Of a DNA stretch of 51,784 nucleotides, positions 1 to 51,784 are shown in pieces. Numbering within the stretch: position 1 is the first letter of the stretch; every line of letters starts with the position of its first letter. The stretch is from Veillonellaceae bacterium (lineage in GTDB: Bacteria > Bacillota > Negativicutes > Veillonellales > Negativicoccaceae), in the NCBI GenBank assembly GCA_022771805.1, contig JALELM010000013.1, forward strand, positions 1 through 51,784, read 5' to 3'. Position numbers and translations under genes: made by a program. The notes beneath the pieces are model-generated. The model searched no databases. It was not told where the DNA came from and saw only the letters and a list, made by a program, of their open reading frames with translations.

Positions 1-801
1 ACGCTCCATAACTACCGCGTAGCCTTCCGCGCCTCGCCCGGCTTACTCGACTTACCGCTTGCCAAAATCAAACACGCCGACGTCCTCGCCGCCGTGCGCT
101 CGTGGGATGTCAAGCCGCTAACGGCCGTTAACCGGCTTAGCTGCCTATCGCGCGTATTTAATCACGCCATCAGGCCTTACCGGCTCCTGGTGGTCAATCC
201 GACAGCCGACATCAAAGTGCGCGTTGATAAACAGCACAAAGTCAAAGCGCTAACCGCCGACGCGCTCGAAGCGTTTCTTGCTAAAGTCGCGGCCGACGCC
301 CCGCCCGCGTTCGTCATTATTTGCCAGCTTGCCGGCCTTGCCGGCTTGCGCCTTTCGGAAGCCCTCGGCCTCACGTGGTCGGACGTCGACTTCTCCGCCG
401 CAACCATTACCATCTCCGGCCAGCTCGGCCTAGCCGGTAAACAGCGCACACCGCCGAAGTCGGCTAACGGCTATCGAACCATACCCGCCCCGCCGCGGCT
501 CCTCGCCGCCCTCGCCGCGTATCGCCGCGAAACGATACCGCACATAAACGGCTTAGTCGTTGGTAACGCTATCGCGCGCAGTACCGTGTTAACGTATGCG
601 CGCCGATATACCAACCGCGCCTTCACGCTCCACGCGCTCCGGCATACCTACGCGACTACGCTTTTGGCGAATGGCGTCGACGTGCGCACAGTCGCCGCCC
701 TCATCGGCGACGACGTGAAAACCGTCCTGTCGACGTATATTCACTATACCGACGACATGCGGGCGCAGGCTGCCGAAGACATAAAAAAGATTTTCGGCTG
801 A
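1..801 (+). CDS. Tyrosine recombinase / phage-type integrase, 5' end outside window
   Basis: The frame is open from base 1 without a start, so the N-terminal part lies left of the window. About 266 residues are visible: the end of a SAM-like core-binding domain, then the catalytic domain. The family's catalytic residues can be seen: Arg in GLRLSEALGL, the HxxR box in HALRHTYATT, and the nucleophile Tyr in TYIHYTDD. Enzymes of this family cut and rejoin DNA at attachment sites of phages and integrative elements. Leucine codons CTA, TTA and CTT and short GCTAAC-type runs are commoner here than in the neighbouring genes, which fits recent transfer. It is the last gene before ordinary chromosomal genes, so it probably marks the end of a mobile element. 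Confidence 0.9.
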   Translation, partial: TLHNYRVAFRASPGLLDLPLAKIKHADVLAAVRSWDVKPLTAVNRLSCLSRVFNHAIRPYRLLVVNPTADIKVRVDKQHKVKALTADALEAFLAKVAADAPPAFVIICQLAGLAGLRLSEALGLTWSDVDFSAATITISGQLGLAGKQRTPPKSANGYRTIPAPPRLLAALAAYRRETIPHINGLVVGNAIARSTVLTYARRYTNRAFTLHALRHTYATTLLANGVDVRTVAALIGDDVKTVLSTYIHYTDDMRAQAAEDIKKIFG

Positions 802-803
802 AA

Positions 804-824
804 TTTTTGCCGAATTTTTGCCGA
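804..824 (+). repeat. Direct repeat TTTTTGCCGA x2, 11-bp period (site 1)
   Basis: Two copies of TTTTTGCCGA start at 804 and 815, right after the integrase stop codon. The TGCCGA cores begin 11 bases apart, one helical turn. A near-identical pair lies at 51645-51666 and a looser inverted one at 3754-3770. They could be integrase arm-type sites, or a site for another DNA-binding protein. The function is unknown. Confidence 0.5.
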
Positions 825-834
825 AAAGAACAAT

Positions 835-866
835 AGCCCCCTAATTTAGGGGGCTTCTTGCGTTTT
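835..866 (+). terminator. Terminator after integrase
   Basis: The stem AGCCCCCTA/TAGGGGGCT (835-843 with 847-855) is followed by TCTTGCGTTTTT. It sits about 30 bases after the integrase stop codon. Confidence 0.6.
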
Positions 867-901
867 TATTTAATTATAGCATAATCGCGCCGCCGCCAAA
901 G

Positions 902-929
902 AAAAAACGTCCCCGCGGGGACGTTTTTT
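902..929. terminator. Bidirectional terminator (perfect palindrome)
   Basis: A perfect palindrome with core ACGTCCCCGCGGGGACGT and A6/T6 flanks. It abuts the stop codon of the ABC ATPase gene on the minus strand and could also stop rightward transcription from the integrase. Confidence 0.8.
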
Positions 930-1717
930 CAGCCGAGGATCAGCGCATCGTTCATTTCTTCGCCCGTTTCCTCAAATTTGGCGAGCAGGTCGGCAATGGT
1001 CAGGCGCGCTTTTTCTTCGCCGCGGACATCGAAGACGATGCGGCCGTTGTTCATCATGATCAGGCGGTTTCCGTAGCGCAGGGCATCGCGCATGTTGTGC
1101 GTGATCATCAGCGTGGTCAGCCGGTGCTCGTGCACGATCCGTTCCGTGATGCCGAGTACTTTTTCCGCCGTCCGCGGGTCGAGTGCCGCAGTCGGTTCGT
1201 CCAGCAGCAGCAGTTCCGGTCGCACGAGGGTCGCCATGAGCAGCGTGACGGCTTGCCGCTGACCGCCGGAGAGCAGTTCCATGTGCGTTTCCAGACGGTT
1301 CTCCAGACCGAGATCCAAGGTGCGCAGCAATTCCCGGTAGCGTTCTTTATTCGCCGCACGGAAAGCCCAGCGCAGGCGCAGGTTTTTGCCGCGACGTTCC
1401 GCGAGCAGCAGGTTTTCCTCGACCATCATTCTGCCGGCAGTGCCGCGCAACGGATCCTGGAACACGCGGCCGATGTATTTCGCCCGCCGGTGTTCCGCCA
1501 GTTTCGTCACATCGACATTCGCCAGGCGGATCCGCCCGCTGTCAACGGGGTACGTACCCGCGATGGCGTTCAGCAGGGTCGATTTGCCGGCGCCGTTGCC
1601 GCCGATGACGGTGCAGAAGTCGCCCGGTACCAAGTGCAGGCTGACATCGCGCAGGGCAACTTTTTCGTTCACGGAGCCGGGGAAAAATGTTTTGGAGATT
1701 CCCTCGAGACAGAGCAT
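929..1717 (-). CDS. ABC transporter ATP-binding protein, TrpZ-like
   Basis: A 262-residue ATPase that powers import with the permease and lipoprotein encoded upstream. It shows Walker A GGNGAGKS near residues 39-46, a Q-loop VFQDP, the signature LSGGQRQA, and Walker B LLLLDEP followed by a D-loop. The ATG overlaps the permease stop codon as TGATG, which fixes the start and implies coupled translation. The longer open frame that runs upstream is only a shadow of the permease gene. Proteins of this set (PF04392-type binding protein with a branched-chain-type permease) include the streptococcal tryptophan transporter TrpXYZ. The substrate here is inferred and may differ. Confidence 0.9.
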   Translation of the reverse strand: MLCLEGISKTFFPGSVNEKVALRDVSLHLVPGDFCTVIGGNGAGKSTLLNAIAGTYPVDSGRIRLANVDVTKLAEHRRAKYIGRVFQDPLRGTAGRMMVEENLLLAERRGKNLRLRWAFRAANKERYRELLRTLDLGLENRLETHMELLSGGQRQAVTLLMATLVRPELLLLDEPTAALDPRTAEKVLGITERIVHEHRLTTLMITHNMRDALRYGNRLIMMNNGRIVFDVRGEEKARLTIADLLAKFEETGEEMNDALILG

Positions 1718-2598
1718 CAGCGGCCTCCTTTCCCGGCAGCGGTTTTCGTCCGCACGAGCGGCAGCGCGAGAGCACCCGCCACGATGAGCGCCGTGAAGAG
1801 TTTCAAGTCGTTCGGCGGCATGCCGAGGTACAGCACCGTCGCAATGACGATCCGGTAGACGACTGCGCCGAGAAGAACGGAGATCAGCGATTTTTTGAAG
1901 CTTCTCGCACCGAACAGCACTTCGCCGATGATGACGGCGGCAAGGCCGATGATGATCGTGCCGATGCCCATGCCGATGTCGGCAAATCCCTGGCTCTGCG
2001 CCACGAAGGCACCGCACAGGGAGACGAGCGCGTTGCTGATGAGCATTCCGAGGATGATCATGCCGTTTGTCGGTACGCCGAGGGCGCGAATCATCGCCGG
2101 GTTCGCGCCGGTCGCGCGAATGGCGGTGCCGAGTTCCGTGCCGAAGAACCAGTAGAGCAATAAACCGATGCCCGCCGCCAAGGCCGCGCCGATCGCCAGC
2201 GTGCCGTAGACGGTGCCGCCGAACAGGGCGGCCGCCTGCGTGAAGGCGGTGTCCGTTCGCAGGAGCGAGATATTTGCCTTGCCCATCACTCGCAAGTTGA
2301 CCGAGTAGAGGGCGATCATTGTCAGGATCCCCGCCAGGAGTGCGGGAATTTTCAGCTGCGTGTGGAGCAGCGCCGTCACCGTGCCGGCGAGAGCACCGGC
2401 GAACAGGGCGAGCAGGACGGCCGTCCAGGGCGAGCCGCCGGCAGTGATCCAAGTCGCCGCCACCGCCGCCCCGAGCGGGAATGTGCCTTCGACCGAGAGG
2501 TCGGCGATGTCCAGCACGCGAAATGTCAGAAATACGCCGAGCGCCATGATCGACCAGAGCAGGCCTTGCGCCAGCGTGGAAATAATTAAGTCCGTCAT
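1717..2598 (-). CDS. ABC transporter permease, branched-chain/TrpY type
   Basis: A 293-residue integral membrane protein with about eight to nine hydrophobic segments, many rich in Ala, Gly and Leu. It forms the channel of the importer with the ATPase encoded directly downstream (TGATG overlap). The chosen ATG (MTDLIIS) has GGAGG six bases ahead. An in-frame ATG six codons earlier overlaps that ribosome site and is unlikely. The family is the BPD_transp_2 permeases used for amino acids, nucleosides and TrpXYZ-type systems. An intrinsic terminator lies between this gene and the lipoprotein gene, so the permease and ATPase are probably made at a lower level. Confidence 0.88.
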   Translation of the reverse strand: MTDLIISTLAQGLLWSIMALGVFLTFRVLDIADLSVEGTFPLGAAVAATWITAGGSPWTAVLLALFAGALAGTVTALLHTQLKIPALLAGILTMIALYSVNLRVMGKANISLLRTDTAFTQAAALFGGTVYGTLAIGAALAAGIGLLLYWFFGTELGTAIRATGANPAMIRALGVPTNGMIILGMLISNALVSLCGAFVAQSQGFADIGMGIGTIIIGLAAVIIGEVLFGARSFKKSLISVLLGAVVYRIVIATVLYLGMPPNDLKLFTALIVAGALALPLVRTKTAAGKGGR

Positions 2599-2617
2599 TG
2601 TATCCTCCGCATACAAA

Positions 2618-2637
2618 AGGCGTCCTGCGGGACGCCT
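2618..2637 (-). terminator. Intergenic attenuating terminator
   Basis: The stem AGGCGTCC/GGACGCCT with a 4-base loop, followed by TTTT on the minus strand, lies between the lipoprotein and permease genes. It would let the binding protein be made in excess of the membrane parts, a common arrangement for importers. Confidence 0.75.
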
Positions 2638-2641
2638 CGTT

Positions 2642-3637
2642 TTATTGTACCCATTCCGCCCGTTCTTCCCAGCCTGCCGGTAAAGTGAGGCCGAGCTTGG
2701 CGACTTCGGCGCGGTTGATCACCAGGGCATATTCACGCTGCGTTTCCACTGCGGTCGTTTCCGGCTTGGCGTTGCCGAGGAGGATATCCGCACCCATTTC
2801 GCCGGCACGCACGCCGAGGGTGTAGAAGTCGATCGACAGCGCCGCTACCGCCCCGTTCTGCACGTGCGCCCGCTCCGAGCCGAACACCGGTACGGAGGCC
2901 GCATGTGCCGCGCTGACGAGCGCCGGGAGCGCGGAAGCGACGACATTGTCCGTCGGGACGAATACCGCCTGTGCCTCTTGGACGAGCTGGCCGGCCGCCT
3001 GCGGAATGTCATTCACGGAAGATACCGCGTACCGTTTCACTTCGATGTTGTGCGCGCCCGCCGCTTCTTCCAGCGCCGCGACCTGCAACTCGGAGTTGAT
3101 TTCACTCGTGTTGTAGACTACGCCGAGCGTGTGCAGACTCGGCATCAGTTCCTGCAAGGCCGTCAGCTGCACTTCAATGTCCACGGCATCGGAAGTGCCG
3201 GTGACATTTGTGCCGGGGTGCTCGTTACTCTGCACGAGTTTCGCCGCAACGAAATCGGTGATCGCCGTACCGACCACGGGAATTTCCGCGGTGGCGTTCG
3301 CTACCGCCTGCGCTGACGGCGTCGCCACGGCGAAGATCAATTGTTCCTTATCATGTAAAAAACGCCGTACGATGGTATCCAGGTTCGACTGATCGCCCTG
3401 TGCGTTCTGGCGATCGATGGAGATGTCTTTCCCCTCGACGAGACCTTTTTGGGCCAAACCGTCCACGATGCCTCGTGTCGCTTCGTCCAAAGCCGGATGT
3501 TGCACGATCTGCACCAAACCGACCCGATACTTCGTACCGCTGTCCTTTTGCGCGTCCTGCCCGCAACCTGCCAGCAGACCCGCCGCGACTATTCCTGCCG
3601 CCGCTACCGTTGCTACACGTTTCCACATTTGTTTCAT
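2642..3637 (-). CDS. ABC transporter substrate-binding lipoprotein, TrpX-like
   Basis: 331 residues. The N terminus has a basic start, a hydrophobic stretch and the lipobox LLAGC, so the protein should be lipid-anchored on the outer face of the cytoplasmic membrane. The rest reads like the ABC_sub_bind family (PF04392), for example the tracts VGLVQIVQHPALDEA and GVVYNTSE. It would capture a small ligand and hand it to the permease and ATPase encoded downstream. The start MKQMWK was chosen because GGATGG lies seven bases ahead; an ATG six codons upstream has no ribosome site. No T-box leader was seen upstream, unlike the tryptophan operons of some relatives, so regulation and substrate are uncertain. 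Confidence 0.87.
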   Translation of the reverse strand: MKQMWKRVATVAAAGIVAAGLLAGCGQDAQKDSGTKYRVGLVQIVQHPALDEATRGIVDGLAQKGLVEGKDISIDRQNAQGDQSNLDTIVRRFLHDKEQLIFAVATPSAQAVANATAEIPVVGTAITDFVAAKLVQSNEHPGTNVTGTSDAVDIEVQLTALQELMPSLHTLGVVYNTSEINSELQVAALEEAAGAHNIEVKRYAVSSVNDIPQAAGQLVQEAQAVFVPTDNVVASALPALVSAAHAASVPVFGSERAHVQNGAVAALSIDFYTLGVRAGEMGADILLGNAKPETTAVETQREYALVINRAEVAKLGLTLPAGWEERAEWVQ

Positions 3638-3669
3638 GTTACCCCATCCTTCCATGCTGCAATCATACC

Positions 3670-3688
3670 CTATTCCACAATAGAATAG
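3670..3688. promoter_or_regulatory. Inverted repeat, possible operator of the ABC transporter operon
   Basis: CTATTC (3670-3675), a 7-base spacer and GAATAG (3683-3688) form a perfect inverted repeat about 35-50 bases before the lipoprotein start. A weak minus-strand -10 (TATTCT) falls inside it. It could bind a repressor; no family is identified. Confidence 0.4.
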
Positions 3689-3753
3689 TTGCTATCGACT
3701 ATAACACAAAACCTGTTGCAGGGCAAGTAAAAAATAAATCGCGCGGGCTCTTT

Positions 3754-3770
3754 TCGGCAGTTTTTCGGCA
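3754..3770 (-). repeat. Direct repeat TGCCGA x2, 11-bp period (site 2)
   Basis: Read on the minus strand, two TGCCGA cores are spaced 11 bases apart, as at 808-824 and 51650-51666. It lies upstream of the ABC transporter operon and just past the CBS gene terminator. Function unknown. Confidence 0.4.
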
Positions 3771-3776
3771 AATGAA

Positions 3777-3798
3777 AAAGGCCGGTTTCCCGACCTTT
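3777..3798 (-). terminator. Terminator of CBS-domain gene
   Basis: The stem AAAGGTCGG/CCGGCCTTT (minus strand, one G-T pair) has a GAAA loop and a T-run. It lies about 10 bases after the stop codon of the CBS gene. Confidence 0.75.
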
Positions 3799-3807
3799 TC
3801 TTTGCTT

Positions 3808-4275
3808 CTAAATCCCGGGCGCGCTGCCTTCTTTTTCCATGAACGCGAGGATATCGTGCCGCGTCACCATGCCGACCAGTCTGCCGTTTTCCACGACGGG
3901 AACATATTTCAGATGATCTTCGACCATCATGTCCGCAACGGTATCCGCATCCGTATCCGGAGAGACGTATTCCACATCTTCCGTCATGATGTCGCCGGCC
4001 TGTGTCGCGAGCAGTTTCTGGAAAGTTTCCTCGTACTTGCCGTAGCCGCCGTAGTAGAGGCTCGCCCCGAGGATATTCACCACATTCGGCGCTTGCGGGC
4101 GTGCCTTTTTGTACAGGAGATCGCCTTCCGTCACGATCCCCGCCAAGGCATTGTCGTCATCCACCACGGGAATCGCTCCTATCCGATTGCGGACGATCAG
4201 CCGCACCAATTCGTGTACGGTGGTCTCCCGGTTGCAGGTCAATACATACTTATTCATAATATCGCGTACCAACAT
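3808..4275 (-). CDS. CBS-domain pair protein
   Basis: 155 residues, almost entirely two CBS domains (about 1-60 and 85-150), with typical tracts DIMNKYVLTC, AIPVVDDDN and DIMTEDVEYVS. Such stand-alone Bateman modules bind adenine nucleotides and regulate partner enzymes or channels; the partner here is unknown. The start MLVRDIM was chosen because GGAGAGGAG lies eight bases ahead. An ATG eight codons earlier overlaps that site. The gene has its own terminator, and a 64-base gap separates it from the M50 protease gene upstream, with which it may be cotranscribed. Confidence 0.88.
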   Translation of the reverse strand: MLVRDIMNKYVLTCNRETTVHELVRLIVRNRIGAIPVVDDDNALAGIVTEGDLLYKKARPQAPNVVNILGASLYYGGYGKYEETFQKLLATQAGDIMTEDVEYVSPDTDADTVADMMVEDHLKYVPVVENGRLVGMVTRHDILAFMEKEGSAPGI

Positions 4276-4339
4276 AGTTGCCACTCCTCTCCGCGTCATT
4301 ACCTCATGTATATGTTCGCCGGCGGGCTGCCGATTCCTT

Positions 4340-5200
4340 TTAACTGCCCGTAAAAAGATACACGCCGAAGCCGGAAATCGCCGTGATCAGACCGTAGCCG
4401 AGCCCGACCGCCCAACGTTTGGCCGCTGCCACCCGGTAGTATTCCCGGCGCTGCGGGTCGTAGCGGTCGCGCCAGGTGCGGCGGGCGCGCAACGCTCCGA
4501 GGACGAGAATGATCAGCATCAGCGGGCTGAATGTGTACCAAGCCGCCACCGCCATGATCGCAAGACCTGCGATCCAAATCGCCGGCGACAGCGCCGTGAC
4601 GATCCGCCCGCCGTCCAGCGGCGAAACGGGGATCATATTGAACAACGTGATGAAAAAGCCGAAGTACGCAACGGCCAGCAGTAGTCCCGAGTGCTGGGTC
4701 ACGCCCCACCAGAAGGTCACCAAGGCCGCGATCAGGCCGAAAACCGGCCCGCCGAGTGCGACCACGGCTTCCTGCCAGGCGTCTTTCGGCGCTTCTTTCA
4801 TCGTGATGAACGCCCCGACAAAGGGCACGAACACCGGCGCCGTCACCGGCATGCCGACGCCCTTGGCAAAGACGACATGCCCCATCTCGTGAATGGCGAT
4901 CATCAGCACGATGCCGACCGCATAGCGCCAGCCGTAGAACATGGCATACGAGCCGATCATGACAAACATCGACACGGCCGTGCCGAAAAATTTCCCGTAT
5001 TTCAGGGCAAACAGCAACCCCTTTCCCTTGGAAAGGAGAAAGAGCAGTGCCGCGCCGATACCGACCGCCGAGCCTGCGCCGACACTTCTGCGCGGCGGCG
5101 GGGGCGACTCTGTCGGCGCGTGCCGTTCGCCATTTTCGTCAATAATGTAGTAGGGAGCGTATTCCTCCCCGTCTCTGTTGCGGTCTTGGTTTTCCGCCAA
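4340..5200 (-). CDS. M50-family (site-2-type) membrane metalloprotease
   Basis: About 286 residues. The HExxH zinc motif is in AIHEMGHVVFAKG, and the third-ligand region is in NMIPVSPLDGGRI. Several hydrophobic segments surround these, with a basic Arg-rich tail (RRTWRDRYDPQRR). The family cuts substrates inside or next to the membrane. The start is inferred as TTG at 5200, six bases after the upstream gene's natural stop codon, with GAAGGA about nine bases ahead. The protein would then begin MAENQDRNRDGE with an acidic soluble tail of about 35 residues and a Pro-rich stretch. The frame is open further upstream only because of an apparent one-base insertion in the neighbour, so a 646-residue fusion is not the likely product. 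Confidence 0.8.
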   Translation of the reverse strand: MAENQDRNRDGEEYAPYYIIDENGERHAPTESPPPPRRSVGAGSAVGIGAALLFLLSKGKGLLFALKYGKFFGTAVSMFVMIGSYAMFYGWRYAVGIVLMIAIHEMGHVVFAKGVGMPVTAPVFVPFVGAFITMKEAPKDAWQEAVVALGGPVFGLIAALVTFWWGVTQHSGLLLAVAYFGFFITLFNMIPVSPLDGGRIVTALSPAIWIAGLAIMAVAAWYTFSPLMLIILVLGALRARRTWRDRYDPQRREYYRVAAAKRWAVGLGYGLITAISGFGVYLFTGS

Positions 5201-5205
5201 ATCGA

Positions 5206-6280
5206 TCAGTCCTTCATGAAGTAATAGACACCGACACCGACCAAAATGAGCACGAGAATGATCAGCGGCACGCTCGGCGGCAGCTTTGCGCTCGGCCATG
5301 GCCTCGATGCGCGCCTGCACTTCCGCCTCCGAGAGCGCCTGCGAGCGCCCCGGCAATGGTACGGCGGGCAATTCCGGCAATGCTTCCGGCGTGTATTCCT
5401 CGCCGAGTTCCGCCATGGCGGCCGCTTTTTCCTTTTGGCGTTGCAACGCTTCCAGGCGCGCGAGCGAGATGTCTTTCACATCGGCGTGCAACTGTTCCAC
5501 CTTGCGCCGCATGACTTCCTTGCGTACCGCCTGAGTGAACAGATCCAATGCATGGATGCCGGTGTGCAATGCATCCGTGGCTTCGCGTTGGTGTTCCGTG
5601 AATTGCCGGTACGCCCAGACGATATCCCGATGATGCCGCAGAATTTTCGCCGGATCCTCGCTGTCCAGGCTGACGTTCACGGCGATATCTTTTTCTTTCG
5701 CGAGCAGTCCCGACAGCTGAAAACCGGCGCGGTTGATGTGCAGGTAGACTTGATTCACCCGGTGCGCCAGCGATTTCAATTCTTCCTCGTAGAGCAGGCG
5801 GGTATTGGCGGGAAGGCCTTCTTCCATGAGCCGGTCGATGACTCCCGTCAGGCTGACGATGCCGCTCAAAAAGTTTTCCGTATTGTGCAGCAGGCTGCTG
5901 AACGAACCGACGAGGTAGCGCCCGTTGTGCCGGCGCAGATGCCGATACCGCCAGACCAGCGGCAGCCGGCGCAATTCGCCGTCCGCCAGGGCGAGGTATA
6001 CCGCCCGAGCCCGTGTCAGCGGGCGCATTTTCCCGTGCTTCTTCGCGGGCAAGTCGCGGCGGATCTTGCGCCCGATCGGCGGAAACCCCGCCGCCGTCCG
6101 CAGCTGCACCGTATGCACATCTGCTACGATCGTCTGCAGTTCGCCGCGCAGTCGTCGCAATTCTTCTTCGCTTTCCGCCGCCTGTCGCCGGAAGCGTTCC
6201 GTAAACGTTTCCTGTCGGGTCGGCTCCGTCCCGAACAGATTGATCATTCCGCTATGGTTTTGTTTCGTATCCGTCGTCAT
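5206..6280 (-). CDS. Tail-anchored coiled-coil protein, apparently frameshifted near its 3' end
   Basis: The first about 333 codons run from the ATG at 6280 (GAGGTG five bases ahead). The product is charged and helical, with Arg/Glu-rich segments and no recognised domain. Near 5285-5287 (codons CGC AAA GCT) the useful frame shifts by +1. Dropping one A gives RKLPPSVP and then a strong membrane segment IILVLILVGVGVYY ending MKD-stop at 5206. That stop is followed six bases later by the start of the M50 protease, a normal operon junction. I infer a one-base insertion, by mutation or sequencing error, in an A run. The intact protein would be about 358 residues with a C-terminal anchor. It may act with the protease. 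Function unknown. Confidence 0.65.
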
Positions 6281-6288
6281 AGGTCACC

Positions 6289-6768
6289 TCACCAATGATA
6301 GGGCTCATTGCGCCGGATTTTTTCCGCCCGATACAGCTGTTCCGTCAATAGATAGCGCACCATTTGATGCGTGTATGTCCAAGGGCCGAGCGACAACCGC
6401 CGCTGCGCCCGCCGGCGCAAGTTCTCGCCCACGCCGAACGCCCCGCCGATGACGAAGGTCACCGTCGAGTGTCCCGCCAAGGCCAAGTCCGCCAGTTCGG
6501 CCGCAAATTCCTCCGAAGTGCAGGTATCGCCGTGCAGGTCGAGCAGGATCACATAGTCCTGCGGACGGAGTTGGCGCAGCAACGCCTCTCCCTCCGCTGC
6601 GAGCTGCGCACTGCGAGTCGCCGCGGAAGGACGCGCCGCGCTTTTTTCCTCCGGCACTTCGGTACACTCGATGCCGCCGTACGGCCGCAAACGTTTCGTA
6701 TATTCGGCGATCGCGTCCCGCAAAAAGGGCTTCCCGATTTTGCCGACGGCTACGATGCGGTACCGCAT
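6289..6768 (-). CDS. rlmH: 23S rRNA pseudouridine-1915 N3-methyltransferase RlmH
   Basis: 159 residues, the usual length of RlmH. This SPOUT-class enzyme uses S-adenosylmethionine to methylate pseudouridine 1915 in helix 69 of 23S rRNA. Characteristic tracts are visible: the start MRYRIVAVGK, LLDLHGD, VIGGAFGVG in the trefoil-knot region, and the C-terminal PYHW that ends nearly all family members in YH plus one residue. The ATG overlaps the htrA stop codon by one base (TAATG). The order walJ-htrA-rlmH matches the end of the walRK locus of Bacillus-type genomes, although no WalRK genes are in the window. Confidence 0.96.
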   Translation of the reverse strand: MRYRIVAVGKIGKPFLRDAIAEYTKRLRPYGGIECTEVPEEKSAARPSAATRSAQLAAEGEALLRQLRPQDYVILLDLHGDTCTSEEFAAELADLALAGHSTVTFVIGGAFGVGENLRRRAQRRLSLGPWTYTHQMVRYLLTEQLYRAEKIRRNEPYHW

Positions 6769-7862
6769 TATTTCGCCTCGGCGAGGCGTACCGTCACCGT
6801 GTCTTCCCGGCCGTCGTAGCGGTAGGTCAGCCGCACTTCGTCGCCGACCGCATGCGCGTCAATGCGGGCGCGCAACTCGGCCAGTGTCGTCACCGCGGCA
6901 CCGTCCACGGCGGTGATGAAGCATTGCGGGCCGATGTCCGTCCCCGCAAGCGGCCCTTGCGGATCCACTCGCATGACGAGGATACCGTTCTCCCGCGCGC
7001 CCCATTCGTAGCCGTAACGGGCGGCGATCGTCCGGTCAACCGCCCACAGGCCGAGGTAGGCTCGGCGGACTTTGCCGTGCTCAATCAATTCTTTCAAAAT
7101 AGGGCGGGCGCTGTTGATCGGAATGGCAAAACCCAGCCCTTCGACGCCCGTATTGGCGATCTTGATACTGTTGATCCCGACGACTCTTCCCTCGGCATTC
7201 ACGAGTGCGCCGCCGCTGTTCCCCTGATTGATCGCCGCGTCCGTCTGGATCATCGGGAACCGCTGCTCCAAGGGGTTGACGATCCGGTTCACGGCGGAAA
7301 TCACGCCGACCGTCACCGTGCCGCGCAGCTCCAAGCCGAGCGGGTTGCCGATGGCAATCGCCGGCTCACCGACGACCAGCGAGTCCGAGTCGCCGAATTC
7401 CGCGACCGGCAGATCCTGTGCCTCCACTTTCACCACGGCCAAATCCGTCGCGGCATCCCCGCCGACCACTTTCCCGGCGACCGTCTCGCCGCTGGCCAGC
7501 AGTACATTCACTTCCGTGCTCTCGCCGACGACATGGTAATTCGTCGCGATGTAGCCTTTTTGATCAAAGATAACGCCGCTGCCGACACTTTCACCGACCA
7601 GTACCCGGCGGTTGAAAATATCCCGGTCATATACGCGTGTCGTGATACCGACCACCGCCGGCCCGACCTGTTTCACCGCCTGGACGATGGACGTATTGCG
7701 GACATTGGCGAGGACATGATCGTCTTTCGGCTCATCCAATGCGCGAATCTGCGTATTTTCCGGCGAACCGTTCCAGTATTCCCGCCCGATAAAGAAGCCG
7801 AGCAGGCCGACGATAATCAACAGCAGCGCGCCGATGATGATAATGTATTTTCTATTTTTCAT
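6768..7862 (-). CDS. HtrA/DegP-type membrane serine protease
   Basis: 364 residues. One N-terminal membrane anchor (about residues 6-25), a trypsin-like domain, and a C-terminal PDZ domain. The catalytic triad is visible: His110 (TNYHVV), Asp140 (ATDLAVV) and Ser216 (NQGNSGGAL). Such proteases degrade or refold damaged proteins outside the cytoplasmic membrane. The start MKNRKY was chosen for the GGAG/AAGGG site just ahead; the open frame further upstream lies inside walJ. The stop codon of walJ is four bases before this start. The PDZ domain ends close to the C terminus, so only one PDZ is present, as in HtrC/YyxA-type proteins. Confidence 0.94.
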   Translation of the reverse strand: MKNRKYIIIIGALLLIIVGLLGFFIGREYWNGSPENTQIRALDEPKDDHVLANVRNTSIVQAVKQVGPAVVGITTRVYDRDIFNRRVLVGESVGSGVIFDQKGYIATNYHVVGESTEVNVLLASGETVAGKVVGGDAATDLAVVKVEAQDLPVAEFGDSDSLVVGEPAIAIGNPLGLELRGTVTVGVISAVNRIVNPLEQRFPMIQTDAAINQGNSGGALVNAEGRVVGINSIKIANTGVEGLGFAIPINSARPILKELIEHGKVRRAYLGLWAVDRTIAARYGYEWGARENGILVMRVDPQGPLAGTDIGPQCFITAVDGAAVTTLAELRARIDAHAVGDEVRLTYRYDGREDTVTVRLAEAK

Positions 7863-7866
7863 TCCC

Positions 7867-8778
7867 TTACTCCTCTTCTGTTTCCGCGATGTGTACGGAG
7901 CCGAGGATCTCCGCATGCTGCGGCAAGATGCCCGCCGTCATGCCCTCGCGGTCGATAATCCGGCGCACGGCCTCCTCGACCAACGCCACCGTATTGTTCG
8001 TCTGACTGCGGTGCGCCAAAATGACCTGCAGGGGTTTGCCGCGAAACAGGCGTGTCAGCAGGCGGGCGCTTTCTTCATTTTCCAAATGCCCTCGCGTGCC
8101 GAGGATACGCGCTTTCAGGTGCGGCGCATACGGCCCGCGGCGCAGCATATCCGCATTGTGATTGGCCTCCAAGACGAGCAGATCCGCTTCCTGCAGCGCC
8201 TGCTCCACCGTCGCGGTCACGTAGCCGAGATCGGTGCAGACCGCGCCTTTGCAACGAGCGGTCATGAACACGAAACCGCCGGGATCGGCCGCATCGTGGC
8301 TGGTCGCAAATCGCTCCGCCCGCAACGGGCCGAACTCCTGCGGGCCCGTCCATTCCGCAAAACGCCGGGCATAGGTCACCGCCGTCTCGCCCAAGGCGCG
8401 CCAGGTGGCGCGGGTCGTGTAGACGGGCAGGTCGTAGCACTTCAGCAGCTGCGCCAAGCCGGTCGTGTGATCGCTGTGTTCATGGGTCAGCAAGATCCCC
8501 GCCAACGCCGCCGGGTTCACGCCGTGCCGCTGCAGTGCCTGCGTGATCCGCCGCGCGCTGATGCCGGCATCGACGAGCAACGCCGTGCCGCCCGCGCGTA
8601 CCAGCGTGGCGTTTCCTTTGCTGGAGGACGCCAGCGTAATCATTTCCAAACCGGTTGTCGGCGGGGTCACGGCCGGCGCGGCAAAAGCCGCCGCATCCGC
8701 GGGTCGCTGCGCAGCCAACGGCAACATGTCTCCCTGCCGGGTGCGCGCCACGTCCGCAACCAAAGCAGCTAAATCCAA
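7867..8778 (-). CDS. walJ: Metallo-beta-lactamase-fold hydrolase, WalJ/YycJ/VicX family
   Basis: 303 residues from a TTG start. The metal-binding HxHxDH motif is in LTHEHSDHTTGL, with a further His in ATSHDA and an Asp in VCTDLG. Relatives are exonuclease-like enzymes encoded beside WalRK and affect DNA mismatch repair. The protein carries about 42 residues before the usual family start (MITLASSSKGN). The TTG at 8778 has GGGAGG seven bases ahead. The ATG at 8793 lies only about three bases from the predicted transcription start and has no ribosome site. The gene heads the operon walJ-htrA-rlmH and onwards. Confidence 0.88.
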   Translation of the reverse strand: MDLAALVADVARTRQGDMLPLAAQRPADAAAFAAPAVTPPTTGLEMITLASSSKGNATLVRAGGTALLVDAGISARRITQALQRHGVNPAALAGILLTHEHSDHTTGLAQLLKCYDLPVYTTRATWRALGETAVTYARRFAEWTGPQEFGPLRAERFATSHDAADPGGFVFMTARCKGAVCTDLGYVTATVEQALQEADLLVLEANHNADMLRRGPYAPHLKARILGTRGHLENEESARLLTRLFRGKPLQVILAHRSQTNNTVALVEEAVRRIIDREGMTAGILPQHAEILGSVHIAETEEE

Positions 8779-8802
8779 ATCATTCCCTCCCATATAGAAT
8801 TT

Positions 8803-8808
8803 ATTATA
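8803..8808 (-). promoter_or_regulatory. Extended -10 promoter of walJ operon
   Basis: Minus-strand TGCTATAAT, an extended -10 element; the hexamer is at 8808-8803. The predicted transcription start is near 8796, giving an 18-base leader before the TTG start. Confidence 0.65.
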
Positions 8809-8870
8809 GCATATTTTCGTCTGTGCTTCGGTGCGGCGGCCGCCCTTGCGTGCCCCTTGCGGACAGCAAA

Positions 8871-8894
8871 AAACGGGCGAATGATCGCCCGTTT
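8871..8894 (-). terminator. Terminator of aminotransferase gene
   Basis: The stem AAACGGGCGA/TCGCCCGTTT with a 4-base loop is followed by a T-run on the minus strand, 10 bases after the aminotransferase stop codon. Confidence 0.85.
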
Positions 8895-8903
8895 CGTTTA
8901 CCT

Positions 8904-10079
8904 TCAGCGTGCCGCTCTCGCCCGTTCGACAAATGCCGCAATCCGCCGCAGCGCTTCTTTCAGATCGTCCATGCCCGTTGCGTAGGAGCAGCGGATATGG
9001 CCGCGCCCCTGCTCACCGAAAGCGGAGCCCGGCACGACCGCCACGTGTTCTTCCGTCAGCAGACGTTCCGCAAAGGTTTCGTCGTCCAGACCCGTCGAGG
9101 TGATATCGGGGAAAATATAGAACGCGCCTTTCGGCTCGAACACCGCCAGCCCCATGTCCTGAAATGCCCGATAAATGACTTGCCGCCGCGCATCGTATTC
9201 CGCTTTCATCGCGGCGACGTCCGCATCGCATTCCCGCAATGCCGCCAGTGCGCCGTACTGTCCCGTCACGTTGGCGCACAGGATCGCATACTGATGCACC
9301 TTGAACATGATCTGCGTCAGTTCTTTCGGCGCGCAGGTGTAGCCGATCCGCAAGCCCGTCATCGCGTGCGCTTTGGAGAAACCGTTCAGGACGATCGTCC
9401 TCTCGCGCATGCCCGGCAGCGAAGCGAAACAGGTATGCTCCCCGCTGTAGGTGAGTTCGCAATAGATTTCATCGGAGATGACGATCAGGTCATGCTTGGC
9501 CGCAAATTCCGCAATCTCCAGCAAGTCTTCCCGCGTCATGACCGCGCCGGTCGGGTTATTCGGGAAGCCGATCAGGAGCGCTTTCGTCTTCGCGGTGACT
9601 TTTTCTTCCAGCGCCGCCGCCGTCAGGCGGAAATCGTCCCGCGCATAGGTCGGAACCGCCACGGGTACGCCGCCCGCCATCTGCACTTCCGCCGGGTACG
9701 CCACATAGGCGGGATCCGGGATCAGCACTTCATCGCCGGGGCACAGGATCGTCCGCAAGACCATGTCGATCGCTTCGGATACGCCGCAAGTCACGATGAT
9801 CTCCGTCTGCGGATCGTATTCCACGCCGTAACTCGCCGCGAACAGCGCGGCAATTTCCTGCCGCAGTTCCGGCAGACCGGCATTGCCCGTGTACGAGGTA
9901 TTCCCCGCTTCCAAGCTTGCCACGCAGGCGCGAATGACCGCCGGCGGTGCGGAAAAATCCGGCTCGCCGACACCGAGGGATATCACATTTTCCATCGTGC
10001 TCGCCAGATCAAAAAACTTTCGAATGCCCGAGGGCTTGACCGCTACAATTTGCGGTGCCGCTTTTTCTTGCCATTGCAT
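8904..10079 (-). CDS. Pyridoxal-phosphate aminotransferase, class I/II (PatA-like)
   Basis: 391 residues, fold-type I aminotransferase. The family's tracts are present: GVGEPDF, NTSYTGNAGLPELR, FPNNPTGAV, ISDEIYCEL, and the PLP-binding Lys in LNGFSKAHAMTGLRIGY; the substrate-carboxylate Arg is in HIRCSYA. It moves amino groups between an amino acid and a keto acid. The exact substrate (aromatic amino acids, N-acetyl-diaminopimelate, or alanine) cannot be read from the sequence. The start MQWQEK has AAGGAGG eight bases ahead. The gene is transcribed alone, with its own strong promoter and terminator. Confidence 0.93.
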   Translation of the reverse strand: MQWQEKAAPQIVAVKPSGIRKFFDLASTMENVISLGVGEPDFSAPPAVIRACVASLEAGNTSYTGNAGLPELRQEIAALFAASYGVEYDPQTEIIVTCGVSEAIDMVLRTILCPGDEVLIPDPAYVAYPAEVQMAGGVPVAVPTYARDDFRLTAAALEEKVTAKTKALLIGFPNNPTGAVMTREDLLEIAEFAAKHDLIVISDEIYCELTYSGEHTCFASLPGMRERTIVLNGFSKAHAMTGLRIGYTCAPKELTQIMFKVHQYAILCANVTGQYGALAALRECDADVAAMKAEYDARRQVIYRAFQDMGLAVFEPKGAFYIFPDITSTGLDDETFAERLLTEEHVAVVPGSAFGEQGRGHIRCSYATGMDDLKEALRRIAAFVERARAAR

Positions 10080-10120
10080 ACCGAAGACCTCCTTCACTTA
10101 TCTCTGCCGCTCTTGCTGTC

Positions 10121-10149
10121 ATCATAACAAATCATACCCCGCCCTGCAA
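10121..10149 (-). promoter_or_regulatory. Promoter of aminotransferase gene
   Basis: Minus-strand -35 TTGCAG (10149-10144), a 17-base spacer and -10 TATGAT (10126-10121), with an upstream TG that makes it an extended -10. Confidence 0.75.
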
Positions 10150-10192
10150 CATAACAAACGCCGTTGCGGGCATGTATGATGTATACCCGCGC

Positions 10193-11320
10193 TTATGTCC
10201 GCTGCCGGAAGGTAATGCAGGTCGCCTCCCGCGGACAGAGCAGACGGAACGGGAACCAATGCCCCGTGCCGCGCGTCACGTAGCCGAAAGAATCGTTTTC
10301 CCGAAACAGGCCGCGATTGAATTCGTAAAACGGGCGGAAATGCTGCCCGAAAAGGCCGAACTGCATCCCGTGCGTGTGTCCTGCCAGCGTCAGCGGTACG
10401 TGCCGATCAAAGCCTTCCCGCAAGCCCTGCGGGTGATGTGTCATCAGCACGGTAAACGCGCCTTCCGGCACCGCCGCCAACGCCGTTTCGACAAGCTCCT
10501 TCTGCCGCGCCGCATCATGTCCCGGAGAATCGCCGGCAAACGGATAGTCCGTCCCGGCGATGTAGATACTCTCACCGTTGCGGTCGAGCCGTACCGCGGT
10601 GTCATCGAGAATCTGCACGGGTGTGGTCAGCAGCATCTCCGCAATGCGCCGCCGGCTACGGATGTATTCATGATTGCCCCAGACAAAATAGGCGCCGTCA
10701 GCAAATTTCGGCAGTTCCGCATTCAGCACGGTCTGCAATTCCGGCAGGGCGTCCAGATCGTCGATGAGGTCGCCGCCGAGCAGGACGGCCGTCGCGCCCT
10801 CGCTGCGTACCCGCTGCAACTCGTGCTGCAATTGCGCGCTGCTGTAGTACGGGCCGATGTGACTGTCCGCCAGGAACGCGATCATCGCGCCGTCCCAGGC
10901 CGCAGGCAAGGTATCGTAAGTCAGTGTCACCTGCTCATACCGGATTTGCTGACTGCCGTACATGCCCGCTATGCCCGCCAAAAACGCCGCGAGGTAGACG
11001 AATCTCGCCGGCCACCGCAGCGCGCCCTTCGGCAAGAACCAACCGAGCACGCGCAGCAGGAGCAGCACCGGGAACATCAGCAGCATGGCCATCAGCCAGG
11101 CGCAGGCCGCATAGGCGAGCACCTCCCAAACCATGCCGGCCAATTGCGTGCGATAGAGTTGTCCGTAGTAGTAATAATATGTCCCCGCGAGCAGCGAAAC
11201 GGATGTCAGTCGCGCAATGTGCGGGTACGACACCGTGCCGAGCAGCGTGGAATAGCTGTAGGCATTGACCAGCGGCACACCGAATACTACCGCCGCAATG
11301 ATCAGCAAAAACATCGTCAT
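10193..11320 (-). CDS. Membrane-bound metallophosphoesterase (YkuE/YaeI-like)
   Basis: 375 residues: about four membrane segments in the first 150 residues, then a calcineurin-like phosphoesterase domain. The five metal-binding blocks are visible: LADSHIG (DxH), LGGDLID (GD), WGNHEY (GNHE), MTHHPQG and AGHTHG (GHTH). Relatives such as YkuE and YaeI/LpxG-like proteins hydrolyse phosphoesters at the membrane surface; the substrate here is unknown. The ATG overlaps the mutY stop as ATGA, which decides the start and shows translational coupling. It is the last gene of the ispE-GntR-MutT-mutY operon. No terminator hairpin is evident in the 113 bases before the next gene. Confidence 0.88.
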   Translation of the reverse strand: MTMFLLIIAAVVFGVPLVNAYSYSTLLGTVSYPHIARLTSVSLLAGTYYYYYGQLYRTQLAGMVWEVLAYAACAWLMAMLLMFPVLLLLRVLGWFLPKGALRWPARFVYLAAFLAGIAGMYGSQQIRYEQVTLTYDTLPAAWDGAMIAFLADSHIGPYYSSAQLQHELQRVRSEGATAVLLGGDLIDDLDALPELQTVLNAELPKFADGAYFVWGNHEYIRSRRRIAEMLLTTPVQILDDTAVRLDRNGESIYIAGTDYPFAGDSPGHDAARQKELVETALAAVPEGAFTVLMTHHPQGLREGFDRHVPLTLAGHTHGMQFGLFGQHFRPFYEFNRGLFRENDSFGYVTRGTGHWFPFRLLCPREATCITFRQRT

Positions 11321-12369
11321 TCTATGTATTCCTTTCGCAACAATGCCGCCGCCAAACGGGCATGCGGCCCCGCCAACGGCAACTTTAATAGTTCGTCGGC
11401 GGTAAACATACCGACTTCTTCCTTCTCCGGCGGCCGCAACGCCGTCGCGTAACAGGCTCGCATTTCCCAAATCCGATGGGAAAACACATGGCGCCGCTCC
11501 CAACACGCTTCGCCGAGTTCGGGCGCCCACTTCGCCGTGAGGTCGGCGCGAGCCGCCGCGGCCGTCTCGCCTTCACCGGAGGGAAATTCCCACATACTCG
11601 CCAAGAGCCCCCGCGCCGGTCGCTTACGCAAGAGGTACGTCCCGTCCCGTTCCCAAACGGCAACCGCCACATACCGCAGCTGCTGCTTCGTCCGGACGAT
11701 CCGGACGGGCAATTCCCGCGTGCGCCCCGCCTTGTACGCCACGCAATCCGCGCGCAGCGGGCAGGCTTCACAGCGCGGCACTTTCGGAATGCAGACCGTC
11801 GCGCCGAGATCCATCAGCGCTTCATTGAACGCACCCGGCTCGTCCTGCGGCATGATCTTTGCCACCAAGGCCGTGACTTCCCGGCGGGCTTTGGCTTTCA
11901 TTATATCGTCAGCCCGACCGTACAAACGTGAAATGACCCGCAGGACATTCCCGTCCACTGCCGGCACGGGCTGATTGAAGGCCAGCGACAGGATCGCTCC
12001 GGCCATGTACGGCCCGACTCCCGGCAAGGCGCGCAACGCCGTTTCGTCCGCGGGGATCTCGCCGTCATAGTCCGCCGCCACTTCCCGCATCGCCCGCTGC
12101 AGATTGCGCGCCCGGCTGTAGTAGCCGAGGCCTTGCCAAGCGTGCAGGACTTCGCTCTCGTCCGCGGCGGCCACCGCCTGCGGTGTCGGAAATTTTTCCA
12201 GCCAGTTCGTATAGTACGCCCGCGCCGCTTCCACCTTCGTCTGCTGCAGCATGACCTCCGAAACCCAGGTGCGATACGGAGTCCGTTCCTCCCGCCACGG
12301 GAGTTCCCGTGCGTGCGCCCGATACCAGCGCAGCAGGCGTTGCGGCCAATCCCGTCCCGGCTCGTTCAT
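11317..12369 (-). CDS. mutY: A/G-specific adenine glycosylase MutY
   Basis: 350 residues. MutY removes adenine mispaired with 8-oxoguanine. Visible are the catalytic Glu38 in SEVMLQQT, the helix-hairpin-helix LPGVGPYMAGA near 115-125, Asp139 in VDGNV, the 4Fe-4S cysteines C193, C200, C203 and C209 (C-x6-C-x2-C-x5-C), and a C-terminal NUDIX-like domain that reads the 8-oxoG. The start overlaps the stop codon of the MutT-like gene (ATGA) with GGGAGG ahead. Neighbouring MutY and MutT-type genes fit the GO system that guards against oxidised guanine. Confidence 0.95.
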   Translation of the reverse strand: MNEPGRDWPQRLLRWYRAHARELPWREERTPYRTWVSEVMLQQTKVEAARAYYTNWLEKFPTPQAVAAADESEVLHAWQGLGYYSRARNLQRAMREVAADYDGEIPADETALRALPGVGPYMAGAILSLAFNQPVPAVDGNVLRVISRLYGRADDIMKAKARREVTALVAKIMPQDEPGAFNEALMDLGATVCIPKVPRCEACPLRADCVAYKAGRTRELPVRIVRTKQQLRYVAVAVWERDGTYLLRKRPARGLLASMWEFPSGEGETAAAARADLTAKWAPELGEACWERRHVFSHRIWEMRACYATALRPPEKEEVGMFTADELLKLPLAGPHARLAAALLRKEYIE

Positions 12370-12830
12370 GCGTCCTCCCAAGTCGTCGCCAGCACCGTCT
12401 CGCCGTCCGCCGCAAACAGGATCCGCCCGCGCACATAGTTTCCCGCCAGGACTTGCGGCAGCCAGACGGCATCCGCCGCCCACATCTCTGTATACGGCAA
12501 TTCCGTCTGCGGAAACCAGCGCGGCTCCATTTCTTCCGTTCGCACCGGCTCGCCCGCATAGCGTTCTAAAACAAAGACCGCGGCCGGATGGTTCAGTTCC
12601 GGCGCGGCCGTAAAATCAAATTGTAAATCGGCAATGCGTACCAAGTCTTCCGCCAGAGCGGTCAAGCCCGCTTCTTCCGCCAGTTCCCGCAACGCGCCCG
12701 CCGTCACGGTCTCACCGGGTCGCAATTTCCCGCCGAAGCCGTTCCATTTGCCGCGACCGAAACCGCGCAATTTCCTGCCCAGCAGGATCTCCCCGCCCCG
12801 GCGCACGAAAACGAGTGTCGTCGCTTCCAT
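12366..12830 (-). CDS. NUDIX hydrolase, MTH1/MutT-like (probable 8-oxo-dGTPase)
   Basis: 154 residues. The NUDIX box GGKLRPGETVTAGALREL continues into AEEAGL (G-x5-E-x7-REL-x2-EE-x-GL). The tract GKWNGFGGK before it closely resembles human MTH1, which cleaves 8-oxo-dGTP to the monophosphate. Together with the overlapping mutY, a nucleotide-pool cleaning role is likely but not proven; related NUDIX proteins hydrolyse other nucleotides. The ATG overlaps the GntR-gene stop codon (TGATG), and the stop overlaps mutY (ATGA), so the chain is translated as a unit. Confidence 0.88.
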   Translation of the reverse strand: MEATTLVFVRRGGEILLGRKLRGFGRGKWNGFGGKLRPGETVTAGALRELAEEAGLTALAEDLVRIADLQFDFTAAPELNHPAAVFVLERYAGEPVRTEEMEPRWFPQTELPYTEMWAADAVWLPQVLAGNYVRGRILFAADGETVLATTWEDA

Positions 12831-13561
12831 CAGAAGCGCCCCCGTTGCATTTCGTGAATATACGCCGAAACGTTCTCGTCTTCCGCAATGCCGCGCAGCA
12901 ACGTGCGTTCCGAGTTTTCCATATGCCGCACGGCGATTTTCCGCGCCAAATCCGCGTCATGCTCCGCGATCGCTTCGACCAGGTCGCGGTGCTCCTGATA
13001 GGTTTCCTGCAGGCGTCCCGGATAATGCAGCGAAACGGAGCGAAAACGCGTCAGCATTTCGCGCAAATTGTTGATGATATCAATCAGCCGCGTGTTACGG
13101 CTCGCCTCGTATAAGACGGCATGAAAGCGGATATCGATTTCCACGACCTGCTCGAGGTCTCCCGTCTCGATATGCTCGCCGATCTCCACCAGACAACGTT
13201 CCAGTTCTTCCAGTTCGTCGTCCGTGATACGTTCCGCCGCCAAACCCGCCGCCAATTCTTCCAAAGCGGTGCGGATCTCAAACACCTGGGCGATGTCTTT
13301 CAGCGAAATGTCCGCCACATAGGTCCCGCGGCGCGGAATCATGACGAGAAAACCTTCCGCTTCCAGTTCGCGTACCGCTTCGCGGATCGGCGTGCGGGAC
13401 ACGCCCAGCTCATCCGCCAGCTGCAATTCCATCAGCCGCTCGCCCGGGCGCAACGTGCCGTCTTTGATCGCCACGCGCAAGGCATCCGCGACCAGGTCGC
13501 GCAGCGGCCGATACTCGTCCAAGCGAATCGGCTGCAACCGTGTATGTTTTCGTTTTTTCAC
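12830..13561 (-). CDS. GntR-family transcriptional regulator, FadR/FCD subfamily
   Basis: 243 residues. A winged helix (about 15-80) contains LADELGVSRTPIREAVREL, and an all-helical FCD ligand domain follows with the metal/ligand-type residues in DIRFHAVLYE and HRDLVEAI. Members bind small acids and regulate catabolic genes. The start is a GTG that overlaps the ispE stop as GTGA, preceded by GGGGGTGG; a longer open frame upstream is a shadow of ispE. No DNA target could be assigned. Its position inside an isoprenoid/repair operon gives no clear clue to its ligand. Confidence 0.93.
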   Translation of the reverse strand: MKKRKHTRLQPIRLDEYRPLRDLVADALRVAIKDGTLRPGERLMELQLADELGVSRTPIREAVRELEAEGFLVMIPRRGTYVADISLKDIAQVFEIRTALEELAAGLAAERITDDELEELERCLVEIGEHIETGDLEQVVEIDIRFHAVLYEASRNTRLIDIINNLREMLTRFRSVSLHYPGRLQETYQEHRDLVEAIAEHDADLARKIAVRHMENSERTLLRGIAEDENVSAYIHEMQRGRF

Positions 13562-14415
13562 TGTGTACCACCCCCGGTTTTTGTAATCCATACCTGCCAC
13601 TGCGGCCGAAGCCGGTGCAATTCGTCGGCTATGCGCCCCGCCTCCCGCGGGGATGCCGCGATGCCGAAGAACGCCGAACCCGTGCCGCTCATCAGCGCGG
13701 GCACATGCAAATCCGCCAGGACTTCCCGTACCTCGGCAAGTTCCGGAAACAGCGGGAACATGACCGGCTCGAACACGTTCGCCATGCGCCGCCAGACCAT
13801 CTCCGGCCGGCCGGCATGCAGGGCATTCACCACGCCCGTCACATCCACCCAAGCGACGTGCTCCGCGGCATCGTATGCCCGATACGCTGCGCCCGTCGCT
13901 ATCGTCTGCGGCGGGCGCACGATGACCAACCAAGTCTCCGGCAGCAACGGCAACGGCTCCAATTCGTCGCCGCGCCCGCGACCGCGCGCCGCCCCTCCGA
14001 CGAGGCAAAACGGCACGTCGCTCCCCAAGCGGCCGGCAAGCCAGTGCATTTCCGCCGCAGTCAGTTGCAAATCCCAAAAGCGATTCAAGCCGCGCAACAC
14101 CGCCGCCGCATCCGCCGAGCCGCCGCCCAGTCCCGCGCCGGCGGGCACCCGCTTCAGGAGCTGCACCCGCACGCCGCGCGTGATCCCCGTATAGCGGCGC
14201 ACCAGCTGCAACGCATCGTAGGCGAGATTGCCCGCGCCGACCGGCAGCGAAATATCGTTGCAGGAAAACACCGTTTCCTCACACGCGTCGATATACACGG
14301 AATCGGCAAGCTTTATGGCGTGAAGAACCGTATCCACTTCATGAAAATCATCAAAACGAACACCTTTAACGGCCAAGGCCAAATTTATTTTTGCAGGCGC
14401 CAATTCTTCCATCAT
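13558..14415 (-). CDS. ispE: 4-diphosphocytidyl-2-C-methyl-D-erythritol kinase IspE
   Basis: 285 residues. IspE phosphorylates CDP-methylerythritol in the MEP route to isoprenoid precursors. GHMP-kinase hallmarks are seen: PAKINLAL at the N terminus, the Gly-rich ATP loop PAGAGLGGGSADAAA, and MSGTGSAFFG near the C terminus. The length is normal. It heads the operon ispE-GntR-MutT-mutY-phosphoesterase. The start used is the first of two adjacent ATGs; the second (MEELAPAKIN) is equally possible. Confidence 0.95.
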   Translation of the reverse strand: MMEELAPAKINLALAVKGVRFDDFHEVDTVLHAIKLADSVYIDACEETVFSCNDISLPVGAGNLAYDALQLVRRYTGITRGVRVQLLKRVPAGAGLGGGSADAAAVLRGLNRFWDLQLTAAEMHWLAGRLGSDVPFCLVGGAARGRGRGDELEPLPLLPETWLVIVRPPQTIATGAAYRAYDAAEHVAWVDVTGVVNALHAGRPEMVWRRMANVFEPVMFPLFPELAEVREVLADLHVPALMSGTGSAFFGIAASPREAGRIADELHRLRPQWQVWITKTGGGTQ

Positions 14416-14452
14416 GCTAACACCCTACCTGTCGCAATTTCTCGGAAAATAG

Positions 14453-14458
14453 TATAAT
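14453..14458 (+). promoter_or_regulatory. -10 element for yitT-like gene in divergent region
   Basis: TATAAT lies 85 bases upstream of the yitT-like start. No good -35 is seen. The complementary strand of the same segment has TATACT facing ispE, so the two genes may share this short divergent promoter region. Confidence 0.45.
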
Positions 14459-14542
14459 ATGAACTTAGAACGTCACCGAGATACGAAATCTATCGTATTC
14501 AGTATACTCGATTTTAGCCTTTCTAACAAACGGGAGGTCGGC

Positions 14543-15502
14543 ATGAATCCGCATATGCGAACCTATTTTATGACAACCATCGGTTGTATTATTTACGCAA
14601 TCAGTTTGAATATGTTTTACATTCCGCACAGCCTGCTCTCCGGCGGGATCAACGGGATTGCCATTATTATCTACTACCTGACCGGGATCTCGTTCGGGAT
14701 CGCCAACTTCGTCATCAACCTGCCTTTGCTGGTGCTCTCGCTGATCTATCTCGGCAGGCGTTTTACCGTCATCAGCCTTTTCGGCACCGTCATGATGTCC
14801 GTGGCCGTGGACGCGCTCGCGCCGCTTGCCACCGTGACGCATATTCATAGCCCGGTTCTCTCCGCCGTTTTCGGCGGGATTTTCCTCGGGGTCGGCTCGG
14901 GACTCATGTACCGCTACGAAGGGAACTCCGGCGGGCTCGATATCGTCGCGGCAATCGTCAAGAAGCATTTCTCGCTGGAAATGGGCAGCAGCATCTTCGC
15001 ACTGAACGCGGGCATCATGGCTATCGGCGCGTATATTTTCAACCTAGAGCTTGCCGTCCTTACGCTCGCGGGGATGTATACCCAATCCGTTATGACGAAC
15101 AAGGTCGTCGTCGGTTTGAATCAGCGCAAAACGGCATATATCGTCTCCACCAAGGCGGACGAAATCGCCGATGCCGTCATTCGTGAAGTCGGCCGCGGGG
15201 TGACGGTGCTGTACGGCCAGGGTGCTTTCACAAAAGAAATGCGAAAAGTCGTCTTCGTCGTCATCAACCTGACACAGATTGCCAAGGTGAAATCGATCCT
15301 CGAAGCGATCGATCCGCAGGCCTTTATGTTCATTACACCGACTGCGGATGTCATGGGGCGCGGTTTCACCGCACCGAAGGCTTCCGACGTGCCGCAACAC
15401 TCGCACTACTATCGCGATGAATTCGGCCGCCTGCGGCGCAAGGAGGAATACCACCCCGCCGAGGCCAAACCCGTTACTACGCCGCCGCACACAGACAAAT
15501 AA
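14543..15502 (+). CDS. YitT family membrane protein (DUF161 + DUF2179)
   Basis: 319 residues. About five to six membrane segments in the first 190 residues, with the family tracts GGINGIAIIIYYLTGIS and YEGNSGGLDIVA, then a cytoplasmic DUF2179 domain (GRGVTVLYGQGAFT, and FMFITPTADVMGRGF). The last 40 residues are polar and His/Pro-rich. The function of the family is not established; transport has been proposed. The start MNPHMRT was chosen because GGGAGG lies five bases ahead. The gene is alone on the plus strand, with a strong terminator. Confidence 0.9.
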   Translation: MNPHMRTYFMTTIGCIIYAISLNMFYIPHSLLSGGINGIAIIIYYLTGISFGIANFVINLPLLVLSLIYLGRRFTVISLFGTVMMSVAVDALAPLATVTHIHSPVLSAVFGGIFLGVGSGLMYRYEGNSGGLDIVAAIVKKHFSLEMGSSIFALNAGIMAIGAYIFNLELAVLTLAGMYTQSVMTNKVVVGLNQRKTAYIVSTKADEIADAVIREVGRGVTVLYGQGAFTKEMRKVVFVVINLTQIAKVKSILEAIDPQAFMFITPTADVMGRGFTAPKASDVPQHSHYYRDEFGRLRRKEEYHPAEAKPVTTPPHTDK

Positions 15503-15506
15503 TTCC

Positions 15507-15536
15507 GCCGACCGTTTTCCGACGGTCGGCTTTTTT
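15507..15536 (+). terminator. Terminator of yitT-like gene
   Basis: The stem GCCGACCGT/ACGGTCGGC with a 6-base loop is followed by T6. Confidence 0.9.
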
Positions 15537-15596
15537 ACGTGCGCGCCGTATACGCCGAGCACACGGCCGCGCCGCCCAAAAATCCGCGCAGCAAAA

Positions 15597-15627
15597 AAAA
15601 CCGCCGTTCTCACGTAACGGCGGTTTT
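15597..15627 (-). terminator. Terminator of surE operon
   Basis: The stem AACCGCCGTT/AACGGCGGTT with a 7-base loop lies right after the surE stop codon and is followed by T8 on the minus strand. It ends the long tautomerase-guaB-...-surE gene run. Confidence 0.88.
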
Positions 15628-16394
15628 TATTTTTCTATGCGGCGATCAATCAGCCGGCGCAGGTTTTCTTCTTCCTGCGGCAGTTCCTGCTTCCAGCCGA
15701 GTGCGGTCACGGTAATGTAGCCGCGATGGCCGTAATAGACATCGTCTTTTCTGTCCGAGTCGGGCAATGCGCTGCCGGCGACTCGATAATACACGCGCCC
15801 CATTTCATCCGTCGCTTCGTCAACGGCGTTCGTGTATTGCTGCAAACCCTGCGGACAGACCCGGACGTGCTCCCAATCAATGGCGGGGATATTCGGTATG
15901 TTCAGGTTCAGAAGGCCGCGATAGCCCTGCCCCATGTACATCGTTTCGACAAAGTGCTTGATAAACGGAATCGCCCGCTCGAGAAATTCTTCCGCAAAAT
16001 TCGTTCCCGACACCGCCAACGAGGGAATCCCCGCGAACAGTCCTTCGCGCGCGGCGCCGACCGTACCGCTGTAGACGACGTCGCTGCCGAGGTTAAAGCC
16101 GTTATTCATTCCCGAGACGATGAGATCCGGCAAATCGTCCCGCAGCAGATAGCCCAACGAAAATTTGCTGCAATCCGCCGGCGAGCCGGTAAAGGAGTAT
16201 AATTGCAAATTCGGCTGGCCGGAGTGGATTTCCCGCAAGTACAGACGCTGCCGCAACGACAGCGATGAGGAAGATGAGCTGCGCTCGCGATCCGGCGCGA
16301 CCACAGTCACCCGTCCCAGCGCGGTCAGTTCACGCGCCAACCAGCGCAACCCGCGCGCTTCGATGCCGTCGTCATTCGTCATGAAAATATGCAT
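15627..16394 (-). CDS. surE: 5'/3'-nucleotidase SurE
   Basis: 255 residues, normal length. SurE dephosphorylates nucleoside monophosphates and short polyphosphates using a divalent metal. The N-terminal motif MTNDDGIEARG carries the metal-binding Asp pair, and VSGMNNGFNLGSDVVYSGTVGAA is the conserved active-site tract. The start overlaps the stop codon of the upstream glycosyltransferase (TGATG). Last gene of the operon. Confidence 0.95.
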   Translation of the reverse strand: MHIFMTNDDGIEARGLRWLARELTALGRVTVVAPDRERSSSSSSLSLRQRLYLREIHSGQPNLQLYSFTGSPADCSKFSLGYLLRDDLPDLIVSGMNNGFNLGSDVVYSGTVGAAREGLFAGIPSLAVSGTNFAEEFLERAIPFIKHFVETMYMGQGYRGLLNLNIPNIPAIDWEHVRVCPQGLQQYTNAVDEATDEMGRVYYRVAGSALPDSDRKDDVYYGHRGYITVTALGWKQELPQEEENLRRLIDRRIEK

Positions 16395-17656
16395 CAGTTC
16401 GGACCTTTTCCTTTCAAATGCAGAGGAACTTCGTCAAAGGAGATGCTGCGCGTATGGCGGGTATGGCTCCAGACCTTTTTGTGTCGATCCCGAAAACCGA
16501 GGAAGGTGATCGGTACCCAGGAGTAAATAAATACCGGGTACAGCGGCACATACTTCCACACTTTTCCGGGTACTTTGATCTTCCAAAGCACGATGATCGG
16601 TAAGACAAATTGCAGAATCGCAATGGCCGACCAGAATTCCATCGGCATCACGCGGTCGTTGTACAGAATATTCGTGTAGCAGGGAAGATAAATATTCACA
16701 TAGGTCATGATCAGGTAAAAGGTCGACAGCATCATGAAATGCGGCTGCGAGAGCTGCATGATGCCGTCCAGCATGCGAATATTCATTGTTTTCAGCCCCT
16801 TGACAAAGAGCTTCGGAATATACCGACCGGCACAGTCAAAATGCCCCTGCGCCCAGCGTTTGCGTTGGTACCAGGATTGCATAAAGCCGAGCGGCTTTTC
16901 ATCGTAGACGACGGCTTCATGCGCCCAAGTCGTCCGGACATTGCCCTCGTACAGCACTTTCATGGAGAATTCCATATCTTCCGTCAGGCAGTTGCAGCCC
17001 CAGCCGTACTTGCGAATAACGGAAGTGGCGATACACATTCCCGTGCCGCCGAGCGCCGTGGACAGGCCGATATTGTACTTGCCGAGATGCCAAAGATGAT
17101 TGACGATCCAAAACATCATCGCAAAGGTAGCCGAAACCCATGTATCGCCCGGATTTTTCGCACTGAGATAGCCTTGGATGACGGTCTCGCCCTTGACCAG
17201 ACGGCTGTTCATTTCCACGAGGAAGTTCAGCGCGACGAGATTATCCGCATCGAATACACAGAACGCATCGTATTCTTTGTCGCCGTCCAACACCTTTTGG
17301 AAAAGCCAGTCCATCGCATAGCCCTTGCCGATCAGCTCATCATTGAAACGCTCATACACGATCGCGCCGTGCTCGCGAGCGATGGCGGCCGTCGCATCGG
17401 TGCAGTTATCCGCCACGACAAAGACATCGTACATCTCGCGCGGATATTCCAGCATGAACAGGTTCTCCACCAACGCGCCGATGACCTGTTCCTCATTATG
17501 CGCGGCGACAATCAGGGCAAAACGATTGCGCGGTATCAGCACTTTCGCTTCGCGCTTGCGACGCATCCCGGATATGGCCAGCAACAAATAGTAAAACGTG
17601 TAAAAGGCCACCACAATCTGTATGGGTATCATAATGATATCCAAGTAGTAGGTCAT
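16394..17656 (-). CDS. Processive-type family 2 glycosyltransferase, membrane-bound
   Basis: 420 residues. An N-terminal membrane segment, a GT-A domain (about 45-280), then three to four membrane segments. Catalytic tracts: VAAHNEEQVI, DNCTDAT, the DxD-type FDADN, TEDMEFS, and the QRKRW box (WYQRKRWAQGH) shared with cellulose and hyaluronan synthases. It probably transfers a sugar from a nucleotide donor to a surface polysaccharide or lipid. It lies in a cell-envelope cluster with pssA, psd and a WecG/TagA-type gene. The sugar is not predictable. Confidence 0.9.
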   Translation of the reverse strand: MTYYLDIIMIPIQIVVAFYTFYYLLLAISGMRRKREAKVLIPRNRFALIVAAHNEEQVIGALVENLFMLEYPREMYDVFVVADNCTDATAAIAREHGAIVYERFNDELIGKGYAMDWLFQKVLDGDKEYDAFCVFDADNLVALNFLVEMNSRLVKGETVIQGYLSAKNPGDTWVSATFAMMFWIVNHLWHLGKYNIGLSTALGGTGMCIATSVIRKYGWGCNCLTEDMEFSMKVLYEGNVRTTWAHEAVVYDEKPLGFMQSWYQRKRWAQGHFDCAGRYIPKLFVKGLKTMNIRMLDGIMQLSQPHFMMLSTFYLIMTYVNIYLPCYTNILYNDRVMPMEFWSAIAILQFVLPIIVLWKIKVPGKVWKYVPLYPVFIYSWVPITFLGFRDRHKKVWSHTRHTRSISFDEVPLHLKGKGPN

Positions 17657-17675
17657 GATTCTCCTTCTTCCTCTT

Positions 17676-18356
17676 TCAGCGGCTCGCCGCCAGGTGATTC
17701 CAGCACGTATTTAAGATGCCGAACAGGAAATACATAAAGAACAGCACAAATGCCCACGATGCCGGCGTATCCCAAACCAGGACGGCACCGATTACCAATG
17801 TCGCCGCAACGGCTTTTTTTTGCATGACATCCGCGCTCTTCCCCTTGAAATCGGGATAATGCACGCGGCTGATCATCGCCCAAGCCGCCAGGAACATGCA
17901 CAACGCCACCAGCCACGCCGGCCGACCGGCTCCCACCAGCACATAGGTCGCCGCCAAGCAGCCCGTAGTCGGTATCGGCATCCCCATAAAGTAGCCGTGT
18001 ACCACGTCCGTGCTGATATTGAAGCGCGCCAGCCGCAACGCGCCGCAAACCGCCAGCGCAACCGCCGCTAGCGCACCGATGCCGTACGGCAACGTATGCA
18101 CTTCCAACGCATACAACAGAACGCCCGGCGCCACGCCGAACGAGACGACATCGCAAAGCGAGTCCAGCTCCTTACCGAATTCGTCCGCCACGCCGAAAAA
18201 GCGCGCCACCCGTCCGTCCAGTCCGTCCGCCACCGCCGCCGCCAAAATGGCCCAGGCGGCCCAAGTCCATTCGTGTTGCCACGTACACAGGATGGAGACG
18301 GTACCCATTGTAATATTCATGGCCGTACAAAAATCGGCCAGCCAACCTTTATTCAT
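17676..18356 (-). CDS. pssA: CDP-diacylglycerol-serine O-phosphatidyltransferase PssA
   Basis: 226 residues with about six membrane segments. The CDP-alcohol phosphotransferase motif (DG-x2-AR-x8-G-x3-D-x3-D) is seen as DGLDGRVARFFG followed by FGKELDSLCDVVSFG. It joins CDP-diacylglycerol with serine to form phosphatidylserine, the substrate of Psd encoded just upstream. The Psd stop codon lies 8 bases inside this gene, so the pair is translationally coupled. Together they make phosphatidylethanolamine. Confidence 0.94.
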   Translation of the reverse strand: MNKGWLADFCTAMNITMGTVSILCTWQHEWTWAAWAILAAAVADGLDGRVARFFGVADEFGKELDSLCDVVSFGVAPGVLLYALEVHTLPYGIGALAAVALAVCGALRLARFNISTDVVHGYFMGMPIPTTGCLAATYVLVGAGRPAWLVALCMFLAAWAMISRVHYPDFKGKSADVMQKKAVAATLVIGAVLVWDTPASWAFVLFFMYFLFGILNTCWNHLAASR

Positions 18357-18981
18357 TTACTATTCTCCCGACTATCGTTTCACCGCCGACGACTTTGTCT
18401 CCCTTGGCGACCAGCACTTCCACATCCAGCGGTACGAAAAGTTCCGTACAGGAGCCGAATTTAATCATCCCGTACAGCTCGCCTTTTTCCAAGCGGTCGC
18501 CGAGACGCTTCCACGATACGATGCGGCGCGCCAACAGACCGGCAATCTGTGTCACCACCACAGACAGCCTGTCGTTCGTCAAGCCGATGGTATGCCGCTC
18601 ATTTTCAAAACCGACCGATTTTTCAAAAGCCGGCCGGAAACCGCCGCAGGTATATTGGCGAAATTTGATATCGCCGGCGATCGGGCTGCGATTGACATGC
18701 ACATCGAACACCGACAAAAATATCGTAATTTTGCGGCAGGGACCGTTCAAATATAATTCTTCGGTCGTTTCCTCCACGGCCATCACCGTTCCGTCCGCCG
18801 GGGAAACGATCAGCTGTTCGTCGGCGGGGATATTCCGTTCCGGAGAGCGGAAGAAAAATGTAAAAAAAGCCGTCAGAACAGCCGGAACAACGGCCGCCCG
18901 CCAATCCCATATATAGCCGAGGACAAGCGTCAGCAATGCCGCCACGGCGATAAAGGGGTATCCTTCTTTAACTATCCGCAC
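18349..18981 (-). CDS. psd: Phosphatidylserine decarboxylase proenzyme, short type
   Basis: 210 residues. It decarboxylates phosphatidylserine to phosphatidylethanolamine with a pyruvoyl group made by self-cleavage. The cleavage site is Gly176-Ser177 in IKFGSCTELF. FDVHVNRSP is the conserved substrate/Asp-His tract. Two membrane segments lie at the N terminus. This is the short (archaeal-type) Psd rather than the E. coli long form. The start is inferred as GTG at 18981, nine bases from GGAGG; an ATG three codons earlier touches the ribosome site. Either start overlaps the end of the WecG-type gene. Confidence 0.9.
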   Translation of the reverse strand: MRIVKEGYPFIAVAALLTLVLGYIWDWRAAVVPAVLTAFFTFFFRSPERNIPADEQLIVSPADGTVMAVEETTEELYLNGPCRKITIFLSVFDVHVNRSPIAGDIKFRQYTCGGFRPAFEKSVGFENERHTIGLTNDRLSVVVTQIAGLLARRIVSWKRLGDRLEKGELYGMIKFGSCTELFVPLDVEVLVAKGDKVVGGETIVGRIVNE

Positions 18982-19744
18982 CCGTTCCATCCTCCTTCGG
19001 CCGCTTTGCTTCGCGACGTACCGCCCACATAAAGCGCGGCAGCACCGCCATCCGCCCCGCGCGCGAGGGCTGCAAGGCCAGGCGATACAGCCATTCCAGC
19101 CGATTGCGTTGCATCCAGAGCGGTGCTCGGGACAGATTTCCCGCCAGCACATCATAGGAACCGCCGACACCGATCCCGATTACCCCGGGCAACTCCGGCA
19201 GGTGTTCCGCCAGCCAGTATTCCTGTTTCGGCACACCCAGACCGACAAAGAGCAGGCGCGCGCCGCTCCGGCGAATATCCGCCAGAATTTCCGCCGTTTC
19301 GGACAGCGCAAAAAAGCCGTCCCGCACCCCGACCAACGGCAATTCACCGTAGGCGGCGGTCAAGCGTTTCGCCGCTTGAGCAGCTACCCCCGGCGCACCG
19401 CCGAGAAAATACATCGGAGTGCCGTTCGCAACGGCTTCTGCTACCAAGGCCGTCATATAATCGATTCCCGCCACACGTTCCGGAAAACGGCAACCCAGCT
19501 GCTCTCCGGCCCAGACGATACCGGCGCCGTCCGCCAACACAAGATCCGCCGCCGCCAAGACCGCGCCGAAGCGGTGATCCGCCCGCGCCCGCATGACGAT
19601 CTCCGCATTGGCCGTCACGACCTGACGGCTGCCGGTTTCGGCGAGCCATGCATTTGCCCGCCGTACCGCCTGAGTCAAAGTCAGCGCATCAATACCGATC
19701 CCGAGAACATAATTCCGAGGCGGCTGCGGCAATCCCGCCGTCAT
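18968..19744 (-). CDS. WecG/TagA/CpsF-family glycosyltransferase
   Basis: 258 residues. The family tracts TANAEIVMRA, DGAGIVWA and VGLGVPKQEYWLAEH are all present. Relatives transfer N-acetylmannosamine(uronic acid) onto undecaprenyl-linked GlcNAc for teichoic acid or surface antigen synthesis. The acceptor here is unknown. The ATG has GAGG six bases ahead; the gene follows guaB directly and overlaps psd by 14 bases. No other teichoic-acid or antigen genes are in the window. Confidence 0.9.
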   Translation of the reverse strand: MTAGLPQPPRNYVLGIGIDALTLTQAVRRANAWLAETGSRQVVTANAEIVMRARADHRFGAVLAAADLVLADGAGIVWAGEQLGCRFPERVAGIDYMTALVAEAVANGTPMYFLGGAPGVAAQAAKRLTAAYGELPLVGVRDGFFALSETAEILADIRRSGARLLFVGLGVPKQEYWLAEHLPELPGVIGIGVGGSYDVLAGNLSRAPLWMQRNRLEWLYRLALQPSRAGRMAVLPRFMWAVRREAKRPKEDGTGADS

Positions 19745-19752
19745 ATGCGACC

Positions 19753-21228
<1,476 letters not shown>

Positions 21229-21241
21229 TCAAAACTTCGGT

Positions 21242-21427
21242 TCACTCGTCACAGCGCAAGACGCCGCCGTGCGCCAAATCTTCTTTTTCTATTTCGTGCA
21301 GGACGATCGTAACGTCCTTATGCGGACAAGCCAAATGCGTCACCGTCGCTTCGGTGACCGCCCGTGCAAACGCACGTTTTTGCTCCGCCGTCCGCCCCTT
21401 AATTAAAGATACTTGAATTACCGGCAT
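21242..21427 (-). CDS. 4-oxalocrotonate tautomerase-family protein
   Basis: 61 residues, the usual small size. After removal of Met the protein starts with the catalytic Pro (PVIQVSLIKGRT), followed by Arg11 of the family and a conserved DVTIVLHEI strand. These enzymes move protons between keto and enol forms of small acids; the true substrate is usually unknown. GGGTGG lies five bases before the ATG. It precedes guaB by 25 bases on the same strand. Confidence 0.9.
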   Translation of the reverse strand: MPVIQVSLIKGRTAEQKRAFARAVTEATVTHLACPHKDVTIVLHEIEKEDLAHGGVLRCDE

Positions 21428-21476
21428 CCGTTCCACCCGCTTTCATTATCTGTTGTCCGTATTCAATATTCAATTT

Positions 21477-21482
21477 ATTATA
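21477..21482 (-). promoter_or_regulatory. Extended -10 upstream of tautomerase-guaB run
   Basis: Minus-strand TGTTATAAT, an extended -10 element with the hexamer at 21482-21477. No clear -35. It would start a transcript about 45 bases before the tautomerase gene and could drive the run through surE. Confidence 0.55.
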
Positions 21483-21567
21483 ACATAAGACAAGGTCCGC
21501 TTGCGGAAAATCCTCGGCGCGGCCTTCCCTTGCGGCGAAAAACGCCGCGGCAACACGTTTGTCGCAA

Positions 21568-22005
21568 TTATTCCGCCGGGTATTCCGTGCCGTAAATACG
21601 CCCGAACTCGCGGCAGGCGGCAAGCCCGTCGTCATCGGGCGAGCCTTGGCAGCGCAGGGGTGCCGCAAGAAATTGCGCGCCGGCTTCGTGCGCGTCCTTT
21701 GCCCATTTCTGCAGCCATTCGCCGTGCGACCAGCCGCAGGAGCCGAACAGGCCGAGCTCCTTGCCGCGTAATTGCGGCACCAGCTCGCGGTAGAACGGTT
21801 GCACCTCGTCCTCTTCCAATTCCTCTATACCCATCGCCGGGCAGCCCAGTAGGATCCGGTCGTACCCGCTGATATCCGTCGGCGTCGTGTCCGCATAGGT
21901 CACCAGCAACACATCCGCCCCCGCATCGCGGACTCCGAGAGCGATTTCTTCCGCCATGGTTTCCGTATTGCCGGTGTATGTCCAATATACTATCGCTACG
22001 CGCAT
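21568..22005 (-). CDS. Short-chain flavodoxin (copy 1)
   Basis: 145 residues. FMN-binding phosphate loop TYTGNTETMA, and the ring-binding regions GCPAMGIEELEED and GSCGWSHGEWL. Flavodoxins carry electrons in place of ferredoxin. It follows a very similar flavodoxin gene and a hairpin. It has its own GGGAGAGGA site just before the ATG. The second flavin-stacking loop has Cys-Gly-Trp where copy 2 has Tyr-Ala-Trp, so the redox potential may differ. Confidence 0.93.
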   Translation of the reverse strand: MRVAIVYWTYTGNTETMAEEIALGVRDAGADVLLVTYADTTPTDISGYDRILLGCPAMGIEELEEDEVQPFYRELVPQLRGKELGLFGSCGWSHGEWLQKWAKDAHEAGAQFLAAPLRCQGSPDDDGLAACREFGRIYGTEYPAE

Positions 22006-22030
22006 GTCCTCTCCCTCCCCTATGAAAAAA

Positions 22031-22048
22031 CGCCACGCAAGCGTGGCG
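22031..22048 (-). terminator. Terminator between the two flavodoxin genes
   Basis: The stem CGCCACGC/GCGTGGCG, with T6 on the minus strand, lies a few bases after flavodoxin copy 2. It should limit readthrough to copy 1. Confidence 0.75.
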
Positions 22049-22054
22049 CTTTAT

Positions 22055-22483
22055 TTATGCTTCGGCAATCGCTTTGCCCAACTCTCGGCACGCTTCCAGC
22101 GCATCATCATCCGGATACCCGAAAGCTTTCAGCGGATCACCGGCCAGGTTCGCGCCCGTTTCCGCTACGCGGCCTGCCCATACATCCATCCATTCACCGT
22201 CATTCCAGGCATACGAGCCGAAAATGACCACCTGTTTTCCCGCGAGACTTTCGGAGAGTTCCGAGAAAAACGGCTCAAAATCATACTCCTCCAACTGTTC
22301 CGCTCCCATTGCCGGACAGCCCAAGGCGATATGGTCATAAGCTGCGATATCCGCCGCCGTAACGTCCGTGACAAAGGAAAGTTTCGTTTCCGCCCCGGCC
22401 GCTTTCGCGCCTTCTTCCACCGCCTGTGCCATTGCTTCCGTATTACCGGAGCCGCTCCAGTATACAATTGCTACTTCTGCCAT
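22055..22483 (-). CDS. Short-chain flavodoxin (copy 2)
   Basis: 142 residues. Phosphate loop WSGSGNTEAMA, with ring-binding tracts GCPAMGAEQLEEYDFEPFF and GSYAWNDGEWMD. It is clearly paralogous to the gene directly downstream (shared AIVYW, LGCPAMG and GEW tracts). A consensus-like promoter lies directly upstream, so this copy is probably well expressed. The order suggests a local duplication followed by divergence. Confidence 0.94.
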   Translation of the reverse strand: MAEVAIVYWSGSGNTEAMAQAVEEGAKAAGAETKLSFVTDVTAADIAAYDHIALGCPAMGAEQLEEYDFEPFFSELSESLAGKQVVIFGSYAWNDGEWMDVWAGRVAETGANLAGDPLKAFGYPDDDALEACRELGKAIAEA

Positions 22484-22522
22484 GCCGTACCTCCTTCATT
22501 ACGCATCTATATCGGTATGCTT

Positions 22523-22551
22523 ATCATAAACAAGCCTTGCGTGCTTGTCAA
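22523..22551 (-). promoter_or_regulatory. Strong promoter of flavodoxin genes
   Basis: Minus-strand -35 TTGACA (22551-22546), a 17-base spacer and -10 TATGAT (22528-22523). This is the closest match to the vegetative consensus seen in the window. The -35 overlaps the stop codon of the upstream gene. Confidence 0.8.
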
Positions 22552-23219
22552 TATTTTCCTTTTCCCGCCGCAACGGCTTGCAGCATCGCATCCAACCAAG
22601 CCGCTGACTGCTCATCGCCTTGCAGGACGACCGCTCCGTCCGCCGCCACCAAGACGCGGTAGCTGCGCGGAAATGCCACGCCCTCCCGCACCCCGAGTTT
22701 CACCCAGGTCGCACTGTACATTTCCTTGCCGTACGGGGTCAAGCGAACATTGCCGGCAATTTGCGGCAAGATCTGCGAGTCCCAATACGCAACAGCCTCC
22801 TGCAAACGAGCCTGTGTCGCCCGTTTTTCTTCCGCCGATCCTCGTTTTTTCTCCGCCGATCCTCGTTTTTTCTCCGCCGTTCCCCGCTTATTCGCCAAGC
22901 GATCCTTCAACGAGGGACTTTGCGGCAAAACGGTCACGGCTTGCGGCTGCGGCGGCAAAATGCTCAGCTGTGCATAGGAGAAATGTGCCCCGTTCTGGTG
23001 CCGCAGCAGGTAGTGCTTCCCGCCGCGCAAACCGAAATGCTGCCAATACCGTGCAGCGGTAATCTCAGCGGGTCCGACTGTCGCCAGCGGCATATCCGCC
23101 GTCAATCTCGTCGTATCTTTCGGCAAATCCATCACGCCCCAGCCGGTGAGCGGTGCCGGTACTGCCTGCACCAACATCGCGGTCAAGGCAAACGCCGCCG
23201 TCATCATCGGTATCCGCAT
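22548..23219 (-). CDS. Secreted protein of unknown function with KKRGSAE repeats
   Basis: 223 residues. An N-terminal signal peptide (hydrophobic AAFALTAMLVQA, likely cleaved after an Ala) indicates export. The middle, about residues 110-135, is a charged segment made of near-identical 7-residue units KRGTAEK, KRGSAEK, KRGSAEE, encoded by 21-base tandem repeats. The C-terminal half has Trp and Tyr tracts such as VAYWDSQILPQIAG and PYGKEMYSATW, resembling small 'RTX-free' periplasmic proteins, but I recognise no family. It lies 9 bases after glnS and is probably cotranscribed with it. Confidence 0.7.
   Translation of the reverse strand: MRIPMMTAAFALTAMLVQAVPAPLTGWGVMDLPKDTTRLTADMPLATVGPAEITAARYWQHFGLRGGKHYLLRHQNGAHFSYAQLSILPPQPQAVTVLPQSPSLKDRLANKRGTAEKKRGSAEKKRGSAEEKRATQARLQEAVAYWDSQILPQIAGNVRLTPYGKEMYSATWVKLGVREGVAFPRSYRVLVAADGAVVLQGDEQSAAWLDAMLQAVAAGKGKY
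22822..22884. repeat. Three tandem 21-base repeats inside a coding sequence
   Basis: Units at 22822-22842, 22843-22863 and 22864-22884 share the pattern CGTTTTTTCTCCGCCGATCC with one to three differences. The period is a multiple of three, so copy-number change keeps the frame and only alters the length of the charged linker. Confidence 0.85.
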
Positions 23220-23228
23220 GCCGTTCCC

Positions 23229-24896
23229 TCATTTCTTCTGCAACTTGGCCCAGGTATCCCGCAGCCCGACAATCCGATTCACGACCGGCTGCTCCGGCGT
23301 GCTGTCCCGATCGAGGACGAAATAGCCCTGCCGTTGGAATTGGAAACGCGAGCCGACAGGATATTCCCGCAGCGCCGGTTCGGCCACCGCCTGCAAGACG
23401 GTCAACGAATTCGGCTGTACTTTTTCGAGAAAATCCCGCCCGTCGTCCTCATCTTCCTGGCTGAACAGCGGTTCATACAGACGCGCTTCTAGGGGAACGG
23501 CTTCCGCCACCGGTACCCAGTGCAGCACGCCTTTGACCTTGCGTTGGCTGCCGGGCAGGCCGCTGCGTGTTTCCGGATCGTAGCTGCAACGCAATTCCGT
23601 AATTTCGCCGGCTTCATTTTTCACGACTTCATCGCAGCGAATGATGTAGGCGTTGCGCAGACGCACCTCGCGTCCCGGCGCCAGCCGGAAGAACTTCTTC
23701 ACCGGTTCTTCCATAAAATCCGCCCGTTCGATGTATAATTCTCTGCCGAAAGGAACTTCGCGCGTACCCGCGTCCGGATCTTCCGGATTGTTTTCCAACG
23801 TCATCATTTCCCGCTTGTCTTCGGGATAATTCGTCAGGACGATTTTCAACGGCTCCAACACCGCCATCAGCCGCGGCGCTGTTTTCTTCAAGTCTTCGCG
23901 AATGCAGAACTCGAGCAGGCTCAGATCGACCACGCTGTCATTCTTCGCTACCCCGATGCGTTCGCAGAAATCGCGCAACGCCGCCGGCGTATAGCCGCGC
24001 CGCCGGATCCCGGAGATCGTCGGCATCCGCGGATCGTCCCAACCCGTGACGACGCCTTCTTCCACCAGCCGGCGCAATTTGCGTTTGCTGGTGATCATCG
24101 TCGTGACATTCAGCCGGGCGAACTCGATTTGGCGCGGCAATTCCGCATCCGGCCAACTCCGTAAAAACCACTCGTACAGCGGCCGATGTGCTTCAAATTC
24201 CAACGTACAGATCGAGTGGGTAATCCGCTCGATGGCATCGGATACGGGATGCGCAAAATCGTACATCGGATAGATGCACCAGGCATCGCCCGTACGATGA
24301 TGCGATGCGTGCAGAATCCGGTACATGACGGGATCACGCATGACGATATTCGGGGCCGCCATGTCGATCTTCGCCCGCAGTACCTTCTCGCCCTCCGCAT
24401 ACTTGCCTTCCCGCATTTCCGCAAACAAGCGCAAGTTTTCCTCAACGGAACGATTGCGATACGGGCTTTCCTTGCCCGGCGTATTAAAATCGCCGCGGTA
24501 TTCCCGGATCTCTTCCGTCGTCAGATCGTCCACATACGCGCTGCCCTCGCGAATGAGCCGGCAGGCGTAGTCGTACATCTGCTCGAAATAATCCGAGGCG
24601 TACCGCTCCTCGCCTTCCCATTCGAAACCGAGCCAGCGCACGTCCTCTTCAATGGAACGAACGTATTCCTCTTCTTCTTTGGTCGGATTCGTATCGTCAA
24701 AACGTAAATTCGTCAGACCCCGATATTTCTCGCCCAAGCCGAAATTCAGGCAAATACTCTTGGCATGCCCGATATGCAGGTAACCGTTCGGTTCCGGCGG
24801 AAAACGCGTATGCACGCGCGCATCGGCATACACGCCCGCCGCGATGTCGTTATTGATTTCCGTCTCGATAAAGTTTGTGCTGGTAACTTCTTCCAT
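23229..24896 (-). CDS. glnS: Glutaminyl-tRNA synthetase
   Basis: 555 residues, normal length for GlnRS. It charges tRNA-Gln directly with glutamine. The HIGH motif is in [14 protein letters not shown], with FDDTNPTKE following, and the second ATP motif appears as ITSKRKL (compare MSKRKL in E. coli). The C-terminal part has two anticodon-binding beta barrels, including LHWVPVAEA. The start MEEVTS has GGGAGG six bases ahead. GlnRS is uncommon in Gram-positive relatives, most of which use GatCAB amidation, so the gene may be an old acquisition. Confidence 0.95.
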
Positions 24897-24984
24897 AACC
24901 ATCCTCCCGACAGTCCGGTTTTCTTGATATTCTTCTATACATTGTACCACACAAAGGCAACCGCCGCACCGCCCGCGCCGATGT

Positions 24985-25013
24985 TTGGCGGGACGGGAAC
25001 GGGCGTGTATAAT
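24985..25013 (+). promoter_or_regulatory. Promoter of FAH-family gene
   Basis: -35 TTGGCG (24985-24990), a 17-base spacer and -10 TATAAT (25008-25013), 35 bases before the start codon. Confidence 0.75.
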
Positions 25014-25048
25014 CGTAGTGACAGAATATGCAGGAAAGGATGATAGCG

Positions 25049-25936
25049 ATGCGACTTGTCAGTTATTACTACCGGGACGAACTCGAGTGGGGAGTTTGGA
25101 CCGAAAAGGAAAGTGTTTTGCGAGCGAGAGATCTGGAGGAGTATTTTTTCATTCCGTTGCCGGAATCCCTCACCGATCTCATTCTTGCCGGGCGCGAAGG
25201 GATGCTGCTGCTCGCCTCGGCATTGACCCGGGCGCAGGAGGAATCCGTTTCATTCACCGAATTGCAGCCGGCGGAAATCGAAATCGCGTTGCCGTTTCAG
25301 CCGCAACGTATCATTTGTGTCGGCCGCAACTATGCGGCGCATGTGGCGGAATTTCAGCGCCACCAGGGAGCAACGGCACCGCCGCCCGACGCGCCCGTAT
25401 ATTTCACGAAATCGACGACATCGCTTGCTCCGTCCGAGGCGACGCTGCACGTCGCCGACTTGACGGATTGCCTTGACTACGAGGGCGAACTCGCCGTGAT
25501 CATCGGCAAAGACGGCAGCCGGATCCCCGCCGAACAGGCAGGCGAATATATTTTCGGCTACACCGCGCTCAATGATCTGACCGCCCGCGACATCCAAAAA
25601 GAGCGCGGCCAATGGTACCTGGGCAAGAGCCTGCCCGGCTGCTGCCCGCTGGGTCCGACGGTGCTTGTCGGCGCCCGGGAAGACGCCTTCACCGTACGCA
25701 CCTATGTCAATGACGAATTGCGGCAGGAAGCGACGACGGCGGAACTCATTCATGCGATTCCCGCGCTGATCGCGGATCTTTCCCGTTACCAGGAATTGCG
25801 GGCGGGCGACATTATCTCGACGGGTACCCCCGCCGGTTGCGGCATCGCGTTCGAACCGCCGCGTTACTTGCAAGCCGGCGATACGGTGCACGTCTGCATT
25901 GACGAAATCGGCACGCTGACAACCCGGATCGGTTAG
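25049..25936 (+). CDS. Fumarylacetoacetate hydrolase (FAH)-family protein
   Basis: 295 residues. A short N-terminal domain, then an FAH fold with the metal-binding tracts [26 protein letters not shown] and the C-terminal STGTPAGCG. Family members hydrolyse or decarboxylate 3-keto acids and related acylpyruvates (for example oxaloacetate or acylpyruvase activity); the substrate is not decided by the sequence. The start MRLVSYY has GGAAAGGA eight bases ahead; an earlier ATG overlaps the ribosome site. It is a single-gene unit with its own promoter and a terminator shared with the convergent OLD gene. Confidence 0.9.
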
Positions 25937-25960
25937 TGCGGCATGGAAAAATTTGCAAGC

Positions 25961-25991
25961 AAAAAGAGCGACATACGATGTCGCTCTTTTT
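25961..25991. terminator. Bidirectional terminator between FAH gene and OLD gene
   Basis: A 14-base stem (AAAAAGAGCGACAT with ATGTCGCTCTTTTT) and a 3-base loop, with T-runs on both strands between the two convergent stop codons. Confidence 0.9.
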
Positions 25992-25994
25992 TTA

Positions 25995-27641
25995 TCAGCG
26001 AGCCAGCTCCTCCGTCCGCCGCAAGACCCGAACGAAAGCGGGCGGGATCTGTTCGGCGGTCAATTTCTCCGCCAACAAGCGCCCGAGCATCACGCCTTTA
26101 TTGCCGTACATCCAGGCGAAATAGTAAAAGCGCATACCGACCGAATCACGGCCGGAAATATTCTGCAACTTGCGAGCCTGGAAGTTGCGCCGCGGATCCG
26201 GATCCCACTTGCTTTTCGCCTTGCGGACCATTTCGCCGTACACACGATCATCCCCCTGCAGTTCCATCACGATTTCATGCAGGCTGCCTAAGGCGCGACG
26301 CTCCCACAACGTTTCCACCACATCGAGCTCATAGCAAATTTCATCGGTAAAGAAAATGTCCGGATCGCGAGGAATTTTCCCGCTGACGTCCCAGTCATAC
26401 AGGGCGACGGTGCCGAGATGGAAGCTGCGGAACAATTCGCAGAGGCGGAAAATCGAGCTTTCGCCGCGGGCATTGACCAGACAGATCCCGAGCATATTGA
26501 AATGCACGCCCAAGGTGTGGCCGAAACCCCGGAACGAGCCGTATTCCGTTTCCCCTTCGACGACAAGCACCGCGCGGGCAAACAGCGCCTCCTTCATTTC
26601 CGGGAAATGCATGATCAGATGCTTCTCCACCTCTGCCGGGAAGGTAAATTCCGAACCGCACGCGGCCTGTACTTTTCCTTCCGGTTCCCGGTACAGACGA
26701 ATGATGCAGCGATAGTCGTCGATCAGGCAATCCGTCGAGTGCGTGGCGACGAAAAGCTGCCCCTCGATGCCGTCAATCCCCAACACTTCGCGGAAAATAT
26801 CGCGCATCAGCTCGTTTTCATTCCGCAGCACCTGCTGATAAAAAGTCAGCAGCGTTCGCTGGATATAGGGCGTAAGGTGAATTTCCGGCTCATCTATGCA
26901 AAGCAGCAGCGGCAAATACTGTTTCCCGTCCGTTCCTTCGATAATGCTGCCCCGGTTCTCGCCGCACAATGTCAGCAACCCTTGCAGAAACTGAAAGCCC
27001 GCGATCACCACGGCTCGAAAAGTCTGCTCCGCATCTCTGCCCGGCCAAGCATCGCCCGCCAGGTAGTTCAGCCAGGTGTCCGCGCTGTCCGCCAAGGTCT
27101 CCGCGATATCCGGATTCGCTCCCGTCGCCTCCGCCAGCCGGCGCAAGTATGCCGCCGCATCGCTGCGGTGCGAGTGCAGGTACGTCTCCAGGCGGTCGTA
27201 CAGATCATTCAGCTTCCGCCGCCCGTTGGCCTCTTCGCCGAAAAGTGACGGCACATGCCGCAAAAAGTACATATATTGCAACGCTTGCGCCGACAATACC
27301 TTACCGGTTTCCGTGTCCTCAATCCGCAGCATATCGTCACCGGCATGCTGGGTCACCTTGATGTGCAACACACCGTTCGTATCATCATACGGCACGCCGC
27401 GGATCAGCAGAACCTGCTTCGGCTCCAATTGAAGAGTCAGCCGAATGCATATCGGTTGTGCTTGATCCAAAAAATCGCTCGGTTGGAACACCTGCCGCTC
27501 ATGCAGTACTTCCAGCAAGTCGAGAAAATTCGTCTTGCCGACATGGTGCGAACCGACCAAGTAATTCATCTGTCGGTCAAAAGAAATCTGTAGCGATGCA
27601 AACGTTCGGTAATTTTCCACTTCCATATTGAGGATATGCAA
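25995..27641 (-). CDS. OLD-family ATPase with TOPRIM nuclease domain
   Basis: 548 residues. The N-terminal SMC/ABC-like ATPase has Walker A GSHHVGKT (30-37), and Walker B LPLLLCIDEPEIHL, followed by ATHSTD. The C-terminal TOPRIM domain has VLVVEGETEYGSF and the DxD-type ALYDWDVSG. OLD proteins are ATP-dependent nucleases; the P2 phage OLD excludes other phages, and class 2 members pair with a UvrD-like helicase (Gabija). No helicase gene is adjacent here, so this is a stand-alone OLD. The start is TTG with GGAGG nine bases ahead; an ATG five codons on is an alternative. It lies between metabolic genes, not in a visible island. A role in phage defence or repair is inference. Confidence 0.87.
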   Translation of the reverse strand: MHILNMEVENYRTFASLQISFDRQMNYLVGSHHVGKTNFLDLLEVLHERQVFQPSDFLDQAQPICIRLTLQLEPKQVLLIRGVPYDDTNGVLHIKVTQHAGDDMLRIEDTETGKVLSAQALQYMYFLRHVPSLFGEEANGRRKLNDLYDRLETYLHSHRSDAAAYLRRLAEATGANPDIAETLADSADTWLNYLAGDAWPGRDAEQTFRAVVIAGFQFLQGLLTLCGENRGSIIEGTDGKQYLPLLLCIDEPEIHLTPYIQRTLLTFYQQVLRNENELMRDIFREVLGIDGIEGQLFVATHSTDCLIDDYRCIIRLYREPEGKVQAACGSEFTFPAEVEKHLIMHFPEMKEALFARAVLVVEGETEYGSFRGFGHTLGVHFNMLGICLVNARGESSIFRLCELFRSFHLGTVALYDWDVSGKIPRDPDIFFTDEICYELDVVETLWERRALGSLHEIVMELQGDDRVYGEMVRKAKSKWDPDPRRNFQARKLQNISGRDSVGMRFYYFAWMYGNKGVMLGRLLAEKLTAEQIPPAFVRVLRRTEELAR

Positions 27642-27750
27642 AAGCCGTCACCTCCGTTTTTCTACATTATACACAAAACTCTCACTGCGAAGCCGATTTG
27701 ATTTTTGTTAAATAAGAACGGTTATCTGTTATCACGGTCGGTAATGATGT

Positions 27751-27756
27751 TATAAT
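27751..27756 (+). promoter_or_regulatory. Extended -10 promoter of ddh
   Basis: TGTTATAAT with the hexamer at 27751-27756, 40 bases before the start codon. The -35 is weak (GTTATC at a 17-base spacing). Confidence 0.65.
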
Positions 27757-27795
27757 GCAGGTAACCGAATCAATCGGCAGAAAGGAAGATCTTTT

Positions 27796-28770
27796 ATGCA
27801 AAACAACATTCGTGTCGGGATTGTCGGTTACGGCAACTTGGCTCGCGGCGCCGAACTGGCTTTGGCTCGGACGCCGGATATGGACTTGGTCGCGATTTTT
27901 TCGCGCCGGGACGGTGTCACCAGCGAGAGCGGTACCCCCGTGCACTCCGTCGCCGAGTTGCAGGATTTCCGCGACAAAATCGATATCCTCATCCTCTGCG
28001 GCGGCTCCGCCAACGACCTCATGACACAGGCGGCGGATTTCGGGCGCTATTTCCATGTCATCGACAGCTTCGACAACCACGCCGAAATCGAGGCGCATTT
28101 CCAGACCATGCAGCGGGTGGCAAGTCAGGCGAACAAAGTCGCCTTCATTTCCTACGGCTGGGATCCGGGGCTCTTTTCGCTGCTGCGACTCGTGAACACG
28201 GCCGCCCTGCCGCAGGGCAAGAATTATACGTTCTGGGGTCGCGGCATCAGCCAGGGACATTCCAATGCGCTGCGCCGTTTGCCGGGAGTTGCGGACGCCA
28301 AGCAATACACCGTGCCGAAAGAGCAGTATCTCGAGCAATTGCGTAACGGCTCCGCCGCCGACATCAGCGCGCAGGAATCCCATTTGCGGCAATGCTATGT
28401 CGTCCTGGAGGACGGCGCGGATCCGGCGCAGGTCAGCGAAAGCATCCGGAATCTCCCCGACTATTTCCAAGGCTACGAAGTGGAAATTCACTTCCTCAGC
28501 CAAGAAGAACTCGAGCGTGACCACAGCGGCATGCCGCACGGCGGCTTCGTCATCCGCAGCGGTGAAACCGCACCCGGTGAGCGCGCACTCATCGAGTATC
28601 GTCTGCAGCTGGACAGCAACCCCAACTTTACCGCCGGGGTCATCGTCGCTTATGCCCGGGCGGCCATGCGTATGGCTGCCGAAGGCAAGTCGGGCTGCTT
28701 TACGATTTTCGACGTGCCGCCGGCCTACCTGCTGCCGCAGACGCCGGAAGACATTCGACACTTACTCTGA
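27796..28770 (+). CDS. ddh: meso-Diaminopimelate D-dehydrogenase
   Basis: 324 residues. It makes meso-diaminopimelate from tetrahydrodipicolinate, ammonia and NADPH in one step, feeding lysine and peptidoglycan. A Rossmann loop GIVGYGNLARGAELAL is at the N terminus. The family-specific substrate tracts are present: SYGWDPGLFSLLR, WGRGISQGHSNALRRLPGV and HGGFVIRSG. The start has AAAGGAAG ahead. The gene is divergent from the OLD gene and has its own promoter and terminator. Presence of ddh offers a shortcut around the acylated DAP routes. Confidence 0.95.
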   Translation: MQNNIRVGIVGYGNLARGAELALARTPDMDLVAIFSRRDGVTSESGTPVHSVAELQDFRDKIDILILCGGSANDLMTQAADFGRYFHVIDSFDNHAEIEAHFQTMQRVASQANKVAFISYGWDPGLFSLLRLVNTAALPQGKNYTFWGRGISQGHSNALRRLPGVADAKQYTVPKEQYLEQLRNGSAADISAQESHLRQCYVVLEDGADPAQVSESIRNLPDYFQGYEVEIHFLSQEELERDHSGMPHGGFVIRSGETAPGERALIEYRLQLDSNPNFTAGVIVAYARAAMRMAAEGKSGCFTIFDVPPAYLLPQTPEDIRHLL

Positions 28771-28773
28771 CAC

Positions 28774-28804
28774 AAAAAGCTCTCCGCGATGCGGAGAGCT
28801 TTTT
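28774..28804 (+). terminator. Terminator of ddh
   Basis: The stem AAAAAGCTCTCCGC/GCGGAGAGCTTTTT with a 3-base loop and T-run lies four bases after the ddh stop. Symmetry of the A and T runs lets it also serve the convergent iadA gene. Confidence 0.9.
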
Positions 28805-28822
28805 ATTTGGCGTATTCGGCAT

Positions 28823-30004
28823 TTAACGTTTCAGTTTTTCATACGTTCCGAAAACGATCGGCTCACCGTCATCCACCATCAGCCGCCCTTTCGCCCAAAG
28901 CTTTTTCAGCTTCCATTTCGAGCAGAGTACGGCGAGGTCCGCATCCGCGCCGACGCGGATTTCACCTTTTTGCGGCAATTTGAACAGGCGCGCCACGTTC
29001 GAAGTGACGACAGGCAGCACCGTTTCCAAATCGCAACCTTCATGCAGCACCGCATCACGGAGTTCCGTGAGCAGCGTTTTCTGGTCGGCAACACCGACCC
29101 CGATATTGTTTCCTTTTTCATCAAAGACCGGCATCGAGCCGTTGCCGTCCGAGCTCATCAGAATGTGATCCGCCGGTACGCCCTCGGCCAACAGTCGCGC
29201 AATGGCCTGCGAAGGTTTGATCGCCGCCTGCGAGCCGGTTTCCGGGCTGACACCGCTGGTAATATCGACATAGCCGCCTTCTTTGGCATAGGCGATCGCA
29301 TCGTCCAACAAATGACCGATACGGTTAATATGTGTCGGCAGCATGTTCGTGTACGGAATTTCCGAATTGGCTATGATGCGGCGCAAGGGTTCCAAGCCGC
29401 GTTTCCCGTCGCCCACATGGAAGTCCACCACGCCCGCCTTATTGCTCAGCATCCCGCCGACCCGCGCCTGCGCCACGATATCGCGATACAGACTGTAGCG
29501 CGGCTGCGAGGAGCGATGATCGGAAATGGCGATTTCGCCGGCACCGAGCACTTTATGAATCAGCATGATGTCGTCACGGATGCAGCCGGTCAAGGTCGGC
29601 GTGGGCACCTGGTAGGCGCCGGAGTAAATATAGGTCGTGATCCCCTCTTCTTCCAGCGCGCAGGCTTTGGCAAGCAGGTTCGGCATCGAACGCGTCGTGC
29701 CGTCGGTACCGAGCAGACCGAAAACGGTCGTAACGCCCGATGTCGTAATCGAGGAAAGCTGAATCTCCGGTGTGCGCGTGGCAAAACCGCCTTCGCCGCC
29801 GCCGCCCGTAATGTGCACATGATTGTCCATCAGGCCGGGGATGACCTTGCGGCCTTCCAAGTCATACTCGGCGATCTCCACGCCCGCAATACGAACGTCC
29901 AACTTTTCACCGATCGCGGCGATGACGCCGTTGGCGATGAAGATATCCTGCACGCCCAGCGGTTTCGGTGCATAGATATCCGCATTACGAATTAAAGTAA
30001 ACAT
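28823..30004 (-). CDS. iadA: Isoaspartyl dipeptidase
   Basis: 393 residues, amidohydrolase superfamily. IadA cleaves beta-aspartyl dipeptides left from damaged proteins. Metal ligands are visible in MDNHVHITGGGGEGG (HxH) and AISDHRSSQP, with further His in VVDFHVGDG and PTHINRIGH, and the catalytic Asp in MSSDGNGSMP. It follows yjiH and yjiG in the same direction. The E. coli order iadA-yjiG-yjiH has the same three genes together, so a link between the YjiGH membrane pair and uptake or export of the dipeptide or aspartate is likely but inferred. Confidence 0.95.
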   Translation of the reverse strand: MFTLIRNADIYAPKPLGVQDIFIANGVIAAIGEKLDVRIAGVEIAEYDLEGRKVIPGLMDNHVHITGGGGEGGFATRTPEIQLSSITTSGVTTVFGLLGTDGTTRSMPNLLAKACALEEEGITTYIYSGAYQVPTPTLTGCIRDDIMLIHKVLGAGEIAISDHRSSQPRYSLYRDIVAQARVGGMLSNKAGVVDFHVGDGKRGLEPLRRIIANSEIPYTNMLPTHINRIGHLLDDAIAYAKEGGYVDITSGVSPETGSQAAIKPSQAIARLLAEGVPADHILMSSDGNGSMPVFDEKGNNIGVGVADQKTLLTELRDAVLHEGCDLETVLPVVTSNVARLFKLPQKGEIRVGADADLAVLCSKWKLKKLWAKGRLMVDDGEPIVFGTYEKLKR

Positions 30005-30025
30005 AGTAAACCTCCTTGCGAAAAC

Positions 30026-30050
30026 GAAACCGCCCCCCCGAAGGGCGGCG
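30026..30050 (-). other. Intercistronic hairpin between yjiG and iadA
   Basis: On the minus strand CCGCCC pairs with GGGCGG around a short TTCGG-type loop between the two genes. No clear T-run follows (TTTCGTTTTC), so it may be a weak terminator or an mRNA-stabilising element. Confidence 0.4.
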
Positions 30051-30052
30051 AA

Positions 30053-30517
30053 TCAGAAGAAATTCAGCAGAAGTTCCATAGCCCAGATTGAAACCAGAGC
30101 ATTGAACACGCAAATGAAGATAATGATCGGATAATGCTTGCCGGGTACTTCCGCCGTACCGAGGACACGGCCGACGTTTTGAACCGGGTTCCCCATCAGG
30201 TAACAGGCCGGGACAAGCACCGTCGCTTCGTACGGCGTGAGCGCGCCTGCCGTCAACAGCGCCGCCATGACGCCGATGGCGCCGCCCATACTCAGCAGCG
30301 AGGCCATGATAACGGTAATCGCGACCCCCGGCAAAAGCCAGATCGCCATGACCGGCCCCGCCACCGAACCGATCCAGTCCAGCAGACCGGTGATCTTCAG
30401 CGCATGAATAATGATAAACGCGAGGATAACGTTCGGCATCATGTTCCGCAGGCCGATTTGCAACCCGTTATAAGCGCCTTCCGTAAAGAGTTCGATGAAA
30501 CCTTTCTGTTTCGTCAT
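30053..30517 (-). CDS. yjiG: YjiG-type nucleoside-recognition/Gate-domain membrane protein (copy 1)
   Basis: 154 residues with four to five membrane segments and a single Gate-type domain, including NMMPNVILAFIII and the LVPACYLMGNPVQNVGR tract. The protein is half of a putative two-part transporter with YjiH, related to the SpmA/SpmB pair. The first of two adjacent ATGs is only three bases from GGGAGG, so the second was chosen; it overlaps the yjiH stop as TGATG. The family's substrate is not established. Linkage to iadA points to a small peptide or amino acid. Confidence 0.88.
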   Translation of the reverse strand: MTKQKGFIELFTEGAYNGLQIGLRNMMPNVILAFIIIHALKITGLLDWIGSVAGPVMAIWLLPGVAITVIMASLLSMGGAIGVMAALLTAGALTPYEATVLVPACYLMGNPVQNVGRVLGTAEVPGKHYPIIIFICVFNALVSIWAMELLLNFF

Positions 30518-31200
30518 CATGCACCTCCCGTCGGCATTTTCGCGCCCTGATCCTGATCTTTACCCTCGACCGCCCGCAAGTAGAAGCGGACGATATTGCC
30601 GCCGATAAACTTGAAGACCAAGATCACCAGCAAGGGCAAACCGATGGGCACCAGCAGCACGGAAAAAACCGCCACGCCCGAGGAGAAATAGTTGGACAGC
30701 GGAGCCGAGCCGCTGATTTGATAGCCACAGAAAATCGAACGCTCACGATCCGTCAATTCCCCTTCTTCGTAGAGCACCTTCGTCATACCGGCCGCCGCAT
30801 CCGTCGTCTGCAAGTTCGCGATCATCGCCAACCCGCAGATCCCGGGAATACCGAGCAGAGGCCGCAAGAGCGGGCTCAAGAAACGTTCCGCCACGCGCAG
30901 ACCGCCATACCCTTCCACCACATGAATGATAGCAATCGCAAAAATCAGGGCCGGCAACAGTGTCAGCGCAAACATGAAACCGTCCCGCGCACCGGTCCCG
31001 CCGCTGCCGCGAAATGATGCCGTTTTCCCGGCCACGGTTTCCCAAGTCCCGAAGGAACCGTTCAGGACGGAAAAGTCAAAGACTTTCCACCACCCCGCCG
31101 CTTCGGCAAATACTCCCGAAAAGAAAATCAGCGCACCGAAGAAGGCGACATAACTTTTCCAGGTGACGGCCGGTTCTCTTTTTTCACTCATCGTATCCAT
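30517..31200 (-). CDS. yjiH: YjiH-type nucleoside-recognition/Gate-domain membrane protein (copy 1)
   Basis: 227 residues with about six membrane segments. Family tracts: RPLLGIPGICGLAMIANLQTTDA and a C-terminal VFKFIGGNIVRFYL. It probably pairs with the YjiG protein encoded next, with which it overlaps by one base. The start MDTMSEK has GGAGGGA six bases ahead; an upstream in-frame start lies in the promoter. It heads the operon yjiH-yjiG-iadA. Confidence 0.9.
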   Translation of the reverse strand: MDTMSEKREPAVTWKSYVAFFGALIFFSGVFAEAAGWWKVFDFSVLNGSFGTWETVAGKTASFRGSGGTGARDGFMFALTLLPALIFAIAIIHVVEGYGGLRVAERFLSPLLRPLLGIPGICGLAMIANLQTTDAAAGMTKVLYEEGELTDRERSIFCGYQISGSAPLSNYFSSGVAVFSVLLVPIGLPLLVILVFKFIGGNIVRFYLRAVEGKDQDQGAKMPTGGA

Positions 31201-31228
31201 ATCGTCCCTCCTTTGTGTATATATGTCC

Positions 31229-31257
31229 ATTGTAGCTAAACAGATGTGCAAAAGCAA
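31229..31257 (-). promoter_or_regulatory. Promoter of yjiH-yjiG-iadA operon
   Basis: Minus-strand -35 TTGCTT (31257-31252), a 17-base spacer and -10 TACAAT (31234-31229), about 30 bases before the yjiH start. Confidence 0.65.
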
Positions 31258-31303
31258 CAGAATTTTTTATATACCCTCTCTTTATACTATACATAACCGA
31301 CTG

Positions 31304-31312
31304 TGCTATACT
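31304..31312 (+). promoter_or_regulatory. Extended -10 promoter of SDR gene
   Basis: TGCTATACT with the hexamer at 31307-31312, 21 bases before the ATG. No clear -35. Confidence 0.55.
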
Positions 31313-31333
31313 GAAGAAAAGGAGGTAGCAACG

Positions 31334-32095
31334 ATGAGTCAAGGAACTGTAATGATTACGGGCGCAAGCTCCGGTATCGGCCGCGCAACCGCCCGCTTAC
31401 TCGCCGAAAAAGGCTATGATTTGATCTTGGCCGCGCGCCGTGAGGATATCCTCACACAGGATGCGGCGGCGTGGGAAAAGGAATACGGCGTCACCGTCCG
31501 GGTATATCCGTTGGATGTAACCAAACGCGCCATGGTGGAGCGTGTTTGCGAGCAAATCGTCGCTTCGGGAGCACTCCCCGACGTCTTGATCAATAACGCG
31601 GGACTGGCGCGGGAGCTGGCGCCGTTTCACGAAAATGAGCTCGACGACATCGAAGAAATGCTGCACACCAATGTCCGCGGCCTGATGTATGTGACCCGCG
31701 CGCTCCTGCCCGCAATGATCGAACGCAACAGCGGTCATATCGTCAATCTCGGCTCCACGGCCGGACTTGCCGCGTACGCCGGCGGAACCGTGTACTGTGC
31801 GACGAAAGCGGCGGTAAAAATGCTCTCCGACGGCATTCGGATCGACACGATCGCCACCGACATCAAGGTAACGACCATCATGCCGGGGCTGGTGGAAACG
31901 CCTTTCAGCGAAGTTCGTTTCCGCGGCGACACCGAGCGTGCCGCAGCCGTCTACGCAGGCGTAGAAGCGCTCACGCCGGAAGATATCGCCGACACGATCG
32001 AGTTCGTCATCAGCCGTCCTCGCCGAATGCAGATCAGTGATGTCACCATCATGGCCAATCAGCAGGCGACCGGCTACCTGATTCATAAAGAGTAA
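31334..32095 (+). CDS. Short-chain dehydrogenase/reductase, YdfG-like
   Basis: 253 residues. Rossmann loop ITGASSGIGRATA, NNAG motif in LINNAGLA, and the catalytic Ser-Tyr-Lys as LGSTAGLAAYAGGTVYCATKAAV. NADPH preference is suggested by Arg residues after strand 2 (AARRED). It resembles YdfG-type 3-hydroxy acid/L-allo-threonine dehydrogenases by its tracts GLVETPFSEVRF and PEDIADTIEFV. GGAGG lies eight bases ahead of the ATG. It is a single-gene unit between the divergent yjiH operon and a strong terminator. Confidence 0.92.
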   Translation: MSQGTVMITGASSGIGRATARLLAEKGYDLILAARREDILTQDAAAWEKEYGVTVRVYPLDVTKRAMVERVCEQIVASGALPDVLINNAGLARELAPFHENELDDIEEMLHTNVRGLMYVTRALLPAMIERNSGHIVNLGSTAGLAAYAGGTVYCATKAAVKMLSDGIRIDTIATDIKVTTIMPGLVETPFSEVRFRGDTERAAAVYAGVEALTPEDIADTIEFVISRPRRMQISDVTIMANQQATGYLIHKE

Positions 32096-32097
32096 GT

Positions 32098-32129
32098 AAA
32101 AAGACCTTCGCCTTTGCGAAGGTCTTTTT
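32098..32129 (+). terminator. Terminator of SDR gene
   Basis: The stem AAAAAGACCTTCGC/GCGAAGGTCTTTTT with a CTTT loop lies three bases after the stop codon. Its symmetry lets it also end the convergent YbjN-like gene. Confidence 0.9.
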
Positions 32130-32150
32130 GTGCGCCGACAACACTATACA

Positions 32151-32597
32151 TTATTCTGCCGTTTCCGCCAATTTCTTTGCCAGCAAAGGATATTCCCGCA
32201 AAATTACCTGATGCATCTGACCGAGCAGCGCCGTAATGAGCTCCGGATTGAAATCGTCATCGAACGCCGGCACGGAGCAGCCCAAAATCAGCTGGCCGTT
32301 TTCGTTGACCCAAAATTTCAGCATGGACAGACTCTCGTTCAAGCCGTTCAGCAGCGGCAGGATTCCCGCCGTCTGTGCCCTGCTCAAGTCCTGCCGCAAG
32401 TAAACGTTCAGCATCGTATATACCGTGTCGTTCAGCACGACAAAGAACGGCATCGTTTCGTCGCCGACCGCAAACGCCGACTGCATGATCCGATTTGTCG
32501 CGTCCGGCTCAAAATAGCGCACCTGACCGGGCAATGTCCCGACATGCGCTTGCAATTGTTCCCATTTTTTGGCGAGCCCCTGCAATTCCTTTGTCAT
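32151..32597 (-). CDS. Small YbjN-like protein (putative)
   Basis: 148 residues, no membrane segment, acidic. The pattern resembles YbjN/secretion-chaperone-fold proteins: a strand-rich middle (PFFVVLNDTVYTMLNVYL) followed by LKFWVNENGQLILGCSVPA and a long C-terminal helix. The family assignment is tentative and gives no biochemical role. GGAGAG lies eight bases before the ATG. It stands alone between the SDR terminator and the tatD terminator. Confidence 0.65.
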   Translation of the reverse strand: MTKELQGLAKKWEQLQAHVGTLPGQVRYFEPDATNRIMQSAFAVGDETMPFFVVLNDTVYTMLNVYLRQDLSRAQTAGILPLLNGLNESLSMLKFWVNENGQLILGCSVPAFDDDFNPELITALLGQMHQVILREYPLLAKKLAETAE

Positions 32598-32662
32598 AGC
32601 ACTCTCCTTTTCACCGCTTCATTTGTTTTCAGTATAAAGGAGTGCGCGCAATTAGGCAAATA

Positions 32663-32688
32663 AAAACCCGCACCGAGGTGCGGGTTTT
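32663..32688 (-). terminator. Terminator of tatD operon
   Basis: The stem AAAACCCGCACC/GGTGCGGGTTTT lies right after the tatD stop codon on the minus strand and is followed by T-rich sequence. Confidence 0.85.
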
Positions 32689-32692
32689 CGTG

Positions 32693-33463
32693 TCAATTCG
32701 TCATTTGGTAAATCGTTTTGGCGTTGGCCGTCGTCAATGCAATGACTTCTTCCACCGGCTTGTCGTGCAGGCGCGCCAATTCCTCGGCGACATAGTAGAC
32801 CCGCGAGGGATCGTTGCGCCGGCCGCGGAAAGGCGGCGGTGTCAGGTAGGGGCTGTCCGTCTCGATCAGCAGGCGCTCCAACGGCAGGCGCGCCGCAACT
32901 TCTTTCAGCTTCGTGCTTTTCGGAAAGACCACCGGCCCCGCAAAGGAAATGTAGAAGCCGAGCGCGATCAGTTCGACCGCCATTTCATAGCTGCCGCTGT
33001 AGCAATGCAGGATCCCGCGCAAATTCGGATCCCGTTCTTCTTTCAGAATCGCCAGCACATCGCCATGCGCATCGCGATCGTGGATAACGATCGGCAAATC
33101 CAATTCTTTGCCCAGGCGCACAAAACGCCGGAACACTTCCCGCTGAATTTCACGCGGGCTGTTGTCATAGTAATAATCGAGGCCGATCTCACCGATGGCG
33201 ACGACCGCTTCTTCCGTTTCCGCCCAATGCCGGATCTGTGCGAAATCGTCTTCCGTCATTTGCTCCGCCAGATGCGGATGCACTCCGACCGCACAACGCA
33301 AGGCCGGATATTTTGCACAAAGTTCCAGCGCCTGCGCGGAAGTCGCGGCATCCTCGCCGGGGACGACCACATGCTCCACCGTTTCCAGCACGTTGCGGAT
33401 CATTTCGTCCCGATCGTATTGGAATTTTTCATCGTAAAGATGTGCATGGGTATCGAAAAGCAT
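32693..33463 (-). CDS. tatD: TatD-family metal-dependent DNase
   Basis: 256 residues. TIM-barrel nuclease with metal ligands in FDTHAHLYD (HxH), GEIGLDYYY (Glu), VIHDRDA, LHCYSGS and ETDSPYLTPP (Asp). TatD proteins are 3'-5' DNases involved in DNA repair or degradation. It starts immediately after the metG stop codon, as in the metS-tatD order of Bacillus. It is the last gene of the holB-ricT-trmN6-rsmI-metG-tatD operon. Confidence 0.95.
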   Translation of the reverse strand: MLFDTHAHLYDEKFQYDRDEMIRNVLETVEHVVVPGEDAATSAQALELCAKYPALRCAVGVHPHLAEQMTEDDFAQIRHWAETEEAVVAIGEIGLDYYYDNSPREIQREVFRRFVRLGKELDLPIVIHDRDAHGDVLAILKEERDPNLRGILHCYSGSYEMAVELIALGFYISFAGPVVFPKSTKLKEVAARLPLERLLIETDSPYLTPPPFRGRRNDPSRVYYVAEELARLHDKPVEEVIALTTANAKTIYQMTN

Positions 33464-35431
33464 TTACTTCACCCGACTTCCCGCCGGCATATCCGGCACG
33501 AAAGGTACTACCAATTTACCGTCCTGCGAGGCCGCCAGAATCATCCCTTGCGAGAGTACGCCCCGAAGTTTCACCGGCTTCAGGTTCGTCACGAGAATCA
33601 CATGCTTGCCGATAAGTTCTGCCGGCTCATAATGCTGTGCAATGCCGCTGACGATACTGCGTTCTTCATTGCCGAGCGTCACCGTCAAATGCAGCAATTT
33701 ATCCGCTTTCGGCACTTTTTCGCAGGCCAGCACTTCCGCTACCCGCAAATCCAACTTCATGAAGTCGTCAATCGCCACCTGCGGGATTGCCGCTTCTGCT
33801 GCGGGCGGTGCCGCCGGCTTTGCCGCTGCCGGGGTCGGCTCCGCAGCCTTTGCCGCCGTTTCTTCTTCCGCTTCGGCCGACTCATGCCGCGGGAACAGCG
33901 GCGCCGCTTTGGCGACCGTCGTGCCGCCCGGATAGCCGTTCACAACCGCCTCCGTCAGGCAAAATCCCGTATTCGGCAAGCCCAGCTGCGCCCACATATT
34001 TTCCGCCGCCTGCGGAATCAACGGCGAGGCGAGCAACGCCACCAGACGCAAGCCGTCCGCCAGACGATAGAGCACTGCATCCAGATCGGCCGGTTCCGCC
34101 GCTTTGGCGAGCTTCCACGGTTCCGTCACATCGATGTACTTATTCAGCGCACGCACGAAGATCCACAATTCTTTGAACGCAAGGTTCAGCCGCTTCGCAT
34201 CCATATTGCGGCGATACGCGGCCGTCGTCTCTTCCGCCAACGCCGTCAGCTCCGCATTGGCCTGCGCCACCGCGGCGGACACTTCCTGCGGCAGTGGCGG
34301 CACCGTACCGCCGCGATATTTTTCCACCATCGTTAGCGTACGATGCAGCAGGTTGCCAAGATCATTCGCCAAATCGGAATTCGTCTTGCGGATCAAACGC
34401 TGCCGGCTGAAATTGCCGTCCTGACCGAGAGAAATATCGGTAACGAGGAAGTAGCGAATGGCGTCCGCTCCGAATTCGTCCAGCAACGGCAACGGATCGA
34501 CCACATTGCCGCGCGACTTGCTCATCTTTTCACCGTCGACGATGAGCCAGCCGTGGCCGTACACCTGTTTCGGCAAATCGATACCGAGACTCATCAGAAT
34601 AATCGGCCAAATAATCGCATGGAAACGTACGATCTCTTTCCCGACCAGGTGAATATCCGCCGGCCAGAACTGCGCGAATTTCGGATCGTCCGTGCCGTAG
34701 CCGAGCGCCGTCAAATAGTTCGCCAACGCATCGAACCAGACATAGATGACGTGTTTTTCATCAAAAGGTACCGGAATCCCCCAGTCGAAACTGGAACGCG
34801 AAACGCTCAAATCTTCCAAGCCGCTCTTGACGAACTCGATCATCTCATTGCGGCGGGAAACCGGCTGAATGAAATCCGGATTTTCTTCAATAAACTGCAA
34901 CCAGCGATCCGCATACCGGCTCATCCGGAAAAAGTAGCTTTCCTCCGAGACGAGCTCCACCGGGCGATGACAATCCGGGCAGGCGTGCGATTCATCCAAT
35001 TTGTTTTCCGGCCAAAACGTTTCACAGGGCGTGCAATACCAGCCCTCGTACTTCGATTTATAGATATCGCCGTTGTCGTACGCCTGTCGGAAAAGCTGTT
35101 GCACCACGCGACGATGCCGTTCTTCCGTTGTCCGGATAAAGTCGTCATGGCTGATATTCAGCTTGCGCCAAAGATTTTGGAAGCCGGCCACGATCGGATC
35201 GACATAGGCCTGCGGGGTGACTCCTTCTTCTTCCGCTTTGCGCTGAATTTTCTGTCCGTGTTCGTCGGAGCCGGTGACAAAGTACACCGCATCCCCGCGC
35301 AGACGATGGTACCGCGCCATGACGTCGGCCAGCGTCGTACAGTATGTATGCCCGATATGCAGCTTGGCACTCGGGTAATAAATCGGTGTCGTGATATAAA
35401 ATGTATCCTGTTTCTGTTGTGCCTCTTGCAT
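33464..35431 (-). CDS. metG: Methionyl-tRNA synthetase
   Basis: 655 residues. It charges tRNA-Met. Class I motifs: HIGH in KLHIGHTY and KMSKS in GEKMSKSRGN. The Cys pairs CTPC and CPDC mark the zinc knuckle near residues 125-145. An Ala/Pro/Lys-rich linker (about 520-550) joins a C-terminal EMAP-type tRNA-binding domain (LDLRVAEVLACEKVP to the end) used for dimerisation. The start MQEAQQ was chosen for GGAGGG seven bases ahead; it overlaps the rsmI stop as TAATG. Confidence 0.96.
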   Translation of the reverse strand: MQEAQQKQDTFYITTPIYYPSAKLHIGHTYCTTLADVMARYHRLRGDAVYFVTGSDEHGQKIQRKAEEEGVTPQAYVDPIVAGFQNLWRKLNISHDDFIRTTEERHRRVVQQLFRQAYDNGDIYKSKYEGWYCTPCETFWPENKLDESHACPDCHRPVELVSEESYFFRMSRYADRWLQFIEENPDFIQPVSRRNEMIEFVKSGLEDLSVSRSSFDWGIPVPFDEKHVIYVWFDALANYLTALGYGTDDPKFAQFWPADIHLVGKEIVRFHAIIWPIILMSLGIDLPKQVYGHGWLIVDGEKMSKSRGNVVDPLPLLDEFGADAIRYFLVTDISLGQDGNFSRQRLIRKTNSDLANDLGNLLHRTLTMVEKYRGGTVPPLPQEVSAAVAQANAELTALAEETTAAYRRNMDAKRLNLAFKELWIFVRALNKYIDVTEPWKLAKAAEPADLDAVLYRLADGLRLVALLASPLIPQAAENMWAQLGLPNTGFCLTEAVVNGYPGGTTVAKAAPLFPRHESAEAEEETAAKAAEPTPAAAKPAAPPAAEAAIPQVAIDDFMKLDLRVAEVLACEKVPKADKLLHLTVTLGNEERSIVSGIAQHYEPAELIGKHVILVTNLKPVKLRGVLSQGMILAASQDGKLVVPFVPDMPAGSRVK

Positions 35432-36270
35432 TATATTCCCTCCGTATCCGTTCCCAGACAATAGGCATATACTTCCCGCCGGGACACACCGGCCGCCTTC
35501 GCCACTTCGCGGCAGGCTTCCGCATACCGCAGCCCTTCCGCTTCATATTTTTTCACCAGAGCCGGCCAGTCTTCCTGCTCCACCGCAGTCGTTTCCGGCT
35601 CGGCTCCCGCCACGAGGATGACGAATTCGCCGCGCGGTTCGGTCGCCGCCGCGGCTGCCGTCAGTTCCCGCAACGTACCGCGGTAAAAGGTTTCGTATTT
35701 TTTGGTCAGTTCGCGAGCCAGCACCGCCTGCCGATCGCCCAATGCTTCACTGACTGCCGCCAAGGTTTTCGCCAGACGATGCGGCGCTTCATAGAAAATC
35801 AGGGTCGCCGGTTCCGTGCGGAGCAGCGCCAAGGCCTCCTGCTGTTTCTGCCGTGTCCGCGGCAGGAAACCGACAAAGCGGAAGGCTCGCGTATCGAGCC
35901 CCGAAGCGACGAGTGCCGTCAGCCCCGCATTGGCTCCCGGCAGCGGCACGACGGTACCGTTCGCCGCAATCACCGCCTGCACCAGTTCCAAGCCGGGATC
36001 GGCAACGGCGGGCATGCCCGCATCGCTTACCAGCGCGATATCCTCGCCCGCCGCCAATGCCGCCAGCAGTTGCGGGCCGACCTGCTCCTTGTTGTACTCA
36101 TGGTATGCAAGCCGATCCGTCGTAATTTCATAATGTGCACAAAGAATACCCGTACGCCGGGTATCTTCGCAGGCAATATGCCGGACGGAACGCAGAACCT
36201 CGACCGCCCGATAGGTCATATCGCCGAGATTGCCGATCGGTGTCGGCACCAAGTACAATGTACCGCTCAT
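35431..36270 (-). CDS. rsmI: 16S rRNA 2'-O-methyltransferase RsmI
   Basis: 279 residues. RsmI methylates the ribose of C1402 in 16S rRNA. Tetrapyrrole-methylase fold tracts: LYLVPTPIGNLGDMTYRA, ALVSDAGMPAVADPG, PLPGANAGLTALVASGL and YEAPHRL. The ATG overlaps the stop codon of the methyltransferase gene upstream (ATGA). In Bacillus the gene is yabC next to metS, the same order as here. Confidence 0.95.
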   Translation of the reverse strand: MSGTLYLVPTPIGNLGDMTYRAVEVLRSVRHIACEDTRRTGILCAHYEITTDRLAYHEYNKEQVGPQLLAALAAGEDIALVSDAGMPAVADPGLELVQAVIAANGTVVPLPGANAGLTALVASGLDTRAFRFVGFLPRTRQKQQEALALLRTEPATLIFYEAPHRLAKTLAAVSEALGDRQAVLARELTKKYETFYRGTLRELTAAAAATEPRGEFVILVAGAEPETTAVEQEDWPALVKKYEAEGLRYAEACREVAKAAGVSRREVYAYCLGTDTEGI

Positions 36271-37031
36271 TGCGGCGCCTCCTTCGTATAAAAACGCAGC
36301 AGATCGTCCGTATATTCGCCCGGTGCGCGATACAGCACCAGCGGCGGCAATACTTCCGTCCCCGGATTCCCGTGCAGACGGGCTTCCATGAGCACCAGCT
36401 TCGCCGGACCGTCCGCATAGCTGTGCACCCAGCGCAGACGCTTTACCCGCAAGCGAGCCGTTTCCAGAGCCGCCAGCCATTCCACCGCCCGCTCCGCCCG
36501 CTGCACGAGCGCCAGACGGCCGCCGTGCCGCAACAGATGCCGCCCCGCCGCGACCACATCGTCCCGAGTCGCCCGCACTTCATGCCGGGCATTTCTCGCT
36601 CCCGCAGTACGGCTGCAGGCGCCGCGGCCTGCCGCCATATAGGGCGGATTGACCACGACGAGATCGGCTGCCGCTGCGGGAAATTGCGCGTAGTCCCGGT
36701 AATCGGCAGTCAGTACGCGAATTTTGTCCGCATGCCCGTTGCCGCTCGCGCTGCGAGCCGCCATATCCGCAAGGCGGGGATTGCATTCCACCGCGGTAAT
36801 ATCCCGCGCACCGCGTGAACAGAGCAGCAGCGGAATGACGCCGGTACCCGTCCCGAGATCCCAGCAGCGATCCGCCCGCTTCAGCGTGGCGAAATGTGCC
36901 AGCAGCACCGCATCCGTCGTCATGCAGAATTCCTGCGGATGCTGGATCAGGTACATCCCGTCACGCACCAGGTCGTCCAATCGCTCCCCGTCGCGCAACA
37001 CAAACTCAGTTGTCGCGCCGTCCGTTTTCAC
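36267..37031 (-). CDS. trmN6: tRNA1(Val) adenine-37 N6-methyltransferase-like protein
   Basis: About 254 residues. SAM-binding tract DLGTGTGVIPLLL and the N6-adenine catalytic motif NPPY (VVNPPYMAAG). Matches the TrmN6/YabB family that methylates A37 of tRNA. A GTG start at 37031 was chosen because GAGG lies five bases ahead and the overlap with ricT is short (26 bases); an ATG 23 codons earlier has no ribosome site and would overlap more. The substrate tRNA is inferred from family and context. Confidence 0.9.
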   Translation of the reverse strand: MKTDGATTEFVLRDGERLDDLVRDGMYLIQHPQEFCMTTDAVLLAHFATLKRADRCWDLGTGTGVIPLLLCSRGARDITAVECNPRLADMAARSASGNGHADKIRVLTADYRDYAQFPAAAADLVVVNPPYMAAGRGACSRTAGARNARHEVRATRDDVVAAGRHLLRHGGRLALVQRAERAVEWLAALETARLRVKRLRWVHSYADGPAKLVLMEARLHGNPGTEVLPPLVLYRAPGEYTDDLLRFYTKEAPQ

Positions 37032-38025
37032 GTGCGCCTCTGCCTTCTCTGCGATTCTCCCGCCGCCGACCGCGGCCGGAACGTCCTTCCCGCCGCTCAT
37101 CGCGTGCGGGTGTCTTGCTTTCTCTCTCGTTGCGCGGCCTTGCCTGTTTCGCGGGTTCCGCGCCTTCGCGCGGTTCTTCGCGCACTTCGGTCAGTTCCTG
37201 CCAACTCCACTCCAGGCGCCGCTCGTCCGGCATCTGAACGAGAGCCGTCCGCTTATTGGTATTGACGTTTTGCACCTTTCCTCGCCCGGCCGGCGTATCC
37301 ACCTCTTTGCCGACTCGCGGCGCGAGCCGTTCCTGCGCCTCTTTTTTGCGCGGGCAGGCGCAATCCTTGCAAAGATCGCCGCCTTTTTTGTAGGAATCGT
37401 TTTCATACCGCAGGCAACACATCAGGCGTCCGCATGCCCCCGACACCTTCGTCGGGTTCAGCGACAGCCCTTGATTCTTTGCCATCTTGATCGAAACCGC
37501 CGCAAATTCCTGCAGGAATGTCGCGCAACAAAACGCCCGACCGCAAGGGCCGATCCCGTTCAGTTCTTTCGCCTCGTCACGCACCCCGACCTGCCGCAGC
37601 TCGATCCGGGTATGGAACACAGAAGCCAGATCCCGTACCAGCTCACGGAAATCGACGCGCCCGTCCGCGGTAAAGAAAAAAATGATCTTGCTCATGTCGA
37701 AGGTATACTCGACATTGATCAGTTTCATCGGCAGCTTGTGCTTCTCGATTTTTTCTTTACCGATATCGAACGCTCGCCGTTCCCGCTCCTTATTCCGCCC
37801 GACCTGATGCAAATCCGCTCGCGTTGCCTGGCGCAACACGGGTTTCAACGGCGAAGCGATTTCTTCGCTTTGCACTTGGCGCGGGCCGATCACGACCCGA
37901 CCGAACTCCAGCCCCCAACTCGTCTCGACGATTACGCCGTCGTCCGTCGCCAGTGCCAGTTTTTGCGGGTCAAAATAGTAAATTTTCCCCGCCCGCTTAA
38001 AGCGTACCCCTACTACGGTTTGCAT
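37006..38025 (-). CDS. ricT: RicT/YaaT (PSP1-domain) protein
   Basis: 339 residues. A PSP1 domain with cysteine clusters CGRAFCCATF, CGRLMCCLRYE and CKDCACP, the type that holds Fe-S clusters in the Bacillus RicAFT complex, which aids RNase Y mRNA processing. The last about 75 residues are extremely Arg/Glu/Gly-rich and probably disordered, perhaps RNA-binding; this tail is longer than in Bacillus. GGGG lies ahead of the ATG, which overlaps holB by 29 bases. The yabA gene found next to it in Bacillus is missing here, and RicA/RicF are not in the window. Confidence 0.93.
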   Translation of the reverse strand: MQTVVGVRFKRAGKIYYFDPQKLALATDDGVIVETSWGLEFGRVVIGPRQVQSEEIASPLKPVLRQATRADLHQVGRNKERERRAFDIGKEKIEKHKLPMKLINVEYTFDMSKIIFFFTADGRVDFRELVRDLASVFHTRIELRQVGVRDEAKELNGIGPCGRAFCCATFLQEFAAVSIKMAKNQGLSLNPTKVSGACGRLMCCLRYENDSYKKGGDLCKDCACPRKKEAQERLAPRVGKEVDTPAGRGKVQNVNTNKRTALVQMPDERRLEWSWQELTEVREEPREGAEPAKQARPRNERESKTPARDERREGRSGRGRRRENRREGRGARENGRRDN

Positions 38026-38992
38026 AGTACCCCTTTCGTCGTAAGTCCAAACCGCGCAACACCAACATGTCGCCGATCAATTTATCCGAAATATACAGGC
38101 GCTCCGCAGCGAGTGCCGTGACAATCAATTCACCGAATTCCGTCAGCGCATCCGGCAGCCAGCGCCGTTGCCAACGTTCCAACTCCGGCACGGCGAAACG
38201 GCAACGCACCGTTTCGGGCGCAGCCCCCGCGCGCAACACGGCCAAGTCGCGTACCAACAGGTAGAGCCAACGCAAACAGGTCATATTTTCTTCCCGCTCG
38301 ACCTTGCGCCATAATTCGGTGGCCGTGAAATACGGCGTGCGTCCTTCCGTCAATTCCGCCAGTAACTCCGTGGCGGCCGCAGCGCTTGCCGCAATTCCGC
38401 CTTCCAGAATCCGGCCGGCCGCGCCCGGATTGCCGTCCGTTACCTGGTACAGCAGCTCCGCTTCGCCCGGCGCGACGGTTCCCAATGCTTCGGCAAAGGC
38501 CGCCGGCTCCCAGGCCGCAAACGAATACTTCGTTACCCGCGACAAAATAGTGGGCAACAAGCGATCCGTCTCGCTGAGCAAAATAAAATACGTTCCCGGT
38601 GTCGGCTCTTCCAACGTTTTGAGCAGGGCATTCGCCGCAACCTCGTTGATCCTTTCCGCACCGGCCAGCACCACGACCCGCCTGCCTTCGGCAGTATAGG
38701 CCAGCGCCTGCTGCAGTTCGCGGATCTGTACGATCCGCAGTATACCGCCGAGCGGTTGCACGTAAAAAAAATCCGCGCCGTCCTGCAGAAAAGATTGCTT
38801 CCCTTCCTGCGTATCCGTCGGCCGTCGTTGCAAACGCCGCTGCAGCAATTGCTCCGCCAGCCGCCACGCCGTCTCGCTGCGACCGATTCCGGCCGGTCCG
38901 ACGAACAGCAGCGCATGTGCCAAGAGTTCGCGCCGTACTTCGCTCTGCAGGCGACTCCACACGCCGGGATGTACTCCCGCCCGTTCTGCCAT
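37997..38992 (-). CDS. holB: DNA polymerase III delta' subunit (clamp-loader)
   Basis: 331 residues. AAA+ fold of the clamp loader that puts the sliding clamp on DNA. The Walker A-like loop reads VGPAGIGRSE, with Arg where ATP-binding members have Lys, fitting the inactive delta' site. The tract NALLKTLEEPTPGTYFILLSE and the SRV sensor region are typical. The four-Cys zinc module that delta' and tau usually carry after the Walker loop is absent (LLQRRLQRRPTDTQEGK). It heads the operon, 5' of ricT, as in Bacillus. Confidence 0.92.
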   Translation of the reverse strand: MAERAGVHPGVWSRLQSEVRRELLAHALLFVGPAGIGRSETAWRLAEQLLQRRLQRRPTDTQEGKQSFLQDGADFFYVQPLGGILRIVQIRELQQALAYTAEGRRVVVLAGAERINEVAANALLKTLEEPTPGTYFILLSETDRLLPTILSRVTKYSFAAWEPAAFAEALGTVAPGEAELLYQVTDGNPGAAGRILEGGIAASAAAATELLAELTEGRTPYFTATELWRKVEREENMTCLRWLYLLVRDLAVLRAGAAPETVRCRFAVPELERWQRRWLPDALTEFGELIVTALAAERLYISDKLIGDMLVLRGLDLRRKGYYANRSRGTL

Positions 38993-39027
38993 GCGCCACC
39001 GTCCTTTCCATTTTACCTTATTTTTTA

Positions 39028-39033
39028 ATTATA
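39028..39033 (-). promoter_or_regulatory. Extended -10 promoter of holB operon
   Basis: Minus-strand TGATATAAT, hexamer at 39033-39028, 36 bases before the holB start. No good -35. It lies between the end of the lipase gene and holB; no terminator is seen after the lipase gene. Confidence 0.6.
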
Positions 39034-39058
39034 TCATGCTTTCGCAAATGCTTACGGC

Positions 39059-40348
39059 TCAATGCGCCGCCAAGTCCGCCGCAATTTCCGGCGGCAAGAT
39101 CAGCCGTCCCGCTTCATCCGCCAAAACGGGGAACACGGTATACGCCGCATTGCTGAATATCTTTTCTTCCCAAGACAGCACGGCACCGTCCGCCGTGCGT
39201 ATCCACTGCGGCGAAAAGGTCAACGCATAGGTGCGGTTTTGGCTCGTGCGTTCGGACAGCACCCGTACCGGCAACCACAGCAGGTATTTCGCCCCCTTGC
39301 TGCGGGCGGCCGCCAACGCCTCTTCCCTCGTTTGCGGGCAGTAGTCGCGATACAACCTTGCCTGCCACTGCAAGCCCGTCGTATGGATGACGGTATTGGC
39401 ATAGGCGCGGCAAAGCGGCACCGAAATTTCCAAGGTGGATGTGACGGGCACCGTCGCCAGGTAGATGTCGGCCGGCTCCTCGGCTTGCAAATGCGCCGGG
39501 AACAACATCGCCGCCTGATAAAACGCTTCGTCCAGGAAGCGGATCATCGAGTGCGGAATTTTCACCGGCGGCGTATGACTGTCCCACTGAATGGAATTCG
39601 GATTGGCATGGTAGCCGGCCTTGAACAGCCGGAATACATTCGGCAACACATCCGCATTCATCGTGTAATTTACCGTTACGAGATCCTTCGCCTGCTCCCA
39701 TACCGCCGCATCGGCAAAGGCGGGCGCGGCAAAAGTAATTACCTTCGTCCGCTCGGGCAGCGTGCCGCCCCGCTTGCCCTCCAAGCCGATCACCAGCGCC
39801 ACGCTGCCGCCGAGACTGTGCCCCGTCAGCAGCAACCGGCCGCCGTTCGCCGCGGCCTGCCCGAAGGCTTCCGTCGCCATGATCCGTTGCGCCGCTTCCC
39901 AATAGCCGGCATGCACACGCGCGCCCGGGATACTGACGATTTCCTTCAGGCTGTCGGCCAGATTTGTCTTCAGATCCGTTTTCCGTTCCGTACCGGAAAT
40001 GGCGACGACAGTGTACGGACTTCCGTCAATCAGCCGGGTTGCGATGAGAAAGCGTTCCTTTCCCGTATCGTGGTACGACACCTCATAGCCGGCACGCGTC
40101 AACGCCCGCGCCGGCAGCTCATTCCACTCGGACTCATATGCGCCCATCGCCGCATACGCCGCCAGCAATACCTCATTCGAATTTGTCCCCGCTTCGCTCA
40201 TCAAGGCCGCACTGCGCAGATCCGGCGCGACAATATTGGCTTCCTGCGCCGGCAAGGGTGTCGGCAACTCCGCCGCCGTCACCGCAAACCCGCAAATCGC
40301 CAATGCGCCCGCCAAAAAAGCCGGCAGCCATCTTCCCTGCCTATTCAT
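39059..40348 (-). CDS. Secreted class 3 lipase-family protein
   Basis: 429 residues. A signal peptide (about 1-26, hydrophobic FLAGALAICGFAVTA) sends it out of the cytoplasm. The alpha/beta-hydrolase core has the nucleophile elbow GHSLGGSVAL, with AISGTERKTD (oxyanion strand), and likely acid and His in NADVLPN and the SHTPPVKIPHSMIRF tract. A second domain of about 130 residues (from roughly 300) has no recognised relatives and may bind a surface or partner. The start MNRQGR overlaps the end of the upstream gene by 8 bases, so the two are coupled. The substrate is unknown. Confidence 0.85.
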   Translation of the reverse strand: MNRQGRWLPAFLAGALAICGFAVTAAELPTPLPAQEANIVAPDLRSAALMSEAGTNSNEVLLAAYAAMGAYESEWNELPARALTRAGYEVSYHDTGKERFLIATRLIDGSPYTVVAISGTERKTDLKTNLADSLKEIVSIPGARVHAGYWEAAQRIMATEAFGQAAANGGRLLLTGHSLGGSVALVIGLEGKRGGTLPERTKVITFAAPAFADAAVWEQAKDLVTVNYTMNADVLPNVFRLFKAGYHANPNSIQWDSHTPPVKIPHSMIRFLDEAFYQAAMLFPAHLQAEEPADIYLATVPVTSTLEISVPLCRAYANTVIHTTGLQWQARLYRDYCPQTREEALAAARSKGAKYLLWLPVRVLSERTSQNRTYALTFSPQWIRTADGAVLSWEEKIFSNAAYTVFPVLADEAGRLILPPEIAADLAAH

Positions 40349-41585
40349 TCCCTGCCTCCAAACTGTCTTCCCATGCCGTCTGCGCCGCCGCGTATCGGGC
40401 GGCCGCCGCCAAGAACCGTTCCGTTGCGACCGAGTCGACCGCCGGCGGCAACGGCAACCGCAACCAGGCACTGCAAGGCTGCGGTGCAAAGGCGGCGCGT
40501 CCGGCGCAAATCGCCCGACGTCCCGCCGTACTGTGCAAAAAGGCGTACAGAGCCAAGGCCGTCTGCCGCTCCTGCGCCCGCAATACAAAACCGTAGGGTG
40601 GCAAATCCCGCGCCGCTTGTGCCGCAGCAACCCACAGCACACGATAGCCGGTACTGTCCTGCAGCACGACCAGATCTCCCTCGCGCCATGCCGAGCCTGC
40701 TTCCCGCGGCAGCAATACCGCCTGCTCCGTCCCCCGCAGCGGCGCTTCTCCCGTCGCGGTCACCACGTCCGCCGCCGTCGCCAATGTCGGTTCTGCCGGC
40801 CACAGACTTTGCTCCCAGATCTCCGGCTCGCTCGTCTCATAACGAAAGGCCCCATGCTCATAATACGCATAGCCCCGCACGACTTCCTCCCGCGGCAGCC
40901 GGGAAAGCAAAAGGGATTCGCCCGTTTCGGCGGCATATACATAGGCGGTCAAATCCGCCTCCGGCGCCGTTGCGGGCAAGGCATCCCAAGCGGCAAATGC
41001 GCCGCCCGCCGCCAAGACCGTCAGCCGTTCCCGCGATCGCCCGTCCCGTGCATACACCAGCACGCCGTCATATTGCCGTGTTGCGGCCGCCGCCTCACTT
41101 TGCCACTGCACCGCCGGAAGCAACACCTGCCAGCGCTGCGCTTCCTCGGCGGTCGGCACCGTCGCATGCAGAACATACCGCTCTTGCGCGGCCAATCGTT
41201 TCAGTTCCCGATACAGAGCGCGGCCGCCGACAACCAGTACATCGCTGCCGGTCGGCAATTGCGCCAACGCCCGCTCCCACCACGCCGCAACGAGCTCGCC
41301 CTCGGGGCTCTGCGCCAGCGGCAAAAACGGTGTCGGATCCGTCCACAGCGCGGCTTGGTACAGAGGCAGGTACTGCGCCGGATCGCCGGCATACGGCGGC
41401 ACTCCGGGCAGTTGCAACTTCGTCACCGCCGCCGCAATCGTTTCTTCCGTGACACCGTATAACTTATTGGACGCATCGGCAAATAAGACACTGTCCACAT
41501 GCCGCGCGCGCAGTATCTCTTGAAAAATATTCTCTTCGGCAACACCCAACTCGGCAAAACGCGCCGTTTCTTCCGCCTGTATCAT
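40341..41585 (-). CDS. Unrecognised 414-residue protein
   Basis: No signal peptide or membrane segment; rich in Ala, Leu and Glu. I do not recognise a family with confidence. The part GDLVVLQDSTGYRV to FLHSTAGRRAI and then LRLPLPPAVDS resembles the end of a type I restriction specificity (HsdS) target-recognition domain, and the last 30 residues look like its helix. The N-terminal half (TGSDVLVVGGRALYRELKR) could be a degenerate N6-methyltransferase-like fold. Both are guesses. It overlaps the secreted lipase gene by 8 bases and should be cotranscribed. It follows a terminator of the preceding unit, so a promoter should lie near 41590-41605. Confidence 0.6.
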   Translation of the reverse strand: MIQAEETARFAELGVAEENIFQEILRARHVDSVLFADASNKLYGVTEETIAAAVTKLQLPGVPPYAGDPAQYLPLYQAALWTDPTPFLPLAQSPEGELVAAWWERALAQLPTGSDVLVVGGRALYRELKRLAAQERYVLHATVPTAEEAQRWQVLLPAVQWQSEAAAATRQYDGVLVYARDGRSRERLTVLAAGGAFAAWDALPATAPEADLTAYVYAAETGESLLLSRLPREEVVRGYAYYEHGAFRYETSEPEIWEQSLWPAEPTLATAADVVTATGEAPLRGTEQAVLLPREAGSAWREGDLVVLQDSTGYRVLWVAAAQAARDLPPYGFVLRAQERQTALALYAFLHSTAGRRAICAGRAAFAPQPCSAWLRLPLPPAVDSVATERFLAAAARYAAAQTAWEDSLEAGNE

Positions 41586-41607
41586 TTCGCCTCCCGTTTT
41601 CGCTTAT

Positions 41608-41634
41608 AAAAAAGGAGCCCCGCCCGGAGCCCCC
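41608..41634 (-). terminator. Terminator of small unknown gene
   Basis: On the minus strand GGGCTCC pairs with GGGGCTC (two G-T pairs) and is followed by T6. Confidence 0.65.
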
Positions 41635-41637
41635 GCA

Positions 41638-42033
41638 TTACATTATTTGGATACCGCAACAACTGTACGATGGCGTCAACATCACCACGACCGAATTCCC
41701 GGCAAACAGTTCGCCCACTTCGAAATAGACCATAATGCCCTCGTCGCTGCGTGCATAGACTCCCGCAATGCGATTCAAATATGGCAGGATCGTTTCCTCC
41801 GTAAAGGGTTGCTCATCCATTTCCAGCCAGTGCTCATTTTTCAAGCTCAGACTGTACAATGCCATCTCCCGCAACGCTTCACGCCGCTCCGTCAATCCTT
41901 CCCAGACTTCCTGACCGTAGGCTGCCGCCGCTTCGCTTTCATGTTCCGCAAACGGTTCCACCGACAGGAGTACCGGATGATCGCCGTCCATCACTTCCGC
42001 AATGAATCCCGTGCCCATAAAAGCCCATTTCAT
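41638..42033 (-). CDS. Small soluble protein of unknown function
   Basis: 131 residues, acidic, ending in a hydrophobic strand with the pair Cys-Cys (SYSCCGIQIM). It begins MKWAFMGTGF and has a helix-rich middle (VWEGLTERREALREMALYS). No family is recognised; a DUF2262-type resemblance is possible but weak. GGAGGG lies eight bases ahead of the ATG, with a good promoter further upstream. A single-gene unit. Confidence 0.7.
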   Translation of the reverse strand: MKWAFMGTGFIAEVMDGDHPVLLSVEPFAEHESEAAAAYGQEVWEGLTERREALREMALYSLSLKNEHWLEMDEQPFTEETILPYLNRIAGVYARSDEGIMVYFEVGELFAGNSVVVMLTPSYSCCGIQIM

Positions 42034-42055
42034 ACGGCATCCCTCCTTAGTCGTT

Positions 42056-42084
42056 ATTATAGCGCGCCGAACCGCGCTTGTCGA
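42056..42084 (-). promoter_or_regulatory. Promoter of small unknown gene
   Basis: Minus-strand -35 TCGACA (42084-42079), a 17-base spacer and -10 TATAAT (42061-42056). Confidence 0.7.
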
Positions 42085-42102
42085 CCGTTTCGGAGAAGAG
42101 AT

Positions 42103-42735
42103 TTACTGCGCCGCCGACGGGCAGACCGCGCGCAAGGCACATTCCGCACAGAGCGGCTTGCGCGCTTTGCAGACCAGGCGACCGTGCCAAATCAGCCAAT
42201 GATGTGCCGCCGCCCAGTCTTGCCGCGGAATGTGTTTCTGCAGACCTTTCTCGACCTCCAGCGGTGTGTTCCCGCGCGCCAACCCCAGCCGGTTCGCCAC
42301 TCGGAAAACGTGCGTATCCACCGCAATAGCCGGCGTATTGTACAACACGCTCACCAAGACATTGGCCGTTTTGCGCCCGACACCTGGCAACTGCACCAAT
42401 TCCTCAAAGGTTTGCGGCACTTCGCCGTCATACTCCGCCAATAAAATCCGGCAGGTTTCCAGCAAATGTTTCGCCTTGCTGCGAAACAGCCCGACATCAT
42501 GAATCTCCGCTTCAAGCTCCGCCTGTGTCAGTGCCGCCATCTTCGCTGGCGTTCCGAGCCGCGGGAACATTCGCGCCGTGATGATATTCACCCGCTCATC
42601 CGTACTCTGCGCCGACAGCACCACCGCCACCAACAGCTCGAACGGGGAGCGATAATGCAGCGCGGTCTTGCGGTCGCCGTATGCGGCGGCCAAAATACGC
42701 AGCTGCTCGGCGCGGAGCGCCTTGGTTACCCGCAT
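42103..42735 (-). CDS. nth: Endonuclease III
   Basis: 210 residues. A base-excision repair glycosylase/lyase that removes oxidised pyrimidines. The helix-hairpin-helix holds catalytic Lys122 (LPGVGRKTANVL), with Asp140 in VDTHVFR. The 4Fe-4S cysteines are C189, C196, C199 and C205. The start MRVTKAL lies just after the trxB stop codon (TAG then one base), so the two genes are coupled; upstream in-frame codons fall inside trxB. Confidence 0.95.
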   Translation of the reverse strand: MRVTKALRAEQLRILAAAYGDRKTALHYRSPFELLVAVVLSAQSTDERVNIITARMFPRLGTPAKMAALTQAELEAEIHDVGLFRSKAKHLLETCRILLAEYDGEVPQTFEELVQLPGVGRKTANVLVSVLYNTPAIAVDTHVFRVANRLGLARGNTPLEVEKGLQKHIPRQDWAAAHHWLIWHGRLVCKARKPLCAECALRAVCPSAAQ

Positions 42736-42736
42736 C

Positions 42737-43645
42737 CTACTGCCGCAGGAGGTAGGCATGCGCCGCCAGCGCCGCCTTGGCTCCGTCCGCCGCGGCAATG
42801 ATAATCTGCCGATCCGGATAATCGGTCACATCACCCGAAGCAAAAAATCCCGGAATATTCGTCGATGTATCTCGCGCGACGATGATCTCGTTATTTTCAT
42901 TGCGTTCCAGTTCCGCCGGAACGAAACCGGTATTCGGCTCGCCGCCGATTTCCACGAAAACGCCGTCCGTCTCGATAATTTCTTCTTCGCCCGTATCCGT
43001 ATTTTTCACTCGAATACCCGACACTTTTTTCTCACCGAGGATTTCCAGCGGAATATAATGATGCCATTCCTTTACCTCGGTCGTTTCCCGCATCTTCGTC
43101 ACCAGCACCTCGGAAGCCCGGATCCGGCTGCGTACCAGCATATGCACTTCCGTCGCCAGCTTGCTCAGGTCGATGGCCGCCTCCACGGCGGAATCTCCCG
43201 CGCCGACCACGACGACCCGGCGGTTCCGGTAAAACGGCCCGTCGCAGGTTGCACAATAGCTCACCCCGCGGCCGGAAAGCATCTCTTCACCCGGGATGTT
43301 CAAGGTGCGGCTGCGCTTCCCGCTCGCCAGAATAACGGTACGCCCCCGCTGTTCCTCGCCGCTGTCGGTCACGGCGGTAAATGTTCCGTCCGCTTCCCGG
43401 CGCAGAGAAGAAATATCCGCCGTAATCCATTCGATCGGATACTTGTCGATATGTTCGCTGAACTTCTGCAGGAGTCCGAAACTGTCCATATCCGTATAAC
43501 CGAGGTAGTTTTCCACCTCCTGCGTGGACGTGATCTGCCCGCCCCGGTTGGCGGCAATTACCCCGACGGAAAGTTCTTTGCGCGCACCGTACAATGCCGC
43601 ATTCATACCGGCGGGACCGCCGCCGATGATCAGAATATCAAACAT
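42737..43645 (-). CDS. trxB: Thioredoxin-disulfide reductase
   Basis: 302 residues. FAD loop IIGGGPAGMNAALYGARK, the redox-active disulfide CATC (SYCATCDGPF), the NADPH loop VVGAGDSAVEAA, and FASGDVTD for FAD near the C terminus. It reduces thioredoxin with NADPH. The ribosome site is AAAGGAGGA. The start MFDILIIGG is supported by the usual distance to the FAD loop. It heads a unit with nth, and its leader contains a tandem repeat. Confidence 0.95.
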   Translation of the reverse strand: MFDILIIGGGPAGMNAALYGARKELSVGVIAANRGGQITSTQEVENYLGYTDMDSFGLLQKFSEHIDKYPIEWITADISSLRREADGTFTAVTDSGEEQRGRTVILASGKRSRTLNIPGEEMLSGRGVSYCATCDGPFYRNRRVVVVGAGDSAVEAAIDLSKLATEVHMLVRSRIRASEVLVTKMRETTEVKEWHHYIPLEILGEKKVSGIRVKNTDTGEEEIIETDGVFVEIGGEPNTGFVPAELERNENNEIIVARDTSTNIPGFFASGDVTDYPDRQIIIAAADGAKAALAAHAYLLRQ

Positions 43646-43671
43646 ATGTCCTCCTTTGATCCTTGTTCTCT

Positions 43672-43705
43672 ATATACACCATATACACCATACACCATAT
43701 ACACC
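43672..43705. repeat. Tandem repeat in the trxB leader
   Basis: On the minus strand the unit GGTGTATAT occurs four times with lengths 9, 7, 9 and 9. It lies between the predicted transcription start and the ribosome site of trxB, and is expected to be prone to copy-number change. Confidence 0.8.
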
Positions 43706-43745
43706 GCATTCGATTCCTTTTCCCGCTCGGAATTCCATGTATATC

Positions 43746-43761
43746 GATAATCTTCGTTATC
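43746..43761. promoter_or_regulatory. Inverted repeat at the trxB transcription start
   Basis: GATAA (43746-43750), a 6-base spacer and TTATC (43757-43761) form an inverted repeat just past the -10 element. It might be an operator or a 5' hairpin of the mRNA. Confidence 0.35.
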
Positions 43762-43762
43762 T

Positions 43763-43791
43763 AGTATAGTATATTTTCCCTCTTTCCGCAA
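43763..43791 (-). promoter_or_regulatory. Promoter of trxB-nth
   Basis: Minus-strand -35 TTGCGG (43791-43786), a 17-base spacer and -10 TATACT (43768-43763). The transcript would have a leader of about 110 bases. Confidence 0.75.
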
Positions 43792-43827
43792 CCGAAACCG
43801 CTTGCCGACTATCGCTTTTCTCCACAA

Positions 43828-43857
43828 AAAAACCGCGACCGAGGTCGCGGTTTTTTT
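43828..43857 (-). terminator. Terminator of superoxide dismutase gene
   Basis: The stem AAAAACCGCGACC/GGTCGCGGTTTTT, followed by T-rich sequence on the minus strand, lies a few bases after the sod stop codon. Confidence 0.88.
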
Positions 43858-43859
43858 CT

Positions 43860-44459
43860 TTACGCTTCAGCGAGCAATTGATCCACAAATTCCCAATTGA
43901 TGACTTTGAAGAATTCTTGGATATAATCCGCCCGTTTGTTCTGGTATTTCAGGTAGTAGGCATGTTCCCACACATCCAAACCGAGCAAGGGTTTCTTGCC
44001 TTCCATCAGCGGGTTATCCTGATTCGATGTCGAGACGACGGCCAATTTGTCGCCGTCCAGGACGAGCCATGCCCAGCCGCTGCCGAAACGTCCGGTAGCC
44101 GCCGCCGCAAATTCCTTCCGGAACGCATCGAAGGAACCGAATTCTTTTTCAATCCGCTCCACAGTCGCACCTTCCTGCTTGGCATCCGGTGTCATCATCT
44201 GCCAGAACAGGCTGTGGTTGTAATGGCCGCCGCCGTTGTTACGCACAGCGGTACGAACGGCTTCCGGCACTTCGTCGATATGAGCCACGATGTCTTCAAG
44301 CGACTTCGCCGCCCATTCCGGGTAATCCGCCAGCGCCTTGTTCAGATTGTCTACATATGTTGCATGATGTTTGTCGTGATGAATTTCCATCGTTTTTGCA
44401 TCGATAACCGGTTCGAGCGCCGCAAAATCATACGGCAATTCAGGTAATGTAAATGCCAT
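43860..44459 (-). CDS. sodA: Superoxide dismutase, Fe/Mn family
   Basis: 199 residues. Metal ligands: His27 (EIHHDKHH), His82 (HYNHSLFW), Asp162 and His166 ([18 protein letters not shown]). It converts superoxide to peroxide and oxygen in the cytoplasm. The tract [11 protein letters not shown] with QNKRADY favours the Mn form, but metal use cannot be settled from sequence. GGGAGG lies six bases before the chosen ATG. It has its own strong promoter and terminator. Confidence 0.95.
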
Positions 44460-44507
44460 CTTGAACCTCCCTTTTTTACAAACAACAATATCTGTCTTTC
44501 TGTTTGT

Positions 44508-44536
44508 ATTATACACTATGCAAGAAACGATTTCAA
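44508..44536 (-). promoter_or_regulatory. Promoter of superoxide dismutase gene
   Basis: Minus-strand -35 TTGAAA (44536-44531), a 17-base spacer and -10 TATAAT (44513-44508), about 50 bases upstream of the ATG. Confidence 0.8.
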
Positions 44537-44570
44537 CTTTTTTCGATATGCTTTCCGCTCGCTGCCGCGA

Positions 44571-45923
44571 TTACTGCAAAGCACGCCATGCCGCCGCCCA
44601 ATCCCGTACATTCTCCGCTTGAGCCAGCAGCTGCAGCCGAGCTTCCGCCTGTTCTTCGTCGAGATACGGCAGCGTAAGGCTGCGATATTTGCGCAACATT
44701 TCCGCCTCGCTCAACGGATTGGTCGGGTCGCCCGGCGGGTACAGAACGGTTTCTTCCGCACGCCGCCCGTCCCGATACCGAACTTCCACACGCGCCGGCA
44801 TCTTGGTCGGGTCTGCCGCACGCAACGCATCCAAATCCGGTGCGGGAACTACCCGGATGCGCTGCATCAGGGCACGCAGCTCCGGATCCCGGCGATCTTC
44901 TTCGCTGAAATGCGCCAGCGTGACTTCACCGTCACGCAGAGCGCAGGCGAGGCAGTACTGCACGCTGAATTTGCAACCGTATGCCGTCTGCGGCTCCGGA
45001 TTGTCGATCAGGCCGAGTGTCAACGCATTGGCGTGCAGGGTGACATCTGCCACCTCCGCGCCTTCCTCCCGCAGTGCCAGTGCCGCCGCAATGGCCGCAT
45101 GCGCATGCCGACAGCAGGGATACGGCTTGTACGAATTGGCTTCGACAGCGTATTCGCCGCTCCCCAGCCCCGCAAGCAATACGTCCCAATGGGGCTCGGG
45201 CGACAACGCGCGGCAGAATCCCTTTTCGCCTTCGAGAATATGTGTCGCACCGGTAAATCCGCGCGCTGCGAGTTCCGCGGCAAAGACGCCGCCGGCGGCA
45301 GCCTTGCCCGCATGCACCAACTTACTCATCGCGCCGTCCGCCAGAAACTCCCACAAGCCGGCCGCCTGTGTGCCGGCCGTGCCCAAGCAGTGATTCATTG
45401 CGGCTGCATCCAGGCGATACAAATTCCCCGCCGCCGCGGCCGCACCGAAAATGCCCGCCGTGCCGGTCGTATGCCAAAAATGATACGATTCCGGGATGAT
45501 GCTTTGCCCGACTCGCCCGCCGATCTCGAAGCCGGCCACAATCGCCGTCAGCAGTTCGCGCCCGGAAGCGCCGCGTGCCGTCGCAACCGCCCAGGCGGCC
45601 GGGATGACGACCGTGCCGAGATGGATCACGGACGGATTGTGCAGATCATCGAAGTCGAGCGCGTGCGATGCCGCCCCGTTCACCAGCGCCGCCGTGCGCG
45701 TCGAATCCGTTGCGTAGCCCGCGCCGAAAACCCATTGCCGTTCGCCCGGCATATCCGCCAGACAGACCTCCCGCAAGATGGTCGTCGTTTCCGCCTGCGC
45801 CCCGGCAACCGCAACGCCGAGCCAGTCGAGCAGCGCCGTTTTCGCGGCGGCGACGGCGCTTTCCGGCAAATCCTCGTAGCGCAACCCCGCCGCGAAGCCG
45901 CTCAGCTGTTTGGTATATTCCAT
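44571..45923 (-). CDS. MmgE/PrpD-family protein
   Basis: 450 residues, full length for the family. Characteristic tracts are NGAASHALDFDDLH near residue 85, the LGTVVIPAAWAVA helix, HTTGTAGIFGAAAAAG, and the YKPYPCCRHAHAAI tract near 265. Members include 2-methylcitrate dehydratase, cis-aconitate decarboxylase and iminodisuccinate epimerase, all acting on di- or tricarboxylic acids. Which of these applies cannot be decided here. It is the last gene of a three-gene operon with methylmalonyl-CoA mutase and a CoA-transferase, starting nine bases after the mutase stop. No terminator hairpin is evident downstream. Confidence 0.9.
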   Translation of the reverse strand: MEYTKQLSGFAAGLRYEDLPESAVAAAKTALLDWLGVAVAGAQAETTTILREVCLADMPGERQWVFGAGYATDSTRTAALVNGAASHALDFDDLHNPSVIHLGTVVIPAAWAVATARGASGRELLTAIVAGFEIGGRVGQSIIPESYHFWHTTGTAGIFGAAAAAGNLYRLDAAAMNHCLGTAGTQAAGLWEFLADGAMSKLVHAGKAAAGGVFAAELAARGFTGATHILEGEKGFCRALSPEPHWDVLLAGLGSGEYAVEANSYKPYPCCRHAHAAIAAALALREEGAEVADVTLHANALTLGLIDNPEPQTAYGCKFSVQYCLACALRDGEVTLAHFSEEDRRDPELRALMQRIRVVPAPDLDALRAADPTKMPARVEVRYRDGRRAEETVLYPPGDPTNPLSEAEMLRKYRSLTLPYLDEEQAEARLQLLAQAENVRDWAAAWRALQ

Positions 45924-45932
45924 GATTTCCTC

Positions 45933-47588
45933 CTAAAAAGCCGCTTTCGACTGCGTGTATTCGCCGAATTCTTCCCGCAAGATGCCGCAGATTTCGCCGA
46001 GCGTGGCGTATGTTTCCACCGCCTCGATCAGTACGGGCATCAGGTTTTCCTCCGTCCGGGCGACCTGCCGCAAGCGTGCCAGCGCTGCCGTCACGGCCGC
46101 ATTATCCCGTGCCTCTTTCAGGCGGTTCAGCTTCGCCACCTGGCGTTCGCCCACCGCGGGATCCACGTGCAGGACATCGCCGTGTGGATGCTCGTCTTCC
46201 TGCACGAACTCATTGACACCGACGACGATGTGTTTCTTCGTCTCGATCGCCTGCTGATCCGCATAGGCGTTCGCCGCCATTTCCGCTTGCATATAGCCCG
46301 CTTCGATCGCCGCCACGGCGCCGCCGAGCGTATCGATCTTGTCGATATATGCCTGCGCTTCTTTTTCGATCGCATCCGTCAGACTTTCCACATAGTACGA
46401 CCCGGCCAACGGATCGATCGTGTCGGCAATCCCGCTTTCGTGCGCCAGCAACTGTTGCGTACGCAAGGCCAGCGTGGCCGATTCACGCGTCGGAATCGAC
46501 AGCGCTTCGTCTTTGGCGCAGGTCGCCAGCGACTGCGTACCGCCGAGGATCGCCGCCATGGCCTGCCAGGCGATCCGCACCACATTATTATCCGGCTGTT
46601 GTGCGGTCAATACCGAACCCGCCGTATGCACATGGAAACGAAGCATCTGCGCCTTTTCCTTCTTCGCGCCGAAACGTTCTTTCATAATCTTAGCCCAAAG
46701 TCGCCGCGCCGCCCGGAATTTTGCCACTTCCGGGAAGAAATCCAGGCCGGCGGTAAAGATCCAGGAAATATTCGGTGCGAAATCATCGACCTGCTGCCCG
46801 GCCGCCAGCGATGCTTCAATGTAGGCGATCGCATTGGCGAATGCGAAGGCGACTTCCTGCACCGTCGAGGCGCCCGCCTCCCGAATGTGGTAGGCTCCGA
46901 CACTGATCGTGTTCCAGTGCGGAATTTCCCGCGAACAGTACGCGAAGGTGTCCGTCACCAGACGCATCGACGGCCGCGGCGGGAATATGTAAGTACCGCG
47001 GGCAATGTACTCTTTCAAAATATCGTTCTGAATCGTGCCGCGCAAATCCTTTTCCGCAACGCCCTGCTTTCTGCCGACGGCGATATACATCGCCAGCAAT
47101 ACCGCCGCCGGGCCGTTGATCGTCATCGAGGTCGAGACCTTGTCCAGCGGAATCTCCTCGAAAATGTCTTCCATATCCTGCAAGGAGTCGATCGCAACCC
47201 CCACTTTGCCCACTTCGCCCGCCGCCAGCGGCGAGTCCGAGTCCAAGCCGATTTGTGTCGGCAGATCCATTGCGACCGAAAGCCCCGTCGTACCCATGCT
47301 CAGCAAATACTTATACAGCGCATTCGTCTCCTCGGCGGACGCGATACCGGAATACTGCCGCATCGTCCAAAGCCGCCCGCGGTACATGGTCGGTTGAATG
47401 CCGCGCGTAAACGGATATTCCCCCGGGAAACCGATTTTTTCATTGTAGTCGATGTCCCGTATGTCTTCCGGCGTATACAGGCGTTGCGCCGCAAATTCCT
47501 TCCGTTCCGGAAAACGGGCCGTCGCTTTTTCGCAGCGGGCTTCGTATTGCGCCTTCGCCGCTTGGAATTGTTCCTGATTGATTTTCAT
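45933..47588 (-). CDS. Methylmalonyl-CoA mutase, catalytic subunit without B12-binding domain
   Basis: 551 residues, the length of the N-terminal barrel alone; the C-terminal B12-binding domain of one-chain enzymes is missing, so it must work with a separate small subunit not in this window. Residues specific for methylmalonyl-CoA are kept: Tyr79 (WTMRQYSG), Arg197 (KEYIARGTY) and the catalytic His234 ([11 protein letters not shown]). Isobutyryl-CoA mutases instead have Phe and Gln at the first two. It interconverts succinyl-CoA and R-methylmalonyl-CoA, by radical chemistry. It lies between the CoA-transferase and MmgE/PrpD genes, with AAATC/GGGGGAAG ahead of the ATG. Confidence 0.92.
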
Positions 47589-47606
47589 GTTTCTTCCCCC
47601 TCAGAT

Positions 47607-49115
47607 TTACTCCGCCGGCCGCATGCGGCCCGTCGCCCGGAATTGTAACGCCGGTTGAAATGCCGCTGCCAAATCGACCGGTTCATGCCCGCCGTGGCGC
47701 AGCGCCAGTCGCAGATACTCCCGTAACACCGGTCGGAATGTCGGATGGGCGCAGTGCTCGATGATTTCTTTCGCCCGCGCCACGGGATCCAGCCCGCGCG
47801 TGTCCGCGACACCGCACTCCGTGATGAAGATCTGCCCGTCATGCTCCGTGTGATCCGCATGGCTTACCATCGGCACCACCTTGGAGATCTTGCCGCCCGC
47901 CCCGGTCGAGGGCGAGGTGAACACGGACAGGTAACCGTTACGCATATAGTCGCCCGAGCCGCCGATCCCGTTGATCATCTTGCTCCCGAGCACATGCGTG
48001 GAATTGGCTTGGCCGTAGATGTCAAATTCCAACGGCGTATTGATCGCAATCACCCCGAGCCGGCGAATGACTTCCGGACTGTTGGAAATATCCAGCGGTC
48101 GCAAGACAATCGACTTGCGATACAGCTCCGGCTCCGCGCGAAACATTTCCCAGACTTCCGGCGAAGGTGTAAACGCACAGCCGGAAGCCGCGCGGATATT
48201 CCCGGAGCGAACCAGGTGAAATACCGCATCCTGCAAGATTTCCGAATACATCGTCAGCGGCGGCAAATGCCCGGCCGAAAGCCCCATCAGCACCGCATTG
48301 GCAATCGTCCCCACGCCGGACTGCAACGGCAGCATTTCCGCCGGAATCCGCCCCTGCCGGACTTCATTTTCCAAAAAATCCACCAGATGCTCCGCGATGG
48401 CCTGTGTCGTCGGCGTCGGCTTGGCGAGCGTGCGGACGTGATCGGGGATATCCGATTCGACGATGGCGTCGATCCGTTCCAAACCGCAGGTGACATAGGG
48501 AGAACCGGCGCGATCCGAAGGCGCATAAATCGGGATCTCCCGCCGCCGCGGCGGCTTGGGCAGGATGAGAATGTCATGCATGCCCTCCATCTCCAAGGGG
48601 ATCGATGTGTTCACCTCGACGATGACGGTCTTGGCATGGCGGACGAACATCGGGATATTCCCGACCCCCGACCCGAGCACGATATCTCCCTGCTCCGTGA
48701 TCGCCGCGGCTTCCACGATGGCGACATCGACCTCGCCGAAAAAGCCGTAGTCCACCTGCTGTGCAAATTCGCTCAAGTGCAAATCGATATAGGCGATTTC
48801 CCGTTCGTTAATTTGCGCCTGCATGGTGCGGTTCGTGGCCGCATAGTAGGGCATCCGGACGGAAACGCCGTGCACTTTCGCCAGCTCCTCCTCAATTTCC
48901 GGACCGACGGAAGCCCCGCTCCAAATCTGAATGCGGCATGGTTTGCCCCGGCGAATTTGCTCCGCCAGTGCCAAAGTAGTCTGTTTGGGATAGCCGGACG
49001 GTGTAAAGCCGCCGACTCCGACCCGCATCCCGTCCGTAATCAGCGCAGCCGCTTCGTCGGCGCTGACCACTTTCGCAAACAGAGACGGATTGCGTAAACG
49101 CGTAGCATCCAACAT
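47607..49115 (-). CDS. Acetyl-CoA hydrolase/CoA-transferase family (succinate-type)
   Basis: 502 residues. Class I CoA-transferase of the Cat1/AarC/ScpC group: GVGGFTPSGYPK near the N terminus, catalytic Glu292 in MYSEILQDAV, and the CoA-binding loop GIGGSGDYMRNG near 400. Such enzymes move CoA between succinate and acetate or propionate. With methylmalonyl-CoA mutase next to it, a propionyl-CoA:succinate role is the most economical reading, but acetate use is equally compatible. It heads the operon; AAAAGGAGAT lies just before the ATG. Confidence 0.92.
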   Translation of the reverse strand: MLDATRLRNPSLFAKVVSADEAAALITDGMRVGVGGFTPSGYPKQTTLALAEQIRRGKPCRIQIWSGASVGPEIEEELAKVHGVSVRMPYYAATNRTMQAQINEREIAYIDLHLSEFAQQVDYGFFGEVDVAIVEAAAITEQGDIVLGSGVGNIPMFVRHAKTVIVEVNTSIPLEMEGMHDILILPKPPRRREIPIYAPSDRAGSPYVTCGLERIDAIVESDIPDHVRTLAKPTPTTQAIAEHLVDFLENEVRQGRIPAEMLPLQSGVGTIANAVLMGLSAGHLPPLTMYSEILQDAVFHLVRSGNIRAASGCAFTPSPEVWEMFRAEPELYRKSIVLRPLDISNSPEVIRRLGVIAINTPLEFDIYGQANSTHVLGSKMINGIGGSGDYMRNGYLSVFTSPSTGAGGKISKVVPMVSHADHTEHDGQIFITECGVADTRGLDPVARAKEIIEHCAHPTFRPVLREYLRLALRHGGHEPVDLAAAFQPALQFRATGRMRPAE

Positions 49116-49192
49116 ACTGTCATCTCCTTTTCATCTCCTATTAGCATGGTAGCACCGTTATAAGTTAAATAATAATATTTATTTTATTCTTT

Positions 49193-49215
49193 ACATGAAA
49201 AAATATTCTTCATGT
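49193..49215. promoter_or_regulatory. Inverted repeat, likely LysR operator
   Basis: ACATGAA (49193-49199), a 9-base spacer and TTCATGT (49209-49215) form a perfect inverted repeat between the divergent lysR-type and CoA-transferase genes. Its size and position match LysR boxes; it overlaps the expected -35 region of the regulator gene, allowing autoregulation. Confidence 0.65.
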
Positions 49216-49223
49216 GCTAGAAT
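49215..49223 (+). promoter_or_regulatory. Extended -10 promoter of the LysR-type gene
   Basis: TGCTAGAAT with the hexamer at 49218-49223, 18 bases before the start codon. No clear -35; the operator repeat occupies that place. Confidence 0.55.
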
Positions 49224-49240
49224 GAAGAAAAGGAGGGAAT

Positions 49241-50131
49241 ATGGATCTGCAATATTACAGCGACTTTCTGACCGTCGTGCGAGCCGGCACCATTGCCGCG
49301 GCGGCACGGCAGTTGAATATCGCCCAACCGGCGCTGACCTATCGCCTGAAAATGTTGGAGGAATACCTCGGCGCGCCCGTCCTTACGACCGAGCGCGGCG
49401 CCCGCAAAATCGAGCTCACCGAGGCGGGTGAATACCTCTACGAACGGGCACAGTACCTGCTGGCGACCGAGGACAATCTCAAGCGAGAAATCACCCAGCG
49501 CGTGCACGGCACGGCGGGCGAATTGGCCGTCGCGCTGTCGCCGTCCACGGCCAGCTCATTCATCCGGGAACGCCTGATCCCGTTTTCCCGCACGTTTCCG
49601 CGTGTACAGTATCGTATCGACGAAGTCTCCATCGCGTTGCAGACCGACTTACTGCTGGCCGGCAAGGCGGAGATCGGTGTCGTAAACGCACCGCTGCTGC
49701 AACCGGAACGTTTTCGCATCCTGCAAAAAGAAAGCGAGCGTTTCGTCTTGGCCGCGGCCGTCGAACACAAACGCTTCGGCCTCAATGACGAGCCCGTTGC
49801 CTTGGACGACTTGCGCCATGTACCGCTGGCGCTCTCGCGCGGCTGTGCCGATCTCTTTTTGCAAGCCTGCGATGCCCGGGCGCTCCACCCCGAGATCCTG
49901 AGCATCTGCACGACACGCACGGCCGCCCTCATCTGGGCTCGCGAAAACCGCGCCTGTGCCGTCGTGCCGAAAGCACCGGCCGCCGCCGCGGACGGCTTGC
50001 GTTACCACCCCCTGAGCAAGCCGCCGCTCGCCGTCTACCGCAGCATCGTCATCGTCGCCGATCGCCCGCTGACGAAAGTCGCCCGCAATTTCCTCCAATT
50101 TCACAGTTTATTGCCGCCGGAACTGGCTTGA
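49241..50131 (+). CDS. LysR-family transcriptional regulator
   Basis: 296 residues. N-terminal winged helix: DFLTVVRAGTIAAAARQLNIAQPALTYRLKML is the recognition region, followed by a linker helix and a substrate-binding-type effector domain (about 90-296). GGAGGG lies six bases ahead of the ATG. It is divergent from the CoA-transferase/mutase/MmgE operon, and the perfect inverted repeat between them is probably its site. The effector is presumably an organic acid or CoA-related metabolite. It converges on the second yjiH-yjiG pair. E. coli also keeps a LysR gene (yjiE) beside iadA-yjiGH. Confidence 0.93.
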   Translation: MDLQYYSDFLTVVRAGTIAAAARQLNIAQPALTYRLKMLEEYLGAPVLTTERGARKIELTEAGEYLYERAQYLLATEDNLKREITQRVHGTAGELAVALSPSTASSFIRERLIPFSRTFPRVQYRIDEVSIALQTDLLLAGKAEIGVVNAPLLQPERFRILQKESERFVLAAAVEHKRFGLNDEPVALDDLRHVPLALSRGCADLFLQACDARALHPEILSICTTRTAALIWARENRACAVVPKAPAAAADGLRYHPLSKPPLAVYRSIVIVADRPLTKVARNFLQFHSLLPPELA

Positions 50132-50152
50132 TTTGCAATTTTCGGACAACAA

Positions 50153-50182
50153 AAAAATGCTTTCCGCAAGGAAAGCATTTTT
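50153..50182. terminator. Bidirectional terminator between LysR gene and yjiG copy 2
   Basis: The stem AAAAATGCTTTCC/GGAAAGCATTTTT with a GCAA loop and A/T runs on both sides sits between the convergent stop codons. Confidence 0.9.
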
Positions 50183-50200
50183 TATTGAGAGCATTACTTG

Positions 50201-50668
50201 TTACGCAAAGAAGCGCATTACCAGCATTGCCAATATCGCATTCAAGACCGAAGTCAGCATCAGCAGCGGCCAGAACTTCTTGCGGACATCCGCCACGGCG
50301 AGCAAACGCCCCATGTACTGCAGCTGCGAGCCCATCAGTACGCAGGCAGGCAGGAGAATGGTCAGATGTGTCGGGTCGAGAATCCCCTGCGTCGAGAGGC
50401 TGACCGCCATCCCGACACCGGCCGCCAGCGAAAGCCAGGCGCTCAGCAACACCATGACCGCCTGTCCCGGCAAGCCGAAGATGCCCATCATCGGGCCGAA
50501 GACGACGCTCATCATGTCCAAGATACCGAATAATTGCAAAATATGAGCGATAACAAAGGCCATCAGAACGTTCGGCACCATGTTGCCGATGGCAATATTC
50601 CAACCTTTACGCGCGCCGATGATGAATATATCAAACGGGTTGGACGGCGCTTTAGTTTCTTTATTCAT
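50201..50668 (-). CDS. yjiG: YjiG-type Gate-domain membrane protein (copy 2)
   Basis: 155 residues, four to five membrane segments, including NMVPNVLMAFVIAHIL and the tract LLPACVLMGSQLQYMGR, which matches copy 1 at 30053-30517. It should form a two-part membrane complex with the YjiH protein. AAGGA lies eight bases ahead of the chosen ATG, which overlaps the yjiH stop codon by 8 bases. Unlike copy 1 it is not followed by iadA. Confidence 0.88.
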   Translation of the reverse strand: MNKETKAPSNPFDIFIIGARKGWNIAIGNMVPNVLMAFVIAHILQLFGILDMMSVVFGPMMGIFGLPGQAVMVLLSAWLSLAAGVGMAVSLSTQGILDPTHLTILLPACVLMGSQLQYMGRLLAVADVRKKFWPLLMLTSVLNAILAMLVMRFFA

Positions 50669-51377
50669 TGGCAAAATCCTTTCCGTAGAACGTATTCAGC
50701 ATGGTGCGGACAAATGCGCCGCCGACAAACTTAAATACAAAAATTACCGCCAGCGGCAATACCACCGGCACCGTCAGCGCCGCAAAGAGCGCGGAACCTG
50801 TGGCAAAATAGTTGCTGATCATCCCGGCGCCGCTGTACTGCCACGCCGTCATAATCGTCAATTCCTTTTCCGTGACGAGACCGCTGTCGTACAGCTCGCG
50901 CGTCTGCGCCGCGCCCGCATCCGTACTCTGCAGGTCCGTGATCAGCGCCAAACCGGTCAGTCCCGGCACGCCGAGGATCGGCCGCAGCAACGGCGTCATG
51001 AGTTTCTGCGCCGCACGGATCGCCCCGTAATGGCTCAAAATCTCAATGCAGCCTAGCGCCAGCATAATCGACGGCGCCAAAGAAAAGGCGAACAGGAAGC
51101 CTTGCCGGGCAGCAATCCCGCCTTGGCCGATAAAGGTAGCTTTATCCGGCACCTTCATGACCCCGTACTTACCGATCAGCGTCGTGTAATCCATGGCACT
51201 CAGCCATTTCATACCCTCCACATTCATCAACAATCCCGAAAAAAACAAAATGGCGAAAAGGAGTGCGATATACGCACCAATCCCCACCTTGCCGCTGTCG
51301 AGGACATTCTTCGGCTCCGTCTCGGGCGCTTGTTGCACCGAGGCGGCTGCCTCATTCTTCTTGTTTTCGTTTTCCAT
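50661..51377 (-). CDS. yjiH: YjiH-type Gate-domain membrane protein (copy 2)
   Basis: About 238 residues: a polar N-terminal tail of some 30 residues, then about six membrane segments. It shares with copy 1 the tracts LLRPILGVPGLTGLALITDLQSTDA and VFKFVGGAFVRT. AGGAG lies six bases before the second of two adjacent ATGs, which was chosen. The pair is convergent with the LysR gene beside the mutase locus, so it may move an organic acid used there; this is inference. Confidence 0.9.
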   Translation of the reverse strand: MENENKKNEAAASVQQAPETEPKNVLDSGKVGIGAYIALLFAILFFSGLLMNVEGMKWLSAMDYTTLIGKYGVMKVPDKATFIGQGGIAARQGFLFAFSLAPSIMLALGCIEILSHYGAIRAAQKLMTPLLRPILGVPGLTGLALITDLQSTDAGAAQTRELYDSGLVTEKELTIMTAWQYSGAGMISNYFATGSALFAALTVPVVLPLAVIFVFKFVGGAFVRTMLNTFYGKDFANE

Positions 51378-51444
51378 CATTTGCTCCTTTCCGCCTGTCG
51401 GCTTCCATTCTCTCCGATCCGTACGCCGGAAGAGTAATGTACAT

Positions 51445-51450
51445 ATTATA
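51445..51450 (-). promoter_or_regulatory. Extended -10 promoter of yjiH copy 2
   Basis: Minus-strand TGGTATAAT with the hexamer at 51450-51445; the -35 at a 17-base spacing is AAGACA. Confidence 0.6.
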
Positions 51451-51533
51451 CCATTGATTGCCGCTCATGTCTTATGTTTCTATACTTTACTTTCATATTT
51501 TACTTCTAAACTCCAAAACATCGCGCAGTAATG

Positions 51534-51542
51534 TGTTATAAT
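51534..51542 (+). promoter_or_regulatory. Orphan plus-strand extended -10
   Basis: TGTTATAAT with no downstream plus-strand gene in the window. It might start a short non-coding transcript of about 160 bases towards the hairpin at 51684-51708, or be a chance match. Confidence 0.3.
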
Positions 51543-51644
51543 TCACGAACAGAAATCCGCCAGAACTTGCCACGGCATACAGCCCCCGTTTTTAAGGCAT
51601 TCTTTAGCTAACTAAAGCGACTGAATTGTGCAAAAATGTGGAGA

Positions 51645-51666
51645 ATTTTTGCCGATTTTTTGCCGA
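51645..51666 (+). repeat. Direct repeat TTTTTGCCGA x2, 11-bp period (site 3)
   Basis: AATTTTTGCCGATTTTTTGC continues to CGA; the TGCCGA cores start at 51650 and 51661. It matches site 1 (802-824) at 22 of 23 positions. Confidence 0.5.
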
Positions 51667-51683
51667 TTTTAGGAAAATAAAAA

Positions 51684-51708
51684 AGGGCGAGGCAGTCCGC
51701 CTCGCCCT
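51684..51708 (-). terminator. Terminator of the right-edge gene
   Basis: The stem AGGGCGAGGC/GCCTCGCCCT with a 5-base loop is followed by a T6 run on the minus strand, 10 bases after the partial gene's stop codon. Confidence 0.88.
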
Positions 51709-51718
51709 CTTTCACCTG

Positions 51719-51784
51719 TTACACTTCATTCCGTTTGCTTTGTTCTTTTCCGTACAGTCTTTCCATGCCGGCGCGGGTGACCAG
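51719..51784 (-). CDS. C-terminal end of a protein, cut by the window edge
   Basis: Only 21 residues and a TAA are visible (ending KEQSKRNEV). The frame is chosen because its stop lies just before a strong terminator. Too short to identify. Confidence 0.45.
   Translation of the reverse strand: MVTRAGMERLYGKEQSKRNEV

Follow-up and report, generated by a model that had tools for sequence, protein, structure and literature searches.

Why should the gene for a 414-residue protein of no recognised family, here called X, run into the gene for an exported lipase? The question arises in the window, by which we mean the whole stretch of 51,784 nucleotides analysed here (contig JALELM010000013.1 of a Veillonellaceae bacterium). 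A first-pass annotation of its letters had described two genes overlapping by 8 bases, the first encoding an unrecognised protein with possible DNA-recognition features and a faint likeness at its end to a restriction specificity subunit, the second a secreted class 3 lipase carrying about 130 extra residues, and it had called the coupling of the two an odd pairing for which it had no explanation. The overlap is indeed there (Table 1). A Shine-Dalgarno-like GGGAGG precedes the ATG of X, and the ATG of the lipase gene has its GGAGG six bases upstream, within X. Sharing 8 bases is nothing unusual within this gene cluster, in which the holB and ricT reading frames overlap by 29 bases. The true start of the endonuclease III gene (nth) probably lies downstream of the start of its reading frame, and the terminator-like site in front of X comes from a scan in which such sites were no more frequent than expected by chance. 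The window gave no match when compared with phage DNA.

Table 1. Features of the window around X and the lipase gene, with the basis for each.
Feature	Coordinates	Strand	Basis
X (P0001), 414 aa; ATG at 41585, stop ending at 40341	40341..41585	-	ORF, translation, profile matches, low-confidence model, motif test
X/lipase overlap, 8 bases, with ribosome-binding-like GGAGG for the lipase inside X	40341..40348	-	sequence
Lipase (P0002), 429 aa; ATG at 40348, stop ending at 39059	39059..40348	-	ORF, PF01764, aligned relatives
DUF2262 gene, flanked by nth and X; conserved in the window's family	41638..42033	-	PF10020 (E 8e-07); synteny
Endonuclease III (nth) ORF	42103..42798	-	PF00730 (E 1.3e-24); synteny
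Terminator-like site (hairpin and T run) in the gap from the DUF2262 gene to X	41613..41634	-	sequence scan

The description of the downstream protein as a secreted class 3 lipase with an additional domain was borne out. Lipase_3 (PF01764) matches residues 114-239 of P0002 (E 7.5e-15; 55.5 bits against a cut-off of 22), and a hydrophobic stretch followed by FAVTA-AE has, by eye, the appearance of a signal peptide for export. The motif GHSLGG is present, and Ser178, Asp233 and His266, which we take to be the catalytic triad, are invariant in all 12 aligned relatives, each of which matches PF01764 at E up to 0.1; this alignment (A7) left out loci L016, L020, L023 and L028 of the 16 found. The same 12 relatives also possess the C-terminal extra domain (approximately residues 290-419, or some 130-140 residues), for which there was no match among the Pfam families listed. 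A structural model of the lipase, built from a two-row alignment, was weak (pLDDT 48.6) and returned no Foldseek match at E ≤ 0.001, and the acetyl-CoA carboxylase fragments that made up its best rows were ignored at a TM score of around 0.16. For the extra domain this weak model brought up PelC (E 9.1e-3) and LpoB (E 8.3e-2), which are periplasmic or outer-membrane lipoprotein domains. The order has an outer membrane, and the likeness would, as a hint, fit a periplasmic or surface role of the lipase.

To follow both genes we used a sample of 60 genomes of the order, which belong to the window's own family (f1) and to three others, f2, f3 and f4, the latter two being probably Megasphaeraceae and Veillonellaceae in the strict sense, respectively. 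The lipase family is found in 16 of these genomes: all four of f1, two of the 12 of f2 (G009 and G024, both of which lack X), 10 of the 17 of f3 and none of the 27 of f4. X and the lipase occur together in all four f1 genomes, such that their adjacency is not peculiar to the genome of the window, and in none of the other 56, where 36 carry X without the lipase and 12 the lipase without X. The survey of gene neighbourhoods that the first-pass annotation had proposed thus confines the adjacency to f1 among the 60 genomes. In all four the two reading frames overlap, by 8 bases in the window's genome (G000), by 4 in G001 and, in the two Negativicoccus genomes with an uncertain start of the lipase gene, by no more than 49. 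This persistence, despite the window's X being only 25-26% identical to the X of the other three f1 genomes, is what would be expected if X and the lipase were a co-translated functional pair in which the cytoplasmic protein controls or assists the exported enzyme. Reading-frame overlaps are, however, also found elsewhere in the cluster, and constraint on the two genes differs strongly in the one genome pair compared, that of Negativicoccus, with dN/dS of 0.098 for the lipase against 0.433 for X (DUF2262, 0.139). Since no sampled genome outside the window's family has both genes, a functional pair is unlikely; we regard it as very improbable and, on these co-occurrence data, set it aside. The lipase beside X appears to be only a lineage-specific neighbour.

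X itself is far more widespread than the pairing. A single-sequence search recovered it from 13 of the 60 genomes, the window's own included, and in each of the 27 f4 genomes a profile of 13 X members (A1) hit another homologue over its N-terminal part. With these combined in a profile of 17 rows (A8), X is counted in 4/4 genomes of f1, 9/12 of f2, 0/17 of f3 and 27/27 of f4; by this profile no full-length X was found in the 17 f3 genomes or in the remaining three of f2, and two f3 genomes (G005 and G017) match in the recognition-domain part only. The surroundings of X are equally regular. In f4, nth lies directly upstream on the same strand at all nine loci examined; in f1, all three loci examined at that length read nth, DUF2262, X, lipase, holB, ricT, and the fourth genome (G003) has DUF2262, X and lipase; in f2, a Ham1/RdgB gene (rdgB) lies downstream of X at 9/9 loci and adjoins it at eight, the gene having been named by tblastn at four loci and by reading the translation at the rest, with the Pfam name taken from one. 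No hsd genes were seen beside the X loci, the neighbours being nth, DUF2262, lipase or rdgB. From this conserved synteny with nth or rdgB it follows that X is a chromosomal gene inherited in place across several families of one order of anaerobes, and that the lipase is a newcomer or an accident of f1. The closeness of X to repair genes may be coincidental, a matter of synteny in genomes this compact.

What, then, is X? Alone, P0001 matched no model of Pfam, NCBIfam or PADLOC at E up to 1, in keeping with its earlier description as unrecognised, and nothing was accepted from a search of PDB sequences, where the best match, CAIR mutase (E 0.017), was taken as chance. Its relatives say more. Six of the 13 X members, P0001 not among them, match the type I specificity model MAD5 of NCBIfam (best E 8.5e-7), and the commonest of the PADLOC Specificity_I models likewise matches six of 13 (best listed E 4.8e-8), again without P0001; direct matches to N6_Mtase (PF02384) or Methylase_S (PF01420) were found in none of the 13. 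Searched against PDB sequences, the A1 profile found the Esub1 chains 8vsr and 8vsq (E 2e-14, profile positions 365-483). A class-wide search showed the next relatives of X to lie in other Negativicutes, in open frames of 536-575 residues, and six such proteins of about 530 aa from restriction operons, hereafter fusions, were collected as profile A2. When the two profiles were compared with hhalign, A1 (13 rows) and A2 (6 rows) aligned over 473 columns, full-length and in the same domain order, with a probability of 99.8 and an E value of 1.3e-28, whereas the control alignment of A1 with true HsdM from the fusion operons reached only E 0.063, and the fusions matched the HsdM profile weakly (probability 19.6, E 0.0012). 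The Veillonella-type X of f4 aligned with A1 at E 5.5e-21, over columns up to 297, and more weakly with the fusions directly (E 9.5e-6, first half aligned); these alignments did not reach its C-terminal half. A tree of 30 proteins separated the X of all three families from the fusions with support of 100/100; the window's X and that of G001 sit on long branches whose mutual placement is unsure. X has a single stretch resembling a target-recognition domain (TRD), from about residue 259 of 414, not two TRDs with two conserved spacer regions. The faint likeness to a specificity subunit noted at the outset therefore reflects real homology, as the Esub1 and fusion matches indicate, and the hint of DNA-recognition features was right in so far as homology can tell; none of the searches assigned X to a family unrelated to DNA. 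Judged by these profile comparisons, X is most likely a worn-down relative of bacterial DNA-methylation and restriction proteins.

The fusions place this relationship in a recognisable context. In all four that were scanned with Pfam, Methylase_S (E 9e-13 to 2e-11) stands behind a faint N6_Mtase match (E 6e-7 to 4e-5), and the operon runs from the fusion to hsdM and often on to a RhuM gene, hsdS and hsdR. At 12/12 testable loci, including one from a viral contig, hsdM is the next recognisable same-strand gene downstream of the fusion, and at 11 of the 12 it lies within about 65 bases; at locus L063 an ORF of 123 aa sits between the two, and at L146 hsdM was named from reading the ORF and not by family search. 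This count leaves aside L080 and L123, where the fusion is at a contig edge, L124, L079 and L077, which are diverged or fragmentary with HsdM-like pieces some 1-1.5 kb off, and one match in G478. Across 199 genomes of the phylum, the fusion profile matched 31 at E ≤ 1e-10, only seven of them across most of its length, and the gene is therefore recurrent rather than common. A plasmid search with one fusion returned 60 records, none covering 80% of it, and a scan of viral contigs returned one relative. None of the models listed for the fusion in Pfam, PADLOC and NCBIfam spans its full length, and we found no discussion of an extra gene before hsdM in the open-access literature subset under the words searched, which is not proof that it is unpublished.

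Both groups lack the catalytic motifs of a methyltransferase. Motif IV, of the NPPF type ([NDS]PP[YFW]), is present in all five HsdM controls and absent from 13/13 X, 5/5 Veillonella-type X and 6/6 fusions, which at this site read LPSFG, IPSFG, FPAFG, LPAFG or LPNFG. The SAM-binding loop of motif I (DPCCGSG type), found in all five HsdM from the same operons, occurs in none of 18 X rows, and a loose version of the pattern caught no more than a G-x-G-like string in three of the 13 A1 rows. By its sequence, then, X is enzymatically dead.

The first-pass annotation had also suggested structure prediction and structure search for both proteins; neither model gave a Foldseek match at E ≤ 0.001. The AlphaFold2 model of X, from an eight-row alignment, was weak (mean pLDDT 58.8, pTM 0.40), with ten-residue pLDDT means of 60 to 88 over residues 1-180 and below 50 over 179-265 and 271-297. 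Its top Foldseek rows were shikimate dehydrogenase (1.3e-3) followed by Esub1 in second and third place (2.1e-3 and 2.6e-3), and VIA-align put Esub1 first for model residues 263-414 (Z 10.0, 135 residues, rmsd 5.5); for residues 88-225, Rossmann dehydrogenases and methyltransferases scored alike at Z 8-10. The model thus agrees, without proving it, with a protein that begins with helices, has a Rossmann core and ends in a recognition-like part, and we would tentatively divide X, at low confidence, into an N-terminal helical part (about 1-87), a Rossmann-like dead methyltransferase core (about 88-225) and a shortened target-recognition-like C-terminal part (about 259-414). Esub1, the nearest relative of X with a solved structure, has been crystallised with Prx, which we take to be paratox, a streptococcal phage protein. 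The PDB titles of 8vsq/8vsr read "Crystal structure of Esub1" and "Co-crystal structure of Prx with Esub1". A description of Esub1, its host or its role was not found in the open-access literature subset under the words searched, and the available portion of PMC11129628 mentions yet undiscovered Prx partners, with no mention there of endonuclease or restriction. By analogy, the co-crystal hints that on Esub1, too, there may be a surface for binding DNA that is worth covering.

The full-length homology of X to genes that lie immediately 5' of hsdM could mean that X serves in trans as an accessory subunit of a resident type I system, the role that its relatives in restriction operons presumably play in cis. 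We searched 26 genomes for type I genes, 21 of them carrying X, and most of these 21 do match N6_Mtase and Methylase_S, including the window's genome, whose type I genes are on contig C13. Yet two X carriers, G003 and G012, match neither family, and in two more Methylase_S is absent and the N6_Mtase evidence is slight: G045 has a 23-bit match only, to an ORF of 303 aa near prfA, and G030 short, weak matches only; the remaining X carriers tested have matches. The X loci, moreover, are without adjoining hsd genes. Because G003 and G012 keep X without detectable type I genes, X is independent of a restriction system, and a subunit acting in trans, set aside because of the X genomes that lack such a system, seems improbable to us.

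The constraint on X speaks to whether it does anything at all. Outside the Negativicoccus pair, dN/dS of X was 0.153 in a Dialister pair (0.06 for RdgB), 0.193 and 0.211 in g9, and 0.056 in one pair of Veillonella-type X, another such pair being saturated. X is therefore under purifying selection, which is loosest in the window's family. The fast evolution in the Negativicoccus pair, together with the absence of full-length X from 17/17 f3 and 3/12 f2 genomes, might be taken to mark a decaying remnant without function, but the X rows listed contain no internal stops, the gene is present in 27/27 f4 and 4/4 f1 genomes, and the other computable pairs range from 0.056 to 0.211; such decay is highly improbable.

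What X does may not be the same in every family. P0001 has a pI of 4.8, and its C-terminal 185 residues carry a net charge of -7, reaching -17 in Veillonella-type X, whereas in four of the nine f2 members this part ranges from near neutral to slightly basic, and in the fusions it is near neutral. An acidic X differs from a typical DNA-binding surface. As the window's X is acidic and also shorter than the f2 members, its middle and recognition part having been trimmed in the window's family, DNA reading may have faded there. Conservation peaks at residues 21-80, and E23, R26, D31 and G44 are invariant over 17 rows. Taken with the acidity and the trimming, this would suit a protein that has lost DNA recognition entirely and now serves as a binding scaffold through its best-kept N-terminal helical part; however, the C-terminal part is still TRD-like by profile, conservation at residues 341-360 comes close to that of the N-terminal part, and two further positions, L117 and W405, do not vary either. 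We consider a complete loss of recognition unlikely.

Our preferred reading, to which we give a probability of roughly 0.6, is that X descends from a restriction-modification protein, has been kept by vertical inheritance and is no longer catalytic. It would consist of a dead N-6 adenine methyltransferase fold, stripped of its cofactor and catalytic motifs, fused to one half of an HsdS-type target-recognition region. X would act in the cytoplasm without enzymatic activity, binding DNA through the remnant recognition domain, a partner protein through the N-terminal helical part, or both. It would probably serve DNA upkeep, because its neighbours are endonuclease III, of base-excision repair, in two families and Ham1/RdgB, which cleans the nucleotide pool, in a third. 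In the window's family, given the trimming and the acidity of the recognition part, DNA reading may have given way to a protein-protein role, and the lipase would be an independent secreted enzyme that lies downstream of X in this one family. A bolder extension is possible, and we put it forward only tentatively: the dead methyltransferase with one TRD would be an additional subunit, so far without a name, of a type I subtype that recurs, its kind of TRD being the one gripped by the phage protein Prx in the crystal; three of the four families would have taken this subunit out as a stand-alone DNA reader beside repair or nucleotide-cleaning genes, and one family would now be turning it into an acidic scaffold that no longer touches DNA.

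To conclude, we propose an origin for a hypothetical protein conserved in Negativicoccus, Dialister and, as far as the genus can be judged, Veillonella relatives, and draw attention to an extra gene that goes unlabelled in a recurring form of type I restriction operon. Should X bind DNA, a restriction subunit would have been taken over for housekeeping, and its presence in genomes without detectable type I genes makes it testable free of a restriction background. The locus also carries a caution, in that an overlap of 8 bases within a compact gene cluster is not proof of joint function.

Among known systems, P0002 resembles class 3 lipases (PF01764) in its core domain and invariant Ser, Asp and His, and adds to them a C-terminal domain kept in the order. 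The central part of X would share its fold with HsdM and other N-6 DNA methylases (PF02384), from which it differs in lacking the SAM motif and NPPF and, in 13/13 members, any direct PF02384 match. HsdS consists of two TRDs joined by spacer helices. The TRD-like part of X is related to HsdS (for example EcoKI S, 2y7c) by way of the operon fusions (E 1.2e-13), whereas in X a single shortened unit follows a methyltransferase-like part. Esub1 is alike in the C-terminal recognition-like domain, and its profile match to the fusions (E 9e-44) accompanies that to X given above, whereas the solved Esub1 chain, of about 200 residues, has no methyltransferase part. The counterpart to X along its full length is the type I operon fusion (PF02384 plus PF01420, about 530 aa), which has the same domain order and the same loss of motif I and NPPF; X is the shorter (414 residues in the window) and more diverged of the two, and stands alone, away from hsdM.

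Upstream of hsdM, some type I restriction operons carry a protein of about 530 residues in which a dead N6-adenine methyltransferase is fused to a single HsdS-type target-recognition domain (TRD), a homologue of the 414-residue protein. The hosts of this fusion are scattered genomes of the class and the phylum, together with one viral contig, and its full length was covered by no model among the matches listed. At one locus from an f4 genome (L079:6273-9479, G059), such a fusion is followed by an ADP-ribosylglycohydrolase that is united with the N-terminal part of HsdM within one open frame. L078, a locus of G005, has an N6_Mtase/Methylase_S protein with two neighbours close by: a PLD-like protein and an ADP-ribosylglycohydrolase encoded by its own gene.

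In the genome from which the window comes, but outside the window, three distinct Methylase_S open frames, each 206-229 residues long, come after an N6_Mtase gene (G000:C13:20943-23746); this arrangement might represent a locus that switches specificity. An additional type I locus of this genome lies at 145511-147933.

Features of the window and of loci of relatives (L)
Feature	Position	Strand	Remark
Dead-methyltransferase/TRD fusion	L062:7068-8684		upstream of hsdM
Dead-methyltransferase/TRD fusion	L146:253-1872		upstream of hsdM
Dead-methyltransferase/TRD fusions	L063, L064, L065, L066, L061, L118-L122		upstream of hsdM
Terminator-like hairpin	window 41613-41634	minus	between the DUF2262 gene and the 414-residue gene
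Promoter-like site	window 42056-42084	minus	before the DUF2262 gene; 11/12 matches
Lipase C-terminal domain	window 39059-39480	minus	conserved in the order

Around the DUF2262 gene, putative terminator and promoter sites are present, neither class of which exceeded chance in the scan. Of the lipase homologues, that of L020 (G005) has a TAG stop inside, and another is divided between two frames (G035:C7:36400-37628). The C-terminal domain of the lipase itself weakly resembles PelC/LpoB.
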